Of a DNA stretch of 64,000 bases, positions 1 to 64,000 are shown in pieces; position 1 is the first letter of the stretch; every line of letters begins with the position of its first letter. The position numbers and the translations under genes were made by a program. The stretch comes from Parazoarcus communis SWub3 = DSM 12120 (GTDB lineage Bacteria; Pseudomonadota; Gammaproteobacteria; Burkholderiales; Rhodocyclaceae), in contig NZ_QKOE01000004.1 of the NCBI RefSeq assembly GCF_003226565.1, positions 264,751-328,750 of the forward strand, read 5' to 3'. A model generated the notes under the pieces. The model was not told the origin of the DNA, did not search any database, and was given only the letters and a program-made list of their open reading frames with translations.

Positions 1-579
1 TGGGCTGATGGCAACCGTATCGTCGTGCTTTATCCGCAGGCCGAGGCGACCGTCGCAGTACCGATCACTCCGTTCAACCCTCAGGGTTGCTGGGATTGGT
101 GGGGCTACAATGACTATGCTTTTGATATGACCGGTCGCTACGCCACGCGCGACGGTCTTCAGATTGCAGCGGTATGGCGCATGGTCGAACGGCTGGCGGG
201 AGGTGGAGAGGGCAGGGTTCAGGCTGGGGCGCCGGTACTGCAGGCGCGCTTGATCGACCGCTCTGCCACGCAGGCTGCGCTGGCGTGGACGCCGGTCGAC
301 GGTGCGCAAGGCTATCGCGTCTATCGTGCTGACGCGGGCGGAACACCCGTGTTGCGTGCGACGGTAGAGGGTTACAGCTGGGCCGACGGTGCGCTCATGC
401 CGCAAACCCGCTACCGCTACGAGGTGCGCACCATCGATGCCCAAGGGCGCGAGGGCGCCGCGGTTGTGCTTGAACTCGAGACCGCCGCCGCGGCACCGGA
501 GTGCGATCCCTATTTCTCCCTGGCCAAGGATACCGTCGTGGATGCACGTGGGCGGCCGACCAGCCAGGTTTGTCCCTGA
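1..579 (+). CDS. Extracellular poly(3-hydroxybutyrate) depolymerase, C-terminal part (5' truncated by window edge)
   Basis: The reading frame is open from base 1, so the gene begins upstream; 192 residues are visible. The first part carries the GCWDWWGY block followed by an alternating 'YATRDGLQIAAVWRMV' helix, which is typical of the end of type-2 catalytic domains of short-chain-length PHA depolymerases. A fibronectin type III-like module follows at about residues 75-160 (WTPVDGAQGYRVYR and a matching TRYRYEVRTID strand), the usual linker of secreted PHB depolymerases. The last 30 residues are Cys-containing and may be the remains of a short substrate-binding region. The catalytic serine and the signal peptide are outside the window. 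A PHA synthase lies at 27.6 kb, so the organism probably both makes PHB and degrades external PHB. The family call is good; the substrate is inferred. Confidence 0.75.
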   Translation, partial: WADGNRIVVLYPQAEATVAVPITPFNPQGCWDWWGYNDYAFDMTGRYATRDGLQIAAVWRMVERLAGGGEGRVQAGAPVLQARLIDRSATQAALAWTPVDGAQGYRVYRADAGGTPVLRATVEGYSWADGALMPQTRYRYEVRTIDAQGREGAAVVLELETAAAAPECDPYFSLAKDTVVDARGRPTSQVCP

Positions 580-588
580 GCGATCGGT

Positions 589-620
589 GGCGGCGGCGCC
601 TTCAAGGGGGCGCCGCCGCC
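589..620. terminator. GC-rich hairpin between convergent genes
   Basis: A 12-bp perfect stem (GGCGGCGGCGCC at 589-600, complement at 609-620) with an 8-nt loop lies just after the depolymerase stop and before the malate synthase stop. There is no U-tract on either side, so it may slow or protect transcript ends rather than act as a classical intrinsic terminator. Confidence 0.45.
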
Positions 621-636
621 TGCCCGGTGATGACGA

Positions 637-2235
637 TCAAGCCATGGCTTCGTACAAGGGCAGGGTCAGGAACTCCGGGAAGTTCTCGGTCAGGCTCATG
701 TTCTCGAAGATGCCGGCGGCCTGGTCATAGCTTGTGGTGTCGTCACCCTGGGCGGCAACCACGGTCTTGACCTTGGCCAACTCCTCAACGATCAGCGCGC
801 GCACCAAGGGGGCGTCGACCTTGCGACCGTCGTCGAGCACGCCCTTGGGGCTGACCACCCACTGCCACACCTGGGCGCGAGCAATTTCGGCGGTGGCGGC
901 ATCTTCCATCAGGTTGTGGATGGGCACGCAGCCATTGCCAGTCAGCCAGCTGCCCAGGTAGTGAATGCCAACGTTGATGTTGTTGCGCAGACCCGCCTCG
1001 GTAATGGGCTGTTCGGGGCGGAAGTCCAGCCACTGCGCCGGGGTGAAGTCGCCTTCAACCTGCTTGTCCCACTGGTTGGGGCGATCGCCGAGCACTTTGG
1101 TGAAGGCTTCCATGGCGATCGGCACCAGGCCCGGATGTGCGACCCAGCCGCCGTCATAGCCGTCGCTGGCGTCGCGGTTCTTGTCGTGGCGGATGCCGGC
1201 GAGGGCCTTCTCGTTGGCTTCCGGATCGTGTTTGATCGGGATCAGTGCGCTCATGCCGCCGATCGCCGGTGCGCCGCGCTTGTGACAGGCCTGCACCAGG
1301 GCAAGCGCATAGCTGCGCATGAAGGGCACTTCCATGGTGATCAGGCCGCGGTTGGCGAGGCAGAAGTTCTGGTTCTTCTTGAACTTCTTGATGCACGAGA
1401 AGATGTAGTCCCAACGCCCCGCGTTCAAGCCGGCCGAGTGTTCCCGCAACTCGTACAGGATTTCTTCCATTTCGAAGGTGGCGAGGATGGTTTCCAGCAG
1501 CACGGTGGCCTTGATGGTGCCGCGCGGCAGGTCGAGCGCATCCTGGGCCATGCAGAAGATGTCGTTCCACAGACGAGCCTCCTGATGGCTCTCGAGCTTG
1601 GGCAGGTAGAAGAAGGGGCCGGCGCCGCGGGCGATCTGCTCCCGGGCGTTGTGGAAGAAGAACAACGCAAAATCGAATAGGCCACCGGAAACGCGCTCGC
1701 CGTCGATCAGCACGTGCTTTTCGTCCAGATGCCAGCCGCGCGGGCGCACCTGCATCACCGCGATCTTGTCGTTGAGGCGATACTCCTTGCCAGCCTCGTT
1801 GGTATAGGTGATCTCGCGCCGCACCGCATCGTAGAGGTTGACCTGACCCTGGATCTGGTTGAACCAGTTCGGGCTGTTCGAGTCCTCGAAGTCGGTCATG
1901 TAGGAATCGGCGCCGGAGTTGAAGGCGTTGATGATCATCTTGCGCTCGACCGGCCCGGTGATTTCCACCCGGCGGCATTCCAGCGCCTTGGGCAGGGGCG
2001 CCACTTTCCAGTCGCCTTCGCGGATGTGGCGGGTCTCGGGCAGCAGACCGGGCATCTCGCCCGCGTCGATGCGTGCCTGGCGATCCACACGGGCGGCCAG
2101 CAGTTCGCGACGACGGGGTTCGAACGCGCGATGCAGGCGAGCAACAAAATCCAGTGCCTGCGGGCTCAGGATCTGCTCGAAGCGGGGATGGAGCGGGGCG
2201 TTGATCTGCATGCCGTGGGGCAGGATGAGACTCAT
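637..2235 (-). CDS. aceB: Malate synthase A
   Basis: Condenses glyoxylate with acetyl-CoA to give malate and CoA in the cytoplasm. The 532 residues match the usual length of isoform A. Visible signatures are the RPRGWH strand with the substrate Arg, the LLETILATFEMEEIL and GRWDYIFS blocks that bind Mg2+ and glyoxylate, and the catalytic-base region LMEDAATAEIARAQVWQW. The start at 2235 (MSLILPHG) is chosen because AAGGA lies 8 bases upstream; an upstream in-frame start would add 22 unrelated Pro/Arg-rich residues. A LysR gene is transcribed divergently, 167 bp away. No isocitrate lyase is seen in the window, so here the enzyme may mainly use glyoxylate from purine breakdown (operon at 6.2-10.9 kb) as well as serving the glyoxylate shunt. 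Confidence 0.95.
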   Translation of the reverse strand: MSLILPHGMQINAPLHPRFEQILSPQALDFVARLHRAFEPRRRELLAARVDRQARIDAGEMPGLLPETRHIREGDWKVAPLPKALECRRVEITGPVERKMIINAFNSGADSYMTDFEDSNSPNWFNQIQGQVNLYDAVRREITYTNEAGKEYRLNDKIAVMQVRPRGWHLDEKHVLIDGERVSGGLFDFALFFFHNAREQIARGAGPFFYLPKLESHQEARLWNDIFCMAQDALDLPRGTIKATVLLETILATFEMEEILYELREHSAGLNAGRWDYIFSCIKKFKKNQNFCLANRGLITMEVPFMRSYALALVQACHKRGAPAIGGMSALIPIKHDPEANEKALAGIRHDKNRDASDGYDGGWVAHPGLVPIAMEAFTKVLGDRPNQWDKQVEGDFTPAQWLDFRPEQPITEAGLRNNINVGIHYLGSWLTGNGCVPIHNLMEDAATAEIARAQVWQWVVSPKGVLDDGRKVDAPLVRALIVEELAKVKTVVAAQGDDTTSYDQAAGIFENMSLTENFPEFLTLPLYEAMA

Positions 2236-2368
2236 GGATGGCGTCCTTGTGATGATCGTGAGCGGTGACAAGGGACGGGGGCGGGGTTGCCGTATCGGCA
2301 AGGTCCGCCACGTCCGCGATGTTCATGCTCAGCAGTCTATTGTGTATGCAGATCATCCAGAAGAAGCG

Positions 2369-2388
2369 ATATGATCAAGTGATCTTAT
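2369..2388. promoter_or_regulatory. Near-palindrome and -10 in the aceB/LysR divergent region
   Basis: ATATGATCA-AG-TGATCTTAT is a 20-bp near-palindrome with one mismatch per arm pair. It is followed directly by TATACT at 2386-2391, a good -10 for the LysR gene that would give a very short leader. The position between divergent genes suits autoregulation by the LysR protein and control of aceB. The assignment is by pattern only. Confidence 0.4.
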
Positions 2389-2402
2389 ACTTTTAGTACA
2401 AA

Positions 2403-3302
2403 ATGGATCAGCTCAAACAGCTCGAAAGCTTTGTCTCGGTTGCGCAGCGCGGCAGTCTGTCGGCGGCGGCGCGCGCTGCGGGCATTACCCCAGCCGTGGT
2501 CGGACGCCGTCTCGATGCGCTGGAGCAGCGCCTTGGGGTGAAGTTGCTGGTGCGCACCACGCGCAGCATCTCACTCACTTTTGAGGGCAGTGCCTTTCTC
2601 GAGGACTGCCAGCGCGTGCTCAATGATCTGTCCAACGCCGAGGCCGCGGTCAGCCTGGGTGGGGTCAAGCCCAGCGGTCACCTGCGCATTTCGGCGCCTG
2701 CCGGTTTTGGCCGTCGTCATGTGGCGCCGCTGGTGCGTGACTTCCTGGCGGCCAATCCGGAGGTCAGTTGCAGCCTTGATCTCAGCGACCGCCTGGTTGA
2801 TCTGGCGAATGAGGGCCTGGATTGCGCGGTGCGTATCGGCGAGTTGGCAGACTCCAGTCTGGTGTCGGTCCGCCTGGCGGAGAACCGCCGGGTGGTGGTG
2901 GCCAGTCCAGACTACCTGGCGCGTCATGGCGTGCCGGAAACGCCTGATGACCTGGAGCAGCATGTTTGTTTGTCGCTCGGCCCGCAGCGCGGCTGGCAGT
3001 TTTCCGCTGCGGACGGCTCGCAGATCATCGTCAAGGTCGGCGGGCGGCTGGAATGTAACGATGGCGCCGTGCTGCATGAGTGGGCGCTGGCCGGGCAGGG
3101 GCTGGCCTGGCGCTCGCGATGGGAGGTGGACGCAGACCTGCGAGCAGGGCGTCTGGTCTCGGTGTTGGATGCCCACGCCGCTGCGCCCAACGGTATCTAC
3201 GCGGTGTTCCCGCACCGACGCAATCTTGCACTGCGGGTGCGCGCCTTCATCGACCACCTGAAAGGCTGTTTCGGAGATCCCGCCTATTGGGCAAGGCTCT
3301 GA
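2403..3302 (+). CDS. LysR-family transcriptional regulator, divergent from malate synthase
   Basis: 299 residues, the normal LysR length. The N-terminal 60 residues form the winged helix-turn-helix (FVSVAQRGSLSAAARAAGIT followed by RRLDALEQRLGVKLLVR), and the rest is the two-lobed effector-binding domain. The sequence GHLRISAPAGFGRRHVAPL at the start of the effector domain is typical of the CrgA/DsdC-like subgroup common in proteobacteria. Divergent placement suggests control of aceB, possibly in response to glyoxylate or a related acid; the effector cannot be read from sequence. Its 3' end converges on hyi. Confidence 0.9.
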   Translation: MDQLKQLESFVSVAQRGSLSAAARAAGITPAVVGRRLDALEQRLGVKLLVRTTRSISLTFEGSAFLEDCQRVLNDLSNAEAAVSLGGVKPSGHLRISAPAGFGRRHVAPLVRDFLAANPEVSCSLDLSDRLVDLANEGLDCAVRIGELADSSLVSVRLAENRRVVVASPDYLARHGVPETPDDLEQHVCLSLGPQRGWQFSAADGSQIIVKVGGRLECNDGAVLHEWALAGQGLAWRSRWEVDADLRAGRLVSVLDAHAAAPNGIYAVFPHRRNLALRVRAFIDHLKGCFGDPAYWARL

Positions 3303-3357
3303 TCCGGGGCGCACGGGCAGGGCGGCCCTCCTTTAGGGCGGCAGCGCGGCGGGAACG

Positions 3358-4137
3358 TCAGCGCCGGAAGGCCTCCAGCCAGCGCAGGCCGGCCTCGGTG
3401 CCCGCTGCGGGATGGTATTCGCAGCCCACCCAGCCTGTGTAGCCCAGTGCATCGATATGCGGCAGCAGCCAGGCGAAGTTGATCTCGCCGCTGCCAGGCT
3501 CATGGCGCCCTGGATTGTCGGCCAGCTGCATGTGCCCGATATGCGGCAAGGTTGCCGCGATGGTGGCTGCCAGTTCGCCTTCCATGCGTTGTGCATGATA
3601 GATGTCGTATTGCAGGAACAGGGCATCGCTGCCGACCGCGTCAATCAGCGCCAGGGCCTGGGCGCTGGTGTGGAGGTAGAAGCCGGGGATGTCGCGGGTA
3701 TTGATGGGTTCGATCAGCAGCCGCAGTCCTGCCGCCTTCAGTGCATCGGCCGCGTAGCGCAGGTTGGCGACGAAGGTTTCGCGCGAGACCGCGCCCGCCT
3801 GACCTGAAGGGGGGATGCCAGCCAGGCAGTTCAGCTGTGGGCAGTCCAGTGTTGTCGCGTAGGTGATGGCCTGTTCGACACCGTGGCGAAACTCGTCGAT
3901 ACGTCCGGCATCGCAGGCAATGCCCCGATCACCCGCAGCCCAGTCTCCTGCAGGCAGGTTGTGCAGCACCATGCGCAGCTGGTGCTTGCGTAGCCGGGCA
4001 GCGATCTCGTGCTTGTCGAAGGCGTAGGGAAACTGGCACTCGACCGCAGTGAAGCCGGCACGCGCCGCGGCGGCAAAGCGATCGAGGAAGGCATGCTCGG
4101 TAAAAAGCAGCGAGAGGTTGGCGCTGAACTTGGGCAT
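3358..4137 (-). CDS. hyi: Hydroxypyruvate isomerase
   Basis: Interconverts hydroxypyruvate and tartronate semialdehyde in the cytoplasm, part of glyoxylate assimilation. The protein is 259 residues, a single TIM barrel of the xylose-isomerase-like superfamily. Recognisable blocks are the N-terminal MPKFSANLSLLFTE, the VECQFPYAFD strand, RLLIEPINTRDIPGFYLH with the metal-binding Glu, and HIGHMQLADNPGRHEPGSG near the end. The glyoxylate carboligase and tartronate semialdehyde reductase that normally accompany it are not in the window. It sits between malate synthase and the purine operon, all of which meet at glyoxylate. The gene runs opposite to the LysR gene, so it is probably its own transcription unit. 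Confidence 0.9.
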   Translation of the reverse strand: MPKFSANLSLLFTEHAFLDRFAAAARAGFTAVECQFPYAFDKHEIAARLRKHQLRMVLHNLPAGDWAAGDRGIACDAGRIDEFRHGVEQAITYATTLDCPQLNCLAGIPPSGQAGAVSRETFVANLRYAADALKAAGLRLLIEPINTRDIPGFYLHTSAQALALIDAVGSDALFLQYDIYHAQRMEGELAATIAATLPHIGHMQLADNPGRHEPGSGEINFAWLLPHIDALGYTGWVGCEYHPAAGTEAGLRWLEAFRR

Positions 4138-4338
4138 GGCGGCAGTTTACCCGTCACCGTCTCCGCTGTGCGCAAGGGCTCGCGTCCGACGCATGATTGC
4201 GGGGCGGAATGCGCAACATCGGTTTTTGCATATTGTTGTGATGCAGCATTCCTGATCTACTTCAACCAGCGCGTGTCGTCCGACCCGCGGGTGGTGAATG
4301 ACGCACCGCTTTCTCGCTCAATTTCTCTGGATGGTGGA

Positions 4339-5247
4339 ATGAACTCAACACGTCCCTCGCCACTGGCGTGGGCTGCCCTGGCATTGATGTCACTGATCTG
4401 GGGCTATAACTGGGTGGTGATGAAGCAGGTCATCCGTTACGTCGATCCGCTCGATTTCTCGGCGATCCGCACCTTGCTGGCCGCCGCCGCGCTATTCCTG
4501 GTCGTACTGGTGTTGCGCCGGCCGATGCGTCTGCCCGCCTTTCGCCAGGTGCTGGTACTGGGCTTGCTGCAGACGGGTGCGTTCACGGCGATGGTGCAGT
4601 GGGCGCTGGTGTCCGGCGGCGCCGGCAAAACGGCGGTGCTGGTCTATACCATGCCGTTCTGGCTGATGCCTTTGGCGTGGTGGCTACTGGATGAGCGGGT
4701 CCGTGGTGTCGAGTGGGTGGCCCTGGGTATCGCCGCGTGTGGGCTTGGACTGATCCTGGAGCCCTGGACCATGCGTGGCAGCGTGAGTAGCAATCTGCTC
4801 GCGGTCGGCGCCGGCGTGGTTTGGGCGCTGTCGTCCATCCAGGTCAAGCGCATCCGGCGGACCTGTTCGGTCGACTTGCTGGTGCTGACCGCCTGGCAGA
4901 TGTTGTTCGGTGCGCTGGCGCTGGCGGCGCTCGCGCTGCTGCATCCGTCCCGTCCCATCGATCCGTCCCCCTATTTCTTTGGTGCGCTCGCCTTCAACGC
5001 ATTGTTTGCCACCGGTCTGGCCTGGCTGTTGTGGTTGTATGTGCTGCAGCACCTGTCGGCCGGTATCGCGGGTCTATCGGCCTTGGGCATTCCCTTGATC
5101 GGGGCGCTCGCGGGCTGGATCGAACTGGGAGAACGCCCAAGCAGCGCAGAGCTGCTCGGCATGCTGATGATCGGCATGGGGCTGCTGCTGACCAGTCTCT
5201 GGACCCTGCGCAGCAACCGACGCCTGCCCGGCCCGCGGCAAGACTGA
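4339..5247 (+). CDS. EamA/DMT-family transporter
   Basis: 302 residues with about ten hydrophobic segments in two EamA repeats, an inner-membrane drug/metabolite transporter fold. The first repeat opens with MSLIWGYNWVVMKQ, a hallmark of RhaT/EamA proteins. The start at 4339 (MNSTRPSP) directly precedes the first membrane segment; in-frame codons further upstream would add a long non-hydrophobic segment that runs into the hyi start region. The gene is divergent from hyi, with 201 bp between them. The substrate is unknown; family members export amino acids, nucleosides or metabolites. Confidence 0.85.
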   Translation: MNSTRPSPLAWAALALMSLIWGYNWVVMKQVIRYVDPLDFSAIRTLLAAAALFLVVLVLRRPMRLPAFRQVLVLGLLQTGAFTAMVQWALVSGGAGKTAVLVYTMPFWLMPLAWWLLDERVRGVEWVALGIAACGLGLILEPWTMRGSVSSNLLAVGAGVVWALSSIQVKRIRRTCSVDLLVLTAWQMLFGALALAALALLHPSRPIDPSPYFFGALAFNALFATGLAWLLWLYVLQHLSAGIAGLSALGIPLIGALAGWIELGERPSSAELLGMLMIGMGLLLTSLWTLRSNRRLPGPRQD

Positions 5248-5387
5248 GGCGGATGCAGGTATACTGCCGGCATGCGGCTGTTTCCGGTGAGGAAAAGCCT
5301 GTCATCAACCCTGCGGTCCGCTACGGGCAGTGACCGCGAGCCGGTCTTCGTCGATCAGGCCGGCCAGCAATGGGAGGGTTTGTTTTC

Positions 5388-6104
5388 ATGACTGAACAGA
5401 CAGCATGGCTGGTGGGCATTTTTGCGGTGGTCCTGGCGGGTCTGGTTGGGTTCTTTGCCGGGCGTCGTTTCAGCGGCGCACGTGAGCGCATCGAGGCGCT
5501 CGAAGCCGAGGTTACACGGCAGAAGGACGAGATCAGCGGCTACAAGCGCGAGGTCGAAAAGCACTTCGACAAGACCGCGACCCTGTTTGTGTCGATGGCG
5601 GGTTCGTACAAGGAGCTGTTCGAACACCTGTCCTCAGGCTATGAGCAGTTGTCGGCCGGTTCGGCGCGAGAGCTGTTCAAGGATCGTGTGTCCAACATGT
5701 TGCTGGGCAACAACGCGGACGCTGCGGGGCGGGGTGAGGTGATTGCCGGCAGTGCACGGCAGACCTCGTCGGCCGATGTTGCCGGCGCTGCACTTGCAGG
5801 TGCCGCCGCCGGGGCTGCGGGCATGGCCTTTGCCAGCGCGGATACCGAACCTTCCGCAGCAGCACTCGCGGCTGAGGCCGATACGGTCATCGGCGACGAT
5901 CGCGTCGAGCCCGGGGTGCAGGACGCGCCGACCGAACCAGGCGCTGCCGTTGCGCCGTCACTGGGTCCGGATCAGCGACCGCTGGACGAGTTCTCCGACA
6001 TCGCAGCCGACGCCGAGTACGGTGGTCTCTCCAGTGCGGAGGCGCCAACTGACTTGGACGACAAGTCAGGACGCCCTGTGCCGGGGGCCGACGGCCTGCG
6101 CTGA
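5388..6104 (+). CDS. YhcB/ZapG-like (DUF1043) membrane-anchored coiled-coil protein
   Basis: 238 residues. Residues 6-26 form one membrane anchor (WLVGIFAVVLAGLVGFFAGRR), followed by a charged coiled coil (residues 30-65) and the SMAGSYKELFEHLSSGYEQL region characteristic of DUF1043/YhcB (ZapG) proteins, which connect envelope synthesis and cell division. The C-terminal 110 residues are Ala/Asp/Glu/Pro-rich and probably disordered, making the protein about 100 residues longer than E. coli YhcB. The start at 5388 is preferred over 5370 because GGAGGG lies 9 bases before it. TATACT at about 5261-5266 upstream could be its -10. Confidence 0.8.
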   Translation: MTEQTAWLVGIFAVVLAGLVGFFAGRRFSGARERIEALEAEVTRQKDEISGYKREVEKHFDKTATLFVSMAGSYKELFEHLSSGYEQLSAGSARELFKDRVSNMLLGNNADAAGRGEVIAGSARQTSSADVAGAALAGAAAGAAGMAFASADTEPSAAALAAEADTVIGDDRVEPGVQDAPTEPGAAVAPSLGPDQRPLDEFSDIAADAEYGGLSSAEAPTDLDDKSGRPVPGADGLR

Positions 6105-6167
6105 ACGTCAGGGCAGACCGACTGCGCTGAGGTCATGCCATCGGTTCAGCCCGGGTGCGCCCCAGAT

Positions 6168-6710
6168 TCACCCCCGCAGGGTGATGACGCCTGCCGGTTC
6201 CAGGGCCACTTCGTCACAGTTGTGCCCTGGGCCGCTGCGGTCGATGACCAGAAAGTCCGACACCTCATCCAGCGCCAGTAGCGGGTGGTGCCAGACCCCG
6301 GTGGCGTAGTTCACGCCCTGATCGCCACGAGCAAGAAAAACCTGCAGGTCCTCGACGCCTGGCGCTTTGCCCGGCGGCGCCACCACCACCAGGTAGGGAC
6401 GGCCGGAGAGTGGTACGAAGGCTTGTGATGCCAGCGGATGGCGCTCCATCATCTCCACCTTGAACGGCAGGGCGCGAGGCTGACCGCGGAAGATCGAGAT
6501 GATCACGCGCCCATCCGCGCCCGGTTCGATGCGGGCAAGGTCGTGGTAGCGCTCGGTATTGCCGGCGTTGATGGTGAAATGGTGGACGGCCGCGCTGGCT
6601 TCGATGACCTCGCCGAACGGTGCAAAGGTCTCGCTGCTGAGCGGCTGTGGCAGGAGCTCGCGTTGCGGGTGCTGGGTCTCTGGCAAATGGATCATGTGTG
6701 CTGTCCGCAT
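6168..6710 (-). CDS. allA: Ureidoglycolate lyase
   Basis: Splits ureidoglycolate into glyoxylate and urea, the last step of the pathway encoded by this operon. 180 residues, a cupin-like beta barrel with conserved blocks [38 protein letters not shown] and [12 protein letters not shown]. The ATG at 6710 overlaps the TGA of the upstream allantoicase gene by one base (TGATG), implying translational coupling; the first in-frame alternative, 24 bases further up, lies inside alc. It is the last gene of uraH-puuD-uraD-puuE-alc-allA. Confidence 0.92.
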
Positions 6711-7756
6711 CAGTCCCTGACGACCTTCCCCCACAGACGCAGGCGCGAAACGCCTCCGTCGGGGAAAATGTTGAAGCGTACATGGGTGATCGGGCCCAGT
6801 GCGGTGATCTGCTCGCTGAAGGTGTGAATGGCGTCGGCCGTCAGCTTCTGTTCGGGCAACAGGGTGTCCCAGAACAGGCTTTGTGTGGTGATCGAGCGGT
6901 CGGTGCCGGCGCTGACGCGGGCGGCCTGAATCGAGCAGCGATCAGGGAAGTTGCCCTTGAAGAAGGCGGTGTCCACCTCGATCTTCTCAATGATGCCGGG
7001 GGCGCCCAGTTCAAGTACGCACCAGTCATTGCCGGGCTCACGGCGGCGGCGGGTCTCCCAGCCATCGCCCATATTGACACCGCGACCAGGCAGTAGCAGG
7101 GCGGCGGCGGCTGAGCCGAAGCTGGCATCGTTCCACGAGACGGCGCGGCCGCCGTTTTCCATCGCCAGCAGGTCGACCAATGCGCCGGCCAAAGCGTTCT
7201 CCAGGCCCCCAACCGGGCGCCCATAGACGCGCAGACGGGCGATGCCGCCGTCCGGGTACATGTTGACGCGCAGATGCGTCCAGACTGCGTCACTGGTGGA
7301 TTCGAGCAGATGGTGGCTGTTCGGGCCCAGTGCACTTGGCGGCAGGATTTCTGTCCACGTGGCCGCCTTCAAGGCGTCGACATCATCGCTGTCGGAGACG
7401 GTTGCCTCGATCGAGACGGCGGGCGGGTAGTTGCCGGTGAAGTGGCTGGTATCAACGTCGAAGCCGCGGATGACACCCTTGACGCCAAGCTTGACCAGTG
7501 CCCAGTCGTGTCCGGCCACCCGCTTGCGACGCGACTCCCAGCCATCCATCCATTTGCCGTTGACGTCGAACTTGCCCGGCACGAACTGGGCGGGTTCGGG
7601 ATTGAGCATGCGTACGACCTCGCCGAAAAAGTCGTCGGAGGCGTACAAGGCCTGGGCGCCCAGACGGGTGCTGGCAAGGTCGACCGAGCGCGAGGCCCAT
7701 TCGGGCAGGTTGGCTGGGGGCGCAAAAACCGGGGCGCCGGGGGTATGGCTGGCCAT
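6710..7756 (-). CDS. alc: Allantoicase
   Basis: Hydrolyses allantoate to ureidoglycolate and urea. 348 residues made of two homologous jelly-roll halves. The duplicated motif [19 protein letters not shown] (first half) and [19 protein letters not shown] (second half), each followed downstream by an [23 protein letters not shown] strand, is diagnostic of the family. It lies 24 bp after puuE and is coupled to allA by a TGATG overlap. Use of allantoicase plus a lyase means both nitrogens leave as urea rather than ammonia. Confidence 0.95.
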
Positions 7757-7780
7757 GAGGGCTGTCCTTGTGGGGTGGAT

Positions 7781-8728
7781 TTATGGGGCCGGATTGTAGG
7801 GGTGCTCGGTGATCCAGTGGCGTGCGACATCCACCCTGCGGCACACCCACACCCGGTCGTGCTTCTCGATATGGTCGAGAAAACGTTGAAGTGCGCGGAA
7901 GCGGCCAGGACGTCCGAGCAGGCGGCAGTGCATGCCGATGCTCATCATTGCCGGGCGATCCTCACCCTCGGCATACATCACATCGAACGCATCGCGCAGA
8001 TACTCGAAGAACTCGTCGCCGTGCGAGAAGCCCTGTGGCAGGGCAAAGCGCATGTCGTTGGTGTCCAGCGTGTACGGCACGATCAGGTGCGGCACGCGCT
8101 GGCCATCGGTCTTCTGCACCTCGGTCCAGAATGGCAGGTCGTCGCCGTAGTAGTCCGAGTCGTACAGAAAGCCCCCGTAGTCGGCGACCAGACGGCGGGT
8201 GTTGGGCGAGTCGCGGCCGGTGTACCAGCCCAGCGGGCGCTCGCCGGTCAGGCGCTCGATGATCTCCATGCCGATGCGCATGTGTTCGCGCTCGGTCGCT
8301 TCGTCCATGCCCTGGTAGTGAATCCAGCGCCAGCCGTGGCAGGCAATCTCGTGCCCCAGTTCGCGGAAGGCGGCGGTGACTTCGGGGTGGCGTTCGAGCG
8401 CCATCGAGATGCCGAAGATCGTCATCGGCAGGCCGCGACGTTCGAACTCGCGCAGGAAGCGCCACACGGCCACGCGCGAACCGTACTCGTAGACGCCTTC
8501 CATCGACAGATGGCGGTCCGGGAAGCTGGGCGGGTTGAACAACTCGGACAGGAACTGCTCGCTGCCGGCGTCGCCATGCAGCACGCAGTTCTCGCCCCCT
8601 TCTTCATAGTTGAGTACGAACTGCACCGCAATGCGGGCACGACCGGGCCAGTTGGCTTGCGGCGGATTGCGGCCGTAGCCGATCAGGTCGCGGGGGTAGG
8701 CAGCCGATGGCAAGGTGGACGGTGACAT
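7781..8728 (-). CDS. puuE: Allantoinase, polysaccharide-deacetylase family (PuuE type)
   Basis: Opens the allantoin ring to allantoate. 315 residues of the metal-independent PuuE type, a NodB-like fold rather than the dinuclear-metal allantoinase. Key blocks are PRDLIGYGRNPPQANWPG at the N-terminus, VQFVLNYEEGGE, EIACHGWRWIHYQ and RDSPNTRRLVADYGGFLYDSDYYGDDLP. It lies 18 bp after uraD, placing allantoin formation and opening side by side in the operon. Confidence 0.95.
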   Translation of the reverse strand: MSPSTLPSAAYPRDLIGYGRNPPQANWPGRARIAVQFVLNYEEGGENCVLHGDAGSEQFLSELFNPPSFPDRHLSMEGVYEYGSRVAVWRFLREFERRGLPMTIFGISMALERHPEVTAAFRELGHEIACHGWRWIHYQGMDEATEREHMRIGMEIIERLTGERPLGWYTGRDSPNTRRLVADYGGFLYDSDYYGDDLPFWTEVQKTDGQRVPHLIVPYTLDTNDMRFALPQGFSHGDEFFEYLRDAFDVMYAEGEDRPAMMSIGMHCRLLGRPGRFRALQRFLDHIEKHDRVWVCRRVDVARHWITEHPYNPAP

Positions 8729-8746
8729 GGCAGGACTCCTGGGCGT

Positions 8747-9280
8747 TCAGCCAAACTGCGCTTCGAGTCGGGCGCGGGTGATCCGGGCGATCTCGTTCAG
8801 GCAGGTTTCGAATTCGGTCTCGGCGTCGTGATTGAGCCGGCGCTCCACCGCTTCCATGATCTGGTAGCGGGTCAGACCCTTGACCGCGATCACGAAGGGA
8901 AACCCGAAGCGCGTCCGGTAGGCGGCGTTGAGTGTGCGCAGGCGTTCCAGCTCGGTCTGGCTGCATTGATCCAGCCCGGCGCCTTTCTGCTCGCCAGTGG
9001 ATTCGCGGGTCAGGGTGCCGGCCTCGGCCTCCTTGCCGGCCAACTCGGGGTGGGCCCGGATCAGCGCCAGTTGTTCGTCACGACTGGCGCGGCGCATGGT
9101 GGCGACCATCGCCGCGTGCAGGGTGTCGAACGAAGCGAAGGGGCGCGCGGCCCAGCTGCGTTCCGCCACCCAGGGCGAGTGCTCGAAAATGCCGCCCAGG
9201 CGGGCAACGAATTCGGCTCGGTCCAGTGCCGACAACTGGGTGATCGGTGACGGGCTAGGGTCGGTGGGCATTGGGTTCAT
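8747..9280 (-). CDS. uraD: 2-oxo-4-hydroxy-4-carboxy-5-ureidoimidazoline (OHCU) decarboxylase
   Basis: Converts OHCU stereospecifically to S-allantoin. 177 residues, all-helical. The HPELAGK motif with the family's active-site His region, the EQKGAGLDQCS loop and FGFPFVIAVKG strand are all present. The start at 9280 follows GGAAGAGACC; Met at 9271 is an alternative. It lies between puuD and puuE, 33 bp after puuD. Confidence 0.94.
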   Translation of the reverse strand: MNPMPTDPSPSPITQLSALDRAEFVARLGGIFEHSPWVAERSWAARPFASFDTLHAAMVATMRRASRDEQLALIRAHPELAGKEAEAGTLTRESTGEQKGAGLDQCSQTELERLRTLNAAYRTRFGFPFVIAVKGLTRYQIMEAVERRLNHDAETEFETCLNEIARITRARLEAQFG

Positions 9281-9313
9281 AGGTCTCTTCCGCTTCCCGT
9301 GAGGGGTGGGGGC

Positions 9314-10507
9314 TCAGTCGCGCAGTCTCGCGCCCTGGGCAAACCAGGTGGCGATCCGGGCTTTTTCGGTGGGTGTCAGTCCGGTGAGGTTGCCCAGTGG
9401 CATGTAGCCGCTGGCGACCGTCTCGGCGATCTTGGCAGCGTGTTGGCCGATCTGTTCAGGCGTTTCCAGCATCACCCCCTTGGGCGGCTGGGCAAAACCC
9501 TCCCAGGTCGGGGTCGCGGCGTGACAGCCTGTGCAGCGTTCCATCATGATGCCGTTGAGTTCGGCGAAGCTGACCTGCGGGCCGGCGCTGTCGACGGGTT
9601 TCGGTGCCATCAGCACGATCAGCGCAGCAATCAGCGCCGCTCCGGCAGCGGGTAGCCACCACTTCACCTGGCCGCGATGGCGCAGCACGAAGAACTGCCG
9701 TATCAGCACCCCGGCCAGCATCAGCACCACCAGCACCAGCCAGCCATTCGGGTGCGAGTAGGTCATCGGGTAATGGTTGCTGATCATGATGAACAGCACG
9801 GGCAGGGTGAAGTAGGTGTTGTGTACCGAACGCTGCTTGCCGATCTGACCCGGGCGCGGATCCACTGGCTGGCCACTGCGGATCTGCTCCACCATGCGTT
9901 TCTGTCCGGGAATGATGTGGATGAACACATTGGCCACCATCATCGTGCCCAGCATGGCGCCGACGTGGATGTAAGCTCCACGGGCAGAGAATACCTGGTG
10001 CAGGACCCAGTCACAGACCACCACGAAGATGAAGATGAGTGCGGCAAGCAGGTTGTCGCGGCCCATCAGGGTGCGGCACAGCAGGTCATAGACCAACCAG
10101 CCCGCGATCAGGAAGGCGACCGAAATACCGATGGCCGCGCTGGGCGCCAGATCCATGACCTGACGGTCGATCAGGTAGCTCGATGCCCCGACCCAGTAGA
10201 TCACGGCCAGCAGGGCCATGCCCGATAACCAGGTGCTGTAGGCCTCCCATTTGGACCAGTGCAGGTCGTGTGACAAGGGCTCGCCCTTGGGGCCGGTGAG
10301 GAATTTCTGGCTGCAGTAGAAACCGCCGCCGTGCACCGCCCACAACTCACCGAATACCCCACGCTTTTCGTCCTCGGCCTTCTTTGGGGGCTTCAGCGAA
10401 GTGTCGAGCATCACAAAGTAGAACGAGGCACCGATCCAGGCGATGCCGGTAATCAGATGCACCCAGCGCAGCAGCAGGTTTGCCCAGTCGAGGAGGTAAG
10501 CTTCCAT
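9314..10507 (-). CDS. puuD: Urate hydroxylase PuuD, membrane protein with C-terminal cytochrome c domain
   Basis: Oxidises urate to 5-hydroxyisourate in the inner membrane and passes electrons to the respiratory chain instead of making H2O2. 397 residues: residues 1-300 hold about eight or nine membrane segments (LLRWVHLITGIAWIGASFYFVMLD opens the first), and the C-terminal 90 residues form a c-type cytochrome with one CTGCH heme site at Cys325-Cys328-His329. The distal axial ligand may be Met in the GYMPLGNLTGLT loop near the end. It lies 17 bp after uraH. Expression needs cytochrome c maturation, consistent with the cbb3 genes 9 kb away. Confidence 0.93.
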   Translation of the reverse strand: MEAYLLDWANLLLRWVHLITGIAWIGASFYFVMLDTSLKPPKKAEDEKRGVFGELWAVHGGGFYCSQKFLTGPKGEPLSHDLHWSKWEAYSTWLSGMALLAVIYWVGASSYLIDRQVMDLAPSAAIGISVAFLIAGWLVYDLLCRTLMGRDNLLAALIFIFVVVCDWVLHQVFSARGAYIHVGAMLGTMMVANVFIHIIPGQKRMVEQIRSGQPVDPRPGQIGKQRSVHNTYFTLPVLFIMISNHYPMTYSHPNGWLVLVVLMLAGVLIRQFFVLRHRGQVKWWLPAAGAALIAALIVLMAPKPVDSAGPQVSFAELNGIMMERCTGCHAATPTWEGFAQPPKGVMLETPEQIGQHAAKIAETVASGYMPLGNLTGLTPTEKARIATWFAQGARLRD

Positions 10508-10524
10508 GGTTGTCCCGTGTTCCG

Positions 10525-10875
10525 TCAGCTACCGCGGTAGGTGGAGTAGCTCCATGGCGACACCAGCAGGGGTACGTGATAGTGCGCGTGTGCGTCGGCG
10601 ATGCCGAAGCGCAGCACGACTTCGTCGACGAACAGCGGATCCGGCAGTGATCCGCCAAGCCGCCTGAAGTAGTCGCCCGCCGAGAACACGAGTTCGTAGA
10701 CGCCGGTGGTGAAGGCGTCGCCATCGAGCAAGGGCGCGTCGCAGCGGCCGTCATGGTTGGTGACCGCGCGCAGCACCTCCTGGCGACCGCCGTCCACCCG
10801 GAACAGGGTTACGGTGATCCCGGCGCCAGGGCAGCCGTTGGCGGTGTCGAGTACGTGAGTGGTCAGCCGTCCCAT
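10525..10875 (-). CDS. uraH: 5-hydroxyisourate hydrolase (transthyretin-like)
   Basis: Hydrolyses 5-hydroxyisourate to OHCU. 116 residues. The N-terminal RLTTHVLDTANGCPG, the central TNHDGRCDAPL with catalytic Arg region, and the C-terminal YHVPLLVSPWSYSTYRGS match the family, including the terminal Y-R-G-S tetrad that separates HIU hydrolases from transthyretin. It is the first gene of the purine operon and has a good ribosome site (AGGAGA, 5 bases before ATG). Confidence 0.95.
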   Translation of the reverse strand: MGRLTTHVLDTANGCPGAGITVTLFRVDGGRQEVLRAVTNHDGRCDAPLLDGDAFTTGVYELVFSAGDYFRRLGGSLPDPLFVDEVVLRFGIADAHAHYHVPLLVSPWSYSTYRGS

Positions 10876-10959
10876 GAGTTCTCCTGTTGCAGTGCGGCAA
10901 TCTTGTCTGACAGAAGTTTAAGACTGCGGCGACGCTTTGGGCACGCCGTATCCGAATAA

Positions 10960-10975
10960 GCGGTATCTGTACCGC
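10960..10975. promoter_or_regulatory. Perfect inverted repeat upstream of the urate operon
   Basis: GCGGTA-TCTG-TACCGC is a perfect 6+4+6 inverted repeat 85 bp upstream of the uraH start and about 94 bp before tRNA-Thr. It is a candidate operator for a purine-responsive regulator (for example a GntR or MarR-type protein). No such regulator gene lies next to it. Confidence 0.35.
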
Positions 10976-11028
10976 CATATGTCGGTCTCAAATTGCGGTG
11001 CGCTGTCGAGATTGGTGTGATCAGGCGC

Positions 11029-11057
11029 TTGAATGCTGCGCTAGGCTGTTGTATATT
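11029..11057 (+). promoter_or_regulatory. Sigma-70 promoter of tRNA-Thr
   Basis: TTGAAT at 11029-11034 and TATATT at 11052-11057 are separated by exactly 17 bp. Predicted transcription start about 11064, 5 bp before the mature tRNA end. Confidence 0.75.
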
Positions 11058-11068
11058 CCGCGCTCTTC

Positions 11069-11144
<76 letters not shown>

Positions 11145-11151
11145 GCTTCAG

Positions 11152-11189
11152 GCACTCAGGCCAGTCCATTGACTGGCCTGAGTGCTTTC
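11152..11189 (+). terminator. Intrinsic terminator after tRNA-Thr
   Basis: A 15-bp perfect stem (11152-11166 with 11171-11185) with the 4-nt loop CATT, followed by TTTCT. It starts 8 nt after the tRNA CCA end. Because it occupies the 5' end of the longest possible MFS reading frame, it also argues that translation of that gene begins further downstream. Confidence 0.85.
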
Positions 11190-11309
11190 TGCATTCCCTC
11201 TTGCATTCTGCAAGTCGTCTGTCCGCTGAAGCGGGCGGCCGGTTGGGGATCGTTCATTCTGCACCCGGATATCCTGACGACAGCCGTGGTGCCCTGCAGC
11301 GGGTGGCTC

Positions 11310-12593
11310 TTGAGTGTTTCCAGCGATTCCTCCGGTGATGAAGGCCGGCAGTGGCCCGGGCCGCTGCGGGCCCTGGCGCATCGTAACTTTCGCTATTACT
11401 TCTTCGGTCAAGCGATCTCGGTGCTCGGCTCCTGGGTGCAGCAGGTGGCGCTGTCCTGGCTCATCTACCGCTTGACCGGTTCGGTCGCGCTGCTGGGCAT
11501 TACCGCGTTTGCCTCCTTGCTGCCGATCCTGATCATCGGTCCGCTTGCCGGAGCCTGGATCGACCGCCACGACAAGCGCATCCTGCTGATCATCGTGCAG
11601 GGCCTGCTCGGCCTGCAGGCAGCCACACTGTCGATCCTGACCGCGATGGATGCCATCGGCCCTCAGCTGATCGTGGCCATGGCAGTTCTGCTCGGGGTGC
11701 TGACCGCGTTCGATACCCCATTGCGGCAGGCGCAGATCGGCAGTTTCGTCGGCCGTCGTGAGGATCTGCCCAACGCGCTCGCGCTCAACGCCATGGTGTT
11801 CAATGCCGGGCGCTTTCTTGGCCCGCCGTTGGCGGGGCTGCTGTTGGGGCTGACTTCAGAGTCGATCTGTTTTGCGATCAATGCCTTGTCCTTTGGCGCA
11901 CTGGCGTTCGGCGTGGCACGCATCCGGGTGACACCCGCGCCGCGTGCAGCGGGGTCGATGGGCAAGGTGTTCTCCGAAGGGCTGCGTTACGTCACCACCG
12001 AATATCCGATCAAGATGTTGATCTTCATCCTTGCCACGGTGAATATCACGGCGTCGAGCTACGCCGTGCTGCTACCGGTCTTTGCCAAGGATGTCTTTGC
12101 CGGTGATGCCCGCATGCTGGGCTGGCTGTGGGGCGCCGCAGGGGCAGGGGCGTTTCTCGGCACGGTGTTTCTGGCCACGCGGCAGCGCCTCCCGGGGCTG
12201 ATCAAGGTGGTCATCGGCGGCGCAGGTCTCAGCGCGGTGGGGCTGCTGGTGTTTGCCTACAACGTCATGCTGGTGCCGGCCCTGCTGGCGATGGCGGCGG
12301 TGGGCTTTGGTATCTCGGTCTGCAATGTGGCGGTGAACATGCTGCTGCAGAGCATGGCGCCCGACCATTTGCGTGGCCGGGTCGTGTCCTTCTTCAGCTC
12401 CACCCGTTTCGGCTTCGATGCCATTGGAGGCTTGCTGGCAGGTTTGCTGGCAGCGCGTATCGGTGTTCAGGCGGCGATGCTGGTGGAAGGCCTCGTGCTG
12501 GCAGCCTTCTTTGTTTGGGCCTTGCGGCTGGTGGGCCGCCTGCGTGCAGAGGTGGTCAGACGGTCGGATCGCGCAAGTCCGGCAGATTCCTAG
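11310..12593 (+). CDS. MFS transporter, EntS-like (MFS_3) family
   Basis: About 427 residues with 12 predicted membrane segments. The first conserved block is LRALAHRNFRYYFFGQ followed by GSWVQQVALSWLIYRLTGS, typical of the enterobactin-exporter/DHA3-like group, and AGAWIDRHDKR is the loop 2-3 MFS motif. The start is uncertain: an ATG at 11169 lies inside the tRNA terminator hairpin and is rejected. TTG at 11310 (weak GGGTGG 5' of it) or tandem GTG codons at 11286/11289 are better. The substrate is unknown; siderophore or drug export is typical of the family. A strong terminator follows at 12602. Confidence 0.8.
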   Translation: MSVSSDSSGDEGRQWPGPLRALAHRNFRYYFFGQAISVLGSWVQQVALSWLIYRLTGSVALLGITAFASLLPILIIGPLAGAWIDRHDKRILLIIVQGLLGLQAATLSILTAMDAIGPQLIVAMAVLLGVLTAFDTPLRQAQIGSFVGRREDLPNALALNAMVFNAGRFLGPPLAGLLLGLTSESICFAINALSFGALAFGVARIRVTPAPRAAGSMGKVFSEGLRYVTTEYPIKMLIFILATVNITASSYAVLLPVFAKDVFAGDARMLGWLWGAAGAGAFLGTVFLATRQRLPGLIKVVIGGAGLSAVGLLVFAYNVMLVPALLAMAAVGFGISVCNVAVNMLLQSMAPDHLRGRVVSFFSSTRFGFDAIGGLLAGLLAARIGVQAAMLVEGLVLAAFFVWALRLVGRLRAEVVRRSDRASPADS

Positions 12594-12601
12594 TCCGGTC
12601 G

Positions 12602-12627
12602 GGCCTCACCCCTCGCGGGGTGAGGCC
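12602..12627. terminator. Hairpin between convergent MFS and fghA genes
   Basis: GGCCTCACCCC and its exact complement enclose the loop TCGC: an 11-bp stem 8 bp after the MFS stop and 8 bp before the fghA stop. It probably serves both strands. Confidence 0.65.
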
Positions 12628-12634
12628 GATGCGC

Positions 12635-13483
12635 TCAGTCCAGCAGTGCGGCGGCATGGTGCCGCAGGTGGTCGTCGATGAAACTGGCAATGAAGTAATA
12701 GCTGTGGTCGTAGCCGGCCTGCATGCGCAGGTTCAGCGGGTGACCGGCCGCGGTACAGGCAATCTGCAAGGCTTCGGGCTTGAGTTGCGCTTTCAGGAAG
12801 CTGTCGGCCTCGCCCTGATCAACCAGTAGCGGCAGGCGCTCGCTGGCCTCTGAGATCAGACGGGTGGCATCCCATGCCGCCCAGCAGCTTTCGTCCTCGC
12901 CCAGATAGCGCGAAAACGCCTTCTGACCCCAGGGGCAGTCCATCGGGTGACTGATTGGTGCAAAAGCCGAGACTGCCCGATAACGGCCTGGGTTGCGCAG
13001 CGCGCACACCAGGGCGCCATGACCCCCCATCGAGTGGCCGCTGATGCTGCGTCGGTTGTTCAGCGGCAGCTGGGCTTCAAGCAGCGCTGGCAGCTCATGC
13101 ACCACATAGTCGTGCATGCGATAGTGACGGCTGTAGGGGGGCAGGGTGGCGTTCAGGTAGAAACCCGCGCCGTGGCCAAAGTCCCAGGCACCCTCCGGGT
13201 CTCCCGGAACATCTTCACCGCGGGGGCTGGTGTCCGGGGCGACCAGTGCGATGCCCAACTCAGCGGCCAGGCGCTGAGCGCCGGCTTTCTGCATGAAGTT
13301 TTCGTCGGTGCAGGTCAGTCCGGACAGCCAGTACAGCGCGGGCACCGTCCGGGTTTCGGCCTGTGGCGGCAGATACACCGCGAACACCATGTCGCAGTCC
13401 AGCGTGGCAGAGCGATGGCGGTAGCGTGTCAGCCAACCGCCGTGGCAGCGGTTGGAGCTGATCTGTTCAAGGTGCACGCTCAT
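12635..13483 (-). CDS. fghA: S-formylglutathione hydrolase
   Basis: Hydrolyses S-formylglutathione to formate and glutathione, the second step of glutathione-dependent formaldehyde oxidation. 282 residues, esterase D/alpha-beta hydrolase fold. The nucleophile elbow is SGHSMGGHGA; the catalytic Asp lies in LLVDQGEAD and the His in GYDHSYYFIASFI. The DMVFAVYLPP and LSGLTCTDENFMQKAGAQR blocks are family signatures. The ATG at 13483 begins 2 bp after the stop of frmA, so the two are co-translated; the open frame extending upstream runs inside frmA and is ignored. Confidence 0.95.
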   Translation of the reverse strand: MSVHLEQISSNRCHGGWLTRYRHRSATLDCDMVFAVYLPPQAETRTVPALYWLSGLTCTDENFMQKAGAQRLAAELGIALVAPDTSPRGEDVPGDPEGAWDFGHGAGFYLNATLPPYSRHYRMHDYVVHELPALLEAQLPLNNRRSISGHSMGGHGALVCALRNPGRYRAVSAFAPISHPMDCPWGQKAFSRYLGEDESCWAAWDATRLISEASERLPLLVDQGEADSFLKAQLKPEALQIACTAAGHPLNLRMQAGYDHSYYFIASFIDDHLRHHAAALLD

Positions 13484-13485
13484 GA

Positions 13486-15667
<2,182 letters not shown>

Positions 15668-15671
<4 letters not shown>

Positions 15672-15696
15672 CGTTTACGTTAACGATAACTATGTT
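15668..15696 (+). promoter_or_regulatory. Promoter and palindromic operator before the acyl-CoA dehydrogenase-type SDR gene
   Basis: TTGACG at 15668-15673 and TATGTT at 15691-15696 have 17-bp spacing. Between them lie ACGTTTACG and the 8-bp palindrome CGTTAACG (15678-15685). This arrangement resembles sites of MerR-family LiuR regulators of branched-chain acyl-CoA catabolism, recalled from memory and not verified. It fits the downstream gene. Confidence 0.4.
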
Positions 15697-15741
15697 TCGT
15701 GCTGTTCATCCGGCATGTGCCGATATCCAGAGGAAACAACG

Positions 15742-16509
15742 ATGCAGATCGAGAACAGCGTATTCGTGGTCACGGGGGGAGGTTCGGGTCTGGGGGCTGC
15801 AAGCGCCCGGATGCTGGTGCAGGCAGGGGCCAAGGTGGTGCTTGCCGATGTCAATCAGCAAGCGGGTGAGGCGATGGTCCAGGAACTGGGGGCCGCAGCT
15901 GCGTTCGTGCTGACTGATGTGACCGACGAGACCAGTGCCAAGGCTGCGATCGACAAGGCGGTGACCGCATTTGGTGGTCTGCATGGGCTGATCAACTGTG
16001 CCGGCGTCGCACCGGCCGAGAAAGTCGTGGGGCGGGAGGCCCCGCACCGACTGGAATCCTTTGCCCGCACCATCAACATCAATCTGGTGGGCAGTTTCAA
16101 CATGATGCGCCTGGCCGCCGAGGTCATGAGCAAGGCCAGCCCCAACGAGGCCGGCGAGCGGGGCGTCATCGTCAGCACGGCATCGGTGGCCGCCTTTGAT
16201 GGTCAGGTCGGACAGGCAGGCTATGCGGCATCCAAGGCTGGCATCGTTGGCCTGACCCTGCCGGTTGCGCGCGAGTTGTCGCGTTTTGGCATCCGTGTGA
16301 TGACGATTGCCCCGGGCATCATGGAAACGCCGATGCTGATGGGTATGCCGCAAGAGGTGCAGGACTCGTTGGGCAAGATGGTGCCGTTCCCCTCGCGCCT
16401 GGGCAAACCGGCCGAGTTTGCCGGGCTGGTACGTCACATCATCGAGAACAGCTATCTCAATGGCGAGGTGATCCGCCTCGATGGCGCCATTCGCATGGCC
16501 GCCAAATAA
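15742..16509 (+). CDS. 3-hydroxyacyl-CoA dehydrogenase, SDR type (HSD17B10-like)
   Basis: 255 residues, classical short-chain dehydrogenase. NAD-binding [14 protein letters not shown] at residues 12-25, [10 protein letters not shown], and the catalytic Ser...YAASKAG (Tyr-x-x-x-Lys). The insertion after the NAG motif ([19 protein letters not shown]) and the end [13 protein letters not shown] match type 2 3-hydroxyacyl-CoA / 2-methyl-3-hydroxybutyryl-CoA dehydrogenases of beta-oxidation and isoleucine degradation. The start at 15742 has AGAGGAAA 5 to 12 bases upstream. It is a single gene downstream of a LysR gene; the substrate is inferred from family resemblance. Confidence 0.85.
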
Positions 16510-16750
16510 GTCGGACTGGCTGCAAGTTTGCCCCTGGGAGGCGGTCGGATTCAAGGTTGATCTACTGCGGCGGTGGGATGAATCGTCCCTGTTCGTCCGC
16601 TTTCCCACTCGGCGCGTTGTGGTTGCTCAAGTCCGACAGCCGCTTTGTCTGATCTGGCGCATTGGTCGCTTGGGGCAAATGTGCTAAAAGGGCGCTTCAC
16701 TTTTGTGCCCTGCGGGAAACCACGCCCGACGGCTGGTGTCTCGCATCTTC

Positions 16751-19234
16751 ATGAATACAGAAACCGTTTCCTACAGCGCGGTCGAGGAAGACCGCGACTG
16801 CTATCACTGCGGCTTGCCGATTCCGCCCGAGACCCGTCATTACGTCCGCATCGACGGACGCGATCGGCGCATGTGCTGCATCGGTTGTGAGGCGGTCGCA
16901 CAGTCCATCGTCGACAATGGCCTGATCGACTATTACCGCCACCGTGATGCCATGCCCGAGACGCGTCGTGAGGCGATGCCGCTCGAGCTGCAGGAACTTG
17001 GTCTGTTCGATCATCCCGATTTCCAGAAGAGTTTCGTGCGCCCGGTGGGTGAGCACGAGCGTGAGGCCTCGCTGATCCTCGAAGGCATCACTTGTGCGGC
17101 CTGCGTGTGGCTCAACGAGCAGCATGTAGCCCGTCAGGACGGCGTGTCGGCGGTCGAGATCAACTACGCCACCCGACGGGCGCGGGTGCGCTGGGACGAA
17201 CGCAAGATCAGGCTCTCGGACATCCTGGCTGCAGTGCAGGCAATTGGTTACCGCGCCTATCCTTACGATGCCGAACGGTCAGAGCAGATCGCGCACAAGG
17301 AGCGGCGCTCGATGCTGTGGCGGGTGTTCGTCGCAGGCTTTGGCATGATGCAGGTGATGATGTATGCCTTCCCGGTCTATGTTGCCGGCGAGGGCGACAT
17401 GAGCGCCGAGATGGAACTCTTGATGCGCTGGGCCAGCCTGCTGCTGACCCTGCCGGTGGTGCTGTATTCGGCGGCGCCGTTCTTTCAGCGCGCGGTGCGT
17501 GACATCCGCCTGCGCCGGCTGGGCATGGATGTGCCGGTGGCGCTGGGGGTGGGCAGCGCCTTTCTTGCCAGTTTGTGGGCGACCTTGACTCACGGGCCCG
17601 AGGTCTATTTCGACTCGGTGACGATGTTCGTGTTCTTCTTGCTGGGCGGGCGCTATCTCGAGATGCTGGCGCGACAGAAAGCGGTTCGCGGCGTCGAGGA
17701 GCTCGGCAAGGTCCTGCCTGCCTTTGCTGACCGGCTTCCGGCCTGGCCAGATCAGACCAGCGAGCGCGTGCCAGTGTCGCAACTGTTGCCCGGTGACCGG
17801 GTGCGGGTGCGCCCGGGTGAGGTCGTTCCGGCCGACGGTGTGGTGATCGAAGGCCAGGGCGAAACCAATGAATCCTTGCTCACCGGAGAGAGCCGGCCGG
17901 TGAGCAAGCGGATTGGCGATGTGCTGACCGGCGGCAGCATCAATATTTCCAGCCCCCTGATATTGCGGGTCGATCAGGTGGGCGATTCCACCCGCCTTGC
18001 CGCCATCCGTCGCCTGATGGACCGGGCCGCGACCGAAAAGCCCCGCATCGCGGCGCAGTCGGATCGCGTTGCGGTGATCTTCATCGTGACCCTGCTGGTG
18101 CTGGCGACGGCGACGGGTTTGGCGTGGTACTTCATTGATCCGCAGCGCGCGCTATGGGTGTTCGTTTCCGTGCTCGTGGTTGCCTGCCCGTGCGCCTTGT
18201 CGCTGGCCACGCCCACTGCCTTGACGGTGGCAACCGATGCGCTGGCGCGCATGGGGGTGCTGGTAACCCGTGGTCATGCAATCGAAACCTTGTCCAATGC
18301 CAACCATTTTGTTTTCGACAAGACCGGTACGCTGACCTATGGGCGAATGACACTGGAAGAAGTCGTGCCACTGGCGGGCTACGACGAGACGCGTGTGCGC
18401 GCGTTGGGCGCTGCGCTGGAGCAGGGCTCGGAGCATCCGGTTGCCGCAGGCCTGAGAGGGGCCGCAGGCGATGCCGTCCTGCCGCCAGTTGGTGACCTTG
18501 CCGCGGTGACCGGGCAGGGGGTTTCCGGTTGTGTCGAGGGTCAGCAGATGTGGATTGGTCGTCCCGACTTCGTTGCAGAAGCCATCGGTCGGGACTGTCC
18601 TGCCGAACTGGCGTCGCTTGAGGTGCGAGGGGGGACGGTTGTTGCGCTTGGCGCCCGCGAGGGATGGATTGGGCTGTTCCGCCTTGCCGATGTGCCGCGC
18701 GCCGAAGCTGCAGTGCTGACTGCGAGACTGAGTGCGAGTGCCATCCCGATGTCGGTGCTGTCCGGCGATGCGCCACAGGTCGTCGGGCGTGTCGCGGGTC
18801 AGCTGGGGATTGTCGATGCGCATGGCGGCATGACGCCGCAGGGCAAGCAGGCCTACATTGCCGGTTTGCAAGGCCGGCCGGGTGCGGTGGTGGCCATGGT
18901 GGGTGACGGTGTCAATGATGCGCCGGTTCTGGCGCAGGCGCATGTGTCGGTCGCAATGGGCGGCGGTACGGACCTGGCGCGAAATCAGGCCGACATCGTG
19001 CTGTTGAGCGAAAATCTTGCCGGGTTGGGGCAGGCGGTGGATCTGGCGCGCCGTACGGTGCGCATCATTCGTCAGAACCTGTGGTGGTCGTTTGCCTACA
19101 ACTTTACCTCCGTGCCGCTGGCAATGCTCGGCCTGGTGACGCCGTGGATGGCCGGCATCGGCATGGCCGGAAGTTCCTTGCTCGTCGTACTCAATGCAAT
19201 GCGGCTGCAGCGCGTGCCGCGAGAAGGCAAGTAA
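16751..19234 (+). CDS. ccoI: Copper-translocating P-type ATPase of cbb3 oxidase assembly (CcoI/FixI)
   Basis: Exports Cu(I) across the inner membrane for insertion into the CuB site of cbb3 oxidase. 827 residues. The N-terminus has two Cys pairs (C17-x2-C20 and MCCIGC) in a FixI-specific metal domain, then an HMA domain with GITCAAC at Cys115/Cys118. Eight membrane segments are expected; the transport motif CPC is at residues 479-481, the phosphorylated Asp523 lies in DKTGT, the HP motif in GSEHPVA and the hinge in GDGVNDAP. The start at 16751 (MNTETV) is preferred to a GTG 48 bases earlier because it begins just before the conserved Cys domain. ccoS begins immediately after its stop codon. 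Confidence 0.95.
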   Translation: MNTETVSYSAVEEDRDCYHCGLPIPPETRHYVRIDGRDRRMCCIGCEAVAQSIVDNGLIDYYRHRDAMPETRREAMPLELQELGLFDHPDFQKSFVRPVGEHEREASLILEGITCAACVWLNEQHVARQDGVSAVEINYATRRARVRWDERKIRLSDILAAVQAIGYRAYPYDAERSEQIAHKERRSMLWRVFVAGFGMMQVMMYAFPVYVAGEGDMSAEMELLMRWASLLLTLPVVLYSAAPFFQRAVRDIRLRRLGMDVPVALGVGSAFLASLWATLTHGPEVYFDSVTMFVFFLLGGRYLEMLARQKAVRGVEELGKVLPAFADRLPAWPDQTSERVPVSQLLPGDRVRVRPGEVVPADGVVIEGQGETNESLLTGESRPVSKRIGDVLTGGSINISSPLILRVDQVGDSTRLAAIRRLMDRAATEKPRIAAQSDRVAVIFIVTLLVLATATGLAWYFIDPQRALWVFVSVLVVACPCALSLATPTALTVATDALARMGVLVTRGHAIETLSNANHFVFDKTGTLTYGRMTLEEVVPLAGYDETRVRALGAALEQGSEHPVAAGLRGAAGDAVLPPVGDLAAVTGQGVSGCVEGQQMWIGRPDFVAEAIGRDCPAELASLEVRGGTVVALGAREGWIGLFRLADVPRAEAAVLTARLSASAIPMSVLSGDAPQVVGRVAGQLGIVDAHGGMTPQGKQAYIAGLQGRPGAVVAMVGDGVNDAPVLAQAHVSVAMGGGTDLARNQADIVLLSENLAGLGQAVDLARRTVRIIRQNLWWSFAYNFTSVPLAMLGLVTPWMAGIGMAGSSLLVVLNAMRLQRVPREGK

Positions 19235-19444
19235 ATGGAAAGCCTGTACCTGTTGATCCCTTTGTCGGTCGTGCTGGTATTCATCATCGGCGTGCTGTTC
19301 TGGTGGTCCTTGCGCAACGGTCAGTATGACGACATGGAGGGGCCCGCCTATCGCCTGCTGCTCGACGACAAGGAAGAGTTGCCCCCATCCGAGCCCGAGA
19401 AGACGACTGCCCGCCCGGTCGATGACGGCAAAGGAGCGTCCTGA
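19235..19444 (+). CDS. ccoS: cbb3-type cytochrome oxidase assembly protein CcoS
   Basis: 69 residues. A single membrane segment (LYLLIPLSVVLVFIIGVLF) followed by WSLRNGQYDDMEGPAYRLLLDD, the CcoS signature. Required in related bacteria for cofactor insertion into CcoN. The ATG directly abuts the ccoI stop codon, so the two are translationally linked. Confidence 0.94.
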   Translation: MESLYLLIPLSVVLVFIIGVLFWWSLRNGQYDDMEGPAYRLLLDDKEELPPSEPEKTTARPVDDGKGAS

Positions 19445-19463
19445 GCGACAACTGCATGCTTGT

Positions 19464-19505
19464 TTGATCTAGGTCAAGTCGATGACTGCTGACAATAGAC
19501 ATACT
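19464..19505 (+). promoter_or_regulatory. FNR-type box and -10 upstream of a candidate small RNA
   Basis: TTGAT-CTAG-GTCAA (19464-19477) matches the FNR/ANR consensus. CATACT at 19500-19505 is a 4/6 -10 with 22 bp between box and hexamer, the geometry of class II FNR-activated promoters (box centred about -41.5). Predicted start about 19512. No gene start follows until ccoN, after a terminator. Confidence 0.65.
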
Positions 19506-19511
19506 TCGCAC

Positions 19512-19614
19512 ATGGTTTTTGAGGTTGCTGCACAAGGGATTGTGCAGCAGGCTGCAAGGAATTTTTGTCTCTCTGTTGGGGTTGGGGGTGCGTTCGATAC
19601 GCACCCTTTTTTTT
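19512..19614 (+). ncRNA. Candidate FNR-activated small RNA between ccoS and ccoN
   Basis: About 103 nt from the predicted start to the end of a U8 tract. It contains a perfect 9-bp hairpin (GCTGCACAA at 19527-19535, loop GGGA, complement at 19540-19548), an unpaired pyrimidine-rich stretch around 19561-19580, and a terminator hairpin at 19586-19606. The ATG at 19512 opens a frame that runs through the terminator and has no ribosome site, so a peptide is unlikely. Promoter, internal stem-loop and Rho-independent end together are the architecture of Hfq-type sRNAs such as enterobacterial FnrS. It is a prediction, with no homology evidence available here. Confidence 0.55.
19586..19614 (+). terminator. 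Rho-independent terminator of the candidate small RNA
   Basis: GGGTGCGT (19586-19593), loop TCGAT, ACGCACCC (19599-19606), then eight T. It also separates ccoIS transcription from ccoNOQP. Confidence 0.9.
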
Positions 19615-19714
19615 CGTCCTGCACCGTGGCGGTGCCGCAGGATGGCTCAATGACCGGAAATGCCCTGTTCCAGTGCCGGCGAGCTTTCCCCGGGTCTTGC
19701 GGTGCAATACAATG

Positions 19715-19755
19715 TTGATCTGTGTCAAATTGTGGATCCGGTCAGCAGGTATCCT
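19715..19755 (+). promoter_or_regulatory. FNR-dependent promoter of ccoNOQP
   Basis: TTGAT-CTGT-GTCAA (19715-19728) with TATCCT (19750-19755) as -10, 21 bp between them; predicted start about 19762, giving a leader of roughly 70 nt. The geometry is class II FNR. cbb3 operons are established FNR/ANR targets, so this is the expected oxygen control. Confidence 0.8.
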
Positions 19756-19830
19756 TGCCGCGCAAGATGGCTGGGATGTTTCCCTCGCGATCGGCTGTAC
19801 CCAGGGGTTTTTAACTAAGAGGTGACTCAC

Positions 19831-21261
19831 ATGCAATCGCAAGCGACTTATAACTATAAAGTCGTGCGCCAGTTCGCCATCATGACGGTGGTGTGGGGCA
19901 TCGTGGGCATGCTGGTCGGCGTCATCGCCGCAGCACAGCTCGTGTGGCCCGAACTGAACGTTCACGAATTCCTGCACTTCGGCAGGCTGCGTCCGCTTCA
20001 CACCAATGCGGTGATCTTCGCATTTGGTGGTTGCGCACTGTTCGCCACGTCGTACTACATTGTGCAGCGTACCTGTCATACGACACTGTTCGCGCCCGCG
20101 CTTGCAGGCTTCACCTTCTGGGGCTGGCAGCTCGTGATCGTGCTGGCTGCCATCACCCTGCCGCTGGGTTATACCTCCGGCAAGGAATACGCCGAACTCG
20201 AATGGCCGATCGACATCCTGATCGCCGTGGTGTGGGTGTCCTACGCCATCGTGTTCTTCGGCACCATCGCCAAGCGCAAGATCAGCCATATCTACGTGGC
20301 CAACTGGTTTCTGGGTGCCTTCATCCTGACCGTTGCCTTGCTGCACATCGTCAACAGTGCTGCAATTCCGGTCTCCTTCTCCGGCATGAAGTCCTACTCC
20401 GCCTACGCCGGCGTTCAGGATGCAATGATCCAGTGGTGGTATGGCCACAACGCGGTGGGCTTCTTCCTGACCGCAGGCTTCCTGGGCATGATGTACTACT
20501 TCGTGCCGAAGCAGGCCGATCGCCCGGTCTACTCCTATCGTCTGTCGGTGGTCCACTTCTGGGCGCTGATCTTCACCTACATGTGGGCGGGTCCGCACCA
20601 TCTGCACTACACCGCGCTGCCTGACTGGACCCAGTCCGTTGGCATGGTGTTCTCGCTGATCCTGCTTGCTCCGTCCTGGGGTGGCATGATCAACGGTGTG
20701 ATGACCCTGTCGGGCGCCTGGCACAAGCTGCGTACCGACCCGATCCTCAAGTTCCTGATCACCTCGCTGTCCTTCTACGGCATGTCCACCTTCGAAGGCC
20801 CGATGATGTCGGTCAAGACGGTGAATGCACTGTCGCACTACACCGACTGGACGGTGGGCCACGTGCACTCCGGCGCGCTGGGCTGGGTGGCAATGATCTC
20901 CATCGGTTCGGTGTACTTCCTGCTGCCGCGCCTCTATGGCAAGAGCGAGATGTACAGCGTCAAGCTCATCAACACCCACTTCTGGGTGGCCACCATCGGT
21001 ATCGTGCTGTACATCGCCTCGATGTGGGTGGCCGGTGTGATGCAGGGTCTGATGTGGCGCGCAACCAACCCGGACGGCACGCTGACCTACTCCTTCGTCG
21101 AGAGCGTCAAGGCAAGCTACCCGTTCTGGACCATCCGCTTCGTCGGTGGTGCGCTCTTCCTCGCTGGCATGTTCATCATGTTCTACAACATGGTGAAGAC
21201 CATTGCCGGAGAAAAGGCCTACAACGCGCCGGTGGTCGCTCCTGCGGCTGCTCACGCCTAA
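19831..21261 (+). CDS. ccoN: cbb3-type cytochrome c oxidase subunit I
   Basis: Catalytic subunit with heme b, high-spin heme b3 and CuB; reduces O2 to water with high affinity and pumps protons. 476 residues, 12 membrane segments. Heme and copper ligands are visible in [28 protein letters not shown] (CuB His), [15 protein letters not shown] (two His), and the late [18 protein letters not shown] block (heme b3 and b His). The start at 19831 is chosen because AGAGGTGA lies 5-12 bases before it; a GTG at 19822 lies within that ribosome site. First gene of ccoNOQP-G-H. Confidence 0.97.
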
Positions 21262-21276
21262 GCGGAGAACAACAAC

Positions 21277-21912
21277 ATGGCTCAATCCAAACACGAAAAG
21301 ATCGAAAAGAACGTATTCCTGATGATCGTCCTCACGCTGCTGACAGTCAGCGTGGGCGGTCTGGTGGAAATCGTTCCGCTCTTCTTCCAGCAAACCACGA
21401 CTTCGCCGGTGGATTACAAGGGTAACCAGCTCAACGTGAAGCCCTACGATCCGGTTCGCCTGGTCGGCCGCGACATCTATGTGCGTGAAGGCTGCTACAA
21501 CTGCCATTCGCAGATGATCCGTCCCTTCCGCGCAGAGACCGAGCGTTATGGTCACTACTCGGTGGCGGGTGAGTACATCTACGATCACCCGTTCCAGTGG
21601 GGCTCCAAGCGTACGGGTCCGGATCTGGCCCGCGTGGGCGGCCGCTATTCCGACGAATGGCAGCGTGTGCACCTGATCAACCCGCGTGACGTGGTGCCGG
21701 AGTCGAACATGCCGGCCTTCCCCTGGCTGGATCGCCCGGCCAAGGTGAGTGACATCCAGGACAAGATGCGTGCGCTCAACAAGGTTGGTCTGCACAAGTA
21801 CAGCGACGAAGAGATCGCCGCCGCGCCTGCTGCAGTCGAGGGCATCACCGAACTGGACGCTGTCGTCGCCTACCTGCAGGGCATGGGTACCGCGCTGCAG
21901 AACGTACGGTAA
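21277..21912 (+). CDS. ccoO: cbb3-type cytochrome c oxidase subunit II (monoheme)
   Basis: 211 residues. One N-terminal membrane anchor ([25 protein letters not shown], given here in part) and a periplasmic c-type heme domain with CYNCH at Cys73-Cys76-His77; the axial Met is probably in [10 protein letters not shown]. It passes electrons from CcoP to CcoN. It lies 15 bp after ccoN with a purine-rich GCGGAG ribosome site. Confidence 0.97.
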
Positions 21913-21928
21913 GCACCGGAGACGCGCC

Positions 21929-22114
21929 GTGGATATCAACACCCTCAGAATCGTCGTGACCGTGCTGGGCTTCGTCTGCTTCCTGGGCATCTGTGCCTGG
22001 GCTTACAGCCGGCATGCCCAGGCAGGGTTCGACGAGGCGGCGCGTCTGCCCCTGAGCGATGACGATCTGCCGGCCTCTGGCCGGCTGGAAAAGGAAGGAA
22101 AAACAAATGGCTGA
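21929..22114 (+). CDS. ccoQ: cbb3-type cytochrome c oxidase subunit CcoQ
   Basis: 61 residues beginning at GTG with CGGAGA upstream. A single membrane segment (LRIVVTVLGFVCFLGICAW) is followed by YSRHAQAGFDEAARLPLSDDD, the usual CcoQ tail. Stabilises the oxidase complex. Its last 8 bases overlap the start of ccoP. Confidence 0.88.
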   Translation: MDINTLRIVVTVLGFVCFLGICAWAYSRHAQAGFDEAARLPLSDDDLPASGRLEKEGKTNG

Positions 22115-23003
22115 CTTTATCAGCGGTTTCTGGAACATGTATGTGATGGTCCTTGTGGCCCTCTCCATCGCGTTCTGTGTTTTCGTGCTGGTCTCCAACA
22201 TGACCAAGCGCGAGCCGGGCGAGGCCAAACTGCACGGTCACGTGTGGGATGAGACGCTTGCGGAGTACAACAACCCGTTGCCGCGCTGGTGGTTGTACCT
22301 GTTCTGGATCACCATCTTCTTCGCGATTGCGTATCTGGCGATCTATCCGGGTTTTGGTCGTGTCAATGCCGAGCGTGGCCAGCACACCCAGTACTATGCC
22401 GAAATGAAGGCGGCTGACGAGAAGTACGGCCCCATCTTCGCAAAGTACGAGAACATGGACCTGATGGCGGTGGCGGCTGACCCCGAAGCCAACGCAATGG
22501 GGCAACGCATGTTCCTGACCTACTGCGCGCAGTGTCACGGTTCGGCGGCGACGGGTGCCAAGGGCTTCCCCAACCTCACCGATAACGAGTGGAGTTGGGG
22601 TGGTGAGCCTGAGACCATCAAGACCACCATCCTGGGTGGCCGGATGGGTGTCATGCCCCCGTTTGGCCCGGCGCTCGGCGCTGAAGGCACCAAGGACGTT
22701 GCCAACTACGTGCGTTCCTTGTCCGGTCTGGCTCACGACTCCCTGCGCGCACAGCGTGGCAAGGAAGCCTTCGACCAGAACTGCGTGGCTTGCCACGGTG
22801 CTGACGGCAAGGGTAACCAGATGCTCGGTGCGGTGGACCTGACCAACAACGCCTGGTTGTACGGTTCGTCCGAAGCCACCATCATCGAGACCATCACCAA
22901 CGGGCGGCAGAATCAGATGCCGGCCTTCAAGGATTTCCTCGGCGAAGCCAAGGTTCATATCCTTGCAGCCTATGTGCTGAGTCTGAACAAAGACAAGAAG
23001 TAA
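22107..23003 (+). CDS. ccoP: cbb3-type cytochrome c oxidase subunit III (diheme)
   Basis: 298 residues. Two membrane segments at residues 10-30 and 55-75 enclose the EAKLHGHVWDETLAEYNNPLPRWW motif (quoted in part) specific to CcoP. Two c-type heme sites follow: CAQCH at Cys140-Cys143-His144 and CVACH at Cys226-Cys229-His230, with Met ligands in GVMPPFG and NQMPAFKDFL. It is the electron entry subunit. The ATG at 22107 has AAGGAAGG 7 bases upstream. Confidence 0.97.
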   Translation: MADFISGFWNMYVMVLVALSIAFCVFVLVSNMTKREPGEAKLHGHVWDETLAEYNNPLPRWWLYLFWITIFFAIAYLAIYPGFGRVNAERGQHTQYYAEMKAADEKYGPIFAKYENMDLMAVAADPEANAMGQRMFLTYCAQCHGSAATGAKGFPNLTDNEWSWGGEPETIKTTILGGRMGVMPPFGPALGAEGTKDVANYVRSLSGLAHDSLRAQRGKEAFDQNCVACHGADGKGNQMLGAVDLTNNAWLYGSSEATIIETITNGRQNQMPAFKDFLGEAKVHILAAYVLSLNKDKK

Positions 23004-23011
23004 GTCGTGTG

Positions 23012-23039
23012 CTCCGGGGGCTTCTGCCCCCGGAGTTGT
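23012..23039 (+). terminator. Hairpin between ccoP and ccoG
   Basis: CTCCGGGGGC and its complement enclose loop TTCT (23012-23035), followed by TTGTT. The weak U-tract suggests attenuation: ccoNOQP made in excess over the assembly genes ccoG-ccoH. Confidence 0.6.
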
Positions 23040-23078
23040 TTCGGTTCATAAAAATAAGAATCCACTAATAAAACGATC

Positions 23079-24503
<1,425 letters not shown>

Positions 24504-24515
24504 GATACGAGAACG

Positions 24516-25028
24516 ATGAGTGTAGCGATGTCCGACAAGAAGCCCGAACCCTGGTACAAGCAGGGCTGGCCCTGGTTCCTGATCTTTTTTCCGGCGACTG
24601 CCGTTGTGGCGGGTTTCATCACGCTGGCGATTGCGATCAACACCTGGGACGGGCTGGTTGTCGATGACTATTACAAGGAAGGGCGGGCCATCGTGCAGAC
24701 CTTGGGTCGTGCCGAGCGTGCCCGGGAACTGGGCTTGACCGCCCAGTTCAAGGTTACTGCCGAGTCGATCCGGATCGATCTGTCGGCACTTGATCCCGCC
24801 AATGTTCCGCGTATGATCCATCTGACCATTGCTCACCCCACCCGGGGTGGTTCTGACCAGTTGCTCGACCTGACTGGCGAAGGCGGTGTGTTCGAGGCAA
24901 AGATCGAATCGCTCAGCACTGGTCGCTGGTTGTTTCAGATAGAAGACGAGTCCCGCAGCTGGAGAATGAACGGGGCCACTTATCTCCCGACAGAGACGGA
25001 ATTCAGGATTGATTCATCTGGTTCTTAA
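24516..25028 (+). CDS. ccoH: cbb3 oxidase assembly protein CcoH (FixH family)
   Basis: 170 residues. The N-terminus PWYKQGWPWFLIFFPATAVV leads into one membrane segment, followed by NTWDGLVVDDYYKEGRAI, the FixH/CcoH signature, and a periplasmic beta domain. Interacts with CcoI/CcoN during assembly in relatives. A second ATG at 24528 is an alternative start. Confidence 0.9.
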   Translation: MSVAMSDKKPEPWYKQGWPWFLIFFPATAVVAGFITLAIAINTWDGLVVDDYYKEGRAIVQTLGRAERARELGLTAQFKVTAESIRIDLSALDPANVPRMIHLTIAHPTRGGSDQLLDLTGEGGVFEAKIESLSTGRWLFQIEDESRSWRMNGATYLPTETEFRIDSSGS

Positions 25029-25052
25029 CCCGTCGTAAAAGGAGGTTTCATC

Positions 25053-25205
25053 ATGGCCTGGGTTGAATTGTTCAGCACCGACATTGGTCTGCTCAGCCTG
25101 TTCACGATTGGCTTCGTCGTTGTCATGGGCGGTTATCTGTATCGCTTTGCCAAGCGCCATATTGCGGAGGACGAGCAGAAAGCGCGCGCTGCCGGGCAAC
25201 GCTGA
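25053..25205 (+). CDS. Small single-pass membrane protein, DUF3149-like
   Basis: 50 residues: MAWVELFSTDIGLLSL, a membrane segment (LFTIGFVVVMGGYLYRFA), then a charged tail (KRHIAEDEQKARAAGQR). It has a textbook ribosome site (AAAAGGAGG, 5 bases before ATG) and lies 24 bp after ccoH, so it is almost certainly translated with the cco assembly genes. The sequence resembles DUF3149 proteins of betaproteobacteria; function unknown. Confidence 0.8.
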   Translation: MAWVELFSTDIGLLSLFTIGFVVVMGGYLYRFAKRHIAEDEQKARAAGQR

Positions 25206-25260
25206 ACGTTCGGTGTCGTTTCAAATCGCATCCGGTCGGAACGGTAAGGAGGATTCATCC

Positions 25261-25503
25261 ATGCAGAAGCTGATTCAAGTGCTGTGGCCATCGTTTCTGG
25301 TGGCTGCCGTAGTGGAGGCGGTCTTCTTTACCGTGATTGACCCGCAGGCGCTTTACCTGCTGGGTGAGCCAGTTCATTACGATCCGTTGACGACTTATTC
25401 AATCGGATTCCTGGCGTTCTGGCTGATCTGCGCTGCGTCGAGTCTGACAACGCTCTACTTTCAGCGCACTGCTGACGAGATCAACCATCCGGAAGCACAT
25501 TGA
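25261..25503 (+). CDS. Conserved small two-pass membrane protein of the cco cluster
   Basis: 80 residues. Two hydrophobic segments at residues 5-27 (VLWPSFLVAAVVEAVFFTVI) and 46-68 (YSIGFLAFWLICAASSLTTL) separated by a short loop DPQALYLLGEPVHYDP, and a charged tail DEINHPEAH. A strong AAGGAGG lies 8 bases before ATG. Last gene of the cco unit, ahead of a strong bidirectional terminator. Not recognised as a named family; a role in oxidase assembly or stability is inferred only from position. Confidence 0.75.
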   Translation: MQKLIQVLWPSFLVAAVVEAVFFTVIDPQALYLLGEPVHYDPLTTYSIGFLAFWLICAASSLTTLYFQRTADEINHPEAH

Positions 25504-25506
25504 GCG

Positions 25507-25549
25507 CTCAAAACAGAACGGCCCGCATTGCGGGCCGTTCTGTTTTGAG
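25507..25549. terminator. Strong bidirectional terminator
   Basis: A perfect 20-bp stem (25507-25526 with 25530-25549) with a 3-nt loop ATT. The arms end in AAAA/TTTT tracts, so the RNA from either strand ends in a U-run inside the stem. It separates the cco unit (+) from usp (-). Confidence 0.9.
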
Positions 25550-25562
25550 GCAGCCGGGCTTT

Positions 25563-26006
25563 TCAGCGATAAACCAGCACCGGCGTCTTGCTGTGGGTCA
25601 GCACCTTCTGGGTCTCGCTGCCAAGCAGCAAGCCAGCGATGCCGCGCCGGCCATGTGAGGACATGAAGATCAGGTCGCAGCCGTGCCGGTCAGCTGCATC
25701 GATGATGGCCTCGTAGGGCACCTCGTTGACCAGGGTGTCAGTGCCGGCCATCACGCCGGCCGCGTCGGCCGCGGCCTTGGCGCGTTCGAGGATGCGCTGC
25801 GCTTCGGCCTCCGCCGAGCGAGCGAACTGTTCTGGCGTCGTAGGGTCGATCAAGGCGCCTTCGCCATAGATCGGCATCGGGAAGTCGGGTTGCGCGTAGA
25901 AGAAGGTGATACGGGAACCCGCCTCCTTGGCAAAAGACACTGCACGGGCGACGGTGCTTTCGGACAGCGGCGATCCGTCGGTTGGTACGAGAATGTGTTT
26001 GAACAT
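25563..26006 (-). CDS. Universal stress protein, UspA family
   Basis: 147 residues. N-terminal MFKHILVPTDGSPLSE and C-terminal DLIFMSSHGRRGIAGLLLGS, with the ATP-binding GxxGxxxxxxGS pattern slightly altered (G-R-R-G-I-A-G-L-L-L-G-S), followed by ETQKVLTHSKTPVLVYR. Such nucleotide-binding Usp proteins support survival under oxygen limitation in Pseudomonas, where several are ANR targets. The upstream promoter contains an FNR-type box, supporting the same control here. Confidence 0.9.
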   Translation of the reverse strand: MFKHILVPTDGSPLSESTVARAVSFAKEAGSRITFFYAQPDFPMPIYGEGALIDPTTPEQFARSAEAEAQRILERAKAAADAAGVMAGTDTLVNEVPYEAIIDAADRHGCDLIFMSSHGRRGIAGLLLGSETQKVLTHSKTPVLVYR

Positions 26007-26038
26007 GTGAGTACTCCTTGGCTCGCAATCGGTGACTG

Positions 26039-26095
26039 ATTATAGCCACGGTCGTGTCTGTTTCAGGGTTGACGAGGGTCAACCCTGAAACAGAC
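26039..26095 (-). promoter_or_regulatory. usp promoter with 18-bp perfect inverted repeat containing an FNR-type box
   Basis: Arms 26056-26073 and 26078-26095 are perfect complements around a 4-nt GAGG centre. The central 14 bp, TTGAC-GAGG-GTCAA (26069-26082), is a symmetric FNR/DNR-type box. On the minus strand TATAAT (26044-26039) lies 24 bp away, close to class II spacing, directing usp. On the plus strand no convincing -10 is seen before the MBL gene at 26129. The symmetry extends well beyond an FNR site, so a second regulator or an RNA structure is possible. Confidence 0.65.
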
Positions 26096-26128
26096 CAGAT
26101 GATCGATCCTTGAACCGGAGGTGGAAAC

Positions 26129-27538
26129 ATGGACATCACGTTCCACGGCGCAGCGGGTGAGGTCACCGGATCATGTGCAGTCGTACGCCATGGCGGTGGG
26201 GCTTTCATGGTGGACTGTGGCATGTTCCAGGGTGGGCGCGAGGCACCACTCAAGAATCTGCGCGCATTGGATTTTGACCTTGATCAACTCGATTGCGTGC
26301 TGCTGACGCATGCGCATCTCGATCATTCTGGCCTGCTGCCGAGGTTGGTTGCGCTGGGCTATCGAGGCCCCATCTATGCGACGGCGGCCACCGTCGATCT
26401 GCTAGGCGTGATGTTGCTGGATTCCGCGCATATCCAGGAAAAGGAAAGCGAGTGGGTCAATCGCCGCAACCGCTCACGCAATGTTCGCCGGGGATGGGAG
26501 GCCGCTCCCCTTTACACGGTGGAGCAGGCACGCAGGAGCTTGCAGCACTTGAAGCCAGTGACCTACGACGCGGCGGTGCAGGTTGCGCCAGGGGTGCTGT
26601 GCCGTTTCCACGATGCCGGGCACATCCTGGGGTCAGCCATCCTCGAACTTGAAGTTGCATGTGCGGGCGGGGTGCGGCGCATGCTGTTTACCGGCGATCT
26701 CGGACAGCCGCGGCGCCCGGTGCTGCGCGACCATTGGTTGGCGCATCGCGCGGACTATCTGTGCATTGAAAGCACCTACGGCAATCGGGCCCATCGTGCG
26801 ATGGATGATACCGAAGACGAACTTGTGCACGTGTTGCAGGACACGCTCATGCGCAAGGGCGGTAATGTGATCATTCCCGCATTTGCCGTGGGGCGGACGC
26901 AGGAGATGCTGTTCGTACTGGCAAAGCTGGTGCGCAGCGGGCGGATTGCAAGTCTGAATGTCGTGGTCGATTCGCCGATGGCCAGCGCCGTCACTGACCT
27001 GACACTTCAGCATGCGGACCTGTGGGATGATGAAACGCGGGAGCTCCTCGATTGGACCCGAAGCCATGCAGACCGTTTTCATGTGCGTTTCGTCGCCGAC
27101 GTCGAGGAGTCCATGGCATTGAACCACCAGCCCGGTGGTCTGGTCATCATCTCTGCAAGTGGCATGTGTGATGCTGGCCGCATCAAGTACCATCTGCGTT
27201 ACAACCTGGGCCGGCGCGAGTGTTCGATTGTCATCGCCGGCTTCCAGGCGGCCGGGACCTTGGGGCGCAGGTTGGTGGACAAGGCACGGGCAGTGACGGT
27301 GTTCGGCGAGCGTATCGCGGTACGGGCAGACATATATACCATTGGTGGTCTGTCGGCGCATGCCGACCAGCCCGCCCTGCTTGAATGGATGCGGCATATT
27401 GAAACACCGCCACGGCAGACTTTCCTGGTGCATGGCGAAATCGAGGCACGGCAGGCCTTCGCCGCTGAGATCACCCGGCAGCTCGGGTGGCCACAGCCGG
27501 TCATGCCGGTTGCCGGTGGGTGCCATCGCTTGACATGA
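26129..27538 (+). CDS. MBL-fold / beta-CASP RNA-processing-type hydrolase (YSH1-like)
   Basis: 469 residues. N-terminal metallo-beta-lactamase domain with the zinc motif THAHLDHSG (about residues 57-65), the later His in GHILGSA and Asp in FTGDLG; then a beta-CASP domain (VIIPAFAVGRTQEML, DSPMASAVT) and the C-terminal RMMBL motif with GGLSAHADQPALLEW. The set of motifs is that of CPSF73-like RNases/exonucleases. The gene has CGGAGG 7 bases before ATG and is followed 43 bp later by phaC, so they are likely co-transcribed. The RNA or DNA substrate is unknown. Confidence 0.88.
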   Translation: MDITFHGAAGEVTGSCAVVRHGGGAFMVDCGMFQGGREAPLKNLRALDFDLDQLDCVLLTHAHLDHSGLLPRLVALGYRGPIYATAATVDLLGVMLLDSAHIQEKESEWVNRRNRSRNVRRGWEAAPLYTVEQARRSLQHLKPVTYDAAVQVAPGVLCRFHDAGHILGSAILELEVACAGGVRRMLFTGDLGQPRRPVLRDHWLAHRADYLCIESTYGNRAHRAMDDTEDELVHVLQDTLMRKGGNVIIPAFAVGRTQEMLFVLAKLVRSGRIASLNVVVDSPMASAVTDLTLQHADLWDDETRELLDWTRSHADRFHVRFVADVEESMALNHQPGGLVIISASGMCDAGRIKYHLRYNLGRRECSIVIAGFQAAGTLGRRLVDKARAVTVFGERIAVRADIYTIGGLSAHADQPALLEWMRHIETPPRQTFLVHGEIEARQAFAAEITRQLGWPQPVMPVAGGCHRLT

Positions 27539-27581
27539 ACGACACGGGATACACCCTATCCCCAGGATCAAGGAGCAGCGC

Positions 27582-29384
27582 ATGACGACGAAGACAGGTG
27601 AATCTAACCCGAGGCGACGCAAGGCAAGTGCGGGGCCCCGAAGTGGCAGTCGGCGCAGCGAGGCCCCGGAGCCTGGTCAGCTGGTGCGTCGTGCCTTGCG
27701 TGACCTGCATGACGGCGTTGAGGGCTCGCTGGATCCGCTCGGCATGAGCGCGCCGATCGTCCATGCGCAGCTTGCATGGCTTGCGCATCCGCAGGAGCTG
27801 GCCGAGCGCTTTGCCCGGTTGTCCAGCGACCTATGGACTTTGCAGATGCATTCGGTCAACCGGCTGTTCGGTTTGCAGAGTGCAGACCCGGTCACCCCCA
27901 ATCCGGATGATGCCCGTTTCGCCGACCCGATATGGACTGAAGGCCCCACCTGGGATCTGACCAAGGAGTGGTACCTTGCCCTGACCCATCATACTCAGGA
28001 CATGCTGTACGACACCCCCGGGTTGTCCGGCAAGGAGCGGCGACGGGCCGCCTTCTGGTGGCGGAAATGGCTCAATGCCATGGCCCCGACCAACTTCCTG
28101 CTGACCAATCCGGTGGCCATGCGCAAGGCGATCGAGACTCGTGGTGACAGCTTGGTGCGAGGTTTTCGCAACTTGCTCGACGACTTGCAGGCAGGGCAGG
28201 TACGCATGACGGATCCCAAGGACTTCTCGGTCGGTGAGAATCTCGCGACCACTCCTGGGTCCGTGGTGTTCCGCAACCGCCTGCTCGAGGTCATCCACTA
28301 CGCGCCCACCCAGGCCAAGGTGCATGCCGAACCCGTCGTCATCGTCACGCCGTGGATCAACAAGTTCTACATCCTGGATCTCGTGCCCAAGAAGAGCATG
28401 ATCCGCTATCTGCTCGATCAGGGGCTGGATGTCTTCATCACCAGCTGGAAGAATCCCGATGCATCGATGCGGGATTGCGGTTTCGACGACTATCTGACCG
28501 AAGGCATACAGGCGATTGTCGATACCGCACGGCAACTGACCGGCGCTGCACGGGTACATGCGGTCGGCTATTGCATCGGCGGCACGGCACTATCCATGTA
28601 CATGGCCTGGGCCAACCGCCACTTTGCACCCGAAGAGGTGCCGGTTGCCGACTGGACGCTGTTTACCACCCTGGTCGATTTCCACAAGCCGGGCGACATC
28701 GAGGTGTTCATCGATGAGAGCAGTATCCGCTACCTGACCGAAAACATGGAGAAAAAGGGGTTTCTCGATGGTAAGGAGATGGCCTCGTCCTTCCGCCTGT
28801 TGCGCTCGAACAGCCTGATCTGGCACTACGTCGTGCATGGCTGGCTGTATGGCGAGACGCCACCGCCTTTCGACGTGCTTTACTGGAACATGGATACCAC
28901 CCGCATGCCCTATGCGATGCATGCCTGGTATCTCAGGGAACTGTATCTGCACAACCGGCTGATTCATGCTGATGCATTGACGGTTGCAGGCGAATCGCTG
29001 GATCTCGGGCGCATCACCCAGCCGCTGTACGCGGTTGCGGCGGAAGACGATCACATCGCACCGTGGCAGCAGACTTTCCGCATCAACAACCACGTCATTG
29101 GCCCCAAGCGCTATGTGCTGTCCAGCTCTGGTCATATCCTGGGTATCGTCAATCCGGTGGTGACACCGCCCAAGCGCAAGTATTGGGTTGCCGACGTGCT
29201 CCATCGTTCGGCCACCTCCGAGCAATGGCGTTCCGAAGCCATCGAAGAGGCCGGAAGCTGGTGGACCGACTGGATGGCCTGGCTCAAACCCAAGGCTGGA
29301 CCGCTGGTGGATGCGAGGCCTGCGGCAACCGACGCGTTTCCGGAGATCGCACCCGCACCGGGTCGTTATGTGCTGGAGCGTTGA
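27582..29384 (+). CDS. phaC: Class I poly(3-hydroxyalkanoate) synthase
   Basis: Polymerises 3-hydroxyacyl-CoA to PHA on granules. 600 residues. The lipase-like box is GYCIGG with the catalytic Cys331; the catalytic Asp is in AAEDDHIAPW and the His in SSSGHILGIVNP. The conserved VTPWINKFYILDL and FHKPGDIEVF blocks are present. The first 35 residues are basic and Ser/Pro-rich, an extension of the variable N-terminal domain. A good AAGGAG precedes ATG. No phaA, phaB or phasin gene is adjacent; instead it is paired with an MBL RNase-like gene and a universal stress gene, suggesting a second, oxygen-regulated synthase. Confidence 0.95.
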   Translation: MTTKTGESNPRRRKASAGPRSGSRRSEAPEPGQLVRRALRDLHDGVEGSLDPLGMSAPIVHAQLAWLAHPQELAERFARLSSDLWTLQMHSVNRLFGLQSADPVTPNPDDARFADPIWTEGPTWDLTKEWYLALTHHTQDMLYDTPGLSGKERRRAAFWWRKWLNAMAPTNFLLTNPVAMRKAIETRGDSLVRGFRNLLDDLQAGQVRMTDPKDFSVGENLATTPGSVVFRNRLLEVIHYAPTQAKVHAEPVVIVTPWINKFYILDLVPKKSMIRYLLDQGLDVFITSWKNPDASMRDCGFDDYLTEGIQAIVDTARQLTGAARVHAVGYCIGGTALSMYMAWANRHFAPEEVPVADWTLFTTLVDFHKPGDIEVFIDESSIRYLTENMEKKGFLDGKEMASSFRLLRSNSLIWHYVVHGWLYGETPPPFDVLYWNMDTTRMPYAMHAWYLRELYLHNRLIHADALTVAGESLDLGRITQPLYAVAAEDDHIAPWQQTFRINNHVIGPKRYVLSSSGHILGIVNPVVTPPKRKYWVADVLHRSATSEQWRSEAIEEAGSWWTDWMAWLKPKAGPLVDARPAATDAFPEIAPAPGRYVLER

Positions 29385-29415
29385 GCACGCTCCGCCATTG
29401 AAGCAAAAAGGCGCG

Positions 29416-29451
29416 AAATGGCGAACTTGATTGCGGTCAAGTTCGCCATTT
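29416..29451. terminator. Hairpin between convergent phaC and DNR-like gene
   Basis: A 15-bp perfect stem (29416-29430 with 29437-29451) with a 6-nt loop, starting 31 bp after phaC. The arms end in AAA/TTT, suiting termination on both strands. The centre reads as an FNR-type box (TTGAT-TGCG-GTCAA, 29427-29440), but no promoter is expected between converging genes. Confidence 0.7.
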
Positions 29452-29469
29452 GCTTCATCTGGCAGGCTT

Positions 29470-30156
29470 CTAGCCTTGATGGTGGCTCAGGGCGCGTGGG
29501 TCGTGCAGGTTGATGCGTTTGCCGTGGACGCTGATCAGCTTGCGCTCCACCAGGTCATGAAAGATGCGGGAAAGTGTCTCCGGGGTCAGGTTAAGCCGCG
29601 ATGCGATGACCTGCTTGCTGGTTGGCAGCGTGATCTCGCAGGGGGTGTTGTCGTCGCGGTCGGCCAGCTGGATGAGATAGCCGATTACGCGCTGGGTGCT
29701 GGAGCTGAGCGAATAGGCTTCCACGTCACGGACCAGGTTGTGCAGGCGAACCGCCATGCCGGCAAGCAGCTTGCGTGCGAAGCCAGGTTCCTTGTCGATC
29801 AGTTCTGAAACGATACCCTGCTTGATGTGCAGCAGTGTGCTGTCGCTCAGCGCCTCCGCAAAGACGGGGTAGGGGCGTTCCAGAAACATGACCGCCTCGC
29901 CAAAGCTCTGGCCGGGGCCGATGATCTCGACCACCTTTTCATTACCCTGAACGGACGAGAATGCCAGCTTGATCTGGCCTGATTGCACAAAGTAGAAGCC
30001 CTGAGGGGCATCACCGCGCTGAAACAGCAGTTCGCCCTTGCGCAGTTGCCGCTCTCTGGTGAAGTGGCTGACCCGGACGAGCTCGTCATCCGATAGCTCT
30101 CCAAACAAGGAAATCTGTCGCAGCTGGGTGGAAATGGCGGAGAGTGTCTGGTTCAT
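29470..30156 (-). CDS. CRP/FNR-family regulator, DNR-like (no Fe-S cysteines)
   Basis: 228 residues. Effector domain residues 15-125, dimer helix 126-150, winged HTH from about 180. The recognition helix has Glu193-x-x-Ser196-Arg197 (PETLSRIFH), the same ExxSR triad as FNR, so it should bind FNR-type boxes. Only one Cys (Cys173) is present, excluding an FNR-type cluster. FGEAVMFLERPYPVFAEAL replaces the cAMP cassette. This combination is that of DNR/NnrR nitric-oxide regulators of denitrification; heme-NO sensing is inferred from the family. Confidence 0.85.
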   Translation of the reverse strand: MNQTLSAISTQLRQISLFGELSDDELVRVSHFTRERQLRKGELLFQRGDAPQGFYFVQSGQIKLAFSSVQGNEKVVEIIGPGQSFGEAVMFLERPYPVFAEALSDSTLLHIKQGIVSELIDKEPGFARKLLAGMAVRLHNLVRDVEAYSLSSSTQRVIGYLIQLADRDDNTPCEITLPTSKQVIASRLNLTPETLSRIFHDLVERKLISVHGKRINLHDPRALSHHQG

Positions 30157-30249
30157 GGTGAGCTCCGTAGCTTATCGGGCATGTCAAACCGGTCGCAGCG
30201 ATCCCGCAGTCATCATCGGGACATGGTCGTGAAACAAGAGGGCGTCAAC

Positions 30250-30651
30250 GTGTCGATGTATCCCATACTCAAGCATCTCCATCTCATCTGCGTGGCGCTC
30301 AGCCTTGTGGGTTTCATCATCCGGGGCGCTTGGGCCTTGACTGACAGTCCTTTGTTGAAGCACCGTCTGACCCGGGTGCTGCCCCATGTGATTGACACCG
30401 TACTGCTGCTTAGCGCGGTGGCGCTGGCGGTGATCATGGCGCAATACCCGCTGCAGGCTGGATGGGTTACTGCCAAGGTGGTCGGCCTGCTGGCCTACAT
30501 CGGCCTTGGAACCCTCGCGCTCAAGCGCGGCAGGACACGGCGCGTGCGTGCAATCGCCTTCGTTGGCGCATTGCTGGTCTATGGCTGGATTGTATCGGTT
30601 GCGCTCAGCAAGCACCCTGCCGGATGGGTGGCGAGTCTGGCTGGTGGCTGA
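30250..30651 (+). CDS. SirB2-family membrane protein
   Basis: 133 residues, four membrane segments. YPILKHLHLICVALSLVGF at the N-terminus, RVLPHVIDTVLLLSAVAL and a C-terminal FVGALLVYGWIVSVALSKHP match SirB2. GTG at 30250 is chosen because GAGGG lies 7 bases upstream; ATG at 30256 is nearly equivalent. Function unknown. It ends 1 bp before the convergent fnr stop and is divergent from the DNR-like gene. Confidence 0.8.
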   Translation: MSMYPILKHLHLICVALSLVGFIIRGAWALTDSPLLKHRLTRVLPHVIDTVLLLSAVALAVIMAQYPLQAGWVTAKVVGLLAYIGLGTLALKRGRTRRVRAIAFVGALLVYGWIVSVALSKHPAGWVASLAGG

Positions 30652-30652
30652 T

Positions 30653-31399
30653 TCAACAAGCGCGCTGCTGGTGCTGGATCAGTTTCTTCAAGCCGGCATT
30701 GTCCAGGATGCGGATGTGCTTCTGCTGCACGGTGACCAGGCCTTCATCCTGAAAGCGGGAGAAGGCGCGCGATACCGTCTCCAGCTTGAGCCCCAGATAC
30801 GAGCCGATTTCCTCACGGGTCATCCGCAAGTGGAATTCTGCCGCAGAGAAGCCGCGTGCGGTAAAGCGCTGGGACATGTTCAGCAGAAAGGCTGCGAGAC
30901 GTTCTTCGGCGCGCATCGAGCCCAGCAGCATCATGACGCCGTGGTCGCGCACGATCTCGCGACTCATGACCTTGTGAAACTGGTGTTGCAGGCCTTCGAC
31001 TTCGCGCGACAGCTCCTCGAGCCGGTCGTAGGCAATCACGCAGACTTCGCTGTCTTCAAGGGCGACCGCGTTACAGGAATGCAGCTCGGTGCTGATGCCG
31101 TCGAGCCCGAGGATTTCGCCGGTCATCTGGAAGCCGGTGACCTGCTCACGGCCATCTTCAAGCAGGACGTCGGTCTTGAACGAGCCGGTGCGGATGGCGT
31201 AGATGGCCTCGAACGGGTCGCCCGCCCGGTAGAGGGGTTGCTGCCGCTTGATCTTGCGTCGAGCGCCCACCAGATCGTCGAGCCGGTGCAGTTCGCTGTC
31301 CGACATGCCGAAAGGCAGGCACAGTTCCACCAGATTGCACTGGGCGCAGGCTGCTTTCAGCCCCACCGCGGTAATTGGCACCGTCGCCTTCATCTGCAC
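30653..31399 (-). CDS. fnr: Oxygen-sensing [4Fe-4S] regulator FNR/ANR
   Basis: 248 residues. Cluster cysteines Cys18, Cys21, Cys27 (ACAQCNLVELC) and Cys109 (LHSCNAV) match the FNR arrangement. The recognition helix has Glu207-x-x-Ser210-Arg211 (LETVSRAFSRF). It activates microaerobic genes by binding TTGAT-N4-ATCAA-type sites, several of which lie in this window. Gene start 31399 (MQMKATVP); Met3 is an alternative. Divergent from hemN with an FNR box between them, implying autoregulation. Confidence 0.96.
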   Translation of the reverse strand: MQMKATVPITAVGLKAACAQCNLVELCLPFGMSDSELHRLDDLVGARRKIKRQQPLYRAGDPFEAIYAIRTGSFKTDVLLEDGREQVTGFQMTGEILGLDGISTELHSCNAVALEDSEVCVIAYDRLEELSREVEGLQHQFHKVMSREIVRDHGVMMLLGSMRAEERLAAFLLNMSQRFTARGFSAAEFHLRMTREEIGSYLGLKLETVSRAFSRFQDEGLVTVQQKHIRILDNAGLKKLIQHQQRAC

Positions 31400-31438
31400 A
31401 GTAAACTAACTCCATTTCGGCGTGGCCTACCCCCGCCG

Positions 31439-31452
31439 TTGATCCACGTCAA
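31439..31452. promoter_or_regulatory. FNR box in the fnr-hemN divergent region
   Basis: TTGAT-CCAC-GTCAA lies 54 bp before hemN and 40 bp before the fnr start. For hemN, CATCGT at 31475-31480 is a weak -10 with 22-bp spacing. For fnr the box lies where autoregulation would act. hemN activation by FNR is known in other proteobacteria. Confidence 0.75.
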
Positions 31453-31506
31453 CCACATTCGCCCGACTTTGTGCCATCGTACGGCACAAACTCACGCAGC
31501 ACGACC

Positions 31507-32898
31507 ATGACCAGTCAAAAAGACCTCATCTTCGATCCGCAGTTGATTCGTCGCTTCGACATCAACGGCCCCCGTTACACGTCGTATCCGACCGCAGACC
31601 GTTTCGTCGAGGCCTTCGATGCACGTGCCCTGACCGACTGGCTGGGCAAGCGCGCTGTCGGCGGGGTGAGCCGACCGCTGTCATTATACTTCCACATCCC
31701 CTTCTGCAACACGATCTGCTATTACTGTGCCTGCAACAAGATCATCACCAAGGATCACGGGCGTTCGGCCAAGTACCTGAATTATCTGGCCAAGGAAATC
31801 GCCATGCAGGCTGCCGCGCTGGGCGGAACACGGCAGGTCACCCAGTTGCATCTCGGAGGGGGGACGCCGACCTTCCTGTCCCACGACGAAATGCATCAGC
31901 TGATGGAATCCGTCCGCCAGCATTTCAATCTGGTGCCCAATGGCGAGTATTCGATTGAAGTGGACCCGCGCAAGGTGGATTTCGATACGGTCGAAATGCT
32001 CTCCGATCTGGGCTTCAACCGCATGAGTGTCGGCGTGCAGGATTTTGCCGAGGACGTGCAGATCGCGACCAATCGCATCCAGAGCGTCGACGAAACCAAG
32101 CTTGTCATCGATGCGGCCCGCGCCACCGGCTTCAAATCCATCAGCATGGATCTGATCTACGGTCTGCCCAAGCAGAATGTCATCAGTTTCAACCGTACGC
32201 TGGAAAAGGTGCTCGAGCTCTCGCCCGACCGCATCTCGCTGTACAGCTATGCACACCTGCCGGGGCTGTTCAAGCCGCAGCGCCGCATCATCCAGTCCGA
32301 TCTGCCCACGGCCGACGCCAAGCTGCAGATCCTGCAGCTGGCAATCCGCCGCCTGACTGATGCGGGCTATGTCTATATCGGCATGGACCACTTCGCCAAG
32401 CCCGACGACGAATTGACGATTGCCCAGCGGCAGGGTCGTCTGCACCGAAACTTCCAGGGCTACTCCACCCAGGCTGAATGTGACCTGCTGGCTTTCGGTG
32501 TTTCAGCGATCGGCAAGATCGGGCCGGTGTATGCGCAGAACGTGAAAACGCTGGACGAATACTACGATGCGCTCGATCGCGACGAACTGCCGGTACTGCG
32601 CGGCATCGAGCTCACTGCCGACGACCTGCTGCGGCGCTCGGTGATCCAGGCGCTGATGTGCCATTTCGAACTCTCCATCGAGTCGATCGAGATCGCGCAT
32701 CTGATCAACTTCCGCGAGTACTTCGCCGATGAACTCGCCGACCTGGCCGAGATGGAAAAGGCAGGCCTGCTGAAGGTCGAGGGTGACTGGATCAGCGTCA
32801 TGCCGGCCGGACGCATGCTGGTACGCGGTATCGCGATGGTATTCGACCGCTACCTGCGGGCGGATCGTGAACGTGCACGCTATTCGCGCGTGATTTGA
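31507..32898 (+). CDS. hemN: Oxygen-independent coproporphyrinogen III oxidase
   Basis: Radical-SAM decarboxylation of coproporphyrinogen III to protoporphyrinogen IX when O2 is low, supplying heme for cbb3. 463 residues. The Fe-S motif is CNTICYYCAC (C-x3-C-x2-C-x-C); LHLGGGTPTFLS and GLPKQNVISFNRTLE are family blocks, and the C-terminal HemN domain is complete. The ATG at 31507 is the family start (MTSQKDLIFDPQLIRRFD); an earlier in-frame codon lies inside the promoter region. Confidence 0.96.
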   Translation: MTSQKDLIFDPQLIRRFDINGPRYTSYPTADRFVEAFDARALTDWLGKRAVGGVSRPLSLYFHIPFCNTICYYCACNKIITKDHGRSAKYLNYLAKEIAMQAAALGGTRQVTQLHLGGGTPTFLSHDEMHQLMESVRQHFNLVPNGEYSIEVDPRKVDFDTVEMLSDLGFNRMSVGVQDFAEDVQIATNRIQSVDETKLVIDAARATGFKSISMDLIYGLPKQNVISFNRTLEKVLELSPDRISLYSYAHLPGLFKPQRRIIQSDLPTADAKLQILQLAIRRLTDAGYVYIGMDHFAKPDDELTIAQRQGRLHRNFQGYSTQAECDLLAFGVSAIGKIGPVYAQNVKTLDEYYDALDRDELPVLRGIELTADDLLRRSVIQALMCHFELSIESIEIAHLINFREYFADELADLAEMEKAGLLKVEGDWISVMPAGRMLVRGIAMVFDRYLRADRERARYSRVI

Positions 32899-32900
32899 GG

Positions 32901-32940
32901 CAAGTGGAGCGGGGCGGCGTACAATCCGCCTTTCCACTTG
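32901..32940 (+). terminator. Interrupted hairpin after hemN
   Basis: CAAGTGGA (32901-32908) pairs with TCCACTTG (32933-32940), with inner GGCGG/CCGCC pairing. There is no U-tract; it may act as a partial terminator or 3' stabiliser between hemN and the TauE/SafE gene. Confidence 0.5.
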
Positions 32941-32970
32941 TGTTCAGCTGACTGCTGCGTCTCATCTTCC

Positions 32971-33684
32971 ATGCCAGAAACCGGTTATCTTGCCGTCTTC
33001 CTGATCGGCCTGCTGGGTGGCACGCACTGCGTGTCGATGTGCGGTGGCATCGTCGGCGCGCTGTCGGTACAGGTCCAGACGCCCGGCAGTCGTGGCCGAC
33101 AGTGGCCCATTCATCTTGCCTACAATCTCGGGCGGATCACCACCTATGTGGTCATTGGCAGTCTGCTTGGTGCCCTGGGTTCGGTCGGCATGCTGTACGA
33201 CGGTGTGCTGCCGGTGCAGATCACCCTGTATGTCCTCGCCAACCTGATGCTGATTGCGCTCGGACTTTACCTGACCGGCTTCACCCGGCTGCTGGTTCCG
33301 GTCGAGCGTGCCGGCCATATGCTATGGCGTCGTATCCAGCCCGCGACCCGGCGTTTCCTCCCGGCACGGTCGGTCAAGCAGGCCTTGCCGCTCGGTTTGC
33401 TGTGGGGTTTTCTGCCTTGTGGCCTGGTGTACTCCATTCTCGCCACCGCGCTGGTGACCGGTTCGGCGACGCGCGGTGCAGGCTTGATGCTGGCCTTCGG
33501 GCTGGGAACCTTGCCCAACCTGATGCTGGCTGGCATGTTGTTCAAGCGTTTTCGAGATCTGACGCGCAATGGCAAGGTGCGTTTCGCTTCCGGGCTATTG
33601 GTGCTCGGATTCGGCGTGTTCGGTCTGTTCCATGCCCCCAGTCTGGGCGGGCAATTGTGGAGCGGCATCGTATGCACGATCTGA
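32971..33684 (+). CDS. TauE/SafE (UreH-like) membrane protein, possible metal transporter
   Basis: 237 residues, about six membrane segments. The Cys/His-rich motif GGTHCVSMCGG sits in the first segment and GFLPCGLVYS in the middle one. These paired motifs mark the UreH-like branch of the family often found with cbb3 assembly genes and HMA proteins, as here. Role in moving Cu or another metal is inferred; the TauE name itself does not imply sulfite export. Start at 32971 (MPETGYLAVF). Confidence 0.8.
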   Translation: MPETGYLAVFLIGLLGGTHCVSMCGGIVGALSVQVQTPGSRGRQWPIHLAYNLGRITTYVVIGSLLGALGSVGMLYDGVLPVQITLYVLANLMLIALGLYLTGFTRLLVPVERAGHMLWRRIQPATRRFLPARSVKQALPLGLLWGFLPCGLVYSILATALVTGSATRGAGLMLAFGLGTLPNLMLAGMLFKRFRDLTRNGKVRFASGLLVLGFGVFGLFHAPSLGGQLWSGIVCTI

Positions 33685-33754
33685 TGCTGTCTGGTCGTTC
33701 ATCTGTGTCGCTGGCAGTGGTCATTGATTTCCATCCATTCAGGAGCTTGTGAAA

Positions 33755-33964
33755 ATGAGTGAAGTCACGCTGAAGGTTGAAGGTATGAGCTGTGGGGGAT
33801 GTGTGCGCAATGTCACCGGTGTCCTCACTGCACTGCCCGGTGTGGAGTCCGCCGAGGTTTCGCTGGATCAAGCCAGCGCCACGGTGCGCTTTGACCCCGC
33901 CACAATCGAGGTTTCAGCACTTCGGCATGCAATCGAAGAGGCAGGTTTCGACTCTCCGGCCTGA
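33755..33964 (+). CDS. Heavy-metal-associated (CopZ-like) copper chaperone
   Basis: 69 residues, a single HMA fold with the metal motif GMSCGGC near the N-terminus and the closing EEAGFDS. AGGAGC lies 9 bases before the ATG; a GTG 6 bases earlier is less well spaced. Next to the TauE/SafE protein and in the same region as ccoI, it probably delivers Cu(I) within the cytoplasm. Confidence 0.88.
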   Translation: MSEVTLKVEGMSCGGCVRNVTGVLTALPGVESAEVSLDQASATVRFDPATIEVSALRHAIEEAGFDSPA

Positions 33965-33972
33965 TTTGCTCT

Positions 33973-33978
33973 TATAAT
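33973..33978 (+). promoter_or_regulatory. -10 element of ppa
   Basis: A perfect TATAAT, 29 bp before the ppa start. A convincing -35 at 16-18 bp is not seen. Confidence 0.5.
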
Positions 33979-34007
33979 TCGCCGACTTTTTTCCATGGGA
34001 GGGAGAT

Positions 34008-34535
34008 ATGGGTCTGGACCTCGTAAAAGCCGGCAAGGACGTGCCGAACGATATCAACGTCATCATCGAGATTCCGGCGCAAGCCGATCCGATCAAGTTC
34101 GAAGTTGACAAGGACAGCGGTGCGGTCTTTGTTGACCGCTTCATGGGTACGTCGATGCGTTACCCGATCAACTACGGTTATGTACCCCACACCGTTGCTG
34201 GCGACGGCGATCCGGTGGACGTGCTGGTGGTCACCCCTTTCCCGCTGTTCCCCGGCGCGGTCATCCGCTGCCGTCCGGTCGGCGTGCTGAAGATGGAAGA
34301 CGACGGCGGTGTGGACGCCAAAGTCATCGCGGTGCCCGTGTCCAAGCTGACGCCGTTGTACGACAAGGTCCAGTCTACCGATGACCTGCCCGAACTGCTG
34401 ATGAAGCAGACCGTGCATTTCTTCGAACACTACAAGGATCTGGAGCCCGGCAAGTGGGTCAAGATCCTCGGCTGGGGCACGGTTGAGGAAGCCAAGCAGG
34501 AGATCCTCAACGGCGTCGCCAACGCCGCCAAGTAA
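34008..34535 (+). CDS. ppa: Inorganic pyrophosphatase, family I
   Basis: Hydrolyses pyrophosphate to phosphate. 175 residues, the standard bacterial length. Active-site blocks [29 protein letters not shown] and [14 protein letters not shown] (metal-binding Asp pair) are intact. GGGAGGG lies 5 bases before ATG, and an intrinsic terminator follows. Confidence 0.97.
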
Positions 34536-34573
34536 GTGCTTTGCAGCCTGATCCGATCAGGCCAGCATCACCG

Positions 34574-34603
34574 GAAACCCGCGCTCAGGCGGGTTTCTTT
34601 TTT
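34574..34603 (+). terminator. Intrinsic terminator of ppa
   Basis: GAAACCCGC and GCGGGTTTC enclose a 6-nt loop, followed by six T. Confidence 0.9.
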
Positions 34604-34651
34604 CCCTCCAGCCATTCGTCGTGTACTCCGCGCCACTTCTTGGCGCCGTCC

Positions 34652-35308
34652 TCAGCCCGCCTTGCGAAAGGTCAGGTTGATCCGGCAGCGCTCGGTCGCG
34701 GGGTGCCAACCGTCCTTCAAGGCCAGGACGCCATGAAATCGCAGGCGGGCAGGGCCACCCCAGACCACCACATCACCATGACTCAGCCTGAAACGCCGGG
34801 TGGGGTCGTTACGCTTGAGCCCGCCAAACAGAAACACGGCTGGCAGGCCAAGCGACACGGAAACGATCGGTGCACGCATGTCACGTTCGTTTCGATCCTG
34901 ATGCAGGGATAGCCGGCTACCGGCGACGTAGCGATTGATCAGGCAGGCGTCAGGCAGAAAGTCGTGGAATCCTGCCCGTGCTGCACATTCGGTGGCAAAT
35001 TCGGTGAAAACGGTGGGCAATGAGGGCCAGGGTTTGCCTGTGTCCGGATCCAGTGGGCTGTAGCGGTAGCCATGAGCGTCGCTGACCCAACCGAATCGAC
35101 CGCAACTGGTCGTCGCAACCGACATCGTGTAGCCGCCTGGCGTGATCATGCTGCGAAAGGGGGCTTGCTGCTCGACAGCGCGGATCTCGGCGAGCAGGGT
35201 ATCGGCAATCGAGGTTGCCGCACCGCAGAGTGCGAGCGCGCCATCTGCCAAGGCGATGGATTCGCCCGTGTCCCGCCCGGGGTCGTCAAACAAATCGAGA
35301 TTCAGCAT
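34652..35308 (-). CDS. alkB: Alpha-ketoglutarate-dependent DNA dealkylase AlkB
   Basis: Oxidatively removes methyl groups from 1-meA and 3-meC in DNA/RNA. 218 residues. Substrate block MITPGGYTMSVATTSCGRFGW, Fe(II) ligands in LHQDRNE (HxD) and FHGVLA, and the 2-oxoglutarate Arg pair near RCRINLTFR are all visible. Full length compared with E. coli AlkB (216). Appears monocistronic; no ada or alkA gene adjacent. Confidence 0.94.
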   Translation of the reverse strand: MLNLDLFDDPGRDTGESIALADGALALCGAATSIADTLLAEIRAVEQQAPFRSMITPGGYTMSVATTSCGRFGWVSDAHGYRYSPLDPDTGKPWPSLPTVFTEFATECAARAGFHDFLPDACLINRYVAGSRLSLHQDRNERDMRAPIVSVSLGLPAVFLFGGLKRNDPTRRFRLSHGDVVVWGGPARLRFHGVLALKDGWHPATERCRINLTFRKAG

Positions 35309-35363
35309 GACCGGATTTTACTCGTGGGTGGCGCTGGCGCCACTGCGCCCTGCGCAGGCGATG

Positions 35364-36593
35364 TCAGCTTGTCGCCCGATCGGTGATCGTCTCCGGCGCG
35401 ATCTCCACCCGGTTACGGCCGTTTCGTTTGGCCTGGTACATGGCCTCGTCGGCCCGGTGCAAGGTCAGCTCAGGCGCTTCACCCCGGAGGTGCATGGCGA
35501 TGCCGACGCTGATGGTCAGTGGTATCTCGCCGCTTCCGGAGCTTACCGTCCGAGACTCAACCAGACCGCGCAGGCGTTCGGCAACGTTCAGTGCGTCGTT
35601 CAACGCAGTGCCAGGCAGGAAAATGGCAAACTCTTCGCCGCCAAGCCGGCCGATGACATCACTGTTACGCAGGCAGCCTGCCGCAAGCTCGACAAAGTGG
35701 CTCAGTGCGCTGTCACCGCTACGATGGCCCCAGGTATCGTTGATTCTCTTGAAATGGTCGAGATCGATGACCAGTACTGGCAGGGAGGCATGATTGCGCT
35801 GACATTGACTCACCGCCTTGTCCAGCAGCACCAGGAAGGAGCGCCGGTTGAAGACATTGGTCAGTGGATCGCGCTCGGCCAGGCGTTTCAGCGCAATGAT
35901 GATGTGCTCATTGATCAGCATCAGCACGCCAAAGGCGCTCATCACCATCGCCATGATCGCTTCGAGCACCACGAACTGTGAAATGGCCAGGCGCAGGCCA
36001 GCGTCGAACACCCCTGTTGGCTCAAGGCCGAACAGCGCGGGGCGGATCAACAGGAATACGCCGTGAACACCGCTGGTGATCCCAAGAAAGTATCGTGCCG
36101 GATAGCGATTGGCACCGCCTCTGACAAGTGTTCGGGCCGCAAGCAGGAACAGGATGCCGGACACCAGACTGCCGATGGTGAAGCGGGCGCCGGGGTGCGG
36201 GACTGCAAGGGTGAAGTAGATCGCCGTGGCGATGACTACGAGCGCAGCGATGCCCGCCAACAGGCGCGGGTGAGGGGGCTTGCCAATAAAGGTTCGTGAC
36301 CCAGCCAGATGCAGATAGGCAGTCAGGAAAATCAGCGTCTGGTTGATCAGTACGTTGAGAAGTTCCGGACTATGCGGGCGTGCAAGCAGATTGATGCACA
36401 GCAAGAAGCCGCACAGATAGGACCATGACCAGGATGTCAGGCCGGGAATGTTGCGGTTGTAGCGCCGGACCCCGAAAAGCACGGCAGTCACGATGCCCAT
36501 GAGCATCGTTGCCATGATCAGAAGGGTTGGGCTGTGCACGTCGAGGTCCGGTGGCTGGGAATGGGGTCGCGGTAGATCGATTGTCGCGCTCAC
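35364..36593 (-). CDS. Membrane-bound diguanylate cyclase (GGDEF)
   Basis: Makes cyclic-di-GMP from GTP. 409 residues: about six or seven membrane helices (residues 24-230) forming a sensor without a named domain, then GGDEF (residues 240-400). The active-site loop is GGEEF at 318-322, and the inhibitory I-site RNSD (309-312) lies exactly five residues upstream, so product feedback is likely intact. NVFNRRSFLVLLD and DLDHFKRINDTWGH are canonical. The signal sensed is unknown. Confidence 0.92.
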   Translation of the reverse strand: MSATIDLPRPHSQPPDLDVHSPTLLIMATMLMGIVTAVLFGVRRYNRNIPGLTSWSWSYLCGFLLCINLLARPHSPELLNVLINQTLIFLTAYLHLAGSRTFIGKPPHPRLLAGIAALVVIATAIYFTLAVPHPGARFTIGSLVSGILFLLAARTLVRGGANRYPARYFLGITSGVHGVFLLIRPALFGLEPTGVFDAGLRLAISQFVVLEAIMAMVMSAFGVLMLINEHIIIALKRLAERDPLTNVFNRRSFLVLLDKAVSQCQRNHASLPVLVIDLDHFKRINDTWGHRSGDSALSHFVELAAGCLRNSDVIGRLGGEEFAIFLPGTALNDALNVAERLRGLVESRTVSSGSGEIPLTISVGIAMHLRGEAPELTLHRADEAMYQAKRNGRNRVEIAPETITDRATS

Positions 36594-36717
36594 ACGCGTT
36601 GCGGACTGTGAATTTCTGCAGGGCTGCCAGAATTCAGTCCTCCACCCCGGGTGGGGTGGTCAGGGCTCACCGAAAACCTGCGAGATTCTAACCCGGCCAG
36701 TCGGCTGCACCACGGAT

Positions 36718-36987
36718 TCAGGCCGCGGCGACTTCTCCAACGCTGCATTTGGCAACGCCAAATGCAGTACGAACCAGCAAGGGGTAGCTGTCACCACTGA
36801 AACTACCGAAGTGACCGATGTTGTAGCCGACAACGTGACCGTCCACCCGGCCGATGCGCACTGGCTGACCAATGCGAAAGCCGGCATGAATGGCATGAGT
36901 GACTGCTTCTTCGATGCAGGTATGGTCGGCGGGCGAGTTGTCGTCCATGCGGCCGCCTTGCACAAGGACGAGATGTTGGGCGTTCAT
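36718..36987 (-). CDS. Small hypothetical protein
   Basis: 89 residues, not recognised. It begins MNAQHLVLVQGGRMDD, has a central GQPVRIGRVDGHVVGYNIGH strand-rich part and an Ala-rich end. No membrane segment. AGAGG lies 6 bases before ATG. A TATAAC -10 (37034-37029) and an FNR-like half-perfect box (37055-37068) upstream suggest a real, possibly oxygen-controlled gene. It lies between a cyclase gene and a sigma-factor gene on the same strand, with 120 and 200 bp gaps, so it is probably its own unit. Confidence 0.55.
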   Translation of the reverse strand: MNAQHLVLVQGGRMDDNSPADHTCIEEAVTHAIHAGFRIGQPVRIGRVDGHVVGYNIGHFGSFSGDSYPLLVRTAFGVAKCSVGEVAAA

Positions 36988-37028
36988 GATGGCCTCTGCA
37001 GAGTCGTAAGGATGCTGCTCTGTCGATT

Positions 37029-37068
37029 GTTATAACGGCATGTGGGGCTGTGGCTTGATTGTGGTTAA
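37029..37068 (-). promoter_or_regulatory. Candidate FNR-like promoter of the small hypothetical gene
   Basis: Read on the minus strand: TTAAC-CACA-ATCAA, with one perfect half-site and two mismatches in the other, then TATAAC 20 bp downstream. The spacing is slightly short for class II. Confidence 0.35.
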
Positions 37069-37191
37069 CCGCAAAAAGGCAAATCGCAGGGCATTTGTCA
37101 CGAAACCTTGCGGTATTACGCTTATGCAGAACCGAGTGTATCGTCAGTTTCCGTCAACGTAACGCCGCGCTGCAGCATGAATGGCAAGGGT

Positions 37192-38475
37192 TTACCCTTG
37201 ATTGCAGCGTTCTGCCCGTGAGCGCAGCAATGCCTGCTCGCGTGTGTTGCGGGTCAGCGTCGCGGCACGCTCGAACTCGATGCGTGCCTCATCCCGACGG
37301 TTCAGACGCAATAGGAGGTCGCCCCGGACACTAGGCAGAAGGTGGTAGCCTTGCAGCGCCTGCCCGTTGCATAGGGCGTCGACAATGGCCAGCCCATCCT
37401 CGGGGCCGGAGGCCATGCCGACTGCGACTGCACGATTGAGCTCGATGATGGGTGATGGCGTCAATCGCGCAAGCGTTCCATAGAGTGCGGCGATCTGTCC
37501 CCAGTCGGTGTGCTCGGGGGCTGACGCCCGTGCGTGGCAGGCTGCAATCGCCGCCTGTAGCGTGTAGCTGCCCGGCGAACTGGGCAAGGCCTCTGCCCGG
37601 GCAAGTGCCGTCAAACCTTGGTGAATCCGGATCCGGTCCCAGCGTGATCGATCCTGGTCCATCAACAGTACGGGTTCCCCATCGGATGAGACCCGCGCCT
37701 TCAAGCGCGAGGCCTGGAGTTCCATCAGCGCGAGCAGACCAAAAGCCTCGCTTTCCCCAGGCATCAGGCCCGTCAGCATGCGCGTCAGCCGGGTGGCTTC
37801 CTCACACAGGGCGGGGCGGGTCCATTCGCCGCCGGTGGTGGCGGCGTAGCCTTCGTTGAAAATCAGGTACAGCACTTCCAGCACCGTGCCAAGACGCGGA
37901 TGCAGCTCGGCAGCGGTTGGCAATTCGAAGGGAATGCGGGCCTGGCTCAAGGCCCGTTTGGCGCGGACGATGCGCTGTGCAACGGTGGGTTCCGGTTTGA
38001 GATAGGCGCGGGCGATCTCGGTTGTGCTCAGGCCCCCCATGACCCGCAGCGTCAGCATACAGCGCGACTCGGCCGGCAGCATGGGGTGGCAGGCGGTGAA
38101 GATCAAGCGCAAGGTGTCGTCACCGACCGGGTCGTCCAGGCGGGTATCGACTGCCTCGGCATGGGCCGCGGTGGCGAGCTCGTGCTGAAAGTCCAGCTCA
38201 CGGCCGATCTCCATGGCCTTCTCTGCGGCGAAGCGCTTGTGCCGCAAGTGGTCCAGCGCCCGTCGCCGGGCAGTGGTCAGCAACCAGGCGCCGGGTTTTT
38301 CCGGAATGCCGTCTACCGGCCAGTGTTCGAGTGCGGCCAGTAGGGCGTCCTGCGCAAACTCCTCCGCCAGACCGACGTCGCGCACGATGCGTGCCACGCC
38401 GCCAATGATGCTGGCCGCCTCTATGCGCCATACCGCTTCGATGGCTTTGCGGCTTTCAAGGTCCTGTCGGGTCAT
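37192..38475 (-). CDS. ECF-type RNA polymerase sigma factor, SigJ/YlaC-like with long C-terminal domain (DUF6596 type)
   Basis: 427 residues from Met at 38475. Sigma region 2 spans VRDVGLAEEFAQDALLAALEHWP and KPGAWLLTTARRRALDHLR; region 4 is near LSTTEIARAYLKPEPTVAQRIVRAKRAL. The C-terminal 230 residues carry the LEVLYLIFNEGYAATTG block and TPR-like helices typical of this sigma group. Upstream in-frame codons overlap the YCII gene and lack support. No anti-sigma gene is seen; its paired YCII gene is the usual neighbour and probable regulator. Confidence 0.9.
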   Translation of the reverse strand: MTRQDLESRKAIEAVWRIEAASIIGGVARIVRDVGLAEEFAQDALLAALEHWPVDGIPEKPGAWLLTTARRRALDHLRHKRFAAEKAMEIGRELDFQHELATAAHAEAVDTRLDDPVGDDTLRLIFTACHPMLPAESRCMLTLRVMGGLSTTEIARAYLKPEPTVAQRIVRAKRALSQARIPFELPTAAELHPRLGTVLEVLYLIFNEGYAATTGGEWTRPALCEEATRLTRMLTGLMPGESEAFGLLALMELQASRLKARVSSDGEPVLLMDQDRSRWDRIRIHQGLTALARAEALPSSPGSYTLQAAIAACHARASAPEHTDWGQIAALYGTLARLTPSPIIELNRAVAVGMASGPEDGLAIVDALCNGQALQGYHLLPSVRGDLLLRLNRRDEARIEFERAATLTRNTREQALLRSRAERCNQG

Positions 38476-38503
38476 CGCCGGCAGTGAGAGGCGGGATGCG
38501 GGA

Positions 38504-38860
38504 TCAGCGGATGTAACAAGGCGCGCACTCGCGCACTTCCACCGTTGCCCAGCGGGTGGCAGGGCAGCGGCTGGCGATTGCGACGGCTTCCTCACGGCTG
38601 CTCACATCGAGCATGAAGAACCCACCGATCATTTCCCGCGCCTCGGTGAAGGGGCCGTCCAGCAGCTGAGGGGTGCCATTGCTTGTGGAGAGGCGTACCG
38701 CGTGTTCGTCCGGGCGCAGCGACTCGCTGGCCAGCAGGACGCCTTCCGCCTGCAGCGCCGCGGCATAATTCATCATTTCTTCGTAAAGGTGGCGGGCTTC
38801 GGTTTCGTCCCGAGTGGCGCGCTGGCCACGGGGCTCGACGATCAAAAGCAGAAAAGCCAT
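38504..38860 (-). CDS. YCII-related (DGPF) domain protein
   Basis: 118 residues from MAFLLLIVEP. The DGPFTEAREMIGGFFMLDV block with the YCII His/Asp-type pocket and the C-terminal EVRECAPCYIR are recognisable. It lies 28 bp before the sigma gene and in the same direction; such pairs are very common in bacteria and are thought to work together. No enzymatic role is established. Confidence 0.88.
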   Translation of the reverse strand: MAFLLLIVEPRGQRATRDETEARHLYEEMMNYAAALQAEGVLLASESLRPDEHAVRLSTSNGTPQLLDGPFTEAREMIGGFFMLDVSSREEAVAIASRCPATRWATVEVRECAPCYIR

Positions 38861-38996
38861 GTCTCTTACCTCGAGCGCATCGTCATTCAGTGAAGTGTCA
38901 GGCAATTCATTGTGGATGAAGAATCACGATCGAACAAACCGTGGACGTGCATGAGCATACGGCACGGGTGCCGGGCGTTTGAATGTGGTGGGCGCA

Positions 38997-40139
38997 TCAC
39001 CCCGTTTCATTGCGAAACGGCGAGCGTTCCGACAGTTCGTCCATGTAAAAACGCATGCCTTCGGTTTCGCGGGCGAGAAAGCGATCGACCGCATCGCGAA
39101 AGCGTGGGTCTGCAATCCAGTGTGCCGAGCGCGTTGGCACGGGCTCGAGGCCGCGTGACAGTTTGTGCTCGCCCTGCGCGCCGCCTTCGAAACGCTGCAG
39201 GCCATGGCGGATGCAGTAGTCGATCGCCTGGTAGTAGCACAACTCGAAATGCAGGCAGGGCAGGTGCTCCAACGCCCCCCAGTAGCGGCCGTACAGGGCC
39301 TGCTGGTCGCACAGGAAGAAGGCCGCGGCCACTGGCTGGCCGTCGCGTTCTGCCAGCACCAGGCGCACGCCGTCGGGTAGCCTGCGTGCCAGTTCGGTAA
39401 AGAAGTCCGGGGTCAGGTAGGGCGTAGACCGGTGCTGCGCGTAGGTTGTGGCGTAGCAATGGTAAAAGAAGCGCCAGTCCTCGGTTCGGGCGCTGTGGCC
39501 ATCTTCCCAGCGCAGGCTCAGTCCATGGGCGGCAGCACGGCGGCGGTCCTGGCGGATCTTCTTGCGTTTCTCGTGATTCAGATGTGCCAGAAATCCGTCG
39601 AAATCAGCGTACCCGGCGTTGTTCCAGTGAAACTGCACGCCCTGGCGCAGCATCAATCCCGCTTCACGTAGCCATTCACCCTCCTGCTCGGTCGGGAACA
39701 GCAGATGAAAGGACGACTGGCCGCTCTCCGTGACCATTGCCATCACGGCGCCCAGCAGATCGCGGCGCGCGGCATCATCCACGCCGAGCAGGCGCATGCC
39801 CGGTACCGGGCAGAAAGGCAGCGCAGCCAGCCACTTCGGATAGTAGGCCAGGCCGTGGCGGTGGTAGGCCTCCGCCCACGCCCAGTCGAACACGTATTCG
39901 CCGTAGGAGTGGTGCTTCTCGTACAGCGGCATTGCTGCGATCAACGCACCGTTGCGCCACAGCGTCGCATGGCGGGGCACCCAGCCCGTGTCGCCGCCCA
40001 CGCAGCCGGTGGTCTCCAGCGTATCCAGAAAGGCATGTGACGTGCAGGGCTGGCCGTCGGTCAGTGCATCCCATTGTGCGGCGGGTAGGTCAGCCAGATG
40101 GTCAAGCAGGGCAAAGCCATTTGCGGGGCGGGAAGTCAT
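38997..40139 (-). CDS. GNAT/FemAB-like acyltransferase (peptidogalycan biosynthesis family, DUF482)
   Basis: 380 residues. Blocks LPAAQWDALTDGQPCTSHAFL, MPLYEKHHSYGEYVFDWAWA, WNNAGYADFDGFLAHLNHEKRKKIRQDR (quoted in part) and GRYWGALEHLPCLHFELCYYQ match DUF482 proteins. The C-terminal half has a GNAT-like fold. The acceptor is unknown. It ends 7 bp from the toxin gene on the same strand but is probably separately transcribed or read through from the toxin-antitoxin promoter. Confidence 0.85.
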   Translation of the reverse strand: MTSRPANGFALLDHLADLPAAQWDALTDGQPCTSHAFLDTLETTGCVGGDTGWVPRHATLWRNGALIAAMPLYEKHHSYGEYVFDWAWAEAYHRHGLAYYPKWLAALPFCPVPGMRLLGVDDAARRDLLGAVMAMVTESGQSSFHLLFPTEQEGEWLREAGLMLRQGVQFHWNNAGYADFDGFLAHLNHEKRKKIRQDRRRAAAHGLSLRWEDGHSARTEDWRFFYHCYATTYAQHRSTPYLTPDFFTELARRLPDGVRLVLAERDGQPVAAAFFLCDQQALYGRYWGALEHLPCLHFELCYYQAIDYCIRHGLQRFEGGAQGEHKLSRGLEPVPTRSAHWIADPRFRDAVDRFLARETEGMRFYMDELSERSPFRNETG

Positions 40140-40145
40140 GGCGCC

Positions 40146-40472
40146 TCAGGCAAGCATCTGCAACAGGGTGGGGTGCCAGATGGCTGTGTCGATATCCCCC
40201 ATCTTGCGTGTGAGGCGAATCTTGTCGACGCAGCGGAGTTGGTCCAGCAGGATGCGAGCGGGCTTTCCGTGAAACTCGGTTTCCGGCCGGCAACCCAATG
40301 GCTGCCCCTTGCTGGTGATGGGGGCTACGATCACGCGAGGCAAGGCTGCGTTCATGTCGTCGGGCGAAATCACCAGTGCAGGACGGGTTTTCTGGATTTC
40401 ACTGCCGACCGTCGGATCAAGATTCACCCAATAAACCTCTCCGCGACAGATGCGTGAGCCTCCCCTTACCAT
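40146..40472 (-). CDS. MazF/PemK-family mRNA interferase toxin
   Basis: 108 residues from ATG at 40472. RGEVYWVNLDPTVGSEIQKTRPALV carries the conserved Arg loop and the VGSEIQKTRP motif (quoted in part), and PLGCRPETEF plus LLDQLRCVDKIRL follow. Ribosome-independent mRNA cleavage at short motifs is the family function. The start overlaps the antitoxin stop by 7 bases; GTG at 40478 is an alternative. Confidence 0.9.
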   Translation of the reverse strand: MVRGGSRICRGEVYWVNLDPTVGSEIQKTRPALVISPDDMNAALPRVIVAPITSKGQPLGCRPETEFHGKPARILLDQLRCVDKIRLTRKMGDIDTAIWHPTLLQMLA

Positions 40473-40702
40473 TCCCACTCACCCGCGTCCGCATCAACAG
40501 GGAGCGTGCCCCACGCATCCGTATCGGCCTCCGCGCGATAATGGTCGAACCAACCGGTGCGGGAGGGTTGCACCGGTTCGATGACAATGCGGGCGCCGTC
40601 CAAGCGCATCTCCACCTCGTCAGCGATACCGCACTCCGCCAATAGTGGGGCTGGAATCAGGATTCCGCGTGAATTGCCGATTTTTCTGACTGTTGTACGC
40701 AT
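40466..40702 (-). CDS. MazE/AbrB-type antitoxin
   Basis: 78 residues. The N-terminal swapped-hairpin DNA-binding domain starts TTVRKIGNSRGILIPAPLL, a classic SpoVT/AbrB sequence; the acidic, Trp-containing tail (DTDAWGTLPVDADAGEWEW) is the toxin-neutralising part. GGAGAGG-like purines lie before ATG. It is the first gene of the pair and probably represses the operon through the palindrome at 40723. Confidence 0.9.
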   Translation of the reverse strand: MRTTVRKIGNSRGILIPAPLLAECGIADEVEMRLDGARIVIEPVQPSRTGWFDHYRAEADTDAWGTLPVDADAGEWEW

Positions 40703-40722
40703 GGAGAGGTCCTGTCATGGCT

Positions 40723-40741
40723 GTGATAACGTTGTTATTAC
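40723..40741. promoter_or_regulatory. Inverted repeat in the toxin-antitoxin promoter
   Basis: GTGATAAC-GTT-GTTATTAC has 8-bp arms with one mismatch, 21 bp upstream of the antitoxin start. It is a likely MazE operator. Confidence 0.5.
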
Positions 40742-40968
40742 ATCAGGAAGCGCGATCAAGATCAAGAAGGCGTATCGCTTGCCCTATTTTTGTGCAACTG
40801 CAAAATATCCTTGCTGGACCGAGGCTTGGGGTCGGTGTCCCCGGCTTATCCACAGGCTTGCTCACGGTGTATGTGCACAGCTGAGTGTGTCTTTCGGTAC
40901 CGCTGGATGCCGAATCCGGCAGGGGTCAGTGCGCCGGTCGGGGGCGTGACGCGGTATAGTTGCGCCCC

Positions 40969-42977
<2,009 letters not shown>

Positions 42978-43016
42978 TCGTCACGGCCGGTCAGGCTTCA
43001 GGCCTGGCCGGTAGAT

Positions 43017-44075
43017 TTACCGGCGGGTGCTGTTCTGCGCCCGCATCAATACCAGCAGTGCCCCACCGCCGCCATCGTGCGGGCCCGCCTGGCAGAACGC
43101 CAGAATCTCTTCCCGCTGTGCCAGCCAGCCGCGCGACAACTGCTTGAGGATGGACACCTTGCCCGGTGAGCCCAGGCCCTTGCCGTGGATCACCCGGATG
43201 CAGCGCTTGCCCTGATGCAGTGCCGACGCAAGAAAATGCGCCAGTGCCTCCCGTGCTTCGTCGCGGGTCAGCCCATGCAGATCGATCTCGCCCTGCAATA
43301 CCCAGCGCCCGCGACGCAGGTCGCTCAGCACCCGGCGCGGCAACCCGGGTCGCAGGAAGGCGGCTTCGTCGCCCATGTCCAGACGATCTTCGAAGGTCAG
43401 TGGGGCCGCCAGCGACTCGTGCAAGGCTTCGCGCTCGTCGGCTTCGAGTTTCAGCGGTAGCGGGGCAGGTGTGGGTGCGTTCAGTTCGACCCGGTTGCGA
43501 GTATCGACAGGTCGTGCTCCGCGTGTCGCGAGGCGGAACAGTACAGCGGGGTCGGACAGGTCGGCATCTGCCGGCAGCACCATCGGGGGCGGTTCGGATC
43601 CGCCCAGTCGTGCAGCTTCGGCCTCTGCCTGCAGGGCGCCGATGCCGCGCGGGCGGCGTGGTGCAACGCCAAGCGCCACGCGGCCACTGTCCGCCAATGG
43701 CGTGACGTCCGCATACGCGGCTTGCAGTGGATCGAGCGGGGCACGCTTTGTCACCGGCTCCGGCACGTCGGTGTCGGCCGCTTTGGGGCGTGGCAGTGGT
43801 GCAGGGCGAGGGCGGTCCAGCTCCGCGCGACCGCCATCGTCGAGTGGTGCTACGCCCGCCAGTGACTTGCGGAACAGGGCGAGATCATCTTCTGCCGGTA
43901 CCGCGTCGGCATCGGCAGAGGTAGGGGATGAGGTCTTTCGGGGCGCGGCCTTGCCTGTTGGGGCTGCAGGCTTGACCTTGAGCGCGGCCAGCGCCTTGAA
44001 CGGGTTGTCTGCGCCAGCCTTGCCCGAGCGCTGGGCGGGGGCCGTGTCTTGCGAACGGGCAGGGCGGCGCGACAT
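43017..44075 (-). CDS. Smr-domain endonuclease-like protein with repeated N-terminal motif
   Basis: 352 residues. The C-terminal Smr domain (about 263-345) has EIDLHGLTRDEA and IHGKGLGSPGKV, the LDxHG and HGxG motifs of MutS2/YdaL nucleases. The first 210 residues are Ala/Pro-rich and contain three related units at 67-97, 119-140 and 179-207, each with a P-L/V-x-D-x-x-R-x-x-L core; two of them end in PAPLP. Starts before 44075 overlap trxB. It follows trxB by 10 bp. Confidence 0.87.
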   Translation of the reverse strand: MSRRPARSQDTAPAQRSGKAGADNPFKALAALKVKPAAPTGKAAPRKTSSPTSADADAVPAEDDLALFRKSLAGVAPLDDGGRAELDRPRPAPLPRPKAADTDVPEPVTKRAPLDPLQAAYADVTPLADSGRVALGVAPRRPRGIGALQAEAEAARLGGSEPPPMVLPADADLSDPAVLFRLATRGARPVDTRNRVELNAPTPAPLPLKLEADEREALHESLAAPLTFEDRLDMGDEAAFLRPGLPRRVLSDLRRGRWVLQGEIDLHGLTRDEAREALAHFLASALHQGKRCIRVIHGKGLGSPGKVSILKQLSRGWLAQREEILAFCQAGPHDGGGGALLVLMRAQNSTRR

Positions 44076-44085
44076 GGTGGAGCGC

Positions 44086-45093
<1,008 letters not shown>

Positions 45094-45181
45094 TCAGTCC
45101 GATGAATGGCGGTAATAGTCCTGAACTATGCTGAGGGTGGAGGGGCAGGCTCGAGTGCGGCCATGCGGGCTCCATGCCTGA

Positions 45182-45209
45182 TTGCCGTCCGCATTTATTC
45201 GTTTATACT
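45182..45209 (+). promoter_or_regulatory. Promoter of the CRP-like gene
   Basis: TTGCCG (45182-45187), 16-bp spacer, TATACT (45204-45209). An inverted pair CGTCCG/CGGACG flanks the -10 region (45186-45191 and 45211-45216) and may be an operator. Confidence 0.5.
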
Positions 45210-45271
45210 TTCGGACGAAATACACCGATACATTTTCGTTATCGAATGCGACCTTGCACGATGGAGCCTAC

Positions 45272-45943
45272 ATGAGCCAGCAGAATGCGGTTTCAACAAT
45301 CGCCCTGAAGACATTCCCGCTGTTCAGCGGCCTGTCGGACGACGTGATTGCCGCTGTCGCGCGTCATGCCTTGATGCGGCGCTTCCCGCGCGGGCAGACG
45401 GTAGTGCGTGCGGGGGATCGCACCGACTATGTCTACTTTGTGCTGACGGGCAGTCTCAAGGTCGTGGTCAGCGACGAGGACGGCCGCGAGGTCATCCTGT
45501 CCATCCTGGGCCAGGGCGAACTGTTCGGCGAGATGGGCATGTTCGGCGAGCAACCGCGCTCCGCCTCGGTGGTGGCAGTGGTGGCGGCTGATCTGGTCAT
45601 GATTGCCAAGCACGACTTCCGCGAACTCATGCAGGACAACTTCGAGATTGCCTGGCGCATCATGTGCAACCTCGCAGAGCGTCTGCGCAATGCCGATCGC
45701 AAGATCGAAAGCCTGGCCTTGATGGACGTCTATGGCCGGGTTGCCGGGCTGCTGCTCGAGATGTCAGAGGATGTCGATGGTGAATCGGTGGTGGTGCGCA
45801 AGATCTCCAAGCAGGACATCGCCAAGATGATCGGCGCATCGCGCGAGATGGTGTCCCGTGTCATGAAAGACCTCGGGCAGCAGGGGCTGATCGAGGAAAC
45901 CCCCAATGGCATCATCCTGCGCGAACGCCTCAATGAGCTCTGA
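45272..45943 (+). CDS. CRP-family transcriptional regulator
   Basis: 223 residues. The cyclic-nucleotide cassette is FGEMGMFGEQPRSAS, with the Gly-Glu and Arg-Ser-Ala residues that bind cAMP in CRP. The recognition helix reads SREMVSRVMKDL, with Arg-Glu-x-x-x-Arg as in CRP rather than FNR. No cysteine cluster. The start at 45272 gives the normal CRP length. A cAMP- or other nucleotide-responsive global regulator is likely; the targets are unknown. Confidence 0.9.
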   Translation: MSQQNAVSTIALKTFPLFSGLSDDVIAAVARHALMRRFPRGQTVVRAGDRTDYVYFVLTGSLKVVVSDEDGREVILSILGQGELFGEMGMFGEQPRSASVVAVVAADLVMIAKHDFRELMQDNFEIAWRIMCNLAERLRNADRKIESLALMDVYGRVAGLLLEMSEDVDGESVVVRKISKQDIAKMIGASREMVSRVMKDLGQQGLIEETPNGIILRERLNEL

Positions 45944-46047
45944 ACCTGGCTGGCGTCCTCGGGCCGATTTCCGGGCCTGACCGTTGGCCGGTGCGGGTAG
46001 TTTGTTTCGCACGGCAACATCGAGGGCGGCGGGGGCGGTCCATCGCA

Positions 46048-46053
46048 TATAAT
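46048..46053 (+). promoter_or_regulatory. -10 element before ftsK
   Basis: TATAAT 39 bp upstream of the ftsK start; transcription start about 46060. A matching -35 is poor. Confidence 0.45.
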
Positions 46054-46091
46054 CCGGGTTGTTTCCTGTTCCGGTCGCCGATCGCCCCCTG

Positions 46092-48380
46092 ATGCTGTCT
46101 CGTTCGTCATCCCGTTCCCAGCCTTTACCCGAGAAAATCTCGCTTTTGTTACAGGAAGCCCGTTGGCTGATCCTGGGCGTGATGTCGCTCTACATCGGGC
46201 TGGTGCTGCTCGGCTACAACAAGGCCGATCCGGGCTGGTCGCATGCTTCGGTGGTCGATCGCATCACCAATCCGGGCGGGCGGTTTGGCGCCTGGCTGGC
46301 CGATTTGCTGCTTTATCTGCACGGCGTGTCGGCGTGGTGGTGGGTCGTGTTTCTCGGCTACGGCCTGATGTGGGGCTTTCGCCGTCTCAAGAACCAGCTG
46401 ACCATCGATCGCCGGTCGTTCTTCTTTGTGTTTGCCGGCTTTCTGGTGGTGTTGATCACCAGCAGCGCGCTCGAGTATCTGCGTTTCCACTCTCACGGTG
46501 CGGCCTTGCCGCTGTCGCCCGGCGGCCTGTTTGGCATGGAGCTTGGACAGCTGGTCCAGCGCAACTTCGGCTTTACCGGTGGCACCTTGCTGCTGCTGGC
46601 CCTGATGGCGGCAGGGCTGTCGCTGTTTACCGGCATCTCGTGGCTGAGTGCGGCCGAGGGTGTGGGCGCCTGGCTGGAGCAATCCGTGCTGTCGGCACAA
46701 GCCGCATGGGCGCGCTGGCAGGACCGCAAGGTGGGGCAACAGATTGCACAAAAGCGCGAAGCGGTGGTCGAAACCCGCCGGCGCAAGGTCGAGCAGGCAC
46801 CGCCCGCGCCGTTGCGCATCGAACCTGCAGTGGTCGAGGTTCAGCGCTCCGAGCGGGTGGAGCGCGAGCGTCAGCAAACCCTGTTCGACGACAACCCCGA
46901 AGGCGCGATCCCGCCGCTTGGCCTGCTCGACCCGCCGACTGTCAATGGCGAGCCACCGTCGCCCGAAGCGCTGGAATTCACCTCCCGGCTGATCGAGACC
47001 AAGCTGGCTGACTTCGGTGTCGAGGTCAAGGTGCTGGCTGCGTACCCGGGGCCGGTGATCACCCGCTACGAGATCGAGCCTGCTGTCGGCGTCAAGGGCA
47101 GTCAGGTGGTCAATCTGGCCAAGGATCTTGCCCGGGCGCTGTCCATGGTATCGATCCGCATGGTCGAGACCGTGCCGGGCAAGTCCTGCATGGCGCTCGA
47201 ACTGCCCAACCCCAAGCGTCAGACCGTGCGCCTGTCAGAAATCCTCGGCTCCAAGGCCTATCAGGATATGGGGTCGGCGCTGACCGTGGCGCTGGGCAAG
47301 GACATCGGTGGCCAGCCGGTCGTGGCCGATCTGGCCAAGATGCCACACCTGCTGGTGGCCGGTACCACGGGTTCGGGCAAGTCGGTCGGCGTCAATGCCA
47401 TGATCCTGTCGCTGCTCTACAAGAGCGAGCCGGAGAAAGTGCGCCTGATCATGGTCGACCCGAAAATGCTGGAGCTCTCCATCTACGAGGGCATTCCGCA
47501 TCTGCTCGCTCCCGTCGTCACCGACATGAAGCATGCCGGCAACGCGCTCAACTGGTGCGTCACCGAAATGGACAAGCGCTACAAGCTGATGGCGGCTGTT
47601 GGTGTGCGCAACCTGGCCGGCTTCAACAAGGCGGTGGTAGAGGCGCGCAAGCACGAGACCCCGCTGACCAACCCGTTCTCGATCACTCCGGACAACCCCG
47701 AGCCGCTCGAGACCTTGCCCTACATTGTGGTGGTGGTGGACGAGTTCGCCGACTTGATGATGGTGGTCGGCAAGAAAGTTGAAGAACTCATCGCCCGTCT
47801 TGCGCAAAAGGCGCGTGCCGCGGGTATCCATCTCATCCTTGCCACCCAGCGGCCGTCGGTGGATGTGATCACCGGCCTGATCAAGGCCAACGTGCCCACC
47901 CGTATTGCCTTCCAGGTGTCCAGCAAGATCGATTCACGCACCATTCTCGACCAGATGGGGGCCGAAGCCCTGCTGGGCATGGGCGACATGCTTTATCTGG
48001 CACCCGGTACCGGGCTGCCGGTCCGTGTGCACGGTGCCTTTGTAGCCGACGAGGAAGTACACAAGGTGGTGGATCACCTGAAGCGGCTGGGCCCGCCCGA
48101 CTATATCGAGGGCATCCTGTCTGCACCTGAAGACGATCTCGAGGCCGCCCTCGGCGCTGGTGGCGAAGGCGGGGAGGAGACCGACGCGCTCTACGATCAG
48201 GCGGTCGAGATCGTCGTCAAGACGCGCCGCCCCTCCATTTCACTGGTGCAGCGCCACCTGCGCATCGGCTACAACCGGGCTGCACGCCTCATCGAGCAGA
48301 TGGAGCGTGCCGGGCTCGTATCGCCCATGGGCAGCAATGGCAATCGCGAAGTCATCGTGCCGCCGAAGGAAGGAGAATGA
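46092..48380 (+). CDS. ftsK: DNA translocase FtsK
   Basis: Pumps chromosome dimers through the division septum and triggers XerCD recombination at dif. 762 residues. Four N-terminal membrane helices (residues 20-180), a short Arg/Gln-rich linker, then the RecA-like motor with Walker [12 protein letters not shown] near residue 424 and Walker [14 protein letters not shown], and the C-terminal gamma winged helix ([19 protein letters not shown]) that reads KOPS. The short linker makes it an SpoIIIE-length protein. ATG at 46092; its stop overlaps lolA. Confidence 0.96.
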
Positions 48381-49006
48381 TGCGCCGGATGCTGAAGTTC
48401 CTCGTACTGGCCGCCCTGGTGTTGCCCGTCAGTCCGTCATGGGCCGCCGACGGCATCGCACAGTTGCGCCAGTTTGTTTCTGCCACCCGCAGCGCGGAGG
48501 GCGAGTTCGACCAGACCGTGATGGCCCGCTCGGGTCGCAGGCCGCAACAATCGTCGGGCACCTTTGCCTTTGCCCGTCCGGGCAAGTTCCGGTGGGAATA
48601 CCAGATGCCCTATCCGCAACTGCTGGTGGGCGATGGCGAGCGTCTGTGGTCGTGGGATCGTGACCTCAATCAGGTGACGGTCCGCCCGATGGGGGATGCG
48701 CTGGGCTCCACGCCGGCCGCCATCCTGTTCGGCAAGGTCGAACTTGACCAGGATTTCGAACTTGCTGATGGCGGCACGAGCGATGGTGTGGTTTGGGTGA
48801 ATGCGCGTCCGCGCAAGGCCGACAGCACCTTCGAATCAATGCGCATCGGGCTGGCCGAAGGCCAGCTGCGGCGCATGGAGTTGCGCGACAACTTTGGTCA
48901 GACCACGCTGATCGTGTTCACCCGCTGGCTGGCGAATCCGCCGCTCGATGCCACGCGCTTCCGCTTTGTGCCGCCAGAGGGGGCTGACGTGATCGGTTCC
49001 AACTGA
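48377..49006 (+). CDS. lolA: Outer-membrane lipoprotein carrier protein LolA
   Basis: Periplasmic chaperone that carries lipoproteins from LolCDE to LolB. 209 residues with signal peptide [23 protein letters not shown] (23 residues, given for its hydrophobic core [10 protein letters not shown]). The mature part begins [21 protein letters not shown] and has the half-barrel strands, including [21 protein letters not shown]. The ATG overlaps the ftsK stop (ATGATG), so expression is coupled. Confidence 0.93.
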
Positions 49007-49051
49007 TCGCGCCACCACTCCACGCCGCTCCACGCGCCCCAAAGCCCTTCA

Positions 49052-50443
49052 ATGACCGACCTGTTCGAAGCCCTCGAGCCGCCGCGCGTGCCGCTGGCCG
49101 AGCGTATGCGGCCGGCCACGCTGGACGACGTTGCCGGGCAGTTGCATCTGCTGGGGCCCGGCAAGCCGCTGCGGCTCGCATTTGCTTCAGGCAAACCCCA
49201 CTCGATGATTCTCTGGGGGCCGCCGGGGGTGGGCAAGACCACGCTGGCGCGGCTGATGGCCAAGGGTTTCGACGCCGAGTTCGTCGCACTGTCGGCGGTG
49301 TTCTCCGGTGTAAAGGAGATCCGCGAGGCCATTCAGCAGGCGCAGGCCGCGAAGGCGCGCGGCCGCCACACCATCCTGTTTGTCGACGAAGTGCACCGTT
49401 TCAACAAGTCGCAGCAGGACGCCTTTCTGCCCTTTGTCGAGCAAGGCCTGGTCACCTTCATTGGTGCCACGACCGAGAATCCCTCGTTCGAGGTCAATTC
49501 CGCGCTGCTGTCGCGGGCTGCGGTGTATGTGCTCGAATCACTCGACGCTACTGCCATGGCCGCGCTGTTTGAACGTGCCCGGCAGACGGCCTGTCCGCAA
49601 CTGGAGGTCGAGGATGATGCGCGCGAGCGCCTGATCGGCTTTGCCGACGGCGATGCCCGTCGGCTGATGAACCTGGTCGAGCAGATTCAGGTGGCAGCCG
49701 AGACGGCCGGGGTCAATCCGGTCACGGCAGACTTCGTCGATCAGGCCTTGTCACGCAATCTGCGGCGTTTCGACAAGGGCGGAGAGGCCTTTTACGATCA
49801 GATCTCTGCGCTGCACAAATCAGTGCGCGGTTCAAACCCGGACGCATCGCTGTACTGGCTGTGCCGCATGCTCGACGGCGGCGCAGACCCGCACTACCTG
49901 GGCCGGCGCCTGGTGCGGATGGCGGTGGAAGATATCGGCCTGGCCGACCCGCGTGCGCTGGAAATCTGTCTCAACGCCTGTTCCACCTACGAAAGGCTCG
50001 GCTCACCCGAGGGAGAGCTCGCGCTGGCCCAGGCCACCATCTTCCTGGCCTGTGCAGCCAAATCGAATGCGGTATACAAAGCTTACAATGCGGCGCGCAA
50101 GTTCGTTGCCGATCAGGGCTCCAAACCCGTACCCATGCATCTGCGCAATGCGCCAACCCGGTTGATGAAAGAACTGGGTTACGGCAAGGCCTATCGTTAT
50201 GCACACGACGAGCCCGACGCCTACGCAGCGGGCGAGAGCTACTTGCCGGAGGGCATGGCAGCGCCTGGCTGGTATCAACCGACGCCACGCGGCATGGAAG
50301 CAAAGATCGGCGAGAAGCTCGCCTATCTTCGCAGGCTGGACGCCGCCGTTTCAGGCGCGACGCCGCCCGCCTCGCACACCGACAGACGGCGAGGCGGGGT
50401 AGAGGCAGGCAAGCCTAATGCGGCAGAGGATGATCCGTCATGA
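49052..50443 (+). CDS. rarA: Replication-associated recombination protein A (MgsA/RarA)
   Basis: AAA+ ATPase of the clamp-loader group that acts at stalled forks. 463 residues. LAERMRPATLDDVAGQLHLLG, Walker A WGPPGVGKTTL (about 54-63), Walker B LFVDEVHRFNKSQQDAFLP and sensor GATTENPSFEVNSALLSR are present; the C-terminal tetramerisation part contains LYWLCRMLDGGADPHYLGRRL. The final 40 residues are Pro/Arg-rich and non-conserved. The end of the gene overlaps the convergent small gene by 29 bp. The order ftsK-lolA-rarA-serS is widespread in proteobacteria. Confidence 0.95.
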   Translation: MTDLFEALEPPRVPLAERMRPATLDDVAGQLHLLGPGKPLRLAFASGKPHSMILWGPPGVGKTTLARLMAKGFDAEFVALSAVFSGVKEIREAIQQAQAAKARGRHTILFVDEVHRFNKSQQDAFLPFVEQGLVTFIGATTENPSFEVNSALLSRAAVYVLESLDATAMAALFERARQTACPQLEVEDDARERLIGFADGDARRLMNLVEQIQVAAETAGVNPVTADFVDQALSRNLRRFDKGGEAFYDQISALHKSVRGSNPDASLYWLCRMLDGGADPHYLGRRLVRMAVEDIGLADPRALEICLNACSTYERLGSPEGELALAQATIFLACAAKSNAVYKAYNAARKFVADQGSKPVPMHLRNAPTRLMKELGYGKAYRYAHDEPDAYAAGESYLPEGMAAPGWYQPTPRGMEAKIGEKLAYLRRLDAAVSGATPPASHTDRRRGGVEAGKPNAAEDDPS

Positions 50444-50678
50444 AACGGGCGCACAGCGAACGTGCGGATTCGGCCTTTTCGTTGTCGCCACGGGCGTCGG
50501 CTTTTTCGATCAGGTCGAGCATGTATTGAGTCAGCAACAACACCCCTTCGGGGGTTTGCACCAAGCCGCAGGCAACTTGCGCGGCGGCAGCATCCGGAAT
50601 GCCTTCATGTTCGGCAATCAGGGCAACTTCTTCTTCGGTCAGGTCGCAGTAATCTAGGCAGTCACGAATGGATAGCAT
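50415..50678 (-). CDS. Conserved small hypothetical protein
   Basis: 87 residues from MLSIRDCLDYCDLTEEEV. Predicted all-helical, with LTEEEVALIAEHEGIPDAAAAQVACGLV suggesting a helix pair (quoted in part). A strong GGAGGAG lies 7 bases before ATG, so it is translated. The 3' end overlaps rarA on the opposite strand. No family recognised with certainty. Confidence 0.7.
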   Translation of the reverse strand: MLSIRDCLDYCDLTEEEVALIAEHEGIPDAAAAQVACGLVQTPEGVLLLTQYMLDLIEKADARGDNEKAESARSLCARFMTDHPLPH

Positions 50679-50781
50679 GCAGTTTCTCCTCCTGGTGTCG
50701 GCGCTGTCTGACGCAGCGTTCATTCCTCTCTAAGCCTACGCCATGGAGTACTGATTGCAAGAAAAGTTTCCCCCCAAGATT

Positions 50782-52231
<1,450 letters not shown>

Positions 52232-52261
52232 GCAGCAACGGCCAATCCCCCGCCGTCCCGC

Positions 52262-52285
52262 GGCGGGATTGCATCCCGCCATACG
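52262..52285. repeat. REP-like palindrome, copy 1
   Basis: GGCGGGAT-TGC-ATCCCGCC followed by ATACG. 8-bp perfect arms. It lies between serS and the convergent mltF. See copies at 56962, 57016 and 63861; the seventh arm pair is A-T here but G-C in the 57 kb copies. Confidence 0.7.
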
Positions 52286-52320
52286 ATCCCCAGCAAACCC
52301 GCCGTGCTTGGTCAGCAGGC

Positions 52321-53703
52321 CTATTCCTGCCGGCTCAGGCGTAGTTCCGGGGTGCCCAGCAGGGGCGCCTGAAGTGGCCCGATGCGGGTCAGGATGTCGT
52401 GGTAGTTGCGCACGTTTTCAGTCATGACCACGGCCTCGCCACCGCGTGCGGGGCCGGATTTCAGGCGGGACGCGTAGTCGGGGCGCGACATCAGCGGCAG
52501 CACCGCCTTCATATCCCACCACGACGTTTCGTCTTTCCCAAGGCGTCGGGCGATCGAGCGCGCACCGTTGAAATGCCCCATGCCGAGATTGTAGGCAGCG
52601 GTCGCCATCCAAAGTCGGTCAGGCTCGGGGATTTCCTGTGGCAGTTGGTCCTGCAGCATCGCAAGGTAGCGAGCACCGCCGAGGATGCTCTGGCGCGCAT
52701 CCAGCCGGTTTTGCACACCCAGCCTGTCGGCCGTCTCGGTCGTCAGCATCATCATGCCGCGTACGCCAGTGCGCGAGGTTGCCAGCGGATCCCAGTGAGA
52801 CTCCTGATAGGCAATTGCGGCAAGGTAGCGCCAGTCGATGCCGGTTGCCGCTTCCGCATCCTGAAAATGGCGGATGAAGCGTGGCAGGCGCTCTTGGATG
52901 CGTGCCAGAAACGTGGCGATATCCTGATCTCGCAATCGGCGTACATAGCCGAAGTAGCGATCGGCCATACGTGAGATCAGCCCTTCCGCCTGTGCCTCGG
53001 TCAGGAAGGACTCCACTTCCGCGGCCAGGCCTCCTTCGCTGTCGATCGGCATCGCCCAGGCAATATGGCTCTTCAGGGGTAGATCATACGCAAGTGTCAG
53101 ATCGGGGTTGATCCTCGACGCAAGCGCAAAGTGAATGCGGTCGGTGGCAACCAGGTCCAGCGTACCGTCGGCCACCTGGTCGAGCAGGACCTGATCGCGG
53201 CGACGTGTGTAATGCACCATCAGCGTGGGAACACGCTTGTTGATGCCTTCAAGGGCTTCTGCCGCCAGCGTGCCGCGCCGTACTGTGACCGTGCGTCCGG
53301 CCAGATCGTCCTCACGGTCGAGTTCAGGCCCTTCGCTACGGCCCGCCAGCACGAAGTCCACCTCCCGCAAGGGGGGAGACCAGCGTAGCGGAAAGCGATC
53401 GTTGCGCGCCAATGCCGCCGCAGCAAGATGAACCTCGCCGTTCAGTACCGCATCAACCGCCCGAACCGGATCCCGATACACCACGAAGCGTACCGGTACC
53501 CCCAACTTTTTGCCCAGTTCCATCAACAGATCATGTTCGAAACCCGAACGTGTGCCGTCTTCTTCCTCACGGTAGGAGATTGCATCCAGTCGGGTCGCCA
53601 CACGCAACTCACCAAGCGTCCGGTAATCGGCCAGTCGGGTTGTTTCCTGTTGCCCGCAAGAAAGCAGCAACAGGGCGAGGAGGGCAAGCAGCAGTCGTCT
53701 CAA
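52321..53703 (-). CDS. mltF: Membrane-bound lytic murein transglycosylase F
   Basis: 460 residues. Lipoprotein-type signal (LLLALLALLLLSCGQQ, Cys16), a periplasmic solute-binding-like domain (residues 25-260), then a Slt-type lysozyme domain with catalytic Glu in AAIAYQESHWDPLATSRTGV and GMMMLTTETADRLGV and ATAAYNLGMGHFNGAR. Cleaves peptidoglycan glycan strands from the outer membrane. Single gene, convergent with serS. Confidence 0.94.
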   Translation of the reverse strand: MRRLLLALLALLLLSCGQQETTRLADYRTLGELRVATRLDAISYREEEDGTRSGFEHDLLMELGKKLGVPVRFVVYRDPVRAVDAVLNGEVHLAAAALARNDRFPLRWSPPLREVDFVLAGRSEGPELDREDDLAGRTVTVRRGTLAAEALEGINKRVPTLMVHYTRRRDQVLLDQVADGTLDLVATDRIHFALASRINPDLTLAYDLPLKSHIAWAMPIDSEGGLAAEVESFLTEAQAEGLISRMADRYFGYVRRLRDQDIATFLARIQERLPRFIRHFQDAEAATGIDWRYLAAIAYQESHWDPLATSRTGVRGMMMLTTETADRLGVQNRLDARQSILGGARYLAMLQDQLPQEIPEPDRLWMATAAYNLGMGHFNGARSIARRLGKDETSWWDMKAVLPLMSRPDYASRLKSGPARGGEAVVMTENVRNYHDILTRIGPLQAPLLGTPELRLSRQE

Positions 53704-53803
53704 GAGGGGTCATCCGGTCGCGGTCGCAGGATTCTGCGCGCGGATCGCCGCCGATGCAATCTGCTGACGATGATGAATGAATGGTGCGGCGCCGAACCCT
53801 GGT

Positions 53804-53845
53804 TTGATCAAGGTCATGGAGTCACATGCGCCATCTTGGTACATT
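53804..53845 (+). promoter_or_regulatory. FNR-type promoter of the AhpD-like gene
   Basis: TTGAT-CAAG-GTCAT (one base off the FNR consensus half-site) at 53804-53817, then exactly 22 bp later TACATT (53840-53845) as -10. Predicted start about 53852, 25 bp before ATG. Confidence 0.6.
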
Positions 53846-53876
53846 AATGTTTTCTAACTTACTGATGGATGGCGGT

Positions 53877-54224
53877 ATGTCGAAGTCTTTTGTCCAGATC
53901 ACGTCCGATATCTCACGAGCCCTGGAAACCCTGCGCGCCGAGGCGCCTGAAACCATGCAGGGTTTTGGCGCCATGGCCAAAGCCTCGATGAAGGCGGGTG
54001 CCCTGTCTGCACTCGACAAGGAACTGATTGCGCTGGCAATCGGGGTGACGGCGCGCTGCGATGGTTGTATCGGTTTTCACGTCAAGGCCTTGATCCGTCT
54101 CGGCGTCACCCGAGAACAACTGATGGAAACACTGGCCATCTGCACCTATATGGGCGGCGGTCCCGCACTGATGTACGCGGCGGAAGCCATCCGTGCATTC
54201 GAGGAAATGTCGCCGAAGGCTTAA
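53877..54224 (+). CDS. Carboxymuconolactone decarboxylase / AhpD-like protein
   Basis: 115 residues, all-helical. The redox motif CDGCIGFH (C-x-x-C with following His) is that of AhpD-like alkylhydroperoxidase proteins; GALSALDKELIALAIGVTARC precedes it (quoted in part). ATG at 53877 is chosen as the first residue of the conserved part; ATG at 53865 or 53847 would add 4 or 10 residues. Role in peroxide or thiol metabolism is inferred from the motif. It precedes tRNA-Ser by 59 bp. Confidence 0.88.
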   Translation: MSKSFVQITSDISRALETLRAEAPETMQGFGAMAKASMKAGALSALDKELIALAIGVTARCDGCIGFHVKALIRLGVTREQLMETLAICTYMGGGPALMYAAEAIRAFEEMSPKA

Positions 54225-54263
54225 AAAGATTGGCAGAGGGCTGTACTTTTTTAGCGAGTCGTC

Positions 54264-54269
54264 TATAAT
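54264..54269 (+). promoter_or_regulatory. -10 of tRNA-Ser
   Basis: TATAAT, 14 bp before the mature tRNA 5' end. CTGTAC at 17-bp spacing is a poor -35. Confidence 0.6.
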
Positions 54270-54283
54270 CGCGGCCTTCGAGC

Positions 54284-54372
<89 letters not shown>

Positions 54373-54385
54373 CAGATTAAAGCGC

Positions 54386-54417
54386 AAAGCCCGGTTCCGA
54401 AAGGTTCCGGGCTTTTT
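54386..54417 (+). terminator. Terminator after tRNA-Ser
   Basis: AAAGCCCGG (54386-54394) and CCGGGCTTT (54407-54415) with further inner CC/GG pairing, then TTTTT overlapping the arm end. Confidence 0.85.
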
Positions 54418-54586
54418 GCTTTTCTGCACACCCGATGTGTTTTGATCAGGCGTGAGCCGAGTCATGCAACGCATTGGGGTAAATGAGCACGCCGGCGAGG
54501 CCGTTCATGCCCATTCATCCAGTAGCGATCCGTGATGGCGACAGGGAGCGCCTGAGCGTGGCTTCCCCGCGCTTCGATCGTTACGA

Positions 54587-55810
54587 TTACAGGATCGGCG
54601 TATCCTTCTCCCCGCGCTCATACACCACGTTGGCGCGGCCGACCAGCAAGGGGTCCAGCGGGCCGATGCGGTCCAGATCCTTGTTGGTGTAGGGCAGCTT
54701 GTGCAGCACATAGCGCATCGCATTGAGGCGTGCGCGCTTCTTGCAGTCGGACTTGACCACCGTCCACGGCGAATCGGCGGTGTCGGTGTAAAAGAACATC
54801 GCCTCCTTGGCCTTGGTGTAATCGTCCCACTTGTCGAGCGAGGCCAGATCGATGGGTGACAGCTTCCACTGTTTCAGCGGATGCGATTCACGCTCCTTGA
54901 AGCGGCGGCGCTGTTCCTCGCGGCTCACCGAAAACCAGAACTTGATCAGGTGAATGCCACTGCGCACCAGATTGCGCTCGAACTCCGGCACCTGGCGCAT
55001 GAACTCGTTGTATTCGTCCGGCGAGCAGAAGCCCATCACCCTTTCCACCCCGGCCCGGTTGTACCAGGAGCGGTCGAACATCGCGATCTCGCCCGCAGTG
55101 GGCAGATGCTGGATGTAACGCTGAAAATACCATTGGCCACGCTCGGTTTCGGTGGGCTTTTCCAGCGCCACCACATGCGCGCCGCGCGGGTTCAGATGTT
55201 CCATGAACCGCTTGATCGTACCACCCTTGCCGGCCGCATCCCGCCCCTCGAACAGAATCACCACGCGCTGCCCGGTTTCCTTGACCCAGGCCTGCAGCTT
55301 CAACAACTCGACCTGCAGGCGGTACTTCTGCTTCTCGTAGTTGCGCCGCGACATCAGGTTCTTGTACGGGTAACCGCCCACCCGCCAGTCATCCGCCAAC
55401 TCCTCATCCGGCTTGGCACGGGGTACCGCAGGCGCGGTGCGTTCGAGCAGGGCCTGGCGCAGGCGGGCGGCATCGTCGGGCGAAGCACCGGCGAGGATGG
55501 TCTCGAGCGTCCTTGCGATGTCCTCCACCTTGCCTCCGGCTGCATTGCCCAGGATGTCGGCCACTGCAACCGCTTTGGATTCGCGCGCAGCGGCAACCGC
55601 CTGTTCGATCTCGAACTGCTCGATCGCCAGCGCATCCAGCGCGGGAGACGTGTCGCCCGCCGTGGCCCGACGAGGCTTTGCCGCCGTGCGGGCTGTGCCC
55701 GACGCCTTGGCGGGCGTCCTGCGTGGCGAGGGTTTGCCGGCTGTCGTCTTTGCAGGGCTGGGCGTGCCGGTGGTGGTGGAGGTGTTGCGGGGATCGTCAG
55801 CCTTGCTCAT
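54587..55810 (-). CDS. ppk2: Polyphosphate kinase 2
   Basis: Transfers phosphate between polyphosphate and nucleoside diphosphates or monophosphates. 407 residues. Catalytic region from about 135: Walker A FEGRDAAGKGGTIK near 188-200, Walker B MFDRSWYNRAGVE, and the lid Arg-rich EEQRRRFKERE. YPYKNLMSRRNYEKQKYRLQ is a family block. The first 55 residues are Lys/Ala/Thr/Pro-rich and basic (KPSPRRTPAKASGTARTAAK), unlike the compact family, followed by an acidic helical segment. No ppx or ppk1 is adjacent. Confidence 0.94.
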   Translation of the reverse strand: MSKADDPRNTSTTTGTPSPAKTTAGKPSPRRTPAKASGTARTAAKPRRATAGDTSPALDALAIEQFEIEQAVAAARESKAVAVADILGNAAGGKVEDIARTLETILAGASPDDAARLRQALLERTAPAVPRAKPDEELADDWRVGGYPYKNLMSRRNYEKQKYRLQVELLKLQAWVKETGQRVVILFEGRDAAGKGGTIKRFMEHLNPRGAHVVALEKPTETERGQWYFQRYIQHLPTAGEIAMFDRSWYNRAGVERVMGFCSPDEYNEFMRQVPEFERNLVRSGIHLIKFWFSVSREEQRRRFKERESHPLKQWKLSPIDLASLDKWDDYTKAKEAMFFYTDTADSPWTVVKSDCKKRARLNAMRYVLHKLPYTNKDLDRIGPLDPLLVGRANVVYERGEKDTPIL

Positions 55811-56011
55811 CGTGTGTCCTCGTATTCTTATGGGGTCGCAGTGATCACGAAGATTCTATGCCGAAGGTCGGGGCTCCGGTCTGCGCATGATCAAGTTCTC
55901 CGCAGCAAATCCCGCCCGCGGCGGTCTCTGCGCAACCTGCTTGTGCTCGTTGGCCACGTCAGCAGTTAGAATTCTGCACTGCACAAGTCATAACAAACAG
56001 GTCGCCCCTTC

Positions 56012-56956
56012 ATGCCTCTCAGCGCCCAGGCCCGCTCCCTGCTCGACATGGTCTATCGTGTCGGTGCCCCTCGCTTTCACGAGCTGTCGCCCACCCAGGC
56101 GCGCCATTCGTTCCAGAAGCTGCAATTTGCCTTTCGTCCGGATGCGCCGGCTGTCGCCTCTGTGACCGAAGTCCCCATCGGTCGTCCGGATGGCAGCGTA
56201 TTGCTGGCCCGCTACTACCGGCCGCTGCAGGCTCATCCCCGGCAAAGCCTGCCACTACTGATCTACTTTCATGGTGGTGGATGGTGCGTGGGTGACATCG
56301 AAAGCTACGACGTCCTGTGCCGCCAACTGGCCAATGGTAGCGGCTGTGCAGTGCTGTCGGTGGACTACCGCCTGGCGCCGGAGCATCCGTTTCCGGCGGC
56401 CGTCATCGATGCCCGTCTGGCGGTAGAGTGGGCTGTCGAACAGGCAGATCTGCTGGTCATCGACCCCACCCGTGTCGCGCTGGGTGGTGACAGCGCTGGC
56501 GGCAATCTGTCCATCGTCACTGCGCTCGCCCTGCGTGATGCCGGTGGGCCATTGCTGCAGTACTTGATGCTGGTCTATCCCAGCACCGAGATCGTCAGCA
56601 ACCGACCTTCACGCGACGCCTACGCTGATGGTTTCTTTCTGGATCGTGAGACGCTGGACTGGTTTTTTACCCGTTACCTGCCCGAAGGCAACACCGAAGA
56701 CTGGCGCGCCTCGCCCATGCGCGCCGACTCACTTGCCGGTTTGCCGCCCATGCTGTTGATGACTGCCGAATGCGATCCGCTCAGCGACGACTGTGTTGCC
56801 TTTGTCGAGCGGGTCAAGGCAGAGGGAGGCGAAGTGGATCACCGTCCGGTTGCCGGCATGGTTCATGGCTTTTTTACCTTGGGCAAGTTCTTCCCCGAAG
56901 CCAGCCAGGCCGTCGCGGATGCGGCCGCAGCGTTGGCTGAACGGCTGGGTCGGTAA
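56012..56956 (+). CDS. Alpha/beta hydrolase, hormone-sensitive-lipase (HSL) family
   Basis: 314 residues. Oxyanion motif HGGGWCVGD, nucleophile GGDSAGGN, acid in MTAECDPLSDD and His in GMVHGFFTL, with DYRLAPEHPFPAAV between. This is a group IV bacterial esterase acting on short acyl esters. Cytoplasmic; no signal peptide. It is followed directly by a pair of REP-like elements. Confidence 0.93.
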   Translation: MPLSAQARSLLDMVYRVGAPRFHELSPTQARHSFQKLQFAFRPDAPAVASVTEVPIGRPDGSVLLARYYRPLQAHPRQSLPLLIYFHGGGWCVGDIESYDVLCRQLANGSGCAVLSVDYRLAPEHPFPAAVIDARLAVEWAVEQADLLVIDPTRVALGGDSAGGNLSIVTALALRDAGGPLLQYLMLVYPSTEIVSNRPSRDAYADGFFLDRETLDWFFTRYLPEGNTEDWRASPMRADSLAGLPPMLLMTAECDPLSDDCVAFVERVKAEGGEVDHRPVAGMVHGFFTLGKFFPEASQAVADAAAALAERLGR

Positions 56957-56961
56957 CGAAC

Positions 56962-56986
56962 GGCGGGGTTGTCACCCCGCTCTACG
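56962..56986 (+). repeat. REP-like palindrome, copy 2
   Basis: GGCGGGGT-TGTC-ACCCCGCT followed by CTACG. One arm base differs from copy 3. It forms an inverted pair with copy 3, separated by 29 bp. Confidence 0.75.
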
Positions 56987-57015
56987 TGGAAACACCCCGT
57001 GTGCCTTTCACCCGT

Positions 57016-57040
57016 CGTAGGGCGGGGTGCCAACCCCGCC
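57016..57040 (-). repeat. REP-like palindrome, copy 3 (inverted)
   Basis: On the minus strand GGCGGGGT-TGGC-ACCCCGCC followed by CTACG, with perfect 8-bp arms. Together with copy 2 it makes a BIME-like inverted pair between convergent genes, where it may also act as a terminator. Confidence 0.75.
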
Positions 57041-57066
57041 GCGGTCGGAAGGGGCGTGGCGTTTGC

Positions 57067-57939
57067 TTAACCGCAGACGGTCGCCAGCATGGCCTGGCGC
57101 ATCTCACGTGCCTGGTTGACCAGTTCTTCGAACTTGTCAGCCTCGATACCTGCAATGCAATTTTCCAGCATCTCCGGCCGGCGCTGCACGCCCAGCACCG
57201 AGTCAAAGGGATTGGGCGATTCTGCGGCCAGCGAGGCGACAAACACGATGTCGCCCAGTGTGGCGGGGGGCCAGGCGCCGCCATAGGGGTTTTCGTACTC
57301 GAACGCATCGAGCACCTCTTCGGGTAGCTCGAAGGCCTCCAGAATGGCGCGGCCAACCGGTTCGCTCCAGACTTCAACGAACTCGGCAAAACGCTCCAGG
57401 TTTTCTTCAAGGGCCGGATAGCTCGACGCTCGCGCAAGCAGGAAAAACTGGCCGATATCCACCATCATGCCGGCAAACATCGCACGATCGGGCGCCACCG
57501 TGCGCAGCTGGTGCGCAAACGCGTACGACCACGAGGCCACATCTACCGAATGCATCCACAGGCCCGATGCAATCAGACGCATGTGCTTGGAGCGGTGATC
57601 CTGCGCCAGCTGCTCGGCCGACACCGCAAACGCCAGGCAGCGCAGCGCAGCCAGACCGATGCGTTTCACGGCGGTGCCGACGTCGGCAATCTGGGTGCCG
57701 TAAGGGTTCAGCATCACCGCGTTGGCCATGCGTACCGCCTTGGCGCTGAGCACCGGCTCGGCCTTGACTACGTTGGCGATATCGTCGAGCGACGAGTTTG
57801 GATCGTCCGCCATGCGTTTGATCCGCAGCGACACATCCAGCGCGGTCGGAAAGTTCAGCCGACCGTCTTCGAGCTCGGCCTCGATCTGCTCCGAAAAAGC
57901 CTGGGCTTGCGCCTCGTAATCGTGCATCGTGGTACCCAT
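57067..57939 (-). CDS. HDOD-domain protein
   Basis: 290 residues. An HDOD fold spans about 25-220, with SSLDDIANVVKAEPVLSAKAVRMANA and a degenerate HD region (MFAGMMVDIGQFFLLARAS). HDOD proteins are non-catalytic signalling scaffolds linked to motility, c-di-GMP and stress. No attached REC, GGDEF or EAL domain. It lies 77 bp downstream of xpt on the same strand. Confidence 0.9.
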   Translation of the reverse strand: MGTTMHDYEAQAQAFSEQIEAELEDGRLNFPTALDVSLRIKRMADDPNSSLDDIANVVKAEPVLSAKAVRMANAVMLNPYGTQIADVGTAVKRIGLAALRCLAFAVSAEQLAQDHRSKHMRLIASGLWMHSVDVASWSYAFAHQLRTVAPDRAMFAGMMVDIGQFFLLARASSYPALEENLERFAEFVEVWSEPVGRAILEAFELPEEVLDAFEYENPYGGAWPPATLGDIVFVASLAAESPNPFDSVLGVQRRPEMLENCIAGIEADKFEELVNQAREMRQAMLATVCG

Positions 57940-58016
57940 CCGCGGTGATTTCGATCTAGTTTAGCGCGCTCACCCTCCACCGGCGAGCGCGTCAAGCAAA
58001 AAGGTCGGCTTCCAGC

Positions 58017-58625
58017 TCAGGCGGTCGGTTGGATCAGGATGGCCTTGCCGTCTTCCAGACGCAGCACCTGCGCCAGTGTCGCCACTGGCACGTTCAGTGC
58101 CTCGATCAGTTCGTGCCCCAGCTTGAAACGCTTTTCCACGATAAAGCCCGCACCCAGCACCTCCGCACCGGCTTCGCGTGCCATCTCCACCAGCGCCACC
58201 GCCGTGCGACCGTTGGACAGAAAGTCATCCACGATCACCACGCGTGATCCGGCAGGAATGAAACGCTGCGACAGCACCAGCTTGGTTTCGCCTCCCTTGG
58301 TAGGCGACGGAATCACCCGAGAAATAAAGGGCGATTCAACCTGCGGTGCGTACTTCTTGGCAAACACCAAGGGCACGTTCAACGCTTGCGCCACCACCAG
58401 CCCGGGGGCAATGCCGCTGGCCTCGGCGGTCAGGATCATCGACGGCTGATAGGCCGACAGGCGGCGGGCCAGCTCGCGGCCCATCTCGGCGATGAAGGAC
58501 GGCTCGATGCGATGGTTCAGAAAATGGTCGATCTTGAGGATCTGATCGCCAATGATCGTCGCCTCGGCTTCGATCCGGCGTACCAGCGGCGCAAACGGCG
58601 CGCTGAGTTCGATATTGTGGGTCAT
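58017..58625 (-). CDS. xpt: Xanthine phosphoribosyltransferase
   Basis: 202 residues. LKIDHFLNHRIEPSFIAEMG is the Xpt N-terminus; the PRPP loop is VVIVDDFLSNGRTA, and ILTAEASGIAPGLVVAQAL binds the purine. Converts xanthine and PRPP to XMP. This salvages xanthine, the same base that would otherwise go to urate and the operon at 6-11 kb. No riboswitch was seen in its 100-bp leader. Confidence 0.93.
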   Translation of the reverse strand: MTHNIELSAPFAPLVRRIEAEATIIGDQILKIDHFLNHRIEPSFIAEMGRELARRLSAYQPSMILTAEASGIAPGLVVAQALNVPLVFAKKYAPQVESPFISRVIPSPTKGGETKLVLSQRFIPAGSRVVIVDDFLSNGRTAVALVEMAREAGAEVLGAGFIVEKRFKLGHELIEALNVPVATLAQVLRLEDGKAILIQPTA

Positions 58626-58726
58626 GTGCGAATCCGCAAACGGATAGCCCCCGGGGTCGGGGGCACAAGCGCGGATTCTAACTCAAGCGATGTTTCGGGT
58701 GAGACGGCCGCCGCATCCGCCGGCGA

Positions 58727-60331
58727 CTACAAGCGATAGATCGCAATTTCAGCACGCATCTCTTTGGCCAGTTGATCCAGTGCCGTCGCACCGGCAGCAC
58801 TCGATTGCGCGGCGGCGCTGCACTCCTCCGCCATCTGGGCAATCTGCTCGACATTCTGCGCAATCACGTTGCTGGCCATGCCTTGCTCGCGAATCGCACT
58901 GGAAATCTCATCAACCATGGTCAAGGAACGCGCACTACCTGCACTGATCCGTTCGATCGCCTCTGTTGCGCTGCCCGCTCGACTGACGCCTTTCTCCACC
59001 ATGCTCTCGGCTTCACGCATACGGGCCACTGCTTCCGTTGACAGATGGCGAACCGATGCCACCATCGAGGCGATCTCGGATGTCGATCCGCTGGTGCGCT
59101 CAGCCAGCTTTCTCACCTCGTCGGCCACTACGGCAAAACCGCGTCCTTGCTCACCGGCACGGGCCGCCTCGATCGCCGCATTGAGCGCCAGCAGATTGGT
59201 CTGGTCGGCAACATCCCGGATCACCGAAACAATCGACGAAATCCGGTCACCATGCTCCTCCAGTTCGCGGATTCGTCCCGCAACCTGTGCGACTGAGCGC
59301 GCGATGGCATTGATATCGTCAACCGTCTCACCAATGATGCGAATGCCCTGTTCCGCGAACTGTCCGGATTCGTGTGCAAGGTTGCGTGCCTCCATCGAGC
59401 GGTCGCTCACGTGGTTGATGCTGACCGTCACCTCCTCGATGGCTGCTGCCATGCCGGATGCGGCGTCGCTTTGTGAGGACGCCGCCTCTGCAACCTGCGA
59501 GGCGCTTCCCGTCATTGTCGTGGACGATGCGCCAAGCTGGTTGGCTTGTGCGGACATGCGTGAAAAGCTGTGGGATATCTTGTCGAGCAGGCGGTTGAGC
59601 GCTGCCGATGTCGTCCCGATCTCATCCTTGCCAAGCACCGGAATACGGACCGAAAGATCCTGTGTTGTCTCGATCACCTGCACCGACGCCTGGATCTGCT
59701 CGACCGAACGGCGAATGCCGCGAATCGTGGTAACGCTTAGCAGCGCAATCAGCGCCAACCCCAGCACCGAAACCCATATCGACAGTATCTCGCCCCGGCT
59801 CGCCGACTCAATCGCTTCTGCCGACGCGGCCGATGCTTCGTTGAAGTCCAGTTCCAGATGCTCATCAAGCAACTTGGCCAACGCAGCACGGCGGGCGCCC
59901 ATGGGGCCGCTCAGATCCAGGGGGGTCTCGCCTGCACGAACTCGCTGAATGAACTGAGTCAGCAAGCTGACGTACTCGTCGACCAGCACCCCTTCGGCTT
60001 CATACAACTTTCGTTCGGCCTCGCTTCCGACCAGGGGTGCATAGGCGGCAAAGTTGCGCTTGAGCGCGGCAGCCTGCTGTTCCAGGCTGGATTCGAGGGA
60101 TGCCTTTGCTGCAGGATCGCTTGCGAGCGTATGGCGAAACAGGGTGATGGCAAGTAGCTGCTGATCCGAGCGAATGGAATTCAATAAATGTATCGACGGG
60201 AAAACGGTATTGCTGAAACGGTCGATGACGCTCTCGCTGTGCTGTGCGCTACGTATCCCGATCACACTGACTGCCAACAGTGCAGCGATGGAAAGTGCTG
60301 CGAGGATCATGAGCTTTTTCGTAATGGTCAT
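58727..60331 (-). CDS. Methyl-accepting chemotaxis protein (4HB type)
   Basis: 534 residues. Membrane segment residues 8-28, periplasmic four-helix-bundle (30-185), second segment 187-207 ([19 protein letters not shown]), HAMP, and the cytoplasmic signalling domain with hairpin [19 protein letters not shown] and [18 protein letters not shown] (both exact). No C-terminal CheR-binding pentapeptide. GGAG lies 6 bases before ATG. Ligand unknown. Divergent from a second MCP. Confidence 0.94.
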
Positions 60332-60767
60332 GCAGAAACTCCAGCAGGATCGAGTGGGCAGGATGTGTTTTTAAATGCGGTTGAATCTTATCTAAGGCGC
60401 TATTCTAAAAAGAGTTTTCAAGATCATAGTTCAGCGGAAACGTTGTTGGAAGCTCATTTGATTTGGGTTCTTGATATGTCTAAAGGTGTATAGCTTTCAA
60501 TCCCCGTGATTGTCCTGTACACGAAGAGGGCAAGGCGTCTGGTCCAGGTATCACCTGAGCAAGGTGGGGAATGCCCCATCGATCTGAATCGAATTCGCTG
60601 AGCCTCTGCACTCGTTAGCCCAAGAGTCGAATTGACGGCCATCATGGTCTCTGATCGGGGCTTTGTTCCAGAATCCGCCTGCTATCCTTCAGTACAACGA
60701 CAACTGCATGATCAATGCACCTGGTAGCCCGCGTACCACACACCGGTCCTCGGGCAGGGAGAATCAC
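60332..60767. other. Long intergenic region between two divergent chemoreceptor genes
   Basis: 436 bp, AT-richer than its surroundings at 60360-60485. No coding frame with a ribosome site, tRNA or strong hairpin was seen. A FliA-type promoter (TAAA-N15-GCCGATAA) was looked for on both strands without a convincing match; TTAGATAA (minus, near 60395) is the nearest. Short open frames here lack support. Confidence 0.5.
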
Positions 60768-62792
60768 ATGGATATCCTGTTCCGCCCCATCATGAGCCTG
60801 CTGGATCGCTTCCGCTACCCGTGGAAGTTCGCCTCCATCTGTCTGGTCTGCCTGTTGGGCACGCTGGCCTTGCTGGGACAGATCTACTTCAGCCTGACCA
60901 AGGACATCGACTTCACCCAGCGCGAGATCGCCGGCCTGGAGCTGCTCGACAAAAGCTTTTCGGTGCTGGTCATCAGTCAGCAGCACCGTGGATTGTCCTC
61001 CGGCCTGCTCGGCGGCAGCGAGGACCTGCGCCCGCGCGTGGCCGACCGCGCCAAGGCGCTGGCTGACGCCATCGCCAAGGTCGACACCGAACTGACCGGC
61101 AATGCAGACTGGGCGCCGCTTGGCGCACGCTGGCAGGACATCCGCAGCCGCCTGCAAAAGCTGCTGGCCGACGGCCTGTCAATGAAGGCGCCCGACAACT
61201 TTCGCGCCCACACCGAAACCATCGAACTGACGCTGTCCTGGATTGGCGATATCGGCAATGTCTCCAATCTGGCGCTCGACCCGGTCAGCGACAGCTACAA
61301 CCTCATCGACCCCATGCTGCACGCCATCCCCGACATCACCGAGCGTCTGGGCCGCCTGCGTGGCCGGGCGACCGGCATCATTGCCCGGGGCGAACTGGCC
61401 ACTGCCGACGAGCATGCCATCGTCTCGCAACTGGCCGAACTGGCCATGACCCAGGCACAGCTCAAGGACCGACTCGGTCGAGCGGCACAGGCCAACACCA
61501 CCCTGCAGGCACCGCTCACCTCGGCGATCGCCGAAATCGACGCGGGTATCGCACGTCTGCGCGACACCGCGCGCAGCGAGGTGCTGGGCAGCGCATTCAC
61601 TATTGCGCCGGCAGCCTTCTTCGACATTGGCACGGCTGCCATCGACGTCGTGCTCAAACACTACCGTGACACCGTGCGGCCTTCCGCGCAGCGTCTGCTG
61701 GCCGAGCGCATGGACCAGTTTCAACGCAACGTCATCAACAGCCTGCTGGTCTCCGTTGCTGCCTTGCTGATTGCCGGCTACCTGTTTGGCGGCATCTATT
61801 TTTCCATTGTCCGTTCGGTGCGCGAGCTGGTGCAGGGCGCCCAGCAGTTTGCCAGCGGCAACTACCGCGCACGGGTCAGCTTCAGCGCCCATGACGAACT
61901 GCGCATGGTGGCGGATCGTTTCAACACCATGGCCCACGATGTGGCAGAGCTGATCGGTGAAATCCAGAAAAGCGCCGTGCAGGTCGGGCGTGCCTCGGCC
62001 GAAGTCTCCGCCGCGGCCAATCAGGTTGCCGAGGGCTCCAACACCCAAAGCGAGGCCGCTACCGGCATGGCAGCAGCAGTCGAACAGATGACAGTCGGCA
62101 TCGACGAGATCTCCCGCCACGCCGGTACCGCCCAGCAGCTTGCCGAGCAATCCGGGCAGCTCTCGCGTGAAGGGGGCGAGGTCATGCAGCGCACCGTGGG
62201 CGAAATGGAGCGCATCGCCGAAGCGGTCAATTCATCCGCCTCTGCCGTGGGCGAGTTGGGCGAAAAGGCGCGTCATATCAGCTCCATGGTCGAGGCCATC
62301 AAGCAGATTGCCGAACAGACCAACCTGCTGGCCCTGAACGCCGCCATCGAAGCTGCCCGTGCGGGCGAGAGTGGCCGTGGCTTTGCCGTGGTTGCGGATG
62401 AGGTGCGCAAACTGGCCGAGCGCACCGCAGGGGCAACGCAAGAGATCACCGCCATGTCCTCATCCATCCAGCAAGGTACCGAGCGCGCAGTCGTTGCCAT
62501 GCAGAACGGCGTTGCCCGCGTCCGTGACGGCGCCGAATTGACCACCCAGGCCGGCCGCTCGATGGACGAAATCAACAGCGGCGCGCAAGAAGTCCTGCGC
62601 GCAGTCAGCGACATCTCGTTTGCCCTGCGCGAGCAAAGCAGCGCCAGTGCCGAAATTGCCCGCAACGTCGAGCGTATCGCCCAGATGAGCGAAGAGAACA
62701 GTGCGGCCGTGCGCGACACCGCACAGACCGCCGGCACCCTGCAAACCCTGGCCGTGGGGCTGGAGAAAAAAGTCGAGCGTTTCCAGGTCTGA
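60768..62792 (+). CDS. Methyl-accepting chemotaxis protein with large periplasmic helical sensor
   Basis: 674 residues. First membrane segment residues 23-43; periplasmic region about 44-320, opening [13 protein letters not shown], similar to the Q-x-x-R-G-x-x motif of nitrate/nitrite-sensing-type helical sensors; second segment around 325-345 ([17 protein letters not shown]), HAMP, and the standard signalling tip [24 protein letters not shown] lies 6 bases before the ATG at 60768. A nitrate-like ligand is a guess from one motif. Confidence 0.92.
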
Positions 62793-62934
62793 TGACGAAG
62801 GGGGGCGATGCCTTACGCGCCCCAGGTCGTCACCCGGCCCTTCAGATCCGCGCCCTGTGTTTATTGACGAGCCGTTGTGCTTGGCAGGCTCGGATCAAGC
62901 GGGAACACGGTATTCAAGGGCCGGGTGAATCCTG

Positions 62935-63798
62935 TCAGCCCTTGAGTCCTGCCTTGCCTACCAGGCCACGCAGGGTCTCCTGCAGATCGGCGGGTAGCAC
63001 CACAACCTTGGCGTTGCCCGATTCGCTGAGTTTTTCCATCGCGCTGATGTATTTCTCACCCAGCAGATACAGCATCGGTGTGGTCTGATCGCCAATCGAA
63101 GACGACACCCGGCGAATCGATTCGGCCGACGCTTCGGCCAGCATCACCTGAGCGTTGGCATCGCGCTTGGCGGCCTCCAGGCGGGCTTCGGCTTCCAGAA
63201 TCGCAGCCTGCTTTTCGCCCTCGGCTTTGGTCACCATCGCCTTACGCTCGCGCTCGGCGGCGGCCTGCAACTCCATCGCCCGCTGCATCGACTGCGACGG
63301 CTTGATGTCCTGGATCTCCACCGACTTCACCGTCAGCCCCCAATCCACCGCCTCGTCGGCAATGCTCTCACGCAGGCGCGCCTTGATCTTGTCACGCGAC
63401 GACAGCGCCTCGTCCAACTCCATCTCGCCCACGATCGACCGCAGCGTGGTCATGATCAGGTTACGGATCGCCTCGGAAAAGTCGGTCACCCCATACACCG
63501 CCTTTACCGGATCGGTGACCTTCACAAAAGCAATTGCATTGGTCAGGATCACCGCGTTGTCACGCGTGATCACCTCCTGCTCCTGCACGTCCAGAATGAT
63601 GTCCTTGGTCACCAGCTTGTAGGACACATTGTCCAGGTAGGGAATCAGAATGTTCAGCCCCGGCCGCAAAGTGCCCAGATACTTGCCCAGGCGCTCGACA
63701 ATCCACTCCTCACCCTGCGGCACCAGCCGCACCCCCTTGGCAATGGTCACCACCACAAAAATCAAAATCGCAAGGGCAACGGTCAGGCCAGTCGTCAT
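62935..63798 (-). CDS. SPFH/band 7 membrane protein (QmcA/stomatin-like)
   Basis: 287 residues. N-terminal membrane segment (LTVALAILIFVVVTIAKG), then the SPFH domain with VRLVPQGEEWIVERLGKY, NILIPYLDNVSYKL and the conserved ILDVQEQEVITRDN, and an Ala/Glu-rich coiled coil (MELQAAAERERKAM). Forms ring-like membrane assemblies that organise lipids and proteases. A NfeD-type partner, usual next to it, is not seen downstream within the window. ATG at 63798; upstream in-frame extension enters a REP element. Confidence 0.93.
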   Translation of the reverse strand: MTTGLTVALAILIFVVVTIAKGVRLVPQGEEWIVERLGKYLGTLRPGLNILIPYLDNVSYKLVTKDIILDVQEQEVITRDNAVILTNAIAFVKVTDPVKAVYGVTDFSEAIRNLIMTTLRSIVGEMELDEALSSRDKIKARLRESIADEAVDWGLTVKSVEIQDIKPSQSMQRAMELQAAAERERKAMVTKAEGEKQAAILEAEARLEAAKRDANAQVMLAEASAESIRRVSSSIGDQTTPMLYLLGEKYISAMEKLSESGNAKVVVLPADLQETLRGLVGKAGLKG

Positions 63799-63860
63799 GT
63801 TTGAAGCTCCGTAAAAGAAAATCCAGAATCGCCCGCCGGTGGATGCATCATCGCACACCC

Positions 63861-63885
63861 GGCGGGATTCCATCCCGCCCTTGTA
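63861..63885 (+). repeat. REP-like palindrome, copy 4
   Basis: GGCGGGAT-TCC-ATCCCGCC followed by CTTGTA. Perfect 8-bp arms, tail diverged from TACG. It lies 63 bp upstream of the SPFH start. Confidence 0.65.
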
Positions 63886-63922
63886 TTTTGTTTTCGTGCA
63901 AAATCGGTTGGTGTGCGGTTTG

Positions 63923-63977
63923 CCGTGCTGGGTTCTCGGATGGAGCGCGTAGCGCGATTGAAGAGAGCCCAGCACGG
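63923..63977. repeat. Long imperfect inverted repeat at the window end
   Basis: CCGTGCTGGG (63923-63932) pairs with CCCAGCACGG (63968-63977), with extra TCTC/GAGA pairing inside and a CGCG-TAG-CGCG mini-palindrome in the loop. Could be a terminator, a structured RNA or a repeat; the flanking gene is outside the window. Confidence 0.45.
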
Positions 63978-64000
63978 GGCCATCCGGACGCTGCACAGTT

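Follow-up and report, generated by a model that had tools for sequence, protein, structure and literature searches.

In the 64-kb window analysed here, i.e. the whole stretch of 64,000 nucleotides, ccoS and ccoN lie on the same strand, and the gap between them contains a compact element (19464-19614). Its parts follow one another as FNR box, -10-like hexamer placed at class II spacing, strong hairpin, conserved stretch, and T8 terminator (Table 1). The original prediction, made from the letters alone, had named box, -10, hairpin, and terminator in this order, and all of them are present at that place. The ends of the predicted RNA were derived from the box spacing rule (start) and from the terminator (end): because the box is taken as centred at -41.5, the RNA would start near 19512 and be ~103 nt long, and with this start CATACT falls at -12 to -7. 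The 103-nt RNA has a predicted fold energy of -43 kcal/mol (z -5.4), with none of 200 shuffles equally stable. The 5′ hairpin, announced as a perfect 9-bp stem, is indeed there and slightly longer, with ten Watson–Crick pairs plus one G–U, while the description of the following stretch as pyrimidine-rich proved half right, the invariant sequence UCUCUGUUGGGGUU being pyrimidines and then guanines. The 14 nt TCTCTGTTGGGGTT have their sole match within the window at this element, allowing up to 2 mismatches, and the last two G of the surrounding pairing stretch are shared with the terminator stem.

Table 1. Features of the ccoS–ccoN interval and the presumed activator gene, in window coordinates.
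Feature	Position	Strand	Basis
ccoS, upstream neighbour	19235..19444	+	NCBIfam TIGR00847, 69.7 bits
FNR box TTGATCTAGGTCAA	19464..19477	+	sequence; predicted class II activator site centred at -41.5
-10-like hexamer CATACT	19500..19505	+	4/6 matches to TATAAT; conservation peak in 105 relatives
Predicted small RNA, ~103 nt	19512..19614	+	fold energy; part order kept in relatives
5′ hairpin, ten Watson–Crick pairs and one G–U (11 pairs), loop GGGA	19525..19550	+	fold
Predicted target-pairing stretch UGUCUCUCUGUUGGGGUUGGGG, also written TGTCTCTCTGTTGGGGTTGGGG	19566..19587	+	used in duplex tests
Invariant 14 nt TCTCTGTTGGGGTT	19570..19583	+	52-row alignment
Intrinsic terminator: 8-bp stem 19586-19593/19599-19606, T8 19607-19614	19586..19614	+	terminator scan; covariation
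Second FNR box TTGATCTGTGTCAA, before ccoN, presumed separate unit	19715..19728	+	sequence
ccoN, downstream neighbour, ATG at 19831	19831..21261	+	NCBIfam TIGR00780, 782.8 bits, frame opening at 19822
fnr, presumed activator	30653..31399	-	NCBIfam NF008365 Fnr, 253.4 bits, cut-off 228

The 64 kb of the window contain 6 copies of the FNR pattern TTGAYNNNNRTCAA, where shuffles lead one to expect 0.11. Besides the two boxes listed in Table 1, four further ones were noted, of which one (31439-31452) sits just upstream of fnr and the remaining three (26069-26082, 26274-26287, and 29427-29440) are close to two ORFs, one of the metallo-beta-lactamase type (26129-27538, named by eye) and one of the Crp/Fnr type (29470-30156). 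A plain sigma-70 scan of 18000-22000 returned no promoter (0 found vs 1.1 expected), which fits an activator-dependent promoter, and a plain terminator scan of the same interval returned 3 hits vs 2.5 expected, a count that is not significant alone.

We searched 199 genomes of the family for relatives of the element. A DNA search with 19440-19640 gave a match in all five genomes of the window's genus and in 147 of the 199 family genomes (E<=1e-3), mostly via the 3′ 50 nt, and a covariance model built on the 3′ half of the element recovered 159 of the 199 at E<=1e-4 (155 at E<=3.7e-9), leaving 40 genomes of the family without a match to the model. Several genera of the family (g14, g18, g28, and g53) seem to be without the sRNA, through either loss or strong divergence: none of the genomes sampled from them gave a good match in the DNA search, and those of their genomes that are listed in the covariance-model scan had no model match. 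Beyond the family, strong model matches (>=56 bits) among 399 genomes of the order came from 13 family genomes and 2 others (L119 and L120), and nothing above 33 bits was seen among 274 genomes of the class except the window's own match, both scans having been run with stricter filters under which weak matches are lost. The two outside genomes are MAG-like (many contigs, <90% complete) and could be mis-binned. Weaker out-of-family model matches were discarded, those inspected (L126-L151) being mostly bare terminators.

Two groups of these outside loci are described here in their own right. In a genome from another family of the order (G236), locus L128 (~1250-1760 of the reverse complement) holds two tandem divergent elements of the form GTCTCCTCCCC(C)TGTT..GGGG plus terminator, which may be distantly related; in their vicinity suhB/mmgR is matched weakly, at 29.8 bits with a cut-off of 41. 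Five loci from other families (L129, L131, L136, L138, and L143) have an amtB-like 3′ UTR (named by eye) upstream of the match, and these 3′ UTRs end in a CU-rich stretch, e.g. CTCTCTCTGAGTCAG, directly before the terminator; they may represent 3′-UTR sRNAs.

A stricter-pattern scan with names returned at least 118 stretches. Among the matches listed, carriers include Azoarcus, Aromatoleum, Thauera, Zoogloea, Denitromonas, Dechloromonas, Azonexus, Uliginosibacterium, Accumulibacter, and Sulfuritalea, and many of the names are less specific MAG names. NCBI taxonomy places Azoarcus, Thauera, and Dechloromonas in Rhodocyclales, Accumulibacter as incertae sedis, and Sulfuritalea in Nitrosomonadales. 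The named carriers include denitrifiers, aromatic degraders, and phosphorus accumulators living on oxygen swings.

For a closer comparison, 110 loci spread over genera were studied, of which the search itself supplied 30 and another 80 were chosen by position, with a lower limit of E ~3e-4. Given that these loci were picked by core similarity, the shared core is partly a product of selection, while box and neighbourhood mostly are not. All 110 loci contain CTCTGTTGGGG, and those listed end in a terminator. The genomic setting is strongly conserved, with ccoI and ccoS before and ccoN after the element in 96 of the 110 loci; the others have only ccoI/ccoS (6), only ccoN (7), or neither (1), and some of these gaps are contig ends. 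Where ccoN was found (103/110), it always lies downstream on the same strand, 174-442 nt away in all loci except L063, in which it is 1.8 kb from the element. This arrangement is what would be expected if the element were an untranslated leader or attenuator of ccoN, transcription from the first box being either stopped at the terminator or continued into ccoNOQP. We consider this unlikely, as a separate FNR box stands before ccoN, past the terminator, and as a leader would leave unexplained the 14-nt invariant stretch, the complementary sites in folE2 and tusE described below, and the five loci (L034, L036, L038, L078, and L097) with no ccoN within ~2 kb of downstream sequence.

Conservation of the parts is uneven along the element. 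In an alignment of 52 loci, chosen from 86 distinct 3′ sequences, all 14 columns of the core are invariant, and the terminator stem next to it covaries, with both partners altered in 5 of the 8 pairs, pairing kept in 95.2% of cells, and a covariation score that none of 500 shuffles reached. Upstream of the core, 105 of the 110 loci have a perfect TTGA-N6-TCAA no farther than 160 nt away, and 108 have one when the limit is set at 300 nt, compared to 2 of 1975 control windows of 160 nt drawn from the same loci. The 105 relatives with the nearer box show two further maxima of conservation, one at the -10 position (A 66%, T 51%, A 74%, and T 74% at +30.5, +31.5, +32.5, and +34.5 from the box centre) and one near the predicted RNA start. 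The conserved box and its class II spacing thus point to an FNR-dependent promoter, as judged from sequence. Conservation across 110 relatives, FNR box included, also places the element above chance: terminator-like sites are about as frequent in 18000-22000 as in shuffles, as an accidental terminator and hairpin in an ordinary intergenic gap would have it, yet this reading is contradicted by the conservation, the covariation, and the FNR-box association in relatives, and we regard it as having a negligible probability.

The 5′ part behaves differently from the 3′ part: its sequence is not conserved even within the genus, while its fold, evaluated in 103 of the 105 loci that have the nearer box, is in most of them more stable than that of dinucleotide shuffles (median z -2.5, with 60 of 103 loci below -2 and 87 below -1). 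A part that folds well while its sequence drifts fits a protective cap. In the same 103 loci, the unpaired probability of the invariant stretch in the predicted full fold has a median of 0.52, reaching at least 0.5 in 79 loci and at least 0.7 in none. The check proposed at the outset, that box, hairpin, and terminator should recur in relatives with paired changes, was therefore passed by box and terminator, and for the 5′ hairpin the outcome is split, as the fold is kept in most relatives and the sequence is not. The idea of a complete sRNA transcription unit is likewise supported by the conserved box and covarying terminator, and the sequence holds what a trans-acting sRNA would be predicted to have, namely its own promoter, a terminator with a long U tail, and a conserved seed complementary to mRNA starts.

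A small protein in place of a regulatory RNA is very improbable. An ATG does stand at 19512, at the head of a frame that stays open through the terminator; among the 105 relatives, however, ATGG is found at the predicted start in just 26, of which 18 are open into the core, distributed over the phases as 4, 7, and 7. Coding is unlikely because the open frames that reach the core use all three phases. Furthermore, no ribosome site is evident before 19512, in line with the initial claim that no start codon here is supported by one.

The two loci without a box within 300 nt (L042 and L090) are informative exceptions. In both, CTCTGTTGGGG follows an OmpW gene whose stop codon begins 12 nt ahead of it, and farther upstream (750 and 769 nt, respectively), in front of ompW, there is an FNR box; the protein of L042 is OmpW by Pfam PF03922 (155 bits), and that of L090 was named by eye. 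The FNR logic would thus be kept in these relatives, and the RNA would either be released from the ompW 3′ UTR or itself serve as that 3′ UTR. That the 3′ module is borne by ompW in two relatives suggests that the 3′ stretch is the working part and the 5′ hairpin a replaceable cap. A stand-alone sRNA and a 3′-UTR version of one module would coexist in the family.

Putative targets were sought by pattern in the 199 genomes, 110 of which had at least one match, the sRNA gene itself included, and 60 start-like regions (one place twice) as well as 30 loci, among the matches listed, were read for genes. The pattern matched 29 times against 3 for its reversed control. This excess is not proof, because AGAGA resembles a ribosome-binding site and because RNase P RNA accounts for four of these 29 matches. 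They come from four of the five genus genomes (L480, L482, L499, and L503), where RNase P RNA contains CAACAGAGA, complementary to the seed, probably by coincidence; its identity was confirmed by Rfam at two of these loci and by the same context at the other two. We then relied on a duplex energy scan, in which the window from -45 to +6 around a gene start was ranked against same-strand windows spread over the same locus. Each test set comprised 30 loci. For sucA, present in 45 of 46 genomes searched, and for folE2, present in 58 of 61, the best 30 were taken; the 30 dsrC-type loci came from 14 genomes (46 searched) and were split by identity into the 9 nearest and 21 paralogues. Loci L402 (sucA) and L444 (folE2) are cut at contig ends and were left out of the counts. 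The names FolE2, an enzyme family different from FolE, and TusE/DsrC are based on NCBIfam and Pfam.

The conserved stretch is complementary to the folE2 ribosome-binding site. Of 29 folE2 loci, 12 ranked among the best 1% of windows and 14 among the best 5%, which leaves 17 outside the best 1%. In all five genomes of the window's genus, CAACAGAGA lies just before the folE2 start. The tusE/dsrC-type gene of the nearest-by-identity set ranked in the best 1% in 7 of 9 loci, compared to 1 of 21 for the dsrC paralogues (best 5%, 4/21), and sucA did so in 4 of 29 (best 5%, 8/29). More than 95% of their own dinucleotide shuffles were beaten by 12 of 29 folE2 sites, 8 of 9 tusE sites, and 3 of 29 sucA sites. 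With the window fixed, the real stretch outperformed 199 of 200 dinucleotide-shuffled stretches for folE2, all 200 for tusE, and 180 for sucA. The tusE/dsrC-type gene is found in 14 of 46 family genomes, and since the window's own genome is without it, folE2 is the one supported target here. Among folE2 genomes without a model match, two were tested: G006 (L441) has no good site, and G008 (L437), from a genome that is 84% complete, has a strong one.

Other candidates fared less well. The TCA-cycle gene sucA looked promising in L354 and L355 and was rejected as only 3 of 29 loci beat 95% of their own shuffles and as 20 of the 200 shuffled stretches did as well as the real one. A target in cis near the operon was also rejected, with complementary 9-mers on the sense strand rarer than chance (8 vs 37 expected over 118 named loci, out of at least 118). 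The opposite strand of the named loci holds 30 complementary 9-mers, most of them at +400 to +700, inside ccoN. In the window's own genome, a search with the 14-mer and two mismatches found six sites beside the sRNA gene, none of them convincing at a gene start. The suggestion that the RNA adjusts aerobic gene expression is sharpened in part by these results: folE2 and the tusE/dsrC-type gene are upheld as predicted targets, and sucA is not.

Candidates seen in a single or a few genomes, most of them named by eye, include isocitrate lyase, tpx, erpA, iscS, PEPCK, and lipA, as well as a bufferin-like protein, DsrE-like proteins, and cytochrome c. Eight loci (L338, L372, L374, L377, L351, L365, L485, and L494) hold recurrent candidates with a site before the start, these being bufferin-like proteins, DsrE-like periplasmic proteins, cytochrome c, and lipA-like genes, again mostly named by eye.

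It is possible, if rather unlikely in our view, that the sRNA is real and acts mainly on other mRNAs or by binding protein, with the folE2 and tusE sites being minor or coincidental. Such a reading would accommodate the 10-mer CCAACAGAGA found at other start regions in single genomes, the 17 of 29 folE2 loci beyond the best 1%, the absence of tusE from the window's genome, and the likeness of AGAGA to a ribosome-binding site, which makes the excess of 29 over 3 unspecific. The shuffled-stretch and paralogue controls, in contrast, favour folE2 and tusE specifically. We prefer, as the likely reading, an sRNA of ~103 nt that is predicted to be switched on by FNR at low oxygen and that would block translation of folE2, and of a tusE/dsrC-type gene in some relatives, by pairing with the ribosome-binding site. 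This reading draws on a conserved box and -10, an invariant stretch, a covarying terminator, a recurrent place between ccoS and ccoN, and complementary sites, each of which is directly observed. As oxygen falls, FNR would bind the box and recruit RNA polymerase, and the RNA would be made and end at the U-rich terminator. Its UCUCUGUUGGGGUUGGGG stretch could then pair across the ribosome-binding site of folE2 and, where present, also that of the tusE/dsrC-type gene, and this pairing would lower translation of the target, presumably with the help of an RNA chaperone such as Hfq.

Known RNA families were compared with the element at several levels of sensitivity. In an Rfam scan of the whole window, only tRNAs reached the gathering score. 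With laxer limits, 19400-19850 gave 7 matches (E up to 10) and 16 relatives gave 6 (E up to 0.5), none of them to FnrS. The FnrS gene neighbourhood also differs from the one described here. Weak matches to SorY (RF02651) that include the terminator were obtained in the window (21.6 bits) and in 3 of the 16 relatives (L075, 26.1 bits; L120, 26.1 bits; L119, 28.9 bits). At 21.6-28.9 bits, these matches to an RNA of Rhodobacter sphaeroides are far below the cut-off of 111, and FNR control is not known for SorY. Within the Betaproteobacteria, AniS of Neisseria meningitidis is an FNR-dependent sRNA.

Other sRNAs of oxygen-limited cells can be set apart by their description. NarS is, according to the part of the source available, an FNR-controlled sRNA from the 3′ end of narK (PMC8139620). 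It resembles the ompW variant of two relatives in being an sRNA from the 3′ end of an mRNA, whereas at 108 of the 110 loci studied here a box belonging to the RNA itself stands no more than 300 nt away. PaiI of Pseudomonas aeruginosa and PcrZ of Rhodobacter sphaeroides are raised at low oxygen and differ by their activators, which are others than FNR in the available text (PMC8139620). An Aromatoleum systems-biology paper, in its accessible portion, mentions small RNAs merely as a possibility (PMC9765128). Among the papers listed in searches of the non-subscription literature, neither a description of the present RNA nor any oxygen-responsive sRNA of the named carriers was found. Together with the lack of an Rfam match above threshold, this suggests a new sRNA family of a known kind.

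The closest comparison is with FnrS of E. coli, which, in the section of the source available, is activated by FNR and represses genes dispensable without oxygen (PMC8139620), and for which FnrS–folE is listed as an interaction in the accessible part of a second source (PMC4114697). The two RNAs are alike in their activation by FNR, predicted for the present RNA. The partner predicted for the present RNA is folE2, which encodes another GTP cyclohydrolase family than folE; the two differ in that FnrS occurs in enterobacteria and the present RNA in Betaproteobacteria. The early view of the element as analogous to FnrS in design and without sequence relation still holds, with no FnrS match even in the laxer scans, and the element is likely a trans-acting, FNR-activated sRNA that is FnrS-like in function. 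Its invariant 14-nt seed, a clear candidate for its activator, and two predicted targets with conserved sites make this family-wide element a test case for post-transcriptional control at the aerobic–anaerobic shift in bacteria other than enterobacteria. It also allows one to ask whether sRNAs without common origin arrive at a single enzyme step. We tentatively suggest such a convergence, in which an unrelated Rhodocyclales sRNA beside the cbb3 operon might have evolved independently to shut down GTP cyclohydrolase (here FolE2, in E. coli FolE) and, where present, a sulfur-relay protein at the aerobic–anaerobic switch, its 3′ seed–terminator module being perhaps movable between a stand-alone gene and an FNR-boxed ompW 3′ UTR.
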